From: Bacillota bacterium
GTDB taxonomy: Bacteria > Bacillota > SHA-98 > UBA4971
Direction: 5' to 3'
Assembly: GCA_030024085.1 (NCBI GenBank)
Contig: JASEJE010000028.1
Coordinates: forward strand, 1-40,221
Length of the DNA: 40,221 nt
Under the pieces are notes generated by a model, which was not told where the DNA came from, made no database searches, and saw only the letters and a program-made list of their open reading frames with translations. Of this stretch, positions 1 to 40,221 are shown one piece after another. A program made the position numbers and the translations under genes. The number at the start of each line of letters is the position of its first letter. The stretch's first letter is position 1.

Positions 1-257
<257 letters not shown>

Positions 258-348
258 ATAAAGCCCACGAAAGTTACCCGAAACTGTGCAGCTTTCAAGG
301 TGCACCCGCCTTCCGGGCGCATCAGAGAATAGAAAAGCTTATAAGCTC

Positions 349-457
<109 letters not shown>

Positions 458-466
<9 letters not shown>

Positions 467-482
467 GGCTTTTTTATTTTCC
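458..482 (+). terminator. rRNA operon terminator
   Basis: The 3' strand of the 5S terminal helix runs straight into GGAAGGCTTTTTTATTTT. The helix plus T-tract is the likely intrinsic terminator of the rRNA operon. Confidence 0.6.
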
Positions 483-491
483 TTGCGGGTA

Positions 492-520
492 TTGTAACGG
501 CCTCCAGGAAGTGGTATACT
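492..520 (+). promoter_or_regulatory. sigma-A promoter of the zinc-ribbon gene
   Basis: TTGTAA (492-497) and TATACT (515-520) are separated by exactly 17 nt, and the -10 box is preceded by TGG, giving an extended -10. Transcription would start near 527 and leave a leader of about 120 nt. The promoter lies just after the rRNA terminator. Confidence 0.7.
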
Positions 521-649
521 CTAGTAGCCTAAGACTGAGGGTTGACTGGACCAGCAGACCCGCTCCTGATTCGGAGTTCTTGCCTCCACACGTAGCCCAA
601 AGGATACGGCAAAATAGAGCCCTTTAGGGCTACATCTAGGAGGTTTTCT

Positions 650-952
650 ATGTACCAGGACAAGACTCTCGTGTGCAGGGACTGCGGACAGGAGTTCACC
701 TTTACCGCAAGTGAGCAGGAATTCTTCGCATCGAAGGGGTTCGAGAACGAGCCCAGTCGCTGCCCGGCCTGCCGGGCTGCGAGGAAGCAGGCCGACCGCG
801 GCGGTCGCTTCGGCGGGCGCCAGGAGCCCCGGGAGATGTTCCCGGCCATCTGCTCCAACTGCGGTGCCGAGACCACCGTTCCGTTCAAGCCCCGCAACGA
901 CAAGCCGGTCTACTGCGCCGACTGTTTCCAGGCGATGAGAGCCAGGCGGTAG
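650..952 (+). CDS. small zinc-ribbon protein (zf_Tbcl type)
   Basis: A 100-residue protein with two pairs of CxxC knuckles: C9/C12 with C38/C41, then C68/C71 with C89/C92, as in two consecutive zinc ribbons. The sequence around YxDKTLxCRDCGQEF and DKPVYCADCF matches the CxxC-rich proteins Pfam calls zf_Tbcl (probable zinc-binding domain), which are widespread in Bacillota and Chloroflexota; no biochemical role is established. The centre (about 45-60) is Arg/Gly rich, which would suit RNA or DNA contact, but that is inference. The ATG has a strong AGGAGG ribosome site 8 nt upstream. The gene stands alone, with its own promoter behind the rRNA operon and a terminator behind it, and converges on phoU. 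Confidence 0.85.
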   Translation: MYQDKTLVCRDCGQEFTFTASEQEFFASKGFENEPSRCPACRAARKQADRGGRFGGRQEPREMFPAICSNCGAETTVPFKPRNDKPVYCADCFQAMRARR

Positions 953-986
953 CAGCGGCAGCAGCGACCCCTGACAGGGATCGCAG

Positions 987-1020
987 GGGACCCGCTCGTA
1001 TGACGCGGGTCCCTTTCCTT
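987..1020 (+). terminator. terminator between zinc-ribbon gene and phoU
   Basis: Perfect 9-bp inverted repeat GGGACCCGC (987-995) / GCGGGTCCC (1005-1013) followed by TTTCCTTTC. It fits rho-independent termination of the zinc-ribbon transcript and lies between two convergent genes. Confidence 0.75.
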
Positions 1021-1023
1021 TCG

Positions 1024-1683
1024 TCAGTAACTCTCCCGCAGCCCGGTTACCATGTAGATGACCCGCTCGCCGATGTTGGTGGCGTGGTCGGCGACGCGCT
1101 CCAGGAACCTCGCCACGAAGAGCAGGTTCGCTGCCTGGGTGCTGGTGCGGGTGTCCGGGCTGTTCACTATGAAGCCCATGAGCTCGTCGAAGAGGTCCTC
1201 GTAGATCTTGTCGACCTCGTCGTCCGTCCGGCAGGTCTTGCGCGCAAGCTCCGGGTCGCGCGCCACGAACGCGTCGAGGCACCCCTTGATCATGCCTTCC
1301 GCGATCCCTGCCATCCGGGGGATGTCGATTAGAGGCTTGATGAGCGGCTGGTTCCCGATGCGCACGGCTATCTCCGATATGTTCACGGCGTGGTCGCCCA
1401 TTCGCTCGAGGTCGGTTATCACCCAGATGGCCGTGGCGATCATGCGCAGGTCGCCCGCGAGGGGTTGCTGCAATGCGAGGAGCTTCAAGCACCGCTCCTC
1501 GATGGCAAGCTCCAGGTCGTCCACGCGCCTGTCGTCCTCTATGATCTTCCTCGCGAGGTCCACATCCTGCCGGGCGAGGGCCTCGATGGCAAGGTGCACG
1601 GCCTCCTCGACCATGCTTCCCATCATCAGGATATCCTGATTCACGGCACGAAGCTCCTGTTCGTATGCCCGTCTTGCCACCAT
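1024..1683 (-). CDS. phoU: phosphate signalling protein PhoU
   Basis: PhoU links the Pst phosphate transporter to the PhoR kinase and represses the Pho response when phosphate is plentiful. This 219-residue protein is the normal length and shows the two three-helix repeats, each with the E/DxxxD metal-binding type motif (around ITDLERMGDHAVNI in the first half and LERVADHATNIGE in the second). The ATG at 1683 is preferred because GAAGGAAG sits at ribosome-site distance; a longer frame reaching 1728 adds 15 unconserved residues. It is the last gene of the minus-strand run phoP, phoR, pstB, phoU, 63 nt after pstB, and is probably cotranscribed with pstB from the PHO-box promoter. Confidence 0.96.
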   Translation of the reverse strand: MVARRAYEQELRAVNQDILMMGSMVEEAVHLAIEALARQDVDLARKIIEDDRRVDDLELAIEERCLKLLALQQPLAGDLRMIATAIWVITDLERMGDHAVNISEIAVRIGNQPLIKPLIDIPRMAGIAEGMIKGCLDAFVARDPELARKTCRTDDEVDKIYEDLFDELMGFIVNSPDTRTSTQAANLLFVARFLERVADHATNIGERVIYMVTGLRESY

Positions 1684-1746
1684 CAACACTTCCTTCTCTG
1701 GTTGGGTCCTTGACTCTGAAGCGGGCACCCCTGGGCGTCCCCGGCA

Positions 1747-2622
1747 TCAACCGAACCTGCCTGTTATATAGTCCTCAGTGCGCTTGTCGCGCGGCCGCTC
1801 GAAGATGTCTTTCGTCTCACCGTATTCTATGAGTTCTCCCGTGAGGAAGAACCCCGTCTTATCCGAGACGCGCCCGGCCTGCTGCATGTTGTGGGTGACT
1901 ATGACTATTGTGTAGTCGCGCTTGAGGTCGATCATCAGGTCCTCGATCTTTGCGGTGGATATCGGATCGAGGGCAGAGCACGGCTCGTCCATGAGAAGCA
2001 CCTCCGGCTCCACGGCGAGCACCCTCGCGATGCACAGACGCTGCTGTTGCCCGCCGGACAGCCCCAGCGCCGAGTCTTTCAGCCTGTCCTTCACCTCGTC
2101 CCAGAGCGCCGCGGCCCTGAGGCTCCGCTCCACGATGTCAGGCAGGGTAGCCCGTGTCGCAAGCCCGTGGATCCTCGGGCCGTAGGCCACGTTGTCGAAC
2201 ACGGACATCGGGAAAGGATTCGGCCGCTGAAACACCATGCCGACTCGCTTGCGGAGTTCCACCAGGTCGACCGCGGGCCCATAAATGTCCTGTCCATCGA
2301 TGACGACCCGCCCTTCGATCCTCACGCCAGGGATGATGTCGTTCATGCGATTGAGAGTGCGCAGGAACGTCGACTTGCCACAGCCCGACGGTCCGATGAG
2401 CGCCGTTATCTTCTGCTCCTCGATGGAGATGGATATGTCCTTCAGTGCGCGAAACGGACCGTAAAACAAATCCAGCGCCGAGGTCTCTATCTTCGGGCCC
2501 TGCGCGCCGGCATGCCTCGGCGCGCGGCCCGCGCCTGGTCCTGTTTCGGTTGCCTCGGTCGCGCGCGGCGCGGCCTGCGTGACGGGCCTTGCGATCACAG
2601 GACGCCCTCCCTTTCGCTCCAT
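1747..2622 (-). CDS. pstB: phosphate ABC transporter ATP-binding protein PstB
   Basis: PstB is the ATPase of the high-affinity phosphate importer PstSCAB. All ABC motifs are present: Walker [10 protein letters not shown], signature [16 protein letters not shown], Walker [14 protein letters not shown] and the H-loop in VTHNMQQ; the NRMND and PNPFPMS segments are typical of PstB. The ATG at 2622 has GAGGAA about 5 nt upstream. A longer frame back to 2706 would start inside the PHO box and is rejected. Even so, about 45 Arg/Ala/Gly-rich residues precede the usual PstB start, so the 291-residue protein is longer than the common 250-260. No pstS, pstC or pstA accompanies it in this window; the permease must be encoded elsewhere or be missing. 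Confidence 0.95.
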
Positions 2623-2673
2623 GAGCTTCCTCGCTGCCACACATCCGATTCTGACATAGCGGTGTTGCCCGTG

Positions 2674-2722
2674 TATTGTGCCTTCGTTAAGAGTTGTTGC
2701 TGCCATGTTAAATCCATGTTAA
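2674..2722 (-). promoter_or_regulatory. PHO box (four direct repeats) and promoter of pstB-phoU
   Basis: On the minus strand TTAACA (2722-2717), TTAACA (2711-2706), GCAACA (2700-2695) and TTAACG (2690-2685) follow each other at 11, 11 and 10 bp. This is the helical-phase repeat of TT(A/T/C)ACA bound by PhoP in Bacillus subtilis. CACAAT (2680-2675) is a candidate -10 box, placing the repeats at about -17 to -54, as in known Pho promoters. This gives pstB-phoU a promoter of their own inside the phoP-phoR-pstB-phoU run. Confidence 0.75.
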
Positions 2723-2746
2723 GTGAGCACGCATCGTCACGCATTC

Positions 2747-4522
2747 TCATGCGTCAGGCAACGTGAATGAGAACGTCGACCCCTCCCCCGGCACGCTTGC
2801 CACCGACACCTGGCCGCCGTGGCGCTCGACGATGTGCTTCACGATGGATAGGCCGAGCCCTGTGCCTCCGAGCTGCCGCGATCGGGCCTTGTCTATCCGG
2901 TAGAACCTCTCGAATATCCTGGGCAGGTGCTCCGGGCCAATCCCGATGCCGGTGTCGCTGACGTCCACGCGCGTTGCGCCGTCAACCCGGCACGCGCTGA
3001 CCCTCACGTGCCCTCCTTCAGGCGTGTATTTCACGGCGTTGTCCAGGAGGTTCACAAAAACCTGGACGAGCAGGGCCTCGTCCGCCGCGACCGGCGGGAA
3101 GGCGGGGTCGATGTCCACCGTGATGTCGATGTCTCGTTGTTGCGCCTTGTCATGGACTATCCCCAGCGCGGCGTCCACCACAGCCCGCAGCGACACCGGG
3201 TTCTTTCGCATCCCGGTGCCCTTGGACTCGAGCCTCGACAGCTCCAGAAGATCGGAGATGATCTGGGTCAGCCGGTCCGTCTCGTGGCTGATTATCCCGA
3301 GGAACCTCCTCAGAGTTTCCCTGTCCTCCATCGCCCCGTCGAGCAAGGTGTCCACGAACCCCTTTATGGACGTGACGGGCGTGCGAAGCTCGTGCGACAC
3401 GTTGGACACGAAATCGGTGCGGATCTGCTCCAGCCGTCGCAGCTCGGTCACGTCGTGCAGCACAGCCACTGCGCCTTCCATCGAGTCCTTCTCCTTTTCG
3501 AATATGGGCGCCGAGAGCACCCCAACGTACGCCTGTCGCGGGCTCCTCAGCCTTATCTCGCGGGTGTCGGCCTCGCCGCGTCTTGCGGACTCCAGCGACT
3601 CCGCAAGATCGTGGTTGCGCACGGCCTCCAGCACGTACCTGCCGCGCGCGCGCTCCTCGGAGATGCCCAGCATCTCGCAGGCGGCGCGGTTTACGAGGAG
3701 AATCCTTCCTGACGGGTCCACCGCTATGACCCCGTCGGCCATGGCCGCGAGGATGGTCTCCATCCGGTTCTTGCGTTCGGATAGCTCGGTGATGTTGTGC
3801 TCGAGTTCGGCCGCCATGTAGTTGAAGGCGTCCCCGAGCTGCCCCAGCTCGTCGCGGCTGGCCACGCGGATCTTGCGCCCGAAGTCGCCGCGGGCTATCT
3901 CGCGCGCCGCGTCGGCCATGTCGCGCAAGGGGCTGCCGACGTTCCTCGCCAGGAGCACGCTAAGGGCCACCGCCGTCAGGGCGGCGACTGCGCTCGCGTG
4001 GAGGATGAATCGCCGGATGATGCTGACGAGCTGGTCCACCTCGGAAAGCGGTATCGCGAGCCTCACGAACCCCACGACCCTGTCGCCGTCGGCGGACGTG
4101 ACGGGCATGGCGACGTATCTCAGCCGGGCGCCAAGAGTGGTGCTGTAGCGCACTGCCATACCGGTGCCGGTCTTCAGCGACTCCAACACCTCAGGACGGG
4201 TGGCGTGGTTTTCCATGGTTCTCGGTTCCTCCTCGGAGTCTCCGAGCACCACCCCGCTAGGGCTGATCACTGTCACTCGTAGGCCGATCTCGCGGCCGAT
4301 GCGGTCGGTGAGCGCGTCCATGGCGGTTACGTCGCGCTCCTCCTCGAGACCCTGGCGCACCAGCTCGGAGACGAGGAAAGTCTTGGCCTCCATCTCGTCG
4401 TCGAGCCGGGCGATGAAGTAGCCCTGGATGGCCCGGGTGAGGTACACCCCGATCAGGACCAGTGCCGAAAGGATCACGAGGAGGTATGTGAGAGTCAGCC
4501 TCTTCCGGTACCCCAGGACCAT
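2747..4522 (-). CDS. phoR: phosphate sensor histidine kinase PhoR
   Basis: Membrane-bound histidine kinase that phosphorylates PhoP when phosphate is scarce. Order of parts in the 591-residue protein: first membrane helix (about 11-29), an extracytoplasmic sensor segment (30-168), second helix (about 172-192), HAMP (193-245), PAS (250-360), HisKA with the phospho-acceptor H377 in VSHELRTPVTS, and an HATPase domain with the N box (LLDNAVKYTPEGG) and G boxes (DTGIGIG, GGTGLGLSIVK). The ATG at 4522 puts the first helix close to the N terminus and has GGAGGTGG upstream at a rather long spacing of about 11 nt; an in-frame ATG at 4606 would add 28 residues without a better ribosome site. About 180 bp holding a palindromic repeat separates it from phoP. 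Confidence 0.95.
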   Translation of the reverse strand: MVLGYRKRLTLTYLLVILSALVLIGVYLTRAIQGYFIARLDDEMEAKTFLVSELVRQGLEEERDVTAMDALTDRIGREIGLRVTVISPSGVVLGDSEEEPRTMENHATRPEVLESLKTGTGMAVRYSTTLGARLRYVAMPVTSADGDRVVGFVRLAIPLSEVDQLVSIIRRFILHASAVAALTAVALSVLLARNVGSPLRDMADAAREIARGDFGRKIRVASRDELGQLGDAFNYMAAELEHNITELSERKNRMETILAAMADGVIAVDPSGRILLVNRAACEMLGISEERARGRYVLEAVRNHDLAESLESARRGEADTREIRLRSPRQAYVGVLSAPIFEKEKDSMEGAVAVLHDVTELRRLEQIRTDFVSNVSHELRTPVTSIKGFVDTLLDGAMEDRETLRRFLGIISHETDRLTQIISDLLELSRLESKGTGMRKNPVSLRAVVDAALGIVHDKAQQRDIDITVDIDPAFPPVAADEALLVQVFVNLLDNAVKYTPEGGHVRVSACRVDGATRVDVSDTGIGIGPEHLPRIFERFYRIDKARSRQLGGTGLGLSIVKHIVERHGGQVSVASVPGEGSTFSFTLPDA

Positions 4523-4589
4523 TGCGGGATCCCCACCTCCTCGAGTCTGCATTGCTGCTCCAAAGCGGCATTCCGTATCGTGCTCAGGG

Positions 4590-4703
4590 CCTAACCATGG
4601 CGCCATGAGTCCGCGCCGCTACGCGCCGTCCCCGGAGGGCGACACCGGCAGCCCTGGCGAGGACCTGCGCGCTGAGAAGCAGCGCGAACTGGTGGCAATC
4701 TAC
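4590..4703. repeat. dispersed palindromic repeat, copy 1 (partial), between phoR and phoP
   Basis: The stretch from GGCGCCATGAGTCCGCGCC (about 4599-4617) to GCGCGAACTGGTGGCAATC (about 4682-4700) matches the outer arms and right half of the element at 37005-37218; for example CCGTCCCCGGAGGGC and ACCTGCGCGCTGAGAAGC recur there with few changes. The left inner arm and centre of the full element are missing here. It lies between two genes of one operon and ends at the phoP stop codon, so it would be transcribed as a hairpin. Confidence 0.6.
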
Positions 4704-5408
4704 TCAGACGTCCTCCCTGAACCTGTAGCCTACCCCGTGGACCGTCTGGATGTACGTGGGGCGCGAGTCGTCCTCCTCGATCTTCTGGCGCAGGCGCCTC
4801 ACGTGCACGTCCACGGTGCGGGTGTCCCCGCCGTACTCGTATCCCCAGGCCTTTTCCAGGAGGAAGTCCCTGGTAAGCACCTTGCCCCGGTTTGCCACGA
4901 GGACGCGCAGGAGCTCGAACTCCTTCGGCGTAAGCTCGGTCCGCGCTCCCCTGACCTCCACCTCGAACCGCGCGGTGTCTATCACGAGGTCGCCCACGTG
5001 GATGCGGCCTGAAGCATCGCGCGCTTTCGTTTCCTCGAGGTCCATCTCGCGCCGACGCAAGAGCGCTTTGACCCTCGCGACGAGCTCGCGCGGGCTGAAC
5101 GGCTTCGTGACGTAGTCGTCAGCCCCCACCGATAGTCCCAGCACCCTGTCGAACTCCTCTGTCTTCGCCGTGAGCATGAGGACCGGCACGCTCGTCTCGC
5201 GGCGAAGCTGCCGGCACACCTCGATGCCGTCGATCCCGGGGAGCATGAGATCGAGGATCACGAGGTCGGGGGACTCGCTCCGCGCGCGTTCGAGGCCCTC
5301 TTCGCCGTCGGTGGCCGTGAGGACCGAGAAGCCTTCCTTCTCGAGGTTGAACCGGACCAGCTCCAGGATTGGGGCCTCGTCGTCAACCACAAGCACTTTC
5401 TTCGTCAT
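4704..5408 (-). CDS. phoP: phosphate response regulator PhoP (OmpR/PhoB family)
   Basis: DNA-binding response regulator paired with PhoR. The receiver domain (1-120) has the acidic pocket D9/D10, the phospho-acceptor D53 in ILDLMLPG, and K102 in TKPFS. The C-terminal winged helix (about 135-230) has the family signature LTPKEFELLRVL and ends in TYIQTVHGVGYRF. At 234 residues it has the normal length. The ATG at 5408 follows GGAGGAAGG. It is the first gene of the minus-strand Pho block and is divergent from the hydrogen-sensor gene. The PHO boxes before pstB are its expected target. Confidence 0.95.
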   Translation of the reverse strand: MTKKVLVVDDEAPILELVRFNLEKEGFSVLTATDGEEGLERARSESPDLVILDLMLPGIDGIEVCRQLRRETSVPVLMLTAKTEEFDRVLGLSVGADDYVTKPFSPRELVARVKALLRRREMDLEETKARDASGRIHVGDLVIDTARFEVEVRGARTELTPKEFELLRVLVANRGKVLTRDFLLEKAWGYEYGGDTRTVDVHVRRLRQKIEEDDSRPTYIQTVHGVGYRFREDV

Positions 5409-5467
5409 AAGCCTTCCTCCGCTTCGGTCTGCTTCGTGCAGAGCACCGCGCTCTCCTCCCCATGCCC

Positions 5468-5473
5468 ATTATA
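5468..5473 (-). promoter_or_regulatory. -10 box of the phoP promoter
   Basis: A perfect TATAAT on the minus strand 60 nt upstream of the phoP start codon. No good -35 box is visible at 17 nt (TGGCGC), so the promoter may need an activator, plausibly PhoP itself, although no clear PHO box is seen here. Confidence 0.45.
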
Positions 5474-5524
5474 ACTTTGGACAACTTCGCGCGCCAGCGC
5501 AACAGGGAACAGCAGGGATGCTTA

Positions 5525-5533
5525 TGGTATAAT
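5525..5533 (+). promoter_or_regulatory. extended -10 promoter of the hydrogen-sensor gene
   Basis: TGGTATAAT is a perfect extended -10 element; no clear -35 is present. Transcription would begin near 5540, about 33 nt before the GTG start at 5573. This supports that start and excludes the longer reading frame that begins at 5462. Confidence 0.6.
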
Positions 5534-5572
5534 GGCTGTGGTCCGAGATCCGCCGATGGGAGGGCGGCATTC

Positions 5573-7996
5573 GTGAACGTCGTCACAACCATAAAGGGCA
5601 AGTGCAGGGGCTGCTACGCGTGCGTGCGCAACTGCCCTGTAAAAGCCATCAAGGTCGAGGACGGCCAGGCGACCGTGATGGAGGACCTCTGCATCGCCTG
5701 CGGCTACTGCGTGCGCGTCTGCGCCCAGCACGCCAAGCACATCAAGGAGGACCTGTCAGCAGTCGGGGAAGCGCTCCGCTCCGGGGCCGCTTACGCCATG
5801 CTGGCGCCGTCCTTCGTGGTGGAGTTCGCGGGGGAGTTCCGTCCCGGGCAGGTGGTTGAGGCCCTCCGGCGGGCCGGGTTCATCGGCGTGTACGAGGTCG
5901 CGTGGGGGGCCGAGCGCGTCACGCAGGAGTATATCAGGCTGATTGAAAAGGAAGGCCGTCGCGGCGTCATCTCGACACCGTGCCCCGCCGTGGTGAACCT
6001 CGTCGAGGCGAGGTTCCCGGAGCTTCTGGACAGGCTTGCCCCGGTGGTGTCGCCCATGGTGGCTGCAGGCAGGATGATAAAGCGCACCCACCCCGGGGCG
6101 CGCACGGTGTTCATCGGCCCTTGCGTCGCCAAGAAAAGCGAGGCTGCGGACGCGGAGGTTGCCGATGCGGTCGATGCCGTGCTGACCTTTGCCGAGCTCC
6201 GGGCGCTGCTCGACGGCCTGACCGTTGACGTGGACGCGCTTCCCGACGCGTCCTTCGACCGGCCCGGCGCTCACCTCGGCAGGCTGTACCCGGTGGCCGG
6301 AGGGCTTCTCCGCAGTGCCGCGCTGCAGTCGGACATGCTGGAGAACGACATCATCACCGTGGAGGGCAAGGACAACTGCATCGAGTTCCTCGAGGCCCTG
6401 CGCCGCGGGCGCGAGTGCCCAGAGTTCGTCGATATGCTCTTCTGCGAGGGGTGCATAAATGGTCCCATGATCACGAGCCCGCTTCTCGGGTATGGTAGGA
6501 GGCGGGTCGCAGTGGACTTCGCGAGGCGAACGGAGGACGAGCCGACCCGGGAGACCGCCGCGGCGGTCCCTGCCCCGGCCGCGGTCCCTGCCCCGGCCAT
6601 TACCGCGTCGTGCCCCTCGTTTCCCGGGATCGAGGCCAGGCGCTCATTCAGGTCGCGAAGGGTGCCGCTTCCCACGCCCAGCGACGACGACATCCGGCGC
6701 ATACTGCGGGAACTCGACAAGACCAGGCCGGAGGACGAACTCAACTGCGGGGCGTGCGGCTACAACACGTGCCGCGAGAAGGCCATCGCTGTGTTCCAGG
6801 GCCTTGCCGAGAACAAGATGTGCCTTCCGTACCTCATAAAGCAGCTCGAGGTCCACAACAGGCAGCTTGCTGACCTGAAGGCGTACCACGAGGACATCGT
6901 CCAGAGCATCACCGAGGGTATCGTGGTGGTGGACCGCAACATGATCGTCACCAGCTTCAACGATGCCGGCGGCCGGGTGAGCCGCCAGGCGTCGAAGGGA
7001 GCCATCGGGCGCAAGATATTCGAGGTCCTGCCTGCGCTCGATACCCCTGCCTGCAGGCATGCCTTCGAGCAAGCCATCAGGCGCGGGATGCCCACAGAGA
7101 TCGGGGAGGTCATCTATCATCTGGGGATGGGTGACGGGGCCGTCCCCAGAGCCGGCTCCGGGGCCGGCATGGCCACCGACGCCCGCGACGTCAGGGACAA
7201 GGTCGTCGTCAACCTGAAAGTGAGCCCGCTCAAGAACTCCAGTGGCGACGTGTACGGAGCCGTGCTTCTCAGTCAGGACATCACCGAGAGGCGCAGGCTC
7301 GAAACCCAGCTCATCCAGTCAGACAGGCTGGCCGCGCTCGGTCAACTCGCTGCTGGCGTTGCGCACGAGATCAACACCCCGCTCACACTCATATCAGGAT
7401 ACACTGAGATACTGGCCGGCACGGTCGGTCCCGACGGCCCCGGTGCGTCGCACCTCAAGACCATCGCGGAGGAGGCGGACAGGATCGCCGAGATAGTCCG
7501 AAGCCTTCTCAGCTTCGCGCGGCCTGGCGCATCGCCTTCGGGGAAGTGTAAGGTCAACGAGGCGATCGAAAGGACGCTCAAGATCTTCGGCGGGCAGATG
7601 GCCCACAAGGGCGTCGAGGTCCGCCTGAGCCTGGACGACACCGACCCCGAGGCCCCCATCGAGGCGGGCGAGTTGCAGCAGGTGCTGCTCAACATGGTGC
7701 TCAACGCGATTCAGGCGATGCCCAGCGGCGGACTCCTTACAATGTCCACAAGGGCAGGCGCCGGAGCCGTGGAGATCGTGGTCGCCGACACCGGGTGCGG
7801 GATCCCGGAGGAAAACCTCGGCCGAATCTTCAACCCGTTCTTCACCACGAAGGAAGTGGGAAAGGGCACAGGCCTCGGGCTTTCGGTGAGCTTCGGCATA
7901 GTCGAGAAGCACGGCGGATCCATCAGAGTTCAAAGCGAGGTCGGCAAGGGCACGACGTTCACCATCACCCTGCCGTCCTGTGCGGGGGAGGCGTGA
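5573..7996 (+). CDS. sensory [FeFe]-hydrogenase-like PAS histidine kinase
   Basis: An 807-residue soluble fusion. In order: 2x[4Fe-4S] ferredoxin (C11/14/17/21 and C40/43/46/50), an [FeFe] hydrogenase H-cluster domain (about 65-315), an Ala/Pro linker, a single [4Fe-4S] domain of PF04060 type (C392/395/400/417), PAS (about 435-575), HisKA with H598 in AGVAHEINTPL, and HATPase (about 690-800). The four cysteines expected to hold the H-cluster cubane are present (C137, C184, C291, C294), but the loops differ from catalytic enzymes: STPCPAV for TSCCPGW, GPC for MPC, and CEGC for CPGGC. This is the pattern of the sensory hydrogenase groups, so H2 or redox sensing is likely and turnover doubtful. 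GTG at 5573 follows GGGAGGG and lies below the promoter. The stop is 6 nt before its response regulator. Confidence 0.88.
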   Translation: MNVVTTIKGKCRGCYACVRNCPVKAIKVEDGQATVMEDLCIACGYCVRVCAQHAKHIKEDLSAVGEALRSGAAYAMLAPSFVVEFAGEFRPGQVVEALRRAGFIGVYEVAWGAERVTQEYIRLIEKEGRRGVISTPCPAVVNLVEARFPELLDRLAPVVSPMVAAGRMIKRTHPGARTVFIGPCVAKKSEAADAEVADAVDAVLTFAELRALLDGLTVDVDALPDASFDRPGAHLGRLYPVAGGLLRSAALQSDMLENDIITVEGKDNCIEFLEALRRGRECPEFVDMLFCEGCINGPMITSPLLGYGRRRVAVDFARRTEDEPTRETAAAVPAPAAVPAPAITASCPSFPGIEARRSFRSRRVPLPTPSDDDIRRILRELDKTRPEDELNCGACGYNTCREKAIAVFQGLAENKMCLPYLIKQLEVHNRQLADLKAYHEDIVQSITEGIVVVDRNMIVTSFNDAGGRVSRQASKGAIGRKIFEVLPALDTPACRHAFEQAIRRGMPTEIGEVIYHLGMGDGAVPRAGSGAGMATDARDVRDKVVVNLKVSPLKNSSGDVYGAVLLSQDITERRRLETQLIQSDRLAALGQLAAGVAHEINTPLTLISGYTEILAGTVGPDGPGASHLKTIAEEADRIAEIVRSLLSFARPGASPSGKCKVNEAIERTLKIFGGQMAHKGVEVRLSLDDTDPEAPIEAGELQQVLLNMVLNAIQAMPSGGLLTMSTRAGAGAVEIVVADTGCGIPEENLGRIFNPFFTTKEVGKGTGLGLSVSFGIVEKHGGSIRVQSEVGKGTTFTITLPSCAGEA

Positions 7997-8002
7997 TATC
8001 CG

Positions 8003-9457
8003 TTGGCTGGCGGCACTGTGCTGGTGGTGGACGACGAAGAGAAGATGTGCGAGTTCCTGCAGCTTGTCCTCGGCCAGGACGGGCATCGCGTGGTCCTGGC
8101 CTCGAGCGGCGAGCGTGCCCTCGAGGAGATCAGGTCCGAGGATGACATCGACGTCATCGTGACGGATCTCATGATGCCGGGCATCGGCGGCATGGAAGTC
8201 CTCGAGGAGGCCAGGCGCTCGCTGCCCGATACCCCGGTCGTGGTCATCACCGGCTACTCCACCGTCCAGAACGCGGTGGAGGCCATGAAAGCGGGCGCCT
8301 TCGACTACCTGCCGAAGCCGTTCAAGGTGGACGAGGTCAGGCTCGTGGTGAGAAAGGCACTGGAGCGGCGGGAGATCGCCCTCGAGAACCGCAGGCTCCG
8401 GCGCGAGCTCCAGTCCATCAGGGAGAGGTCGGCCGATATCGTCGGCGCAAGCGGGAAGATGCAGGCCGTCTTCAGGCTGGTGGAGAAGGTGGCGAAGACC
8501 GACGCAACCGTGCTCATCCGGGGAGAAAGTGGAACCGGCAAGGACCTCATCGCCCGCGAGATCCATCGCCAGAGCCTGCGAGCGGCGAAGCCCTTCATCA
8601 GCATAAACTGCGCCGCCCTGCCCGAAACCCTCCTCGAGAGCGAGCTTTTCGGGCACGCCCGCGGGGCGTTTACGGGCGCGGTCTCCACCAAGCGCGGCCT
8701 CTTTGAAGAGGCCGAGGGCGGAACGGTGTTCCTGGACGAGATCGGAGACGTGAGCCTCGCGCTCCAGGCGAAGCTGCTCCGGTTCCTCCAGAGCAGGGAG
8801 TTCATCCGGGTTGGGGAAACCTCGGTGAGGCGCGTGGACGTGCGGGTCGTTGTCGCCACCAACAAGGACCTCGAAGATGCCATAGAACGCGGGGATTTCA
8901 GGCGCGACCTGTACTACCGCCTGAACGTCATCACGGTGCACCTTCCTCCCTTGCGCGAGCGGCGCGAGGACATACCCCTTCTCGCAAAGCACTTCGCCCG
9001 GAAGTACGCGGCGAGCCTCCTCAAGGGGGCCATGAGCTTCTCGCCCGAGGCCATGGCGGCGCTTTCGTCGTACGACTGGCCAGGCAACGTGCGGGAGCTC
9101 GAGAACGCCGTGGAGCGGGCGGTGGTGCTGGCCGAAGGCAACGAGCTCTCCCTGGACGACTTTCCGGAGGAGATCGCCCGAAAGGGGACGGGACGTGGCA
9201 TGCAGAACGCCTCCGAAGGCGCGGCGGGAGGCGCCGCGGTGGACGCTGCAGGTGGGGAGATGGAGTTCGACGAGGCTGTGGACTCCTACAAGCGCGAGCT
9301 GATCTCGAGGGCCCTTGAGCGGGCCGGCGGGGTGCAGGCGAGGGCCGCGGAGATCCTGGGGATCAAGCGGACCACGCTCAACGAGATGATGAAGAGATTG
9401 GGGATGACCGGACGCGCCGCCCGGCGGCGAGCTGGCGCCAAGAATTTGGACGCCTAA
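8003..9457 (+). CDS. NtrC-family sigma-54-dependent response regulator
   Basis: Transcription activator of 484 residues: receiver domain (1-120; phospho-acceptor D55 in VTDLMMPG, K105 in LPKPF), AAA+ sigma-54 interaction domain (about 145-385) with Walker A GESGTGK (174-180), the sigma-54 contact loop GAFTGA (221-226), Walker B TVFLDEIGD (241-249) and the RDLYYRLNV segment, then a Fis-type helix-turn-helix at the end (AAEILGIKRTTLNEMMKRLG). The start is TTG at 8003 with GGGGGAGG upstream; an in-frame GTG follows at 8018. It is cotranscribed with the hydrogenase-like kinase. The nearest sigma-54 promoter is 120 bp downstream, in front of the hydrogenase genes, which makes that operon the obvious target. 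Confidence 0.93.
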   Translation: MAGGTVLVVDDEEKMCEFLQLVLGQDGHRVVLASSGERALEEIRSEDDIDVIVTDLMMPGIGGMEVLEEARRSLPDTPVVVITGYSTVQNAVEAMKAGAFDYLPKPFKVDEVRLVVRKALERREIALENRRLRRELQSIRERSADIVGASGKMQAVFRLVEKVAKTDATVLIRGESGTGKDLIAREIHRQSLRAAKPFISINCAALPETLLESELFGHARGAFTGAVSTKRGLFEEAEGGTVFLDEIGDVSLALQAKLLRFLQSREFIRVGETSVRRVDVRVVVATNKDLEDAIERGDFRRDLYYRLNVITVHLPPLRERREDIPLLAKHFARKYAASLLKGAMSFSPEAMAALSSYDWPGNVRELENAVERAVVLAEGNELSLDDFPEEIARKGTGRGMQNASEGAAGGAAVDAAGGEMEFDEAVDSYKRELISRALERAGGVQARAAEILGIKRTTLNEMMKRLGMTGRAARRRAGAKNLDA

Positions 9458-9521
9458 GCCACCATTTTGGACAGCCGGACCTTGCGAGGATCTGCAGCCC
9501 AGGCCCGGGGAGCGGTTGAAA

Positions 9522-9570
9522 CCCGCGCGGGACGTCACTTTCAGGCGGTCCCGGCGGGCTTTTTCTTTTG
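9522..9570 (+). terminator. terminator after the response regulator
   Basis: Arms CCCGCGCGGGA (9522-9532) and TCCCGGCGGG (9549-9558) pair with one bulge and are followed by CTTTTTCTTTT. It separates the regulator transcript from the sigma-54 promoter just downstream. Confidence 0.7.
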
Positions 9571-9580
9571 AGGCCGCGGG

Positions 9581-9597
9581 TTGGCACGCGACTTGCT
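9581..9597 (+). promoter_or_regulatory. sigma-54 (-24/-12) promoter of the hydrogenase operon
   Basis: TTGGCACGCGACTTGCT fits the sigma-54 consensus TTGGCAC(G/A)-N4-TTGC(A/T) at every conserved base, with the invariant GG (9583-9584) and GC (9595-9596) ten bases apart. Start of transcription is expected near 9608, about 135 nt before the first gene. The activator is most likely the NtrC-type protein encoded immediately upstream. Confidence 0.85.
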
Positions 9598-9742
9598 TTC
9601 CTCCGTGGGACGAAAACGATCGGTGGCGGAACACGACGGCGCCAGGCAGCGGCGACTGCGCCGGGAAGGCGTGTGAAGCTGCGAGGAGAGGCGCCGAAAA
9701 GTGGCCACCGATTGTGAAGCAAAGCACAAAGGAGGAATTGGC

Positions 9743-9943
9743 ATGTCAGCGGTGTCCCTCAAGGAAGAGGCAGCGCGGCGTGATCCAACCCACGACATGG
9801 ATGAGGACCTTCGGGCCGAGTATGAGAAGACCGTGCAGGATTACGGGCTTCCTTACCCCGATGGCACCTGGTTCAAGCGCGCGGCGCGCCTGGAGCGCCA
9901 GATGCGCGAGGCTCGCATGGAGGCAAGGTTCGACGAGAATTAA
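9743..9943 (+). CDS. 66-residue protein of unknown function, first gene of the hydrogenase operon
   Basis: Starts at ATG 9743 with a strong GGAGGA ribosome site 6 nt upstream; an in-frame ATG at 9701 has none. The protein is charged and probably helical (many Glu, Arg, Ala), has no cysteine and no membrane segment, and carries a central aromatic stretch [10 protein letters not shown]. It ends 23 nt before hydB and is the first gene after the sigma-54 promoter, so it should be made together with the hydrogenase. I do not recognise the family. A role in assembly or regulation of the enzyme is a guess from position only. Confidence 0.75.
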
Positions 9944-9966
9944 GGTGGGTGGGGAGTGAGCGAGAG

Positions 9967-11823
9967 ATGAGCCCGTTTTGCCGTGCGCACATCCTGGTGT
10001 GTGCCGGGGCCGGGTGCGTGTCCTCCGGTTGCCAGGCGGTTTACGAAGCCCTCATGAACGGCCTTACGGCCGAGGGTGTCCTGGGCGAGGTCAAGGTGGT
10101 CCAGACCGGCTGCATAGGGTCGTGCGACCTCGGCCCGGTCATCGTGGTATATCCCGAGGGCACGTTCTATCAAAGGGTCAGGCCCGAGGACGTCCCGGAC
10201 ATCGTGCGCGAGCACATAGTGAAAGGCAGGCCGGTGGAGCGGCTTCTCCACAAGCGTCCTAACGGGGAAGCGGCGCCGACCCTGGCTGGCATCGACTTCT
10301 TCAAGAAACAGGTCAAGATAGTCCTTCGTAACTGCGGGGTCATAGACCCCGAGAACATCAACGAGTATGTAGCGCGCGACGGGTACGAGGCCCTTGCGCG
10401 GGTGCTCACCGACATGGAGCCCAGGGAGGTCATCGACATCGTCAAGAGGTCGGGCCTTCGCGGGCGCGGCGGGGCGGGTTTCCCGACGGGCCTCAAGTGG
10501 GAGTTCGCATCGCGCGTCAGGTCCGACCAGAAATACGTGGTCTGCAACGCCGACGAGGGGGACCCGGGCGCGTTCATGGATAGAAGCGTGCTCGAGGGCG
10601 ACCCGCACAGCGTGATCGAGGCCATGGCGATAGCGGGCTATGCAATCGGCGCGAACCAGGGCTACGTGTACGTGCGGGCGGAGTACCCGCTGGCCGTGGC
10701 GCGCCTTTCGCACGCGATCCGCCAGGCGCGGGAGTTCGGCGTGCTGGGCGAGAACCTCTTCGGGTCGGGGTTCGATTTCGACCTCGAGATCAGGGTGGGA
10801 GCAGGAGCTTTTGTCTGCGGCGAGGAGACGGCTCTTCTGGCATCGGTTGAGGGCAAGCGCGGCATGCCCAGGCCCAAGCCGCCGTTCCCGGCGAACGAGG
10901 GCCTGTGGAGGAAGCCGACGGTCATCAACAACGTCGAGACGCTGGCGAACATCCCGCCCATCATCCTCCGCGGTCCCGAGTGGTTCGCGAGCATCGGCAC
11001 TGAGAAGAGCAAGGGCACGAAGGTGTTCGCGCTCGCCGGCAAGATCAACAACACCGGGCTTGTGGAGGTGCCCATGGGCACCACGCTCCGGGAGATCGTG
11101 TACGACATCGGCGGCGGTATACCCGGCGGCAAGGCGTTCAAGGCCGCCCAGACCGGCGGCCCTTCGGGTGGCTGCATCCCCGCGGCCTTCCTCGACACCC
11201 CGATGGAGTACGACACCCTGGTGAAGCTTGGCGCCATGATGGGGTCGGGCGGCCTCATCATCATGGACGAGGACACCTGCATGGTGGACATCGCCAGGTT
11301 CTTCCTGCAGTTCACCCAGGACGAGTCCTGTGGCAAGTGCGTCCCATGCAGGGAAGGCACCAAGGTCATGCTGGACATCCTCACCCGCATCACCGAGGGC
11401 AAGGGCCAGCCAGGGGACATCGAGACCCTCGAATCCCTCGGCAAGACGATAAAGAACACGGCCCTCTGCGGGCTCGGCCAAACCGCCCCGAACCCCGTGC
11501 TCAGCACAATCAGGCATTTCAGGGACGAGTATGAGGCACATATCCACGAGAAGAGATGCCCCGCGGGGGTCTGCACGGCCCTTGTGCGCTACCACATAGA
11601 TGCGGACAGGTGCAGAGGATGCGGTCTCTGCGCGAAGGCATGCCCGGTCGGCGCGATCGCCCCCGTAGCTGTGGAAGCCGAGGAGGCTGTGGCGAAGGCG
11701 GCCGGCGAGGAAGCCATCAGCCGCGCGCGGAAGCGCAAGGTCTACGCTATCGATGCTGACAGGTGCCAGGGATGCGGCGCGTGCGCGAGCGCCTGCCGCT
11801 TCCAGGCGGTATCGCGGAGGTGA
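9967..11823 (+). CDS. hydB: NADH-dependent [FeFe] hydrogenase, flavoprotein subunit HydB (NuoF-like)
   Basis: Binds NAD(H) and FMN and passes electrons between NADH, ferredoxin and HydA in the cytoplasmic trimeric, possibly electron-bifurcating, hydrogenase. Parts of the 618-residue protein: N-terminal thioredoxin-like [2Fe-2S] domain (C12, C17, C49, C53), the NuoF core with the NADH/FMN site ([40 protein letters not shown]), an SLBB segment, the N3-type cluster motif [12 protein letters not shown], and two C-terminal [4Fe-4S] motifs ([27 protein letters not shown]). The additional ferredoxin tail is what separates HydB from plain NuoF. ATG at 9967 is preferred over a GTG at 9949; GGGGAG lies 10 nt upstream. 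It is followed 5 nt later by hydA. Confidence 0.93.
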
Positions 11824-11828
11824 AGGGA

Positions 11829-13685
11829 ATGAGCGCAATCCTGCCACAGACAAAGCCGCAAGATAAGCCAACCACGGCCTCCGCCGCACCGGCGACCACG
11901 CCCGCACCTCCACAGGCTGCCGCGCCGGCGAAGGCGTTGAGGCTCACCATAGATGGGCGCGAGGTAGAGGCGTATGAGGGAGAGACCGTGCTCGACGCCG
12001 CGCGGCGTGCGGGTCGAGACATACCGACGCTGTGCTACCACCCGGCAGTTGGGCGCATAGGCTCCTGCAGGGTGTGCGTCGTAGAGATCGAGGGGGCAAG
12101 GACGCTCCCGGCGTCGTGCGTGACGCCCGTGGCTGACGGCATGGTGGTGCACACGAACACCCCCGCGGTGCGCGAGGCGCGCCGCACCGTGCTCGAGCTC
12201 CTGCTCGCCGCTCATCCTCACGACTGCTTGAAGTGCGAGAGAAACGGGCGGTGCGAGCTCCAGGACCTCGCCATGCGTCTCGGGATACGTAACGCGAGGT
12301 TCCGCAGGGAGAAGGTCCACAGCGAGCCTGACGCCTCCAGCGCGGCGCTGGTGCGTGAGCCGGACAAGTGCGTCCTGTGCGGCCGCTGCGTGAAGGTTTG
12401 TAACGAGGTGCAGGCCGTGGGAGTGCTCGGGTTCGCGTATCGCGGCACCCGGTCATGCGTGACGCCCATGTTCGAGCACGGGCTCGCAGAGTCGAAGTGC
12501 GTCTCGTGCGGCCAGTGCGCAAAGGTGTGCCCTGTGGGAGCCATAAGCGAGAAAGAGGAATGGGAGCGCGTGCTAGATGCAATAGCCGACTCCGACCTCC
12601 ACGTGGTCGTGCAGGTCGCGCCGGCCGTGCGCGCCGCCATCGGCGAGGAATTCGGCATTCCTGCAGGCACCGCCGTCACCGGGAAGCTTGCCACGGCGCT
12701 CCACCGGCTCGGATTCGACGCCGTGTTCGACACTCAGTTCGCGGCGGACCTCACGATCATGGAGGAAGGCCACGAGCTTTTAGAGCGCATCAAGTCCAGA
12801 GGAAAGCTCCCTCTCATAACCTCGTGCAGCCCCGGCTGGGTGAGGTTCTGCGAGACGTTCTTCCCGGATTTCCTCGGGAACGTCTCATCGTGCAAGTCAC
12901 CGCAGCAGATGATGGGGGCCGTCATAAAGACCTACTATGCCAGGAAGGCAGGGGTCGCTCCGGAAAGGGTATTCAGCGTCTCGGTCATGCCGTGCACTGC
13001 CAAGAAATACGAGGCGGCCCGGCCCGAGATGAACGCTTCGGGCGTGCGCGACGTCGATGTGGCCATCACCACCAGGGAGCTTGCCCGCATGATAAAGGCC
13101 GCAGGGATAGACTTCGCGAACCTGCCTGACGGCGAGTTCGATGCTCCCCTCGGCATCTCCACAGGCGCGGGGACCATCTTCGGCGCGACGGGAGGCGTGA
13201 TGGAGGCGGCGCTGCGCACCGTCTCCGAGGTCGCGGCGAAGAAGCCCGCGGGCAAGGTGGAGTTCGCGGAAGTCCGGGGCCTCGAGGGAATACGCGAGGC
13301 GACCGTCGACGTGGGCGGCCAGGGGGTCCGCATCGCGGTGGCCTCCGGACTCGCAAACGCTGCAAGGCTGCTCCAGAGGATACGCGAGGGCAAGGCGTCT
13401 TACCACTTCGTAGAGATCATGGCCTGCCCTGGCGGGTGCGTCGAGGGCGGCGGACAGCCGAGGTCGTGCGACCCGGAGATCGCAGCGAAGAGGGCAGCAG
13501 CGCTGTATGCGGAGGACGGGCACATGAAGGTCCGCAAGTCCCACGAGAACCTCGCCGTGCGGAGGCTCTACGATGAGTTCCTCGGCAAGCCCGGCAGCGA
13601 GGTCGCACACAGGCTCCTTCACACGACATACCGGAGTGCGGAGGAAGCCGCCCCGGCCACTGGCGCCAGGAAGGAGGCCATCTGA
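11829..13685 (+). CDS. hydA: NADH-dependent [FeFe] hydrogenase, catalytic subunit HydA
   Basis: Reduces protons to H2 at the H-cluster. The 618-residue protein has an Ala/Pro-rich start (1-36), a plant-type [2Fe-2S] domain (C69, C80, C83, C97), a His-Cys [4Fe-4S] motif (HPHDCLKCERNGRC), two [4Fe-4S] clusters (C181/184/187/191 and C224/227/230/234), and the H-cluster loops TSCSPGW (331-337), MPCTAKKYE (387-395) and MACPGGCVEGGG (531-542), ending in a small-subunit-like tail (about 565-602). TSCSPGW has one cysteine where many enzymes have TSCCPGW; I recall this variant from NAD(P)-linked family members. The start at 11829 lies in the overlap-free gap after the hydB stop with GAGGTGAAGG upstream. 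The gene order B-A-C differs from the more common C-B-A. Confidence 0.94.
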   Translation: MSAILPQTKPQDKPTTASAAPATTPAPPQAAAPAKALRLTIDGREVEAYEGETVLDAARRAGRDIPTLCYHPAVGRIGSCRVCVVEIEGARTLPASCVTPVADGMVVHTNTPAVREARRTVLELLLAAHPHDCLKCERNGRCELQDLAMRLGIRNARFRREKVHSEPDASSAALVREPDKCVLCGRCVKVCNEVQAVGVLGFAYRGTRSCVTPMFEHGLAESKCVSCGQCAKVCPVGAISEKEEWERVLDAIADSDLHVVVQVAPAVRAAIGEEFGIPAGTAVTGKLATALHRLGFDAVFDTQFAADLTIMEEGHELLERIKSRGKLPLITSCSPGWVRFCETFFPDFLGNVSSCKSPQQMMGAVIKTYYARKAGVAPERVFSVSVMPCTAKKYEAARPEMNASGVRDVDVAITTRELARMIKAAGIDFANLPDGEFDAPLGISTGAGTIFGATGGVMEAALRTVSEVAAKKPAGKVEFAEVRGLEGIREATVDVGGQGVRIAVASGLANAARLLQRIREGKASYHFVEIMACPGGCVEGGGQPRSCDPEIAAKRAAALYAEDGHMKVRKSHENLAVRRLYDEFLGKPGSEVAHRLLHTTYRSAEEAAPATGARKEAI

Positions 13686-13686
13686 C

Positions 13687-14271
13687 ATGGCAGCGGCGAA
13701 GACGAAAGAAAAGCGAGCCCGGCTCGAGGTTGCGTCCAGGCCCGGTGAAGGTGTCGGCACCTGCAAGTGCCAGGGAAAGACTCCTGATGATAGATATGGG
13801 ATGCTCGACGAGATAATCGCCAAACACAAGGACACCCCGGGGTCGCTCATTCCCGTGCTCCACGAGGCCCAGCAGCTCTTCGGTTGCCTTCCCGAGGACT
13901 TGCAGTCCAGGATCGCAAAGGGTCTCGGGGTGCCGGAGAGCGAGGTATACGGCGTTGCCACGTTCTACTCGCTGTTTTCGCTGCGTCCGAAAGGCAAGTG
14001 GACCGTGAACGTGTGCCTCGGCACCGCCTGCTATGTGAGGGGCGCAGCGGCTTGCCTCGAGGCGATGAAGAAAGAGCTTGGGGTGGACATCGGCGGCACC
14101 AGCAAGGACGGGCTCTTCACTCTGCAGGCCGTAAGGTGCCTCGGCGCGTGCGCGCTGGCGCCCGTGGTCATGATCGGCGAGACCGTGTTCGCGAGGGTGA
14201 AGCCCGAGGATATCCCCGGGATACTCGCTGACTACGCGGCGACTCACTCCAGCGAGGTCGCGGCAAGCTAA
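13687..14271 (+). CDS. hydC: NADH-dependent [FeFe] hydrogenase subunit HydC (NuoE-like)
   Basis: Thioredoxin-fold [2Fe-2S] subunit that completes the hydrogenase with HydA and HydB. The 194-residue protein has the helical bundle of NuoE (about 35-100) and the four cluster ligands C110, C115, C151 and C155 in CLGTACYVRG and CLGACALAP. An extra Lys/Arg-rich start with a CKC motif (about 1-30) precedes the family core. The ATG lies one base after the hydA stop with GGAGG upstream, so translation is coupled. The operon ends with the strong hairpin at 14309-14340. Confidence 0.94.
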   Translation: MAAAKTKEKRARLEVASRPGEGVGTCKCQGKTPDDRYGMLDEIIAKHKDTPGSLIPVLHEAQQLFGCLPEDLQSRIAKGLGVPESEVYGVATFYSLFSLRPKGKWTVNVCLGTACYVRGAAACLEAMKKELGVDIGGTSKDGLFTLQAVRCLGACALAPVVMIGETVFARVKPEDIPGILADYAATHSSEVAAS

Positions 14272-14308
14272 AACCATCTTCACATCAACATCACCGCTCC
14301 CACGCTGT

Positions 14309-14340
14309 GAGAGGCCCCGGTAACCCCGCCGGGGCCTCTC
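14309..14340 (+). terminator. hairpin ending the hydrogenase operon
   Basis: Perfect 12-bp inverted repeat GAGAGGCCCCGG (14309-14320) / CCGGGGCCTCTC (14329-14340). No T-run follows, so it may stop transcription only in part or protect the mRNA 3' end. Confidence 0.6.
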
Positions 14341-14715
14341 GGATCTCCCTGCTGTATCTGGACGGCGTCTCCCAGGATTCTCCTTCAAGAAAATCTTCCG
14401 AATGCTGCTGTACTTTTGCCTCTACCGCCGTTAATGATTAAGCGGAAGCTAAGTTCCATTGCGTACAATAGTTTCATGGGTTTCCAGAGGGAAACCCGCC
14501 GGGCTGCCGAATAGACTGTTTAACGAGTTGGCATTTTGTGACTTGCCTGGCACACAGGAGGGGCCAGCGGCAGGCTGCTGGGTTACCGGCCTCGGCTGGC
14601 GTTTTGGGTGGCGGACCGAGAGGAGGGAGGTCCCGGGGACTGTAGGAGGTTGTGCGGTGAACAGCAATTATCCGTGAGAGCCACGGTAACGGAATAAGCA
14701 AGGAGGAAATGAGCG
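14341..14715 (+). other. intergenic leader before the envelope gene cluster
   Basis: No gene is supported in this stretch. It holds TACAAT (14464-14469), a possible -10 box without a convincing -35, and a perfect 8-bp hairpin GGGTTTCC-AGAG-GGAAACCC (14478-14497) right behind it. The following 200 nt are rich in short complementary G/C blocks and could be a structured leader, but I could not match it to a known riboswitch class. Confidence 0.35.
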
Positions 14716-15579
14716 ATGAAGAACATGCGGATTCTCGCAGTCATGGTTCTTGTGGTTGGTATGGTGGTCGGCATGGCGACGCTCGTGGGGTCGGCCCAGG
14801 TCATAACCACGACGACCCAGGTGACCACGAATGTTGCCATTCAGACGGTCGGTCTCGGGGTCATAGACTGGACTAACGGGGTAATCCGGATACAGGCATC
14901 GGGCGTCGGCGATCCCAGCAAACCCGTCGCCCAGCGCAAGCTGCTTGCCAGGCGCGCGGCTGTGGTTTCCGGCTACCGCGAACTCCTCGAGACGACCAAG
15001 GGCGTCCTGGTCCAGAGCGAGACCCTCATGCGCGACTTCATGGTCGTCAACGACGACGTGCGCGCGGCAGCCGAGGGGGTCATCAACAACGCCGTGGTCG
15101 TGCCGGGAAGCGAGACGTATACCGAGGAGTCCGATGGGAGCATAACCTGCACCCTGACGATGGAGATGCTCCTCAGGGACATCCTGGTGCCCGTATACGC
15201 GACGATGAGGCAGGAGTTTGGGACCGCGGTCGTGGCCACCGCGACGGTCGTGAGCCCCTATACCGGACTCATCGTGGATGTCGGCGGCCTCGGGTTCCCG
15301 AAGCCAGCGGTGTTCAGGGTCGTCACGGTGGGCGGCACGGTGGTGTACGGTGTCTCCGTTGCCAAATACGAGTATGCATGCCAGTCGAGGCTCGCGAGCT
15401 ACATAAACTCCGTCATCGCCGCGAAGCAAAACCTTCAGGACAGGGTCGGCGGTAATCCTTACGTCATCAGGGCGGTCAGGGTCGTCGGAACCGACATCAT
15501 AGTCCCGAACGAGGTCGTCACAGTAACGACCACCATGACCACAGTGCTCCAGGAATGCAAGGTGGTCGTATCCTACTGA
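14716..15579 (+). CDS. secreted LPP20-like protein
   Basis: A 287-residue protein with a clear signal peptide (basic start, hydrophobic 5-26, cleavage likely after about A27) and no lipobox cysteine. The segment around QASGVGDPSKPVAQRKLLARRAAVVSGY resembles the LPP20/FlgT-type repeat in which conserved Ala and Tyr follow a GxG motif and a product of the form A-x-x-x-A-Y-R-E-L. The rest is Val/Thr rich and probably beta strand. The ATG follows AGGAGG (spacing 10). It heads a run of exported proteins with FlgT-like and CsgG-like members, which points to a shared envelope task. The precise function is not known. Confidence 0.7.
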   Translation: MKNMRILAVMVLVVGMVVGMATLVGSAQVITTTTQVTTNVAIQTVGLGVIDWTNGVIRIQASGVGDPSKPVAQRKLLARRAAVVSGYRELLETTKGVLVQSETLMRDFMVVNDDVRAAAEGVINNAVVVPGSETYTEESDGSITCTLTMEMLLRDILVPVYATMRQEFGTAVVATATVVSPYTGLIVDVGGLGFPKPAVFRVVTVGGTVVYGVSVAKYEYACQSRLASYINSVIAAKQNLQDRVGGNPYVIRAVRVVGTDIIVPNEVVTVTTTMTTVLQECKVVVSY

Positions 15580-15585
15580 CGTGAT

Positions 15586-15675
15586 GCGATGGCGCGGGGC
15601 GGAGTCGAAGGGCGTGGGGCGCGTTCCAGGTCTTCGCAGGGCTTCGCCTTCACACCCGGCAGATTCCGCCATCGC
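15586..15675 (+). other. long-range inverted repeat between LPP20-like and FlgT-like genes
   Basis: GCGATGGCG (15586-15594) and CGCCATCGC (15667-15675) are perfect complements about 70 nt apart, followed by GCCCTTTCG. It may be a partial terminator or an mRNA-processing structure between the two genes. Confidence 0.35.
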
Positions 15676-15728
15676 GCCCTTTCGTAGAAGAGGAACGATC
15701 GGGAAGACCAGCGAAGGGGGGAGCCCCG

Positions 15729-16889
15729 ATGAAGCGGGGACATCTCTGGGCGGCTATAGTCGCCTTTCTGATTCTTGGGCTTGCCGCCGGCGCTCACCCG
15801 GCCCCCGTCGCCGCCCAAGCCGTTGAGGTGGTGGCGGAGGGGGTCGGCGCCGTGGTCGGGGGCGATGTGGCGCGGGCGCGCGACGAGGCCCTGCGCGACG
15901 CGTACAGGGTCGCCATAGAACAGGGCGCAGGCGTCTCGATTGCGAGCCGCACTGATATGTCGGATTTCGTGGTGTTCTACGACAAAGTGGTCAGCCAGGC
16001 CGGAGGATACGTCCAGTCCTACCAGGTAGTCGGCGACTACTGGCAGACCCCCGATGGCCTTGTGCACGTGAAAATCCGGGCGAGAGTCGCGAGGGGAGAC
16101 GTAAGGTCAGACCTGCAGGCCCTTGCCATACTCATCGACATGATGGGGAATCCGACGATAATGGTCCTCGTGGACGAGAAGAACCTCAATAGCCCTCTTG
16201 TTACATCGATCGCCGAAACCAGGATAGTCGAAAAGCTCTCGGCCGTCCGCTATCACCTCGTGGACCAGCGGCAGATCGAGGCCATCAAGGCGAGCGACAC
16301 GGCGAAGCGCGCCATGCAGGGCGACATCAGCGCCGCCATGACCCTGGGCGAGAGGTTCGCCGCGGACATCGTCATCGTGGGCGATGTGAACAGCAAGTAC
16401 CTCACCTCGACGAGGTCCGGCAATTTCACCTTCCAGTCGTGCATGGCTTTCGGGACTCTCAAGGCCGTGCTCACCCAGACAGGGCAGATCATCTGGGCCG
16501 AGACGCCACAAGCCACGAAGGCGCAGCTTTCGGCGGATGTCGCCGGGCTCGAGGCCATAAAGGCGGTGGCTGACGATGTGGCCTCGCGTCTCATATGGGA
16601 GCTTCCCAAGCGCGCCGGCGGCGGGGCTTCGGGCGGCACGCGCACGATCCAGCTCATCGTGAACGGGTGCTCGTACACCCAGATGAACCAGATCATGCAG
16701 GCCCTCAAGGACATGCGCGGGGTCACGGCCGTGTACCGCAGGACTTTCGAGAACAACATCGCGGTGATAGACGTCCAGACCACGGGCAATGTCGACGACC
16801 TCGCGGCAAGGCTCGACTCCCTGACAAACCCCAGGGTCGAAGTGGTGATGGTGACGAGAGACAAGATAGAGGTCAGGGTGATGAGATAG
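15729..16889 (+). CDS. secreted FlgT-like protein
   Basis: A 386-residue exported protein: signal peptide (about 1-30, ending PVAAQA), then a domain (31-130) of the FlgT N-terminal type with the pattern AEGVGAVVGGDVARARDEAL-RDAYRVAIEQGAG, then a middle domain (about 140-290) typical of proteins that measure or bind in the CsgG/FlgT group, then a short C-terminal alpha/beta domain (about 300-386). In proteobacteria FlgT belongs to the flagellar H ring, but no flagellar gene is near, so the name describes fold only. The start has GGGGGGAG 6 nt upstream. It lies between the LPP20-like and CsgG-like genes and is likely cotranscribed with them. Confidence 0.72.
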   Translation: MKRGHLWAAIVAFLILGLAAGAHPAPVAAQAVEVVAEGVGAVVGGDVARARDEALRDAYRVAIEQGAGVSIASRTDMSDFVVFYDKVVSQAGGYVQSYQVVGDYWQTPDGLVHVKIRARVARGDVRSDLQALAILIDMMGNPTIMVLVDEKNLNSPLVTSIAETRIVEKLSAVRYHLVDQRQIEAIKASDTAKRAMQGDISAAMTLGERFAADIVIVGDVNSKYLTSTRSGNFTFQSCMAFGTLKAVLTQTGQIIWAETPQATKAQLSADVAGLEAIKAVADDVASRLIWELPKRAGGGASGGTRTIQLIVNGCSYTQMNQIMQALKDMRGVTAVYRRTFENNIAVIDVQTTGNVDDLAARLDSLTNPRVEVVMVTRDKIEVRVMR

Positions 16890-16957
16890 GGCATGGTGAG
16901 ATTGAGCCTGATGAGGCACGACAGTCGAAGACTGCGTTGTAGACTGGGGGATGAAAG

Positions 16958-17899
16958 ATGCGTGAACGAAGGAGCGTTTTGACCGGGAGGCGCGCGGTCG
17001 CCGCTGCCGTGGTTGCGGCGACCATCCTGCTTCTTGCTGCAGGGATGCAGGCGACGCCTGCGGCGGCGCAGGCGCCGGCCCAACAGGGCAAGATTCGCAT
17101 TGCTGTCATGGACTTCCTGGACCAGACGAACTATCCGCAGTGGCACGTCGGCAGAGGCATGCGGGTCGAGTTCGAAACGAGGCTCGTTCAGACCGGTCAG
17201 TTTGAGGTCATAGAGCGCGAGCGCCTCGAGCAGATCATGAACGAACAGGGTTTTGGGGCGACAGGTCTTGTCGATCCGTCCAGCGCGGCCCAGATAGGCA
17301 AGCTTCTCGGTGTCCAGGCAATGATAATGGGCAGCGTCACCAAGTTCGACATTCAGACCAACAGGGTGTCTCTTCCGATCCTGGGGTCTGTCGCCTCGAG
17401 CGAGGCGACTGTGGAGATCCACGTGCGCGTCGTGGACACCAACACCGGCAGCATCAAGCTGGCCGACATGGCTCAGGGCAAGGAGAGCCAGGCGAACATC
17501 TCGCTCACTCTCGAGGGAATGCCGCCAATGGCCTTCGGCAGCGCGAACTTCCAGGGCACGATCTTGGGCAAAGCCACATCCAAGGCCGTTGACCAGCTCA
17601 TCGGGAAGATAATGCACCTCTTCCCTGTAGAGGGCTACGTGGTGAAGGTCGTGGGTGATAAGGTATACACCAACCTTGGCCGGGCACAGGGAGTGAAGGT
17701 TGGGCAGAAACTGCTCGTGTACCGGCTGGGTGAGGTCATAACCGACCCGTTCACCGGGCAGGTGCTCTCTGCCGAGAAAACCGAGATCGCCACTATCACC
17801 GTGACCAGCGTCGAACAGCTCCTTTCCATAGGGACGACAGACACCCCGGGGGCAGGCGGGAGGATACAGGTCGGCGACAAGGTCACAATTAAGTATTGA
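16958..17899 (+). CDS. CsgG/HfaB-family envelope protein
   Basis: A 313-residue exported protein with a signal peptide (hydrophobic about 14-32, cleavage near AAAQA). The family core (about 45-225) shows IAVMDFLDQTNYPQWHVGRGM, FEVIERERLEQIMNEQGF, a GKLLGVQAMIMGSVT strand-turn and a long variable hairpin, as in CsgG and HfaB. A C-terminal domain (about 228-313) resembles the FlgT C-terminal SH3-like domain (KVYTNLGRAQGVKVGQKLLVYR). CsgG in curli systems is a lipoprotein pore of the outer membrane; this protein has no lipobox. ATG 16958 follows GGGGG; an ATG 7 nt upstream runs into a stop. It is the last gene before a terminator. Confidence 0.82.
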   Translation: MRERRSVLTGRRAVAAAVVAATILLLAAGMQATPAAAQAPAQQGKIRIAVMDFLDQTNYPQWHVGRGMRVEFETRLVQTGQFEVIERERLEQIMNEQGFGATGLVDPSSAAQIGKLLGVQAMIMGSVTKFDIQTNRVSLPILGSVASSEATVEIHVRVVDTNTGSIKLADMAQGKESQANISLTLEGMPPMAFGSANFQGTILGKATSKAVDQLIGKIMHLFPVEGYVVKVVGDKVYTNLGRAQGVKVGQKLLVYRLGEVITDPFTGQVLSAEKTEIATITVTSVEQLLSIGTTDTPGAGGRIQVGDKVTIKY

Positions 17900-17914
17900 A
17901 CGCTCCCGGCGGTT

Positions 17915-17960
17915 GGGACCGTTGGCCTCGAGGCCAGCGGTCCCTGGGTTTTCGGGCGAT
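17915..17960 (+). terminator. terminator after the CsgG-like gene
   Basis: GGGACCG-T-TGGCCT (17915-17928) pairs with AGGCCA-G-CGGTCCC (17931-17944), a long near-perfect stem, followed by TGGGTTTT and further on ATTTTT. Confidence 0.7.
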
Positions 17961-18009
17961 TTTTGGGCATCCTGGAACCAGAGAACATTGACATCGTTAT
18001 GAATAGTAG

Positions 18010-19596
<1,587 letters not shown>

Positions 19597-19644
19597 CAGA
19601 CGAAAGAACAAACGTAAGTGAGGGAAATGAAAGGAGTGTGGCCG

Positions 19645-20475
19645 ATGCAAGCGAGTCGATGGAAATGGGTGGTTCTGGGCCTGGTGTTGCTCGCAGTCAC
19701 GGTGCTGCCGCAGGTGGGCGCCGCGGCCGCGGACGAGCCGCCAGTGAGGCTCTTCATCAACCCGAACCCGAACCCGGAGTTCAGAGCGGAGATCTGGGTC
19801 GACAGGGGCCAGGGGTCAACCTACTACCCGGGTGACTTCATCGACGTGTACTATCGGGTCAACCGGGATAGCTACGTCTACATCCTTGACATCCTGCCTT
19901 CCGGCCAGCTCAGCTGGCTTGTGCGTGACTCGTGGGTCCGGGCCAACAGGGCCTATACGTTGTCTGGGACGGTCGAACCCCCTTCAGGGACCGAGTACCT
20001 GATCGTATTCGCGTCAACCCAGAAACTGCCTCTACCTTACCTCGAGGAGTCGGTGCAGTCCGGACGGGCTTACATCGAAGGCGAGGCCAATGTCAACCTC
20101 GGGAAGATCCAGGCGAAGATCAAGATCGTGCCGCAGCAGTCGTGGGTGAGCGCGTATACATACTTCTACGTTGGCGGAGGCTTCCCGCCGATCCCAGGTC
20201 CGCAGCCACCGGCGCCGGTGCCTCAGCCTCCGGTACCGCAGCCGCCGCCGGTTGTGAAGTATGGCGCGGTGAACGTGTCGACCTACCCCTCGGGCGCCAC
20301 GGTGTTCCTGGATGGCGTCGAGCGGGGAAGGACTCCCATGCTCCTCCAGAACGTGCCGCTCGGAAACCACGAGGTCACGCTGGTCCTTTCGGGTTACTAC
20401 ACATACTCGAGGCGGTTCGAGCTCAACTACGCGCAGACATACTATGTCAGCGCGTCGCTCCAGAGGATCCCATAG
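19645..20475 (+). CDS. secreted DUF4384-PEGA domain protein
   Basis: A 276-residue exported protein. After a signal peptide (about 1-27, ending GAAAA) comes a DUF4384-type domain (about 30-165), recognisable by YYPGDFIDVYYRVNRDSYVYILDI and the following PSGTEYLIVFAS. A Pro-rich linker (about 182-205) leads to a PEGA domain (about 208-276; GAVNVSTYPSGATVFLDG, TPMLLQNVPLGNHEVTL), a surface-type beta fold. The ATG at 19645 is chosen because AAAGGAG sits 8 nt upstream; ATG 19627 and GTG 19618 have no such site. DUF4384 proteins often accompany CsgG/FlgT-like proteins, so it probably belongs with the cluster at 14716-17899 despite the intervening guaB. Confidence 0.8.
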   Translation: MQASRWKWVVLGLVLLAVTVLPQVGAAAADEPPVRLFINPNPNPEFRAEIWVDRGQGSTYYPGDFIDVYYRVNRDSYVYILDILPSGQLSWLVRDSWVRANRAYTLSGTVEPPSGTEYLIVFASTQKLPLPYLEESVQSGRAYIEGEANVNLGKIQAKIKIVPQQSWVSAYTYFYVGGGFPPIPGPQPPAPVPQPPVPQPPPVVKYGAVNVSTYPSGATVFLDGVERGRTPMLLQNVPLGNHEVTLVLSGYYTYSRRFELNYAQTYYVSASLQRIP

Positions 20476-20675
20476 GGCGGGGGACGGGGTGGGGGATGAG
20501 CGACGTCCTCCAACCCCGCGTGCGTCCGGGCACCCGTGCATCCGTGCGCCTGTGCGCCTGTACGCGCGTCGGCCAGCCGGGTTGCGCATGCGCGGGCGCA
20601 GACGCGGACGCCGACGCGGGCACGGGCGCGGTTGCGGCCGCTCGCGTCACCGGGAAGTGAGCGCCCTGCAGGAAG

Positions 20676-20712
20676 GCCCGGGTGGTCTTGGCCACCCGGG
20701 CTCTTGTCTTGA
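20676..20712 (+). terminator. terminator downstream of the DUF4384-PEGA gene
   Basis: Perfect 10-bp inverted repeat GCCCGGGTGG (20676-20685) / CCACCCGGGC (20692-20701) followed by TCTTGTCTTG, a weak T-tract. The 200 nt between the gene and this hairpin are GC-rich low-complexity sequence without a supported gene. Confidence 0.65.
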
Positions 20713-20735
20713 TCGTGGCAGTGCCCTTCCAGGGG

Positions 20736-20744
20736 TGGTATAAT
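20736..20744 (+). promoter_or_regulatory. extended -10 promoter of asnS
   Basis: TGGTATAAT is a perfect extended -10 box, identical to that of the hydrogen-sensor gene. The leader to the asnS start is about 110 nt; no T-box sequence was found in it. Confidence 0.6.
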
Positions 20745-20862
20745 ATGACCGGTGCCATGACGGAGGGCGGTCCCGGGTTTCATGCGGCAGGCATTGCGAG
20801 GAGAGGCCTGGCGCCCGATGTGGTTCCGATTGCTGGTCTCCTGCGGAGGTGGGTTAACTCAA

Positions 20863-22155
20863 GTGGAAACCGTGTACATAGCGCATGTCGGCGAGCACGA
20901 GGGGAAGGAGGTCGAGATCCGCGGTTGGCTCTATAACAAGAGGTCCAGCGGGTCCGTGGTCTTTCTGATCGTCCGGGATGGGACAGGCTTCATCCAGGCG
21001 GTTGTGGCGAAGGGCCAGGTGCCAGAGGAGGGTTTCGCCGCCTGCGACCGGCTCACGCAGGAGTCGTCGCTTGTGGTGAGGGGCGCTGTGAGGGCCGACC
21101 GGAGGGCGCCCGGCGGGTATGAGATCCTGGTTTCGGCCGTGGAGCCTGTCTCGATCGCCGAGGAGTACCCCATATCCCTCAAGGAGCACGGCGTGGACTT
21201 CCTGATGGACCACAGGCACCTCTGGCTTCGCACACCGAGGCAGGTCGCCATCATGCGGGTCAGGAACGAGATCGTGAAAGCCATCCGCGACTTCCTCGAC
21301 GACCGCGAGTTTGTGCTGGTGGACGCGCCCATCCTCACGCCGTCTGCGTGCGAGGGCACGACCACGCTTTTCGAGACAGACTACTTCGACACGAGGGCCT
21401 ATCTCACGCAGAGCGGCCAGCTCTACATGGAAGCTGCTGCGATGGCTTTCGGGAAGGTGTACTGCTTCGGGCCGACGTTCCGGGCGGAGAAATCCAAGAC
21501 GCGAAGGCATCTCATGGAGTTCTGGATGGTGGAGCCGGAGATGGCCTGGGTCGACCTGGACGGCGACATGAGGCTCCAGGAGGAAATGGTGAGCTACGTG
21601 GTGCAGCGTGTGCTCGAGGAGAGGGCGAAGGATCTGGCCACGATCGAGCGGGACACCTCGAAACTGGAGAAAGTGAAGCCTCCTTTCCCGCGTATCAGCT
21701 ACGACGAGGCCGTGGAGATCCTGCGGCGCCACGGAGTTGAGTTCGAGTGGGGCAACGACTTCGGCGGGGGCGACGAGACCATCCTTGCAGAGGAATTCGA
21801 CCGGCCGGTATTCGTCCACAGATATCCCACGGTGTGTAAGGCCTTCTACATGAAACCCGATCCGAACAGGGCCGACGTGTGCTTGTCGGCGGACCTCCTC
21901 GCGCCCGAGGGGTACGGCGAGATCATCGGCGGGGGTCAGAGGATAGACGACGCGGACCTTCTCGCCCGGCGCGTTGAGGAGCACAGGCTCCCGGCTGAGG
22001 CATACAGATGGTACATGGACCTTCGCCGGTATGGGTCCTGTCCGCACTCCGGTTTCGGCCTCGGGATCGAGCGGACGGTCGCGTGGATATGCGGCCTCGA
22101 TCACGTGCGGGAGACAATCCCGTTCCCGCGGCTACTCAACAGAATCTACCCGTGA
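20863..22155 (+). CDS. asnS: asparagine--tRNA ligase
   Basis: Charges tRNA-Asn. The 430-residue protein is the usual bacterial length. It has an OB-fold anticodon-binding domain (about 1-105; [26 protein letters not shown]) and a class II catalytic domain with motif 2 ([21 protein letters not shown]) and motif 3 ([16 protein letters not shown]). SGQLYMEAA and the HLMEFW stretch favour AsnRS over AspRS, since AspRS carries a large GAD insert that is absent here. The GTG at 20863 follows GGAGGTGGG by 9 nt; the frame stays open to an ATG at 20782 without a ribosome site. The stop codon overlaps the ribosome site of the next gene. Confidence 0.95.
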
Positions 22156-22162
22156 GGTGTTC

Positions 22163-23887
22163 ATGATGACTCCTGGTATGAGCGTACGCTGTGCCCGGCG
22201 CGTCCGGGTGCTGGCTGCAGCAGGCGCCGGCATTGCCCTGCTGGCCGTCCTGGCGTGGGGGTGGCTGGGCGCGCCGGTGCTGGCAACGGCTGGGACGGCC
22301 GGCCAGGGGAAGTCCGGCGGCGGCGACATGACCGCTGGTAGCGACATGGCTGCCGGCGTCGCCTTCCTGGAAAGAGGGATGTTCGAGGAGGCCGTGGCGG
22401 CGTTCTCGCGTGTGGTGGCCGCCGACCCGAAGGGGCCGGAGGCCGCGAGGGCTTTCGACTATCTCGGTTACCTGTACTGGGGCAGGGGCTGGAACGAGGA
22501 GGCTCTTGGGGCGTTCCGAGAGAGCCTGCGATGCGCCGGCGAGGCGGGCGACGCAGCCGGCGTGCTTCGGGCCAGGGTCGCGCTGGGGCAGGTGCTGCTC
22601 GACATGGGAAAGATGCAAGACGCGTGCCGGGAGTTCGAGCAGGCCATCGACGTCGCGGGGCCGGGAGACCTTGACATCGTCTACACGCTGCTCGGAATAG
22701 CGAAATCCGAGGGGAAAGACTCGGCCGGAGCAGCGGAGATGTTCTCGCGGGCGCTCGCGGCCTTCCCTGGGAACCCGGTCGCCGAGTCCCATCTCAAGAA
22801 GCTGTCCTTCGGCATGCCGATCCATTTCGCCAGCGTCGAGAAGGCGCTTCCAGGGAGCGGAGAATCTCTGCGCGCGGGCACGGGCACAGGCACAGGCACA
22901 GGCACGAGTTCGGGCGCCGGCGCGGGCGCGGCGGGCGGAACAGGCGCCGGCCGCAGCGAGGAGGCCCGGCTGATAAGCGGGGTGGTCTTCGTCAACGAGG
23001 GGGCTACCTACGCCACGACGCCCCACGTGAGGCTCACTCTGGGCGTGGACCAGCCTGTCGCCGTCAAGGGGTTCTTCCTCGCAGCCGGCGACGAGGTCTT
23101 CAGATGGCACGACTGGCGGTCCCCCATCATAGAGTGGAAACTGCGCGGCGAAGGCGACGGAAAGAAGCCCATCCGGGTCGCCTATTACGTGGCAGGCACG
23201 CCTGGTGCACCCGGGGCGTCTGGTACGACTGCTGCACCCGGTGGGGCCGGCGGTGCGGTTGCGGGTGCGGGTCCAGCGATACTGGTGGCACCCGCCGAGG
23301 CGTCCATCGTACTCGACCGTGAGCCACCGCGTGGGTCCGTCGAGATAAACGACGGGGCGCGCAGCACGAACAGCACGCGCGTTACGCTCGACCTGCGGGC
23401 GAACGACCGCACCAGCGGCATAATGAACGTGTCGATGAGCAACGACGGCGTCGCGTGGAGCAGGTGGACGATGTACCAGTTCACGAAGGACTGGGAGATC
23501 CCGTCGGGCGACGGCGAGAAGAAGGTATACGTGCGGTTCCAGGACAGGGCGGGGAACACCTCGACGCCCGTTTCCGACAGGATCGTCCTGGACACCGTTC
23601 CACCGGAGATCCTGTGGGTCGACGTGGCGAAGCTCGCTGCGACCACCGCGGACATCGTCTGGGCCACCGACGAGGACTCCGACTCAGCCGTCGAGTACGC
23701 GGCCAAGAAGGCGAGGGACGGGGAGTCGATGGTAGCCCGGGACAGGGACATGACCATGCTTCACCACGTCAGGCTGAAGGATTTGCAGCCATCGACGACG
23801 TACAGGTTCAGGGTGTTCTCGCGGGATGAGGCGGGCAATACCGCGACCTCCCGGGTGCTCGAGTTCGCCACGAAGCCAGCAACCTGA
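22163..23887 (+). CDS. exported TPR and fibronectin-type protein
   Basis: A 574-residue protein of unknown function. It has an N-terminal hydrophobic segment (about 17-42; signal peptide or anchor), TPR-like helical repeats (about 55-205; GVAFLERGMFEEAVAAFSRV, YWGRGWNEEALGAFRESL), a Gly/Thr low-complexity linker (about 235-262), and three beta-rich domains: one at about 270-340, one Ig-like at about 385-480, and a fibronectin type III domain (about 485-574; PPEILWVDVAKLAATTADIVW, LQPSTTYRFRVFSRDEAGN). The layout suggests surface-exposed binding. The ribosome site GAGGTG overlaps the asnS stop, so translation is coupled; ATG 22166 is an equally possible start. Confidence 0.75.
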   Translation: MMTPGMSVRCARRVRVLAAAGAGIALLAVLAWGWLGAPVLATAGTAGQGKSGGGDMTAGSDMAAGVAFLERGMFEEAVAAFSRVVAADPKGPEAARAFDYLGYLYWGRGWNEEALGAFRESLRCAGEAGDAAGVLRARVALGQVLLDMGKMQDACREFEQAIDVAGPGDLDIVYTLLGIAKSEGKDSAGAAEMFSRALAAFPGNPVAESHLKKLSFGMPIHFASVEKALPGSGESLRAGTGTGTGTGTSSGAGAGAAGGTGAGRSEEARLISGVVFVNEGATYATTPHVRLTLGVDQPVAVKGFFLAAGDEVFRWHDWRSPIIEWKLRGEGDGKKPIRVAYYVAGTPGAPGASGTTAAPGGAGGAVAGAGPAILVAPAEASIVLDREPPRGSVEINDGARSTNSTRVTLDLRANDRTSGIMNVSMSNDGVAWSRWTMYQFTKDWEIPSGDGEKKVYVRFQDRAGNTSTPVSDRIVLDTVPPEILWVDVAKLAATTADIVWATDEDSDSAVEYAAKKARDGESMVARDRDMTMLHHVRLKDLQPSTTYRFRVFSRDEAGNTATSRVLEFATKPAT

Positions 23888-23906
23888 GTGTAAGTTCATA
23901 GATCCA

Positions 23907-24071
23907 TGCCGGTTCGGGAGAAGCTTGCGGGTTGCCCGTGCTTGCACGACGGGGCGCTCTCGGTTTGGCAAGCCCGAATTCCAAACCTAACGAGGCCCGC
24001 CGCAAGCGCGCCGTCGCCGGCGTGCAACACCGGCGACCCCTGGAAAAGTGGCGGTGATTTCTGAACCGGCA
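23907..24071. repeat. dispersed palindromic repeat, copy 2
   Basis: The outer ends TGCCGGTTC (23907-23915) and GAACCGGCA (24063-24071) are perfect inverted repeats. Inside lie GGGTTGCCCGTGCTTGCACG and its near complement in GTGCAACACCGGCGACCCC, and a central hairpin GGTTTGG (23962-23968) / CCAAACC (23981-23987). The inner arm with GTGCTTG-ACGACGGGGCGC is shared with the element at 37005-37218. It fills the gap between the TPR gene and the FAD-dehydrogenase gene. Confidence 0.65.
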
Positions 24072-24118
24072 CTCAGGGCAAAAAGTAGCACAGCAGAGAC
24101 GAAGGAGAGGTTCATGGC

Positions 24119-25528
24119 GTGACAGGCGGAACGAAACAAGGTCGCTATGACGTGATAATCGTTGGTGCCGGCCCTGCCGGCATCTTCTCGGCGCTCGAGC
24201 TTGCCCGGGCCGCTGACGGACGCATCAGCATCATCATAGTCGAAAAGGGGCCCGACCTCGAGGCCAGGGTATGCCCATCGAACGAGGGCAAGAGCGCGTG
24301 CCGCAGGTGCGAGCCGTGCAGCATCGTATCGGGCTGGGGCGGCGCGGGGGCGTTCAGCGACGGAAAGCTCACCCTGTCGACACAGGTCGGCGGGATGCTC
24401 GACGTCTATGTAAGTGACCAGAGGCTGAAAGATCTCATCGATTATGTGGACGGCATCTACCTCGGGTTCGGCGCGCCGACGAAGGTGTACGGCGGGGACG
24501 AGGAAGCCCTGCACGAGCTGGAGCGCAAGGCCCTGCTCGCGGAGATGAAGTTCATCCCCGCGAAGATCAGGCATCTCGGCACCGGCAAGACCAAGGACGT
24601 CCTGGAAGGCATGAAGAGCCACCTGGCCGAACACGCCGAGATCGCGCTTCGCGAGAGCGCCACCAGGATCCTCGTTGAAGATGGCAGGGTCATCGGCGTC
24701 GAGACCTCGAAAGGCCGCACCATCCTGGGCGACTACGTGATCGTCGCCCCCGGCCGGGAAGGCGCGGAGTGGCTTGTCCAGGAGGCGCGCAGGCTGGGGC
24801 TTTCCACAGCCATAAACCCGGTGGACATCGGCGTACGGGTCGAACTCCCGGCGGTGGTGGCAGAGCCTCTGACGGACGTGGCCTACGAGTCGAAGCTCAT
24901 CTACCACTCGCGCTCCTTCGACGACAAGGTGCGCACCTTCTGCATGTGCCCCTACGGTGAGGTGGTCACCGAGAGTTCCGACGGTCTCATCACCGTGAAC
25001 GGCCATACGCACTTCGAGAGAAAGACCGAGAACACCAACTTCGCGCTCCTGGTCAGCAAGACGTTTACCGAGCCGTTCAAGGACCCGATAGCATACGGCA
25101 AATATGTCGCGGGCCTCGCGAACCTCCTCGGCGGCGGCGTGATCGTGCAGAGGCTGGGAGATCTCCTGGCAGGGCACAGGTCCACGAAGGAGCGGATGGC
25201 CAAGGGCACCTGTGTGCCGACGCTCGAGGACGCCACACCGGGCGACCTCAGCCTGGTGTTTCCTTACAGGCATCTCGTGAGCATCATGGAGATGCTGAAA
25301 GCGCTCGATGTCGTGGCACCGGGCGTATACGGCCGCAATACGCTCCTTTACGGCGTCGAGGTGAAGTTTTACTCGTCGAGGCTTGCGGTGACCAGTTCCC
25401 TTGAAACGCAGGTCAAGAACCTCTTCGCCATAGGCGACGGCGCCGGCATCACGCGGGGCCTCATGCAGGCCTCGGCATCAGGCGTCGTGGCCGCGAGGGA
25501 GATCCTGAACCGTCTCGAAAAGCGATAG
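24119..25528 (+). CDS. FAD-dependent dehydrogenase, COG2509 type
   Basis: A 469-residue cytoplasmic flavoprotein of the uncharacterised COG2509 group. The N terminus has the Rossmann FAD motif VIIVGAGPAGIFSALELA (about 12-29). A cysteine-containing stretch (CPSNEGKSACRRCEPCSIVSG) is followed by GWGGAGAFSDGKLTLS, a hallmark of this family; the C-terminal part closes the FAD site with LFAIGDGAGITRGLMQA. Substrate is unknown. The start is GTG 24119 with AAGGAGAGG 8 nt upstream; a nearby ATG at 24114 stops after two codons. It stands alone, with the repeat element upstream and a hairpin downstream. Confidence 0.88.
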   Translation: MTGGTKQGRYDVIIVGAGPAGIFSALELARAADGRISIIIVEKGPDLEARVCPSNEGKSACRRCEPCSIVSGWGGAGAFSDGKLTLSTQVGGMLDVYVSDQRLKDLIDYVDGIYLGFGAPTKVYGGDEEALHELERKALLAEMKFIPAKIRHLGTGKTKDVLEGMKSHLAEHAEIALRESATRILVEDGRVIGVETSKGRTILGDYVIVAPGREGAEWLVQEARRLGLSTAINPVDIGVRVELPAVVAEPLTDVAYESKLIYHSRSFDDKVRTFCMCPYGEVVTESSDGLITVNGHTHFERKTENTNFALLVSKTFTEPFKDPIAYGKYVAGLANLLGGGVIVQRLGDLLAGHRSTKERMAKGTCVPTLEDATPGDLSLVFPYRHLVSIMEMLKALDVVAPGVYGRNTLLYGVEVKFYSSRLAVTSSLETQVKNLFAIGDGAGITRGLMQASASGVVAAREILNRLEKR

Positions 25529-25538
25529 CACGAGCCGA

Positions 25539-25577
25539 CGGCGTGGTGGCTTTCCTGGCGGAATCGTCGCCACGCCG
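25539..25577 (+). terminator. hairpin after the FAD-dehydrogenase gene
   Basis: CGGCGTGG (25539-25546) pairs with CCACGCCG (25570-25577). No T-run follows. The rest of the 327-nt gap to the pullulanase gene contains a small palindrome and no supported gene. Confidence 0.45.
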
Positions 25578-25730
25578 CTGCCGGGCGTCTGCTCGGTAGA
25601 GATGAGGCTGCCGCCCGCGAGCGCTGTGTGTCTACGGCGAGGATTTGTCCCGGCGTGAGAAGGTTATCGGCAGACCCGGTAGAATAATACCCTCGACAAC
25701 GGGAGGAAGGAGGAGGTGGTACGCACCGAT

Positions 25731-25746
25731 ACTACATCGTTGTAGT
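25731..25746. promoter_or_regulatory. candidate operator upstream of the pullulanase gene
   Basis: ACTACATCGTTGTAGT consists of perfect 6-bp arms around TCGT, 110 bp before the pullulanase start. Such a short dyad in front of a sugar-polymer gene could bind a repressor; the regulator is unknown. Confidence 0.35.
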
Positions 25747-25855
25747 TGTGTCTACGTGGGTAACGGGTTGGTGCGATGTCGCTGGTGTCTTTCGAGCGGA
25801 ACAGGATCTGGGTGGATGGAAGCGACCTCAGGGGCAAGTTCAGGGAGGGAGAATC

Positions 25856-28801
25856 GTGAGGAAGACTCAGAGATTGCTGGGCGTGCTATTGGCCCTGTGT
25901 CTCGTTGCCACGCTGCTCGTGGCCACCGGGGTTCGGGCCGACTCCGGGAAGGCCACGCTCATCATCCACTACCACCGTTTCAATGGAGACTACGAAGGCT
26001 GGAACCTCTGGATCTGGGTCCCCGGCCGGGAGGGCTCGTCGTACCAGTTCGACCAGCGTGACTCATACGGCATGAAGGCCGTGGTGGCCCTCGAGGGGAG
26101 CCATCCGAGGCTTGGATTCATCGTTCGAAAGGGCAACTGGGAGGCAAAAGACACTCCCGACGACCGTTTCGTGGATATCCAGGGGGGCCTTGCGGAGATC
26201 TGGGTTGTGCAGGATGACCGGCAGGTGTACAGCACGCGCCCGGACCCGCGGCCCGGGATGCGCGCCACGCTCGACGGCGAGGACCTCCTGACGGTGAGGC
26301 TCGCCGCGCCGGCGAAGCCCACGGGCACGGAGTTCGAGGGGTTCCGCGTCACGTGCGACGGCGAGGAGCAAGAGATCGCCTCGGTCGAGAGGGTCGTCGC
26401 CACCTCGACCGCTGCGACGCGCGGATATGAGTTCATCGATGGTGGCAAGAGAGTTCGGTTTGTTTGCAAGGCCGGCAACTTCCAATTCACCGACGCAAGC
26501 GGCATGCTGGAGGTGTACGTCTCCGGCGCGATGAACAACTGGTCCGGCACTGCAAGCGGCTCGTATCGGCCCTACCCCGACTGGAAGATGCAGTGGAACC
26601 CCAGGGACGGTTGCTACGAACTCATAAAGACCGCGGGCGACGGTCCCGGCGACGTGAAGCTCGGCGCCGAGTTCAAGTTCACGTCGTGGAACGGCACCTC
26701 GGCAACGTGGTATCCGGGAGGCATGGGAAACAACAACGTCGTCCGCAAGATCGAGGACGCGACCGGCGCGGCGGCCCCGGCGAGCCTCTTCAGGATCAGG
26801 ACTGCAAGGCCGCTTTCGCCGCTCAAGACCTATGCCGTTGCCAAAGAGGGATACAGGGAAGCTGCCGTGACGAACGGCGCGGTCCTGGACGGCCCGGAGT
26901 ATGTCTATGATGGGGACGACCTCGGCGCCACCTACACTAAGGAGGCCACCACGCTCAAGGTGTGGGCGCCCACAGCCCTTGCGGTGAATGTCCTGCTATA
27001 TAAGAGCGCTACAGGCACAGACGCTGAGAGGATTCCCATGACCAGGCAGGCGAAGGGCGTGTGGCAGGCGCGCCTTCCCGGCGACCACCAGGGACAGTAC
27101 TATGTCTATGAGGTTAGGCATGCCGCGGCGACCGTGACTGTGCCAGACCCGTACTCGCGCGCGTCCGCCGCCAACAGCACGAGGACCCTCATATTCGACC
27201 CGGCCGTCACGAATCCGGAGGGTTGGGACCGCGACGCGCCCGTAACCCTCGCAAGCCCCGTGGACGCCGTCATCTATGAGGCCCACGTGCGCGACATGAC
27301 GATACACCCGACATCGGGAGTCGAGCCTGCCTGGCGCGGCAGGTACCTCGGCCTTGCGCAGGAGGGAACGCGAGGACCTGAAGGGGTGACCACTGGCCTC
27401 GATCACCTCAAGGAACTCGGGATCACCCACGTGCATCTGCTCCCCGTGTACGATTTCGGGAGCGCCGACGAGACCGACCCGGGTTCGCGAAACTGGGGCT
27501 ACGACCCGGTCCTCTACAACGTCCCCGAGGGCTGCTATGCGACGAACCCCAACGGTGTGGAGCGGATCGTGGAGTTCAAGAAGATGGTGCAGGCGCTTCA
27601 CCGCAATGGCATCGGCGTGGTGGTGGACGTGGTGTACAACCATACCCATGCCACGGGGCTCGCCGACCGCATCTCGATTTTCGACAAGGTCGTGCCCGAC
27701 TACTTCTACAGATTCGATGATGCCGGGAACCGCGCCGCCGCTTCCGGATGCGGGAACGAGGTCGCGTCGGAACGGCCGATGGTTCGCAAGTTCATCCTGG
27801 ACTCGGTGAAGTACTGGACCCGCGAGTTCCACCTGGACGGGATGCGCTTCGACCTGATGGCCCTCACCGACAAGGACACCATGTTACTCGTGGAGAAGGC
27901 GGCGCGCGAGATCAACCCGCATTTCCTGATCTACGGCGAGCCGTGGCTGGTGGGATCATCGCCGCTCCCCGCGGAACAGCAGATCACCAAGGGGAACCAG
28001 AAGGGCACCCGCCTCGCCGTGTTCAACGATAACCTTCGCAACGCGATGAAAGGCCCGTGGGACGACAACACGAAGGGCGGGTTCATGAACGGCGTGCGGG
28101 GCCAGGAGAAGGCGATCCGTGACGGCGTGGAGGGGGCGGTCAGTGATTTTGCCGCGAGCCCCGAGGAGGTAGTCCAGTACGTCACATGCCACGACGGCAT
28201 GACGCTCTGGGATCGCGTCTCCGCGAGCAATCCCTCTGACAGCGTGGAGGACCGGGTGAAGATGACGCTCCTCGGGAACGCCATCGTGTTCACGGCGCAG
28301 GGAATTCCGTTCATGCAGGAGGGTGAGGAGTTCCTGCGCACCAAGGGCTTCAACGCCAACAGCTACAACGCTGACGATACCGTGAACGCCATCGACTGGT
28401 CGTTCAAGGCCAGGAACAGGCAGGTCTTCGAGTACTACCGGGGTCTTGTCGCGCTTCGGAAGGCCCACCCCAGCTTCAGGCTGAAGAGCGCCGAGGAGGT
28501 CAGGCGAAGCCTCTCGTTCTTCCTTGTGGGAAGCAACATGGTGGCCTTCAAGCTCGCGAACGACCGCGATACCTGGAAAGAGATCGTCGTGATTTACAAC
28601 GGAAACAAAGACGAGAAGACAATCCGCCTGCCCGAAGGGAACTGGGTGGCTGTGGTGGCGGGCATGGAGGCCGGCGTGACGCCCGTTACAGCCATGCCCA
28701 ACTACTACGCCGGAAAGGTGACAGTCCCGGGGTACAGCGCCATGGTCCTCTACAAGGGCGAGTTTCCGGATGGGTTCACCAGGCGTCCGGCCGGCATGTA
28801 G
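25856..28801 (+). CDS. pulA: secreted type I pullulanase (GH13)
   Basis: Hydrolyses alpha-1,6 bonds of pullulan and branched starch outside the cell. The 981-residue protein has a signal peptide (about 1-28, ending GVRA), a CBM41 starch-binding domain (about 32-130; ATLIIHYHRFNGDYEGWNLWIW), an E-set domain (about 150-300) around MNNWSG, a CBM48-like domain (about 350-470; TTLKVWAPTALAVNVLLY), and the GH13 barrel (about 480-880) with the pullulanase motif NWGYDP. Catalytic residues are nucleophile D666 (GMRFDLM), acid E695 (YGEPW) and D780 (CHDG). A beta-sandwich ends the protein. GTG 25856 has GGGAGGGAG upstream; the in-frame extension to 25748 would bury the signal peptide. It stands as a single gene. 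Confidence 0.94.
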   Translation: MRKTQRLLGVLLALCLVATLLVATGVRADSGKATLIIHYHRFNGDYEGWNLWIWVPGREGSSYQFDQRDSYGMKAVVALEGSHPRLGFIVRKGNWEAKDTPDDRFVDIQGGLAEIWVVQDDRQVYSTRPDPRPGMRATLDGEDLLTVRLAAPAKPTGTEFEGFRVTCDGEEQEIASVERVVATSTAATRGYEFIDGGKRVRFVCKAGNFQFTDASGMLEVYVSGAMNNWSGTASGSYRPYPDWKMQWNPRDGCYELIKTAGDGPGDVKLGAEFKFTSWNGTSATWYPGGMGNNNVVRKIEDATGAAAPASLFRIRTARPLSPLKTYAVAKEGYREAAVTNGAVLDGPEYVYDGDDLGATYTKEATTLKVWAPTALAVNVLLYKSATGTDAERIPMTRQAKGVWQARLPGDHQGQYYVYEVRHAAATVTVPDPYSRASAANSTRTLIFDPAVTNPEGWDRDAPVTLASPVDAVIYEAHVRDMTIHPTSGVEPAWRGRYLGLAQEGTRGPEGVTTGLDHLKELGITHVHLLPVYDFGSADETDPGSRNWGYDPVLYNVPEGCYATNPNGVERIVEFKKMVQALHRNGIGVVVDVVYNHTHATGLADRISIFDKVVPDYFYRFDDAGNRAAASGCGNEVASERPMVRKFILDSVKYWTREFHLDGMRFDLMALTDKDTMLLVEKAAREINPHFLIYGEPWLVGSSPLPAEQQITKGNQKGTRLAVFNDNLRNAMKGPWDDNTKGGFMNGVRGQEKAIRDGVEGAVSDFAASPEEVVQYVTCHDGMTLWDRVSASNPSDSVEDRVKMTLLGNAIVFTAQGIPFMQEGEEFLRTKGFNANSYNADDTVNAIDWSFKARNRQVFEYYRGLVALRKAHPSFRLKSAEEVRRSLSFFLVGSNMVAFKLANDRDTWKEIVVIYNGNKDEKTIRLPEGNWVAVVAGMEAGVTPVTAMPNYYAGKVTVPGYSAMVLYKGEFPDGFTRRPAGM

Positions 28802-29084
28802 CGCATGTACGCAGCGCGTCCAGCTGTCCGGTCGAGGGTGCCTTCGGCTCCCTAATGCTGCTTTGTCAGATACGAAATGCGACCCGGCCTCGTGGGCCTC
28901 GTGGGCCTGGCGGGCTTGTCTGTCGGGGCAATTCCTGGCCCTAGAAGAGCGCTCCAAGACCGCCTGCTATCGCCAGGCTGATCGTGCGAAGGCCGCGTCA
29001 GGCAGGGCATTCTCCTCGTGCCGCATTGCCGACGGGGCGTTCTGGAGCGTGCTTCTAGCAGCCTATGAGATCACAGTCCCTTGA
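28802..29084. other. non-coding stretch after the pullulanase gene
   Basis: I find no supported gene, promoter or clear terminator here. A short imperfect hairpin (GGGTGCC-TTC-GGCTCCC, near 28837-28853) is the only visible structure and may end the pullulanase transcript. Confidence 0.3.
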
Positions 29085-29520
29085 GGACCCGTGATGTACG
29101 GAACGGGTAAGGCGGAAAGAGTGATGTACGTCAGCAATTGGCTTCGATGCGTGACGTATGGAACGGGAAGAGCTTGGGGAGTGACATACATCATTCTTCC
29201 TGTTGCATGTGTGACACAGAGAACGGGTAAGACACGGATCGGCGATGTACATCACTGGATGGCTCTCAAGCATGACGCAGGGAACGGTTGAGGCGGCAAC
29301 GGTGATGTACGTCACCGATCGGCCGCGGATGCGTGACGCATGGAACGGGAAGAGGCTGACGGAGTGACGCACGTCACGCTACCCCTCGCATGGGTCACGT
29401 GTGGAACGGGTGGGGCGCGGACCCGTGATGTACATCAGCGGACAGCGCCCGATGATGACGTGTGGAACGGCTTGGGAGGGACGTGTGACGTACGTCACGC
29501 GTCAGCTCAGGTGACGGCGG
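29085..29520. repeat. tandem array of seven units of 60-61 bp with GTGA-N6-TCAC palindromes
   Basis: The motif (G/A)GAACGG begins at 29100, 29160, 29220, 29281, 29342, 29403 and 29464, a spacing of 60, 60, 61, 61, 61 and 61 bp. It is preceded each time by a TGACG(T/C)A-like half site, and 21-22 bp after it follows a 14-bp palindrome of the type GTGAYGTACRTCAC (29121, 29181, 29242, 29302, 29364, 29425, 29485); two copies (29302, 29485) end in perfect GTGA/TCAC arms and 29485 is GTGACGTACGTCAC, a perfect dyad. Between these blocks the units differ. The left border is a truncated unit in which GGACCCGTGATGTAC (29085-29099), also found at 29419, is joined directly to GGAACGG. Because most units are 61 bp, no frame is kept across the array, so it is not protein coding. 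Function unknown; a multi-site landing pad for a DNA-binding protein is the simplest idea. Confidence 0.9.
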
Positions 29521-29577
29521 TACCGGGAGATCCATGCGCAATAAAGAGTCTCCTTGACGCCTGCGAAATGTTTTTGC

Positions 29578-29606
29578 TTGACATCTGCAGGCGTCTATCT
29601 TATACT
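29578..29606 (+). promoter_or_regulatory. near-consensus sigma-A promoter after the repeat array
   Basis: TTGACA (29578-29583), 17-nt spacer, TATACT (29601-29606): the best sigma-A promoter in the window. Transcription should begin near 29613 and reach the terminator at 29835-29875. Confidence 0.85.
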
Positions 29607-29690
29607 CGATCCTGGCAACGCTGGAAACAGCGAAATCCACCCTTGAGATCCAGAGGGGAAATCCGTGATGAGAGAAGGGAGGTCGCGCAG

Positions 29691-29819
29691 ATGATCAGCA
29701 CTCGAGTTGCCAAGGTGCGGCTCGCTATGGCCGTCGCTGCCGCTAGAGTGTCCCTCGTGCCCGCGTGCGGGCTTTCGGAGGGCGTTGTTCGTCATGCGCG
29801 GCCTGACCCTGCCTGTTAG
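29691..29819 (+). CDS. possible 42-residue small protein in a short transcription unit
   Basis: An ORF with ATG 29691 and GGGAGG 8 nt upstream lies between a near-consensus promoter and a perfect terminator. The product would begin MISTRVAKVRLAMAVAAARV and end with a cysteine; basic residues followed by an Ala/Val/Leu stretch recall a weak signal peptide or membrane-binding helix. No family is recognised. The unit is about 260 nt long, so the transcript could instead be a non-coding RNA; the leader contains the small hairpin GCTG-GAAA-CAGC and two copies of GAAATCC. Coding nature is uncertain, transcription is likely. Confidence 0.4.
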   Translation: MISTRVAKVRLAMAVAAARVSLVPACGLSEGVVRHARPDPAC

Positions 29820-29834
29820 CTGGTAGATTCTGGT

Positions 29835-29875
29835 AGGGTCGTGGGCCGCAGCAAAGCCCACGACCCTTTCTGTTT
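29835..29875 (+). terminator. terminator of the short transcription unit
   Basis: Perfect 12-bp stem AGGGTCGTGGGC (29835-29846) / GCCCACGACCCT (29856-29867) followed by TTCTGTTT. Confidence 0.85.
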
Positions 29876-29903
29876 GGCACCGAATATCTCTGCGTGCCAT
29901 GAG

Positions 29904-29941
29904 AAGGAGAGCCGTGGGCGAGAACCCGGTTCTCCTTTTTG
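29904..29941 (+). terminator. second terminator before the ABC exporter genes
   Basis: AAGGAGA...CC pairs with GG...TCTCCTT, and an inner GAGAACC-GGTTCTC alternative exists; a run of five T follows at 29936-29940. It lies 55 nt before the ABC ATPase start, so it could also act as an attenuator. Confidence 0.5.
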
Positions 29942-29994
29942 ATTCTCTGCGCCCGATTTGCGGCGCAGGACGCTGAAGGCGAGGTGTGGACGAT

Positions 29995-31005
29995 ATGGAA
30001 GACACGGCACTCGAGTGTATCGGTGCACGGAAAGTGTTCCGCGTGAAGAAAGAAACGAGGCCCGAGACGCATCTCTCCACTGAGTGGTCCGTCGCGTCGG
30101 CCGCGGGCGACCCCGGCGGACAGGATGCCGCGCAGCCCGGCACCCACGGCGGAAAGCAGGGTCCGGGCGTCAACGGCCACGGTGCCGCCATCGGCGCCAC
30201 CAACGGCAGGCATCGTGGGCGGCTGGCCCTCTCCCGGGCGATGGCCACCCTGTTCCCGCGCAGCGTGCCGGTGGAGGCTGTGTCGGGCGTAACGTTTAGC
30301 GTGAAGCGGGGCGAGATATTCGGAATCCTGGGGCCCAACGGATCCGGTAAGTCCACGCTCATCAGGCTGATATCCACGCTGCTCCTCCCGGACGATGGCG
30401 AGATCAGGGTGTTCGGCCACGACGTGGTGCGCGAGAGGTTCGCTGTGCGGCGCCTGATAAACCGCGTCTCCGTGGAGGCGGCCTTCTTCAAGAAGCTTTC
30501 CGCCATGGAGAACCTGAGCTACGCCGCGAGACTGTACGACGTGGACATCCGCCAGGCGAGGCGGACCGCCATCGAGATCCTGAAGCGGCTGGGCTTTGGC
30601 GAAAACAAGGCATACGAGCCGCTCGAGGATCTGTCCCGGGGGATGCAGCAGAAGGTTGCGGTCGCGAGGGCGCTCCTCACGTCCCCGGTGCTGCTCCTCC
30701 TCGACGAGCCGACCACGGGCCTCGACCCCGTGTCGAAGAGGGAGGTTCAGGACTATGTGCTCGAGGTGAGGGATTCCCACGACACGACGGTGATCCTGAC
30801 CACCCACGACATGCAGGAGGCCGACCGGTTGTGCGACAGGGTGGCCATCATCGATCAGGGCAGGTTCGTGGCTCTCGATACGCCGATGCACCTCAAGGCG
30901 GGTCTTGGCAGGAACGGCGACGGCGAGGCGGCGACCCTGGAGGACGTGTTCTTCGCGCTCACCGGAAAGGCGCTCAAGGAGTCTCATCCGGAGGAGGGAG
31001 ATTAG
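29995..31005 (+). CDS. ABC transporter ATP-binding protein
   Basis: ATPase of an ABC-2 type exporter. Motifs: Walker A GPNGSGKST, Q-loop region SVEAAFFKKLSAMENLSYAA, signature LSRGMQQKVAVARAL, Walker B LLLLDEPTTGLDP and H-loop TTHDMQEADR. Odd feature: between the first strand (LECIGARKVFRVKK, about 5-20) and the second (VPVEAVSGVTF, about 90-100) lies an insert of about 60 Gly/Ala/His/Arg-rich residues that ordinary ATPases lack. Similar split starts occur in daunorubicin/teichoic-type exporters with extra loops, but this insert looks like low-complexity linker. ATG 29995 follows GCGAGGTG by 8 nt; GTG 29986 in the same frame is possible. The permease gene follows 1 nt after the stop. Substrate unknown. 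Confidence 0.9.
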   Translation: MEDTALECIGARKVFRVKKETRPETHLSTEWSVASAAGDPGGQDAAQPGTHGGKQGPGVNGHGAAIGATNGRHRGRLALSRAMATLFPRSVPVEAVSGVTFSVKRGEIFGILGPNGSGKSTLIRLISTLLLPDDGEIRVFGHDVVRERFAVRRLINRVSVEAAFFKKLSAMENLSYAARLYDVDIRQARRTAIEILKRLGFGENKAYEPLEDLSRGMQQKVAVARALLTSPVLLLLDEPTTGLDPVSKREVQDYVLEVRDSHDTTVILTTHDMQEADRLCDRVAIIDQGRFVALDTPMHLKAGLGRNGDGEAATLEDVFFALTGKALKESHPEEGD

Positions 31006-31006
31006 G

Positions 31007-31816
31007 GTGATCGAACTCGCAAGGGAGCTGAGGAGAAGCTACGCTCTGGTCGAGCGGAACTTCAACCTCATCAGGAGATACATAGGCTGGGAGATCGTGT
31101 TCCTCGTCTACACGGTGGTGAACACGCTCACGATAGCGTTCATAGGTGTGAATCCCGCCACCGGCGGAGGCGGCGACAGGGTGCTCTACCTGGTGGTGGG
31201 CGCTCTGCTCTGGGGGTTCCTCTCGGTGCTCTTCCATGAGGTGGCAGAGTCCGTGCAGTGGGAGCGCTGGGAGGGGACGATCGAGTACTCGTTCATGGCG
31301 CCCATGAAGCGCCTGTCATACCTGGGCGGGGTGTGCCTCTACGCTGCGACCTACGGAGCTGTAAGGACCGTGGTGGTCATGCTCGCGGTGGTGGCCCTAT
31401 TCAAGCTGGACCTGGGCAGCGCGAACCTCGGGGCGGCGTTAGTCGTGCTCCTGCTCTCGAGCCTGTCCTTCATAGGCGTCGGGCTGATGGCTGCGGTGCT
31501 GCCGCTGCTGTCTCCTGAGAAGGGCTCGCAGGCGGCGCACATCCTGGAGGCCGCGATCCTCCTGGTTTCGGGCGTCTACTACGAGGTCAGCGTGCTGCCA
31601 GGGTGGCTTCAGCCACTCTCGCGGCTGTCCCCGGCCACCTACACCTTGAGAGCGGCGCGTGCGGCGTTGCTCGAGAACGCCTCGCTCCGCGATATCGGCG
31701 GCGATCTCGTGTTGCTCCTTGCCATCGGGGTGGTGCTCATACCCCTTGGTCTCAAGGTGTTCAATTGGGGCGAGCTCCATGCGATGCGCACCGGCAAGCT
31801 GAAGAGGAGCGGCTGA
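31007..31816 (+). CDS. ABC-2 type transporter permease
   Basis: Membrane partner of the preceding ATPase. The 269-residue protein has six predicted membrane segments (near 25-45, 60-80, 108-132, 140-165, 170-200 and 230-250), and the ABC-2 family pattern SVQWERWEGTIEYSFMAPM and LSPATYTLRAARAALL. GTG 31007 begins two bases after the ATPase stop, with GGAGGGAG upstream, so the two are translated together. Substrate cannot be read from the sequence; lipid, drug or polysaccharide export is possible. Its last codons lie in the first unit of the 11-bp repeat. Confidence 0.9.
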   Translation: MIELARELRRSYALVERNFNLIRRYIGWEIVFLVYTVVNTLTIAFIGVNPATGGGGDRVLYLVVGALLWGFLSVLFHEVAESVQWERWEGTIEYSFMAPMKRLSYLGGVCLYAATYGAVRTVVVMLAVVALFKLDLGSANLGAALVVLLLSSLSFIGVGLMAAVLPLLSPEKGSQAAHILEAAILLVSGVYYEVSVLPGWLQPLSRLSPATYTLRAARAALLENASLRDIGGDLVLLLAIGVVLIPLGLKVFNWGELHAMRTGKLKRSG

Positions 31817-31895
31817 GGAGCGGCTGAGGAGCGGCTGAGGAACGGCTGAGGAACGGCTGAGGAACGGCTGAGGAACGGCTGAGGAGCGTCTGAGG
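31804..31895. repeat. 11-bp tandem repeat at the end of the permease gene
   Basis: Eight units of GAGGAGCGGCT or GAGGAACGGCT follow one another (31804-31891) plus a partial ninth. The stop codon of the permease lies at the join of units 1 and 2, so units 2-8 are untranslated. The unit length equals about one helical turn. Confidence 0.9.
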
Positions 31896-32056
31896 GGGGC
31901 GTCTGACAGGTTGCCTCGAGCACGGCCTCGTTCACTCGTTCAGAGGTTGTTCAGGCCGGCCGATGGATGAAACGAAATGTTCAGACGCCGCTTAGAAACG
32001 GTTCAACGATGGCGGGTATACTCAAGCCGGAGACTCGCGAGAGGAGGTAGATCGAC

Positions 32057-32263
32057 ATGACGGACCAGAGGTTGCTCGGCCTTCTGATGCAAGGGATGAA
32101 GGGGCTGTACGCCGCCTCCTGGGAGGAACCGGGAGGAAAGGCGCGCGAAGACACCAAATCACGCGAAGCAGGGGAGGCTGAAGCCTCCGCTAGCAACACT
32201 GCACCAGGGAGGGTCCGGAGATGGTATTCATGGTTGGTAACATCAGGGTCTCCATCGAGATAG
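32057..32263 (+). CDS. possible 68-residue small protein
   Basis: ATG 32057 has a strong GAGGAGGT site 8 nt upstream, good evidence for translation. The N terminus (MTDQRLLGLLMQGMKGLYAASW) looks like an amphipathic helix; the rest is Glu/Ala/Lys rich and then Arg/Ser/Trp rich with no family resemblance. The last 43 nt overlap the next small gene in another frame. It may be real only in its first half, with coupling to the 56-residue gene behind it. Confidence 0.4.
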   Translation: MTDQRLLGLLMQGMKGLYAASWEEPGGKAREDTKSREAGEAEASASNTAPGRVRRWYSWLVTSGSPSR

Positions 32264-32391
32264 AGAACAGCAGGGACAAGGTCGAGAGGTCCCGGCGGGA
32301 GCGCATGTATCAGGATATGCTGACCGAAAAGCACTTCGACCAGGTGCGTTCCAAAGCGATAAGGGATACGATGTTCGTGGGGCTGAGATAG
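32221..32391 (+). CDS. 56-residue protein of unknown function, tandem paralogue 1
   Basis: MVFMVGNIRVSIEIE starts a small soluble protein that ends KHFDQVRSKAIRDTMFVGLR. It has two short beta strands at the N terminus and a basic helical second half. The product is 29/56 identical, without gaps, to the ORF at 32493-32663, which is strong evidence that both are genes. A GGGAGGGTCCGGAG stretch precedes the ATG. I do not know the family. Conserved residues (VGN-R, E-E, KHFDQVR, AIR, MF-GLR) suggest a helix used for binding. It lies in a run of small genes upstream of rpmE. Confidence 0.7.
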   Translation: MVFMVGNIRVSIEIENSRDKVERSRRERMYQDMLTEKHFDQVRSKAIRDTMFVGLR

Positions 32392-32492
32392 CCCTCGAGG
32401 ACCGGGGAAGCACGGGCCGCAGCGCCCGAGGAACAAGCTGCGGGTGCAGGGCGCCTCAGCAGACTACATAGCCAGACGAGGAGGTTTTAGCA

Positions 32493-32663
32493 ATGATGTT
32501 CGTGGTCGGTAACGTCAGGATCGCCGTCGAGGTGGAGAGGAACCAGCGCGACTCGCGGGGTGCCCGCGACGAGCGGATCCTCCGCGACGTGTTGACGCAG
32601 AAGCACTTCGACCAGGTTCGCACCGCAGCCATAAGGAATGCGATGTTCTCCGGGTTGAGGTGA
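32493..32663 (+). CDS. 56-residue protein of unknown function, tandem paralogue 2
   Basis: Paralogue of the preceding 56-residue protein, the same length, with the pattern VGN-R, E-E, ERI-RDVLTQKHFDQVR, AIRNAMFSGLR. The ATG at 32493 (or 32496) has an ideal GAGGAGGT site 7 nt upstream. The middle (16-26) is the only divergent part. The two copies are 101 nt apart. A hairpin at 32707-32729 may end their transcript. Confidence 0.75.
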   Translation: MMFVVGNVRIAVEVERNQRDSRGARDERILRDVLTQKHFDQVRTAAIRNAMFSGLR

Positions 32664-32706
32664 TCACGGTGACCTGTAACAGGACGGCAAGGGATGCAGT
32701 TGGAGC

Positions 32707-32738
32707 GGCTGGGCCGGTTGGCCTCAGCCTCTCTTCGA
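32707..32738 (+). terminator. candidate terminator after the small paralogues
   Basis: GGCTGGGCC (32707-32715) pairs with GGCCTCAGCC (32720-32729) with one bulge, followed by TCTCTTC. The next 100 nt up to the rpmE promoter are low complexity (CGATCTTCAG twice, CAGCCG repeats) and hold no supported gene. Confidence 0.5.
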
Positions 32739-32860
32739 TCTTCAGTCTCGATCTTCAGCCGCCAGGCCGTTACTTGGGCGCCTTCCCATGTCAGCGGCGT
32801 TAGCCCCGTCTTCTCGTGTCAGCCACCGCACGGTCAGCCGCAGCCGCAGCCGCCTTCCCA

Positions 32861-32889
32861 TTGATGAGGTAGGTCCTTTGTGCTATAAT
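32861..32889 (+). promoter_or_regulatory. rpmE promoter
   Basis: TTGATG (32861-32866), 17-nt spacer, TATAAT (32884-32889) preceded by TGC, thus also an extended -10. Transcription should begin near 32896. Confidence 0.8.
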
Positions 32890-32933
32890 GACGGCGTTGA
32901 CGTGGACGCAGCGTGTCCAGGAGGTGAAGACGG

Positions 32934-33134
32934 TTGAAGAAGGGAATACATCCGGAGTACTTCATGACCACCGTGACGTGCGCATGTGGGGAGAAGTTCG
33001 AGGTCGGCTCGACCCGCAAGGATCTCAGGGTCGAGATATGCTCCAAGTGCCACCCGATGTTCACCGGCAAGCAGAGGATAGTCGACACCGGCGGCAGGGT
33101 GGAGCGCTTCAAGAGAAGGCACGGTCTCCAGTAG
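32934..33134 (+). CDS. rpmE: 50S ribosomal protein L31, zinc-binding form
   Basis: Ribosomal protein bL31 of 66 residues. The four zinc ligands C16, C18, C36 and C39 ([16 protein letters not shown]) mark the zinc-containing form, as opposed to the C-minus form that replaces it under zinc shortage. [22 protein letters not shown] is the diagnostic signature. The start codon is TTG at 32934, supported by GGAGGTG 8 nt upstream and by the length. It is the first gene of the conserved rpmE-tdk-prfA string. Confidence 0.96.
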
Positions 33135-33160
33135 CAGACCGAATCCATTCGAGACGAAAG

Positions 33161-33185
33161 CAGAGCCTGGGGTGGCTCTGTTTTT
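33161..33185 (+). terminator. terminator of rpmE
   Basis: CAGAGCC (33161-33167) / GGCTCTG (33174-33180) followed directly by TTTTT. It would limit readthrough from rpmE into tdk. Confidence 0.75.
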
Positions 33186-33203
33186 GTGAAGAGGGGAAAC
33201 GCG

Positions 33204-33797
33204 TTGGCAAAGCCGAAGGCGCCCGGGCGGATCGAGGCGATAGTGGGGCCCATGTACAGTGGCAAGACTGAGGAACTCATCCGAAGGATCAGGCGGGCCA
33301 GGATCGCCGGGCGAAAGGTGCAGGTTTTCAAGCCGGCCATTGACGACAGGTACAGCGCGCGCGAGGTCAGCTCCCATGCAGGCGGCAAGGCTGACGCCAT
33401 CCTGGTAACGAGGGCGGTGGAGGTGCTGCGGGGCAGCGCCGGGGCCGCTGACGTGGTCGCCATAGACGAGGCGCAGTTCTTCGACGAGGCGATAGTGAGG
33501 GTGTGCGACACTCTTGCGGCGAACGGCGTGTGCGTGATCGTGGCAGGGCTTGACACGGATTTCCGAGGGGAGCCGTTCATCCAGGTGGCGAAGATCATGG
33601 CCATCGCAGACCACGTCACCAAACTCGACGCCGTGTGCGAGGTGTGCGGGGCGCCCGCCACGCGAAGCCAGAGGATTATCAACGGGGTGCCCGCGAGTTT
33701 CGACGACCCCGTGGTGCTTGTCGGGGCGAAGGAATCGTACCAGGCCCGATGTCGCCGGTGCCATGAGGTGCCCGGCAAGGAGGCGCTTTCTGTTTGA
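33204..33797 (+). CDS. tdk: thymidine kinase (type II)
   Basis: Phosphorylates thymidine for salvage. The 197-residue protein has the P-loop GPMYSGKT (15-22), the catalytic base region VVAIDEAQFFD, the lasso segment, and the structural zinc site with CEVCGAPA and CRRCHE. TTG at 33204 is chosen, with GAGGGG 8 nt upstream; the alternative GTG at 33186 falls right at the T-tract of the rpmE terminator. The stop overlaps the start of the DUF1385 gene. Confidence 0.93.
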   Translation: MAKPKAPGRIEAIVGPMYSGKTEELIRRIRRARIAGRKVQVFKPAIDDRYSAREVSSHAGGKADAILVTRAVEVLRGSAGAADVVAIDEAQFFDEAIVRVCDTLAANGVCVIVAGLDTDFRGEPFIQVAKIMAIADHVTKLDAVCEVCGAPATRSQRIINGVPASFDDPVVLVGAKESYQARCRRCHEVPGKEALSV

Positions 33798-34672
33798 GCG
33801 AAGAGTTCTTTTACGGGGGCCAGGCGGTCATAGAGGGCGTGATGATGCGCGGCAGGCGGAGCGTCGCCATAGCTGTGAGGCGGCCCGACCGGGCCGTCGT
33901 CGTCAACCGGCAGCCCATCGGAACGCTCACGGCGAAGTATCCTGTGCTCCGCCTCGCCTTCGTGCGAGGGGTGGTGGCGTTCGTCGAGACGCTCGTCGTG
34001 GGCATTCGTGCGCTCATGTTCTCGGCGGACCAGGCTGCGGGAGAGGGTGAGGAGGAGAAGCTCAAACCGTGGGAGCTCACTCTTACCCTCCTCATGTCGC
34101 TCGCGGTGTTCGTGGCGCTCTTCATAGTGCTCCCGAACCTCGTGGCGGTCCTGGTGATACAGAGGTGGCTTCATACCGCGGTCGGCGTGAACATCGCCGA
34201 GGGCGCGCTCCGGATCCTCGTCTTCCTGGGTTACATCGTGGTGGTCTCGAGGCTGAAAGACATCGAGCGTGTGTTTCAGTACCACGGCGCGGAGCACAAG
34301 GTCATCCACAGCTTCGAGGCCGGCGAGGACCTCGTTGTCGAGAACGCGAGGAGGCACAGCACGCTCCACCCGAGGTGCGGCACGGCCTTTCTGCTCATCG
34401 TGATGGTCGTCATGATCCTCATGTTCTCTCTTCTCGGAAGGCCGTCTCTCCTTGTGCGGATAGCCACGCGGCTTGCGCTTCTGCCGCTGGTCACCGGGGT
34501 ATCATATGAGGTGATCAAACTTGCAGGAAGGCGCAATCCTCCGAGACTCGTGAGGCTTGCCATCGCGCCGGGGCTGTGGCTGCAGAGACTCACGACCCGC
34601 GAGCCTGACGATGCGCAGCTCGAGGTGGCCATCGCTGCGCTCAAGGACGTGCTTGAGGTGGACGGTGTCTAG
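33794..34672 (+). CDS. DUF1385 membrane protein (YqhQ type)
   Basis: A 292-residue membrane protein of DUF1385, known as YqhQ in Bacillus and often placed next to prfA. The N terminus has the family signature YGGQAVIEGVMMRG; four hydrophobic segments follow (about 95-122, 135-153, 198-218 and 222-240), with the conserved FQYHGAEHKVIHSFEAGE and HPRCGTAFLL between them. Biochemical function is not established. The TTG start overlaps the tdk stop by four bases, with GGAGG about 9 nt upstream, so translation is coupled. Confidence 0.88.
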   Translation: MSEEFFYGGQAVIEGVMMRGRRSVAIAVRRPDRAVVVNRQPIGTLTAKYPVLRLAFVRGVVAFVETLVVGIRALMFSADQAAGEGEEEKLKPWELTLTLLMSLAVFVALFIVLPNLVAVLVIQRWLHTAVGVNIAEGALRILVFLGYIVVVSRLKDIERVFQYHGAEHKVIHSFEAGEDLVVENARRHSTLHPRCGTAFLLIVMVVMILMFSLLGRPSLLVRIATRLALLPLVTGVSYEVIKLAGRRNPPRLVRLAIAPGLWLQRLTTREPDDAQLEVAIAALKDVLEVDGV

Positions 34673-34724
34673 GCTGGACGCGTGCGGTCACATTCCGTTC
34701 GTTCCCCCGGAGGAGGTGAGATAG

Positions 34725-35792
34725 ATGTTGGACAGGCTCGATGCGCTCGAACAGCGCTACGAGGATCTCGAGGCCATGCTGGCCGATCCCGAGGTCGTGG
34801 CCGACCAGGAGAGGTTCCAGAAGTCGGCCAAGGCCCACGCGAGCCTCGAGGAGATCGTCACGAAATACAGACGGTACAAGAAGACCAGGGCCGAAATGCA
34901 GGAGGCCAGGGAGATGATGGGTTCCGGCGCCGATGCCGAGCTTTCGGAGTTCCTCCAGTCGGAGCTCGAGAGGCTCAAGGCTGAGGAGGCCCGTCTCGAG
35001 CGCGACCTCAAGATCCTGCTGCTCCCCAGGGATCCCAATGATGAGAAGGACGTCATCATGGAGATCAGGGCGGGCACGGGCGGCGAGGAGGCTGCCCTTT
35101 TTGCCGCGGACCTCTTCAGGATGTACTCGAGATACGCGGAGCAGCATGGATGGCTGACCGAGATCATGAACTCGAGCCCCACCGACCTTGGTGGGTTCAA
35201 AGAGGTGATCTTCTCCGTACAGGGGCGGGGCGCGTACAGCAGGCTGAAGTATGAGAGCGGCGTTCACAGGGTGCAACGCGTCCCCACTACCGAGGCTGGC
35301 GGGCGTATCCACACGTCCACCGCCACCGTGGCCGTCCTACCGGAGGCCGAGGAGGTCGAGGTGGAGATAAGGCCCGAGGACCTTCGTGTGGACGTGTACC
35401 GGTCCACCGGGCACGGCGGACAGAGCGTGAATACCACCGACTCGGCAGTGAGGATAACGCACACCCCCACGGGGATGGTCGTCACGTGCCAGGATGAGAA
35501 ATCGCAACTCAAGAACAAGGAGAAGGCCCTTCGCGTGCTTCGCGCCCGCCTTCTCGATAAGCTCCAGCAGGAGCAAAAGGCCGAGGTGGACGAGGCCAGG
35601 CGCATGCAGGTCGGCACGGGCGAGCGGAGCGAGCGGATTCGCACGTACAACTTTCCGCAGAACCGGGTGACGGACCACAGGATAAACCTCACCCTCTACA
35701 AGCTGGGGCAAGTCCTCGAGGGCGGTCTCGACGAGATCATCACCGCCCTCATCACGGTGGACCAGAGCGAGAGGTTGAAGAGAATTGGCTGA
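34725..35792 (+). CDS. prfA: peptide chain release factor 1
   Basis: Reads UAA and UAG stop codons and releases the finished chain. The 355-residue protein is the normal length. It contains the coiled N-terminal domain (about 1-100), the codon-reading P-x-T in [18 protein letters not shown], and the GGQ motif G231-G232-Q233 in [18 protein letters not shown], whose glutamine is the target of PrmC. ATG 34725 follows GGAGGAGGTG. The prmC start overlaps its end. Confidence 0.97.
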
Positions 35793-36693
35793 GCCCGTAG
35801 GGATCGCCACGGTGCGGGACGCGCTTCGCATTGCCACGGAGCGCCTCCGCGGCGCCGGGATCCCGACGCCGCGCCTCGACGCGGAGGTGCTGCTGGCGCA
35901 CGTGCTTGGGGCGCGTCGCGAATACCTCTACGCCCACCCCGAGCGGCGGCTGGGCGCGGAGGAACACGCCTCGTATCAGGCAGCTGTGGAGCGGCGGCTC
36001 ACGAGACTGCCTGTCGCGTACATAACAGGCAGGAAAGAGTTCATGTCACTTGAATTCCTCGTCGACGAGAACGTGCTCATCCCGAGGCCCGAGACGGAGA
36101 CACTGGTCGAGGCGGTGATAGATCGGCTTCGTGAGCGCGGGGGAGGGGTAGGGCAAACCGCGGGTGCGCCCGTCCTCGTCGCGGACATCGGCACAGGCAG
36201 CGGCGCCATTGCGGTGAGCATCGCGTGGTTTGTGCGGCGGGCGTGCCTCATCGCCGTGGACATCTCCCCGGAGGCGCTTCGCGTAGCGCGCGAGAATGCC
36301 AGGCGTCACGGGGTCGAGGGCAGGATGGAGTTCCTCGAGGGGGACCTCCTTGAGCCGCTTTCAGGCAGGAACCTCGAGGGCAGGATAGATGCGGTGGTCA
36401 GCAACCCGCCGTACCTGTCGCGCAGGATGATGGCGAACCTCCCGCCCGAGGTTGCAAAGGAGCCGCGCGGGGCTCTCGCTGGGGGCGAGGCGGGCCTCGA
36501 CCTCGCCCGGGCGATCCTCGACGGTGCGCGGACCTTTCTTGCGCCGGACGGGTTCGTGGCGCTCGAGGTGGGCCATGATCATGCCGCAACCGTGCGGCGG
36601 ATTGCGACCGACGAATTCGGCTATGACGGTGTTGACACGATTCCGGATTATGCCGGGGTTCAGCGTGTCGTCATAGCCCGCCGGCGACGATAG
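35785..36693 (+). CDS. prmC: release factor glutamine methyltransferase
   Basis: Methylates the GGQ glutamine of release factors with SAM. The 302-residue protein has the helical N-terminal domain (about 1-85; [14 protein letters not shown]), SAM motif [12 protein letters not shown] and the catalytic NPPY (207-210) in SNPPYLSRR. The TTG start overlaps the prfA stop by 8 bases, with GAGAGG about 10 nt upstream, so the enzyme and its substrate are made together, an arrangement known throughout bacteria. Confidence 0.95.
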
Positions 36694-37004
36694 GCAGCGG
36701 GCTGAGCGCAGAGAGGCGGCGCCTTGCTGCCGGTCGGGCGACCGAAGTCTTTCTCATGAATCATGAATCTTGAACCGCCAGCATAGCAGCGTGAGAAGGG
36801 GGGCGGGGCGGCCGGCAATCGCAAGCCCAAAAGGGGGCCAGGTGTTGGCCTCAAGGTTCACACCAGGTATGGGTTCGTCAATCGCGGCCGGTTGGCCGAC
36901 GCGCCCGGGATCGGCCATTGCACGGAAGGGCCTCGGAGTCGGGCCACTCGCCTGCAGGCCGCATTCTGCGCAGGTGCCCGCGCCGCCCGGGAGGAGAAGG
37001 GCGC
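36694..37004. other. intergenic stretch after prmC
   Basis: No supported gene. A short hairpin CGGTC-GGGC-GACCG (36731-36744) followed by AAGTCTTTCTC may end the prmC transcript. The remainder is GC-rich, contains the repeated blocks GGCCGG and CAATCGC, and leads into the palindromic repeat. Confidence 0.35.
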
Positions 37005-37218
37005 CTCTAAGTATGGCGCCATAAGTTTGCGCCACTTCTCCTGGAGGTGTTGGGGTTGCCGGTGCTTGTACGACGGGGCGCCTGGAATTTGGCTAGCCTT
37101 AAGCGCCAAATTCGAACGCATCTCACCGCACGCGCCGTCCCCGGAGGGCAACACCGGCAACCCTGGACAGTACTTGCGCGCTGAAAAGTAGCGCGAACTT
37201 GTGGCGATCTACCTAGAG
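37005..37218. repeat. dispersed palindromic repeat, copy 3 (fullest)
   Basis: An imperfect palindrome of about 214 bp. Outer arms: CTCTAAGTA...CGCCATAAGTTTGCGCCAC on the left answers GCGCGAACTTGTGGCGATC...CTAGAG on the right. Inner arms: GGGTTGCCGGTGCTTG with ACGACGGGGCGC answer GCGCCGTCCCC and GGCAACACCGGCAACCC. The centre is GAATTTGGC / GCCAAATTC with about 10 nt between. A further inner-arm copy, GCAACACCGGCAACCCC (37220-37236), follows the end. The size, inverted ends and intergenic position resemble a MITE-like element; no transposase is seen. Confidence 0.75.
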
Positions 37219-37315
37219 TGCAACACCGGCAACCCCTAGGAAAACGGGCGCGACGTGAGGGTCGCACCGAGGGTTTGAGCGGCCGCCGGGCAAGGTGGAA
37301 AGGCCTGGCTCTCAG

Positions 37316-38404
37316 ATGGTCGAAGGTACGGAAGTTGTACGCCTCGACCCCGGGCATCCGGATATTGCCGCGGTGAGGCGCGCGGCCGGCGTCATCCGGG
37401 GCGGAGGCCTCGTCGCGTTTCCCACGGAGACGGTGTACGGCCTCGGCGCCGACGGGCTTTCGGCGGCCGCTGTGGAGAGGATATTCCTCGCCAAAGGGCG
37501 GCCCCAGGATAACCCTCTCATACTGCACGTTGCCGCGCCCGAAGACGCCCACCGGGTCGCACTGGACGTTTCGGCCTGCGCGCGCAGGCTCATGGAGAGG
37601 TTCTGGCCCGGCCCCCTTACGCTCGTGCTGCCGAAAAGGCCCGAGGTGCCCGACGTGGTCTCGGCAGGCCTTCCCACCGTCGGCGTCCGCATGCCGGACA
37701 ACATCATCGCCCTCACCCTGATAGCGGAGTCGGGCGTCCCGATCGCCGCACCGAGTGCCAACGTCTCGGGCAGGCCGAGTCCCACGTCGGCAGACCATGT
37801 GATCGCCGATCTCGCCGGCAAGATCGAGATGGTCCTCGATGGCGGGCCCACGACGGTCGGCGTTGAGTCCACTGTGCTCGATACCACCTCAACACCTCCA
37901 GGGGTTCTGCGTCCCGGCGGGGTCACCGTCGAAGAGCTGCGGGATGTGCTGGGCGAGGTGTCGGTGCTATCGGCAGAGTCCGCCGCTCGTCTCGAGGGAC
38001 CGGTCCCGTCGCCCGGGATGAAATACACTCATTACGCTCCGAAGACGCCTGTAGTCCTTGTGGAGGGCGAGCCGGACCAGGTCGCCGGCCGGATACTCCG
38101 CGAGATCCAGGCCCGCCACGCCACAGGCGAGACGGCCGGGGTGATGTGCTCGTGCGAAACGGAGGGGCTTTACAGGGGGCAAGCCGACGTGGTGCGGGTT
38201 GCGGGGTCGAGACGGGATCTCGCGACGGTGGCGGCCGCCCTCTTTGCAACGCTGCGCCTGTTCGATGCGGACGGGGTCGACGTGGTGTTCGCCGAGGGGT
38301 TCGACCAGGCGGGCCTGGGCTTTGCCATCATGAACCGGCTGCGCCGCGCCTCCGGCGGCCGCATCATTCGCGCTCATATGGGGACGGGGGTTGATCCGGG
38401 ATAG
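37316..38404 (+). CDS. L-threonylcarbamoyladenylate synthase (Sua5/YwlC)
   Basis: Makes threonylcarbamoyl-AMP for the t6A37 modification of ANN-decoding tRNAs. The 362-residue protein is the long Sua5 form: YrdC domain (about 10-200) with the nucleotide site GGLVAFPTETVYGLG, KGRPQDNPLILH, and APSANVSGRPSPT, then a linker and the C-terminal Sua5 domain (about 230-355; PGMKYTHYAPKTPVVLV). ATG 37316 begins close to the conserved region; a GTG at 37295 in the same frame is possible and neither has a strong ribosome site. It follows the repeat region and begins the sua5-ywlE-rpiB-upp run. Confidence 0.93.
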   Translation: MVEGTEVVRLDPGHPDIAAVRRAAGVIRGGGLVAFPTETVYGLGADGLSAAAVERIFLAKGRPQDNPLILHVAAPEDAHRVALDVSACARRLMERFWPGPLTLVLPKRPEVPDVVSAGLPTVGVRMPDNIIALTLIAESGVPIAAPSANVSGRPSPTSADHVIADLAGKIEMVLDGGPTTVGVESTVLDTTSTPPGVLRPGGVTVEELRDVLGEVSVLSAESAARLEGPVPSPGMKYTHYAPKTPVVLVEGEPDQVAGRILREIQARHATGETAGVMCSCETEGLYRGQADVVRVAGSRRDLATVAAALFATLRLFDADGVDVVFAEGFDQAGLGFAIMNRLRRASGGRIIRAHMGTGVDPG

Positions 38405-38494
38405 CGCGTGGGCTATGCTCACGTTGGGGAGTGGGTCCGACGGCAGGAGTTGCGGGACGACGCTCGAGCTTGTCGTAAGGTGACACGATAGGAG

Positions 38495-39031
38495 ATGGCG
38501 GGTGTGGCGCTGCCGAAACGGATCGTGGTTGTATGCAGCGGGAACACGTGCAGAAGCGCCATGGCCGAGGCGATGCTGCGCAAGGCCCTTGCCGACGAGT
38601 TCGGCGGGCAGGCCGACGGCGTCGTCGTGGAATCGGCCGGGCTTTTCGCGCGCGAGGGCGACCCGGCCTCCGAGAATGCCATGGCCGTCATGATGGAGCG
38701 TGGTCTCGACATCTCGTCGCACCGCGCGCGCCTCCTGAGGGAGCATGTGGTTGAGAGCGCCGACCTCGTCCTCGTGATGACGTCCGCTCACAAGCGGGTT
38801 GTGCTCGGCCGGCACCCGTCGCTGGAGGGCAAGGTCTTCACGCTCAACGAGTTCGCGGGCCTTGCGGCCGAGCTCGGCCCCGACACACACGACCCGTTTG
38901 GAGGGTCCATCGAGGTGTACCGCGCCACCGCCGACAACATCAAAAGGGCCATCGATGGTGCGATAAGGCGAATCAGGGAGATGTCTACAAAAAACTGCAC
39001 AGGGTCGGAGGAACCTCCCATGGTGAAGTAG
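38495..39031 (+). CDS. low-molecular-weight phosphatase, protein-arginine phosphatase (YwlE) type
   Basis: A 178-residue phosphatase with the P-loop C14-S-G-N-T-C-R20-S and the general acid in DTHDPFGGS. The residue between Asn and the second Cys of the loop is Thr, as in Bacillus YwlE, where it selects phosphoarginine over phosphotyrosine; family members with Ile there act on tyrosine. The place between sua5 and rpiB is also that of ywlE. So arginine dephosphorylation, opposing McsB, is likely. The start could be ATG 38495 or GTG 38504, the latter with GGAG 9 nt upstream. Confidence 0.9.
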   Translation: MAGVALPKRIVVVCSGNTCRSAMAEAMLRKALADEFGGQADGVVVESAGLFAREGDPASENAMAVMMERGLDISSHRARLLREHVVESADLVLVMTSAHKRVVLGRHPSLEGKVFTLNEFAGLAAELGPDTHDPFGGSIEVYRATADNIKRAIDGAIRRIREMSTKNCTGSEEPPMVK

Positions 39032-39172
39032 AACCGTGTATCGCGGACCTGCCCCGGTGGCCCCATGTAGCGGCGCAAAACGGGCCGCACCTTAGCATGC
39101 TCTCGATAGAGTAAGAAATTGGGAAGAACAAGCCATGTAAACATGTAAAGAGGACAAGGAGATGCTGCGCCA

Positions 39173-39622
39173 GTGAGAGTTGCCATCGGCAGCGACCATG
39201 CCGGCTTCGAGATGAAAGAGAGCCTCAAGGAGTACGTGAAATCCCTCGGGCACGAGATCGAGGACTTCGGGGCGCCGTCTTGCGACCCTGTGGATTACCC
39301 TGACATAGGTTACCGCGTGGCGAAGGACGTCGCGTCCGGGCGGTTCGAGAGAGGCGTCCTCATATGTGGGACAGGCATAGGCATGTCCATCGTGGCCAAC
39401 AAGGTGCCAGGCGTGCGCGCGGCGCTTGCGGGAGACGTCGAGAGCGCGAGGCTCGCCCGCGAGCACAACGACGCGAACGTGCTCGCCCTTGGGGCAAGGA
39501 TCATCCGGCTCGAGCTCGCACGCGACATCGTCAGAATATTCCTGGAGACAGGCTTTGCGGGCGGGCGGCATGCCCGACGCGTGGAGAAGATCGCGCTGGG
39601 AGAAGCGGGAAAGGGGAAGTGA
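39173..39622 (+). CDS. rpiB: ribose-5-phosphate isomerase B
   Basis: Interconverts ribose 5-phosphate and ribulose 5-phosphate. The 149-residue protein has the RpiB signatures [11 protein letters not shown] (D8, H9), the catalytic Cys65 in [13 protein letters not shown], and [14 protein letters not shown]. The start is GTG at 39173 with AAGGAGATG 9 nt upstream. The gene order with ywlE before and upp behind is as in Bacillus, but without glyA between rpiB and upp. The spacing to upp is 2 nt. Confidence 0.96.
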
Positions 39623-39624
39623 GA

Positions 39625-40221
39625 ATGTCCAGGGTCCACCTCATCGACCATCCTCTCATTCAGCACAAACTCACGTTCATCAGGGACAAGAACACCGGCT
39701 CCAAAGACTTTCGGGACCTCGTGAGCGAGGTTGCGACCCTCATGGCCTACGAGGTTACACGCGACTTCCCGCTCGAGGATGCCGAGGTCGAAACGCCGAT
39801 AGGCTCGGCCAGGACCAAGGTGATCGCCGGGAAGAAGGTCGGCATCATCGCGATCCTCAGGGCGGGCCTTGGCATGGTCGACGGCATGCTGAAACTGATA
39901 CCCGCTGCGAAGGTCGGGCACATCGGCATCTACCGTGACCCGGAGACCCTGAAACCCGTCGATTACTACTGCAAGCTTCCGCCGGACGTGTCCGAGCGCG
40001 ACCTCATAGTCGTTGACCCGATGCTGGCGACGGGCGGGTCCGCCACCGCGGCGATAAGGTTTCTCAAGGAGCGGGGCGCCGTCAACATCAAGCTGATGGT
40101 GCTCATCGCCGCGCCCGAGGGCATCAAGATGGTGCAGGAGCACCACCCCGACGTGGACATCTTTACTGCGGCCATAGACGAGCGCCTGAACTCCCACGGC
40201 TACATAGTGCCTGGCCTGGGC
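39625..40221 (+). CDS. upp: uracil phosphoribosyltransferase (partial, runs off the window)
   Basis: Converts uracil and PRPP to UMP. The first 199 codons are present; the full enzyme is about 208-210 residues. Family marks are [21 protein letters not shown] at the start (20 of these are conserved broadly), [17 protein letters not shown], and the PRPP loop [16 protein letters not shown], with a late HGYIVPGLG segment near the uracil site. ATG 39625 follows AAAGGGGAAG by a few bases and lies 2 nt after the rpiB stop. The 3' end is cut by the window edge. Confidence 0.96.

Follow-up and report, generated by a model that had tools for sequence, protein, structure and literature searches.

The YrzI proteins of Bacillus (PF09501) occur in tandem arrays. 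At yrzI, a study of Rae1 reportedly noted an overlapping upstream ORF and possible toxicity. In envelope stress regulons of the LiaFSR type, LiaR is a LuxR/NarL-type regulator. PMC10100781 describes the yrzI operon mRNA as encoding multiple peptides of unknown function. PhoB-type regulators bind head-to-tail 11-nt repeats, and the core of the S. coelicolor PHO box is GTTCACC, as given in PMC4415409.

Tandem 56-codon genes and their wider family

Two short ORFs were identified in the window, which is the whole stretch of 40,221 nucleotides analyzed here. Both were defined from the ORF list, homology searches and dN/dS:

32221..32391, + strand: copy A, 56-aa protein
32493..32663, + strand: copy B, 56-aa protein

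Each product has exactly 56 aa and the ORFs are spaced by 101 nt, with purine-rich, ribosome-site-like sequences (read by eye) located 8 nt upstream of copy A (GGAGG) and of copy B (AGGAGG). The two proteins are identical at 29 of 56 residues in an ungapped alignment (111 of 168 nucleotides), while 20000 shuffles of the sequence of one copy resulted in a mean of 4.3 and a maximum of 14 identities. In these respects the coordinates and shuffles agreed with the original prediction. When its own genome (G000) was searched with copy A, exactly two places were recovered, namely copies A and B.

Functional constraint on both ORFs had also been predicted and was seen between orthologues (Nei-Gojobori), with dN/dS values of 0.22 (G000-G003), 0.32 (G000-G002) and 0.37 (G000-G005) for copy A, and 0.39 (G000-G003) for copy B. 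Constraint looks weaker between paralogues, the ratios being 0.50-0.54 for copy A against copy B within one genome and 0.70-0.81 when the one G002 copy was compared with both B copies. In eight shifted-frame controls the ratio ranged from 0.42 to 1.87, so that dN/dS alone is modest evidence of coding, and the stronger argument for real genes is the wider family. Copies A and B are real, constrained genes; chance ORFs were ruled out by the shuffles, the orthologue ratios and the family members found elsewhere.

The prediction hinged on homologues in relatives, and these were found: single-sequence and then iterated profile searches identified 22 members, spread over 15 of the 398 Bacillota genomes sampled. 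The pair thus belongs to an undescribed family of about 53-68 residues present in some Bacillota, and no description of it was found in the literature searched. For acceptance as a member, a match had to begin with a start codon that has a ribosome site and to extend close to the stop codon of the frame it lies in. Profile matches in G102, G280, G296, G395, G377 and G081, among others, were rejected as lying inside long unrelated frames or matching the helix only; that in G081 was judged by eye to be an S4-like protein. Profiles A1, A3 and A5 were built stepwise from earlier matches, which inflates the final E-values of the seeds. Unseeded support was obtained with one sequence for G015 (1.4e-5) and G016 (0.005); with A1 for G294 (0.003), G014 (0.03) and G001 (0.05); with A3 for G031 (1.2e-10), the third paralogue described below (5e-6 to 5e-5), G127 (8.6e-6), G160 (0.002) and G234 (0.011 and 0.040); and with A5 for G257 (4.4e-12) and contig C21 of G005 (1.1e-6). 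Within sister genus g2, none of seven genomes matched in the single-sequence search, nor did any of the six listed for the last profile search.

The protein end KHFDQVR...AIR..MF.GLR, which had been taken as conserved, is so within the genus but not in the wider family, where the shared part is an N-terminal segment, M-hydrophobic4-G-N-x-x-[IV]-x-[IV]. The most distant members align loosely in the middle, and their alignment is not to be read column by column.

A third paralogue was identified in the same genome (G000:C55:12064-12231, or L089:3065-3232), with counterparts in loci L090-L093 and L125. It is located between htrA-like and nif3-like genes in all six genomes of the genus; these genes were named by eye, and the neighbours were read in G000, G001 and G005 and deduced for the other three from near-identical sequence and flank. 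It has a strong promoter (TTGACA/TATGCT) and dN/dS values of 0.27-0.50 over five pairs, while the sixth pair (G000-G002) displays two synonymous changes and no others.

Based on an AlphaFold model made with five sequences, strands were predicted at residues 2-5 and 8-11 and a helix at 24-53. With a mean pLDDT of 54 the model is poor and only the order of elements is worth keeping; the likely arrangement is a short beta segment at the N-terminus and, after it, a single charged helix. Copy A has 12 K+R against 9 D+E and copy B 11 against 7, with neither cysteine nor tryptophan. The pair had been described as being of unknown family, and this held: no member had a significant match in Pfam or NCBIfam, nor were significant matches found among PDB chains (best E 0.12) or, for copies A and B, which were those scanned, in PHROGs (best 0.059). 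A match of copy A to SnAC (E 0.0046), scoring 17.9 bits where the cut-off is 27, covered 20 helix residues and was regarded as composition. A phage or plasmid origin was rejected, no significant relative being present in the collections searched: plasmids yielded no relatives, viral contigs 56 pattern stretches of which none was confirmed, and phages four partial matches at E 1, none significant.

The upstream ORF and the cassette locus

A further ORF precedes copy A:

32057..32263, + strand: ORF68 (68 residues), candidate leader ORF or non-coding 5' region

ORF68 overlaps copy A, as predicted, the overlap being 43 nt, and has a ribosome-site-like AGGAGG (read by eye) 9 nt upstream. It did not prove to be an equally good gene. 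It is present in three of the six genus genomes (G000, G003 and G002, the last with a 12-nt in-frame deletion), and its dN/dS of 0.47-0.50 is matched for one pair by a control frame (0.46). Its substitutions are even over codon positions (10,14,13; 14,13,14; 12,13,13), with no third-position bias. The copy of the family gene in G005 lacks ORF68, which is therefore dispensable for the family.

This absence of a codon pattern, together with unusually high nucleotide-level conservation where ORF68 and copy A overlap, would fit ORFs that serve as leader sequences or an RNA element, the peptides themselves being inactive. That explanation is considered most improbable given the protein-level constraint of copies A, B and the third paralogue, the many loci without a close downstream gene on the same strand, and the search of Rfam, in which no match, and so no structured RNA, was seen.

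The overlapping ORF also recalls yrzI. A YrzI-like toxic or mRNA-decay-linked peptide would be harmful and tightly controlled with such an upstream ORF, and the length, the layout of beta-like start and charged helix, the tandem copies and the overlap all resemble yrzI. Homology was however rejected at the profile level: the PF09501 profile found nothing in G000 even at E 0.1, hmmscan with either copy did not list PF09501 at any E up to 10, and hhalign of the two families gave a probability of 0.1% over 6 columns, a weak test with just 3 sequences on the YrzI side. There is moreover no transmembrane-like stretch, and ORF68 is only a candidate coding frame. We regard such a peptide as highly unlikely.

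The pair and its surroundings consist of the following features:

29986..31005, + strand: ABC exporter ATPase, neighbour (best NCBIfam model DrrA, under its cut-off)
31007..31816, + strand: ABC-2 permease, neighbour (start chosen by comparison with L007)
31938..31959, + strand: two 11-bp phased units, GTTCAGAGGTT GTTCAGGCCGG (kept in L003 and L004)
31979..32011, + strand: three 11-bp phased units, GTTCAGACGCC GCTTAGAAACG GTTCAACGATG
32017..32022, + strand: TATACT, -10 box of the cassette promoter (together with TAGAAA at a spacer of 18, 9 of 12 matches)
32861..32889, + strand: promoter TTGATG-17-TATAAT of the next gene, rpmE, marking the end of the cassette
32934-33134: rpmE, next gene after the cassette

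The mechanical ORF of the permease starts at 30905, and the start at 31007 was taken from the L007 comparison. The ATPase gene was found also in genomes without the cassette. A contig scan revealed relatives at the same place, upstream of rpmE, in L003 (JACIXY010000008.1, 86%) and L004 (DKEX01000035.1, 59%). G001 and G004 have just a short gap, free of these ORFs, separating the permease gene from the rpmE promoter. In a tree of the rpmE-tdk region (1450 columns) G003 and G004 were joined with support of 100/100; as G003 has both copies and its sister none, loss of the cassette in G004 is most likely.

The single copy of G002 (L004:6001-6171) resembles copy A over its first half (diagnostic sites: 11 A, 6 B) and copy B over the second half (1 A, 13 B), a split equalled in 92 of 5000 shuffles. 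Tandem copies that recombined would fit this pattern; so would an ancestral state.

An 11-nt tandem repeat (GAGGAGCGGCT / GAGGAACGGCT) was observed at 31804-31891 of the window. It starts in the last codons of the ABC-2 permease and continues beyond the stop, and L003 has a shorter version.

Promoter architectures and neighbouring genes

The units of the cassette promoter are head-to-tail repeats spaced by 11 bp just upstream of the -10 box, and the three-unit block lies where one would expect a response-regulator site in place of the -35 box. By analogy, such phased TTCAGA-type repeats are typical of targets of an OmpR/PhoB-type response regulator. An extra GTTCAC at 31930 is 3 nt out of phase with the two-unit block. 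In L003 there are two pairs of exact GTTCA units, the second of them preceded by a degenerate unit (GTCGAG), and L004 has two plus three units, one being GTTGA. Across the three species, 26 of 30 columns in the units of both blocks are invariant against 35 of 65 outside (31938-32038 without the -10 box; Fisher p 0.0014, a guide only, the columns not being independent). The family gene at the same place in G005 lacks the phased repeats.

The exact pattern GTTCAN6GTTCA occurs seven times in the genome and its reverse not at all. Three of these sites fall within other genes, and for a fourth (C28) there is no obvious gene. The remaining three stand before this cassette, before a gene for a LiaF-TM-like membrane protein (C9) and before an ABC exporter (C62) whose genes were named by eye. 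The C9 product matches LiaF-TM with E 7.9e-05, under the Pfam cut-off, and its gene is preceded by four phased TTCAGA-type units in G000, which are kept in G003, one of them less exact. The repeat at the C62 ABC-2 exporter, also in G000, is less exact than that before the LiaF-like gene. Allowing two mismatches or fewer, the three-unit pattern was found at 32 sites against 12 control sites over six genomes, with 9 against 1 in G000 and no excess in G001 and G004, which lack the cassette (1 against 1 and 2 against 2). The LiaF-like site is located in L126 near 1440-1510 (G000:C9:8959-8996) and in L144, downstream of a thioredoxin-like gene.

Membership of the Pho regulon was rejected, the cassette repeats being unlike those at the pst genes of the same genome. 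As pstB and pstS carry TTAACA-type sites and the cassette TTCAGA-type ones, another OmpR-family regulator is the better guess. Just before pstB, on the minus strand, TTAACATGGATTTAACA (window 2711-2727) contains two TTAACA units 11 bp apart and resembles a Bacillus-type Pho box. A regulator is encoded at 4704-5408; its best models were YycF, MtrA, RpaB and PhoB, with none of the 25 listed above its cut-off. A CssR-like link to htrA was likewise rejected, no phased TTCA repeats being present in the 330 nt before htrA in the five genomes covered (G000, G001, G003, G004 and G005).

Other members have a different element, an inverted repeat (TTRAY-N6-RTYAA) that starts exactly 1 nt downstream of the -10 hexamer. 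It was counted in 10 of 16 family upstream regions, namely those of the six copies at htrA-nif3, of G016, of G160 and of the two G234 copies (L089-L093, L096, L097, L098, L102 and L125). The six genus copies are one locus, so that these amount to about four independent cases, and some of the sequences counted had themselves served to draw the pattern by eye. It is found at unlinked loci in three taxonomic families and is absent from G014, G015, G031, G127, G257 and G294, as well as from the cassette promoter. Its placement over the start point suggests a putative repressor. That repressor might be the small protein itself, a DNA-binding autoregulator acting on its own gene and its neighbours, since the proteins are basic, with a beta segment at their start, and the repeat recurs at unlinked loci. 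The regions that lack the repeat, this cassette included, argue against an autoregulator, as do the missing break that would give the two helices of a ribbon-helix-helix fold (by eye and from the model) and the lack of a match to DNA-binding families in Pfam and NCBIfam, so that this role is judged quite unlikely.

ABC-2 exporter genes, their families confirmed by Pfam, adjoin the family gene at this cassette, in G014/G016 and at two places in G234. A local profile detected ABC-2 ATPases more often around family genes (5 of 13 loci, each about 3 kb) than at controls (4 of 73), with p 0.003, or 0.012 when G014 and G016 count as one. The test was post hoc, and its controls had been reached through other searches rather than drawn at random (81 rows minus 8 family loci or duplicates; the G160 fragment was not counted). 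The small gene of G016 runs into the start codon of the ABC gene, the two sharing ATGA. These associations argue for an accessory subunit that binds and tunes the exporter next door, whatever the signal. Against this, the orientation of the exporter varies (upstream, downstream or divergent), and the htrA-nif3, G015, G127, G257 and G031/G294 loci have no ABC-2 neighbour. Furthermore, in G160 (L123, G160:C118) an intact small gene is followed by a frameshifted, shortened ABC ATPase remnant where G234 has a whole ABC-2 exporter. An accessory-subunit role is judged unlikely.

In G257 a Coat_F gene lies 51 nt downstream of the family gene. A check for a link to sporulation or stress had been suggested at the outset: for sporulation this one neighbour of one relative is a thin hint, and a stress link is suggested by promoter architecture only.

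Proposed function and comparison with described systems

From the constrained genes, their family and the conserved repeats we infer a regulator, a signal and a molecular action as follows. The tandem pair would be a cassette under a promoter of its own, and an OmpR/PhoB-family response regulator would drive it by binding the 11-bp phased TTCAGA-type repeats. The inducing signal would most likely be cell-envelope or antimicrobial stress, because the same repeat precedes the LiaF-like gene and, less exactly, an ABC-2 exporter. The small proteins would be the induced effectors, binding and modulating an envelope protein, possibly an ABC-2 exporter. This combined mechanism is favoured tentatively, at somewhat under an even chance. 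Counted against it are G005, with its family gene but no repeats, the sub-threshold LiaF-TM match, the lack of motif excess in G001 and G004, the G160 small gene that outlived its ABC neighbour, and the pLDDT of 54. As other members have a different promoter element, the envelope signal need not hold for the whole family. A broader version, doubtful in our view, is a portable stress module in which proteins of about 56 residues would have been rewired between response-regulator promoters and repressor-type ones with an operator over the start point, and would serve to defend the envelope by acting on ABC-2 exporters or on a LiaF-like system.

Overall, this is a real, undescribed family of modest interest, missing from the reference libraries searched here; small regulated proteins of this kind are easily missed by annotation. 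What is new is the wiring, namely phased TTCAGA-type repeats before a -10 box, conserved in three species. The two conserved promoter architectures offer a concrete handle: once the regulator acting on the TTCAGA repeat and the repressor acting on TTRAY-N6-RTYAA are found, the timing of expression would follow. The ABC-2 neighbourhood points to a candidate partner.

Compared with described systems, the family shares with YrzI the very small size, the beta-like start and the charged helix, but YrzI proteins have about 47 aa and lack the G-N turn. DUF5908 (PF19265) is similar in length (about 55 aa) and in its beta-like start, and the G015 member aligns with it over residues 3-45; that match, in one of 17 members, fell short of membership (E 0.089; 14.1 bits against a cut-off of 27.7). 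With the PHO box the cassette promoter has in common the head-to-tail 11-nt repeats, while the pstB and pstS sites of its own genome differ in type. The cassette repeat looks OmpR-type and LiaR is of another regulator type; the likeness to LiaFSR-type envelope stress regulons lies in the LiaF-TM-like gene, which carries the phased repeat of the cassette.
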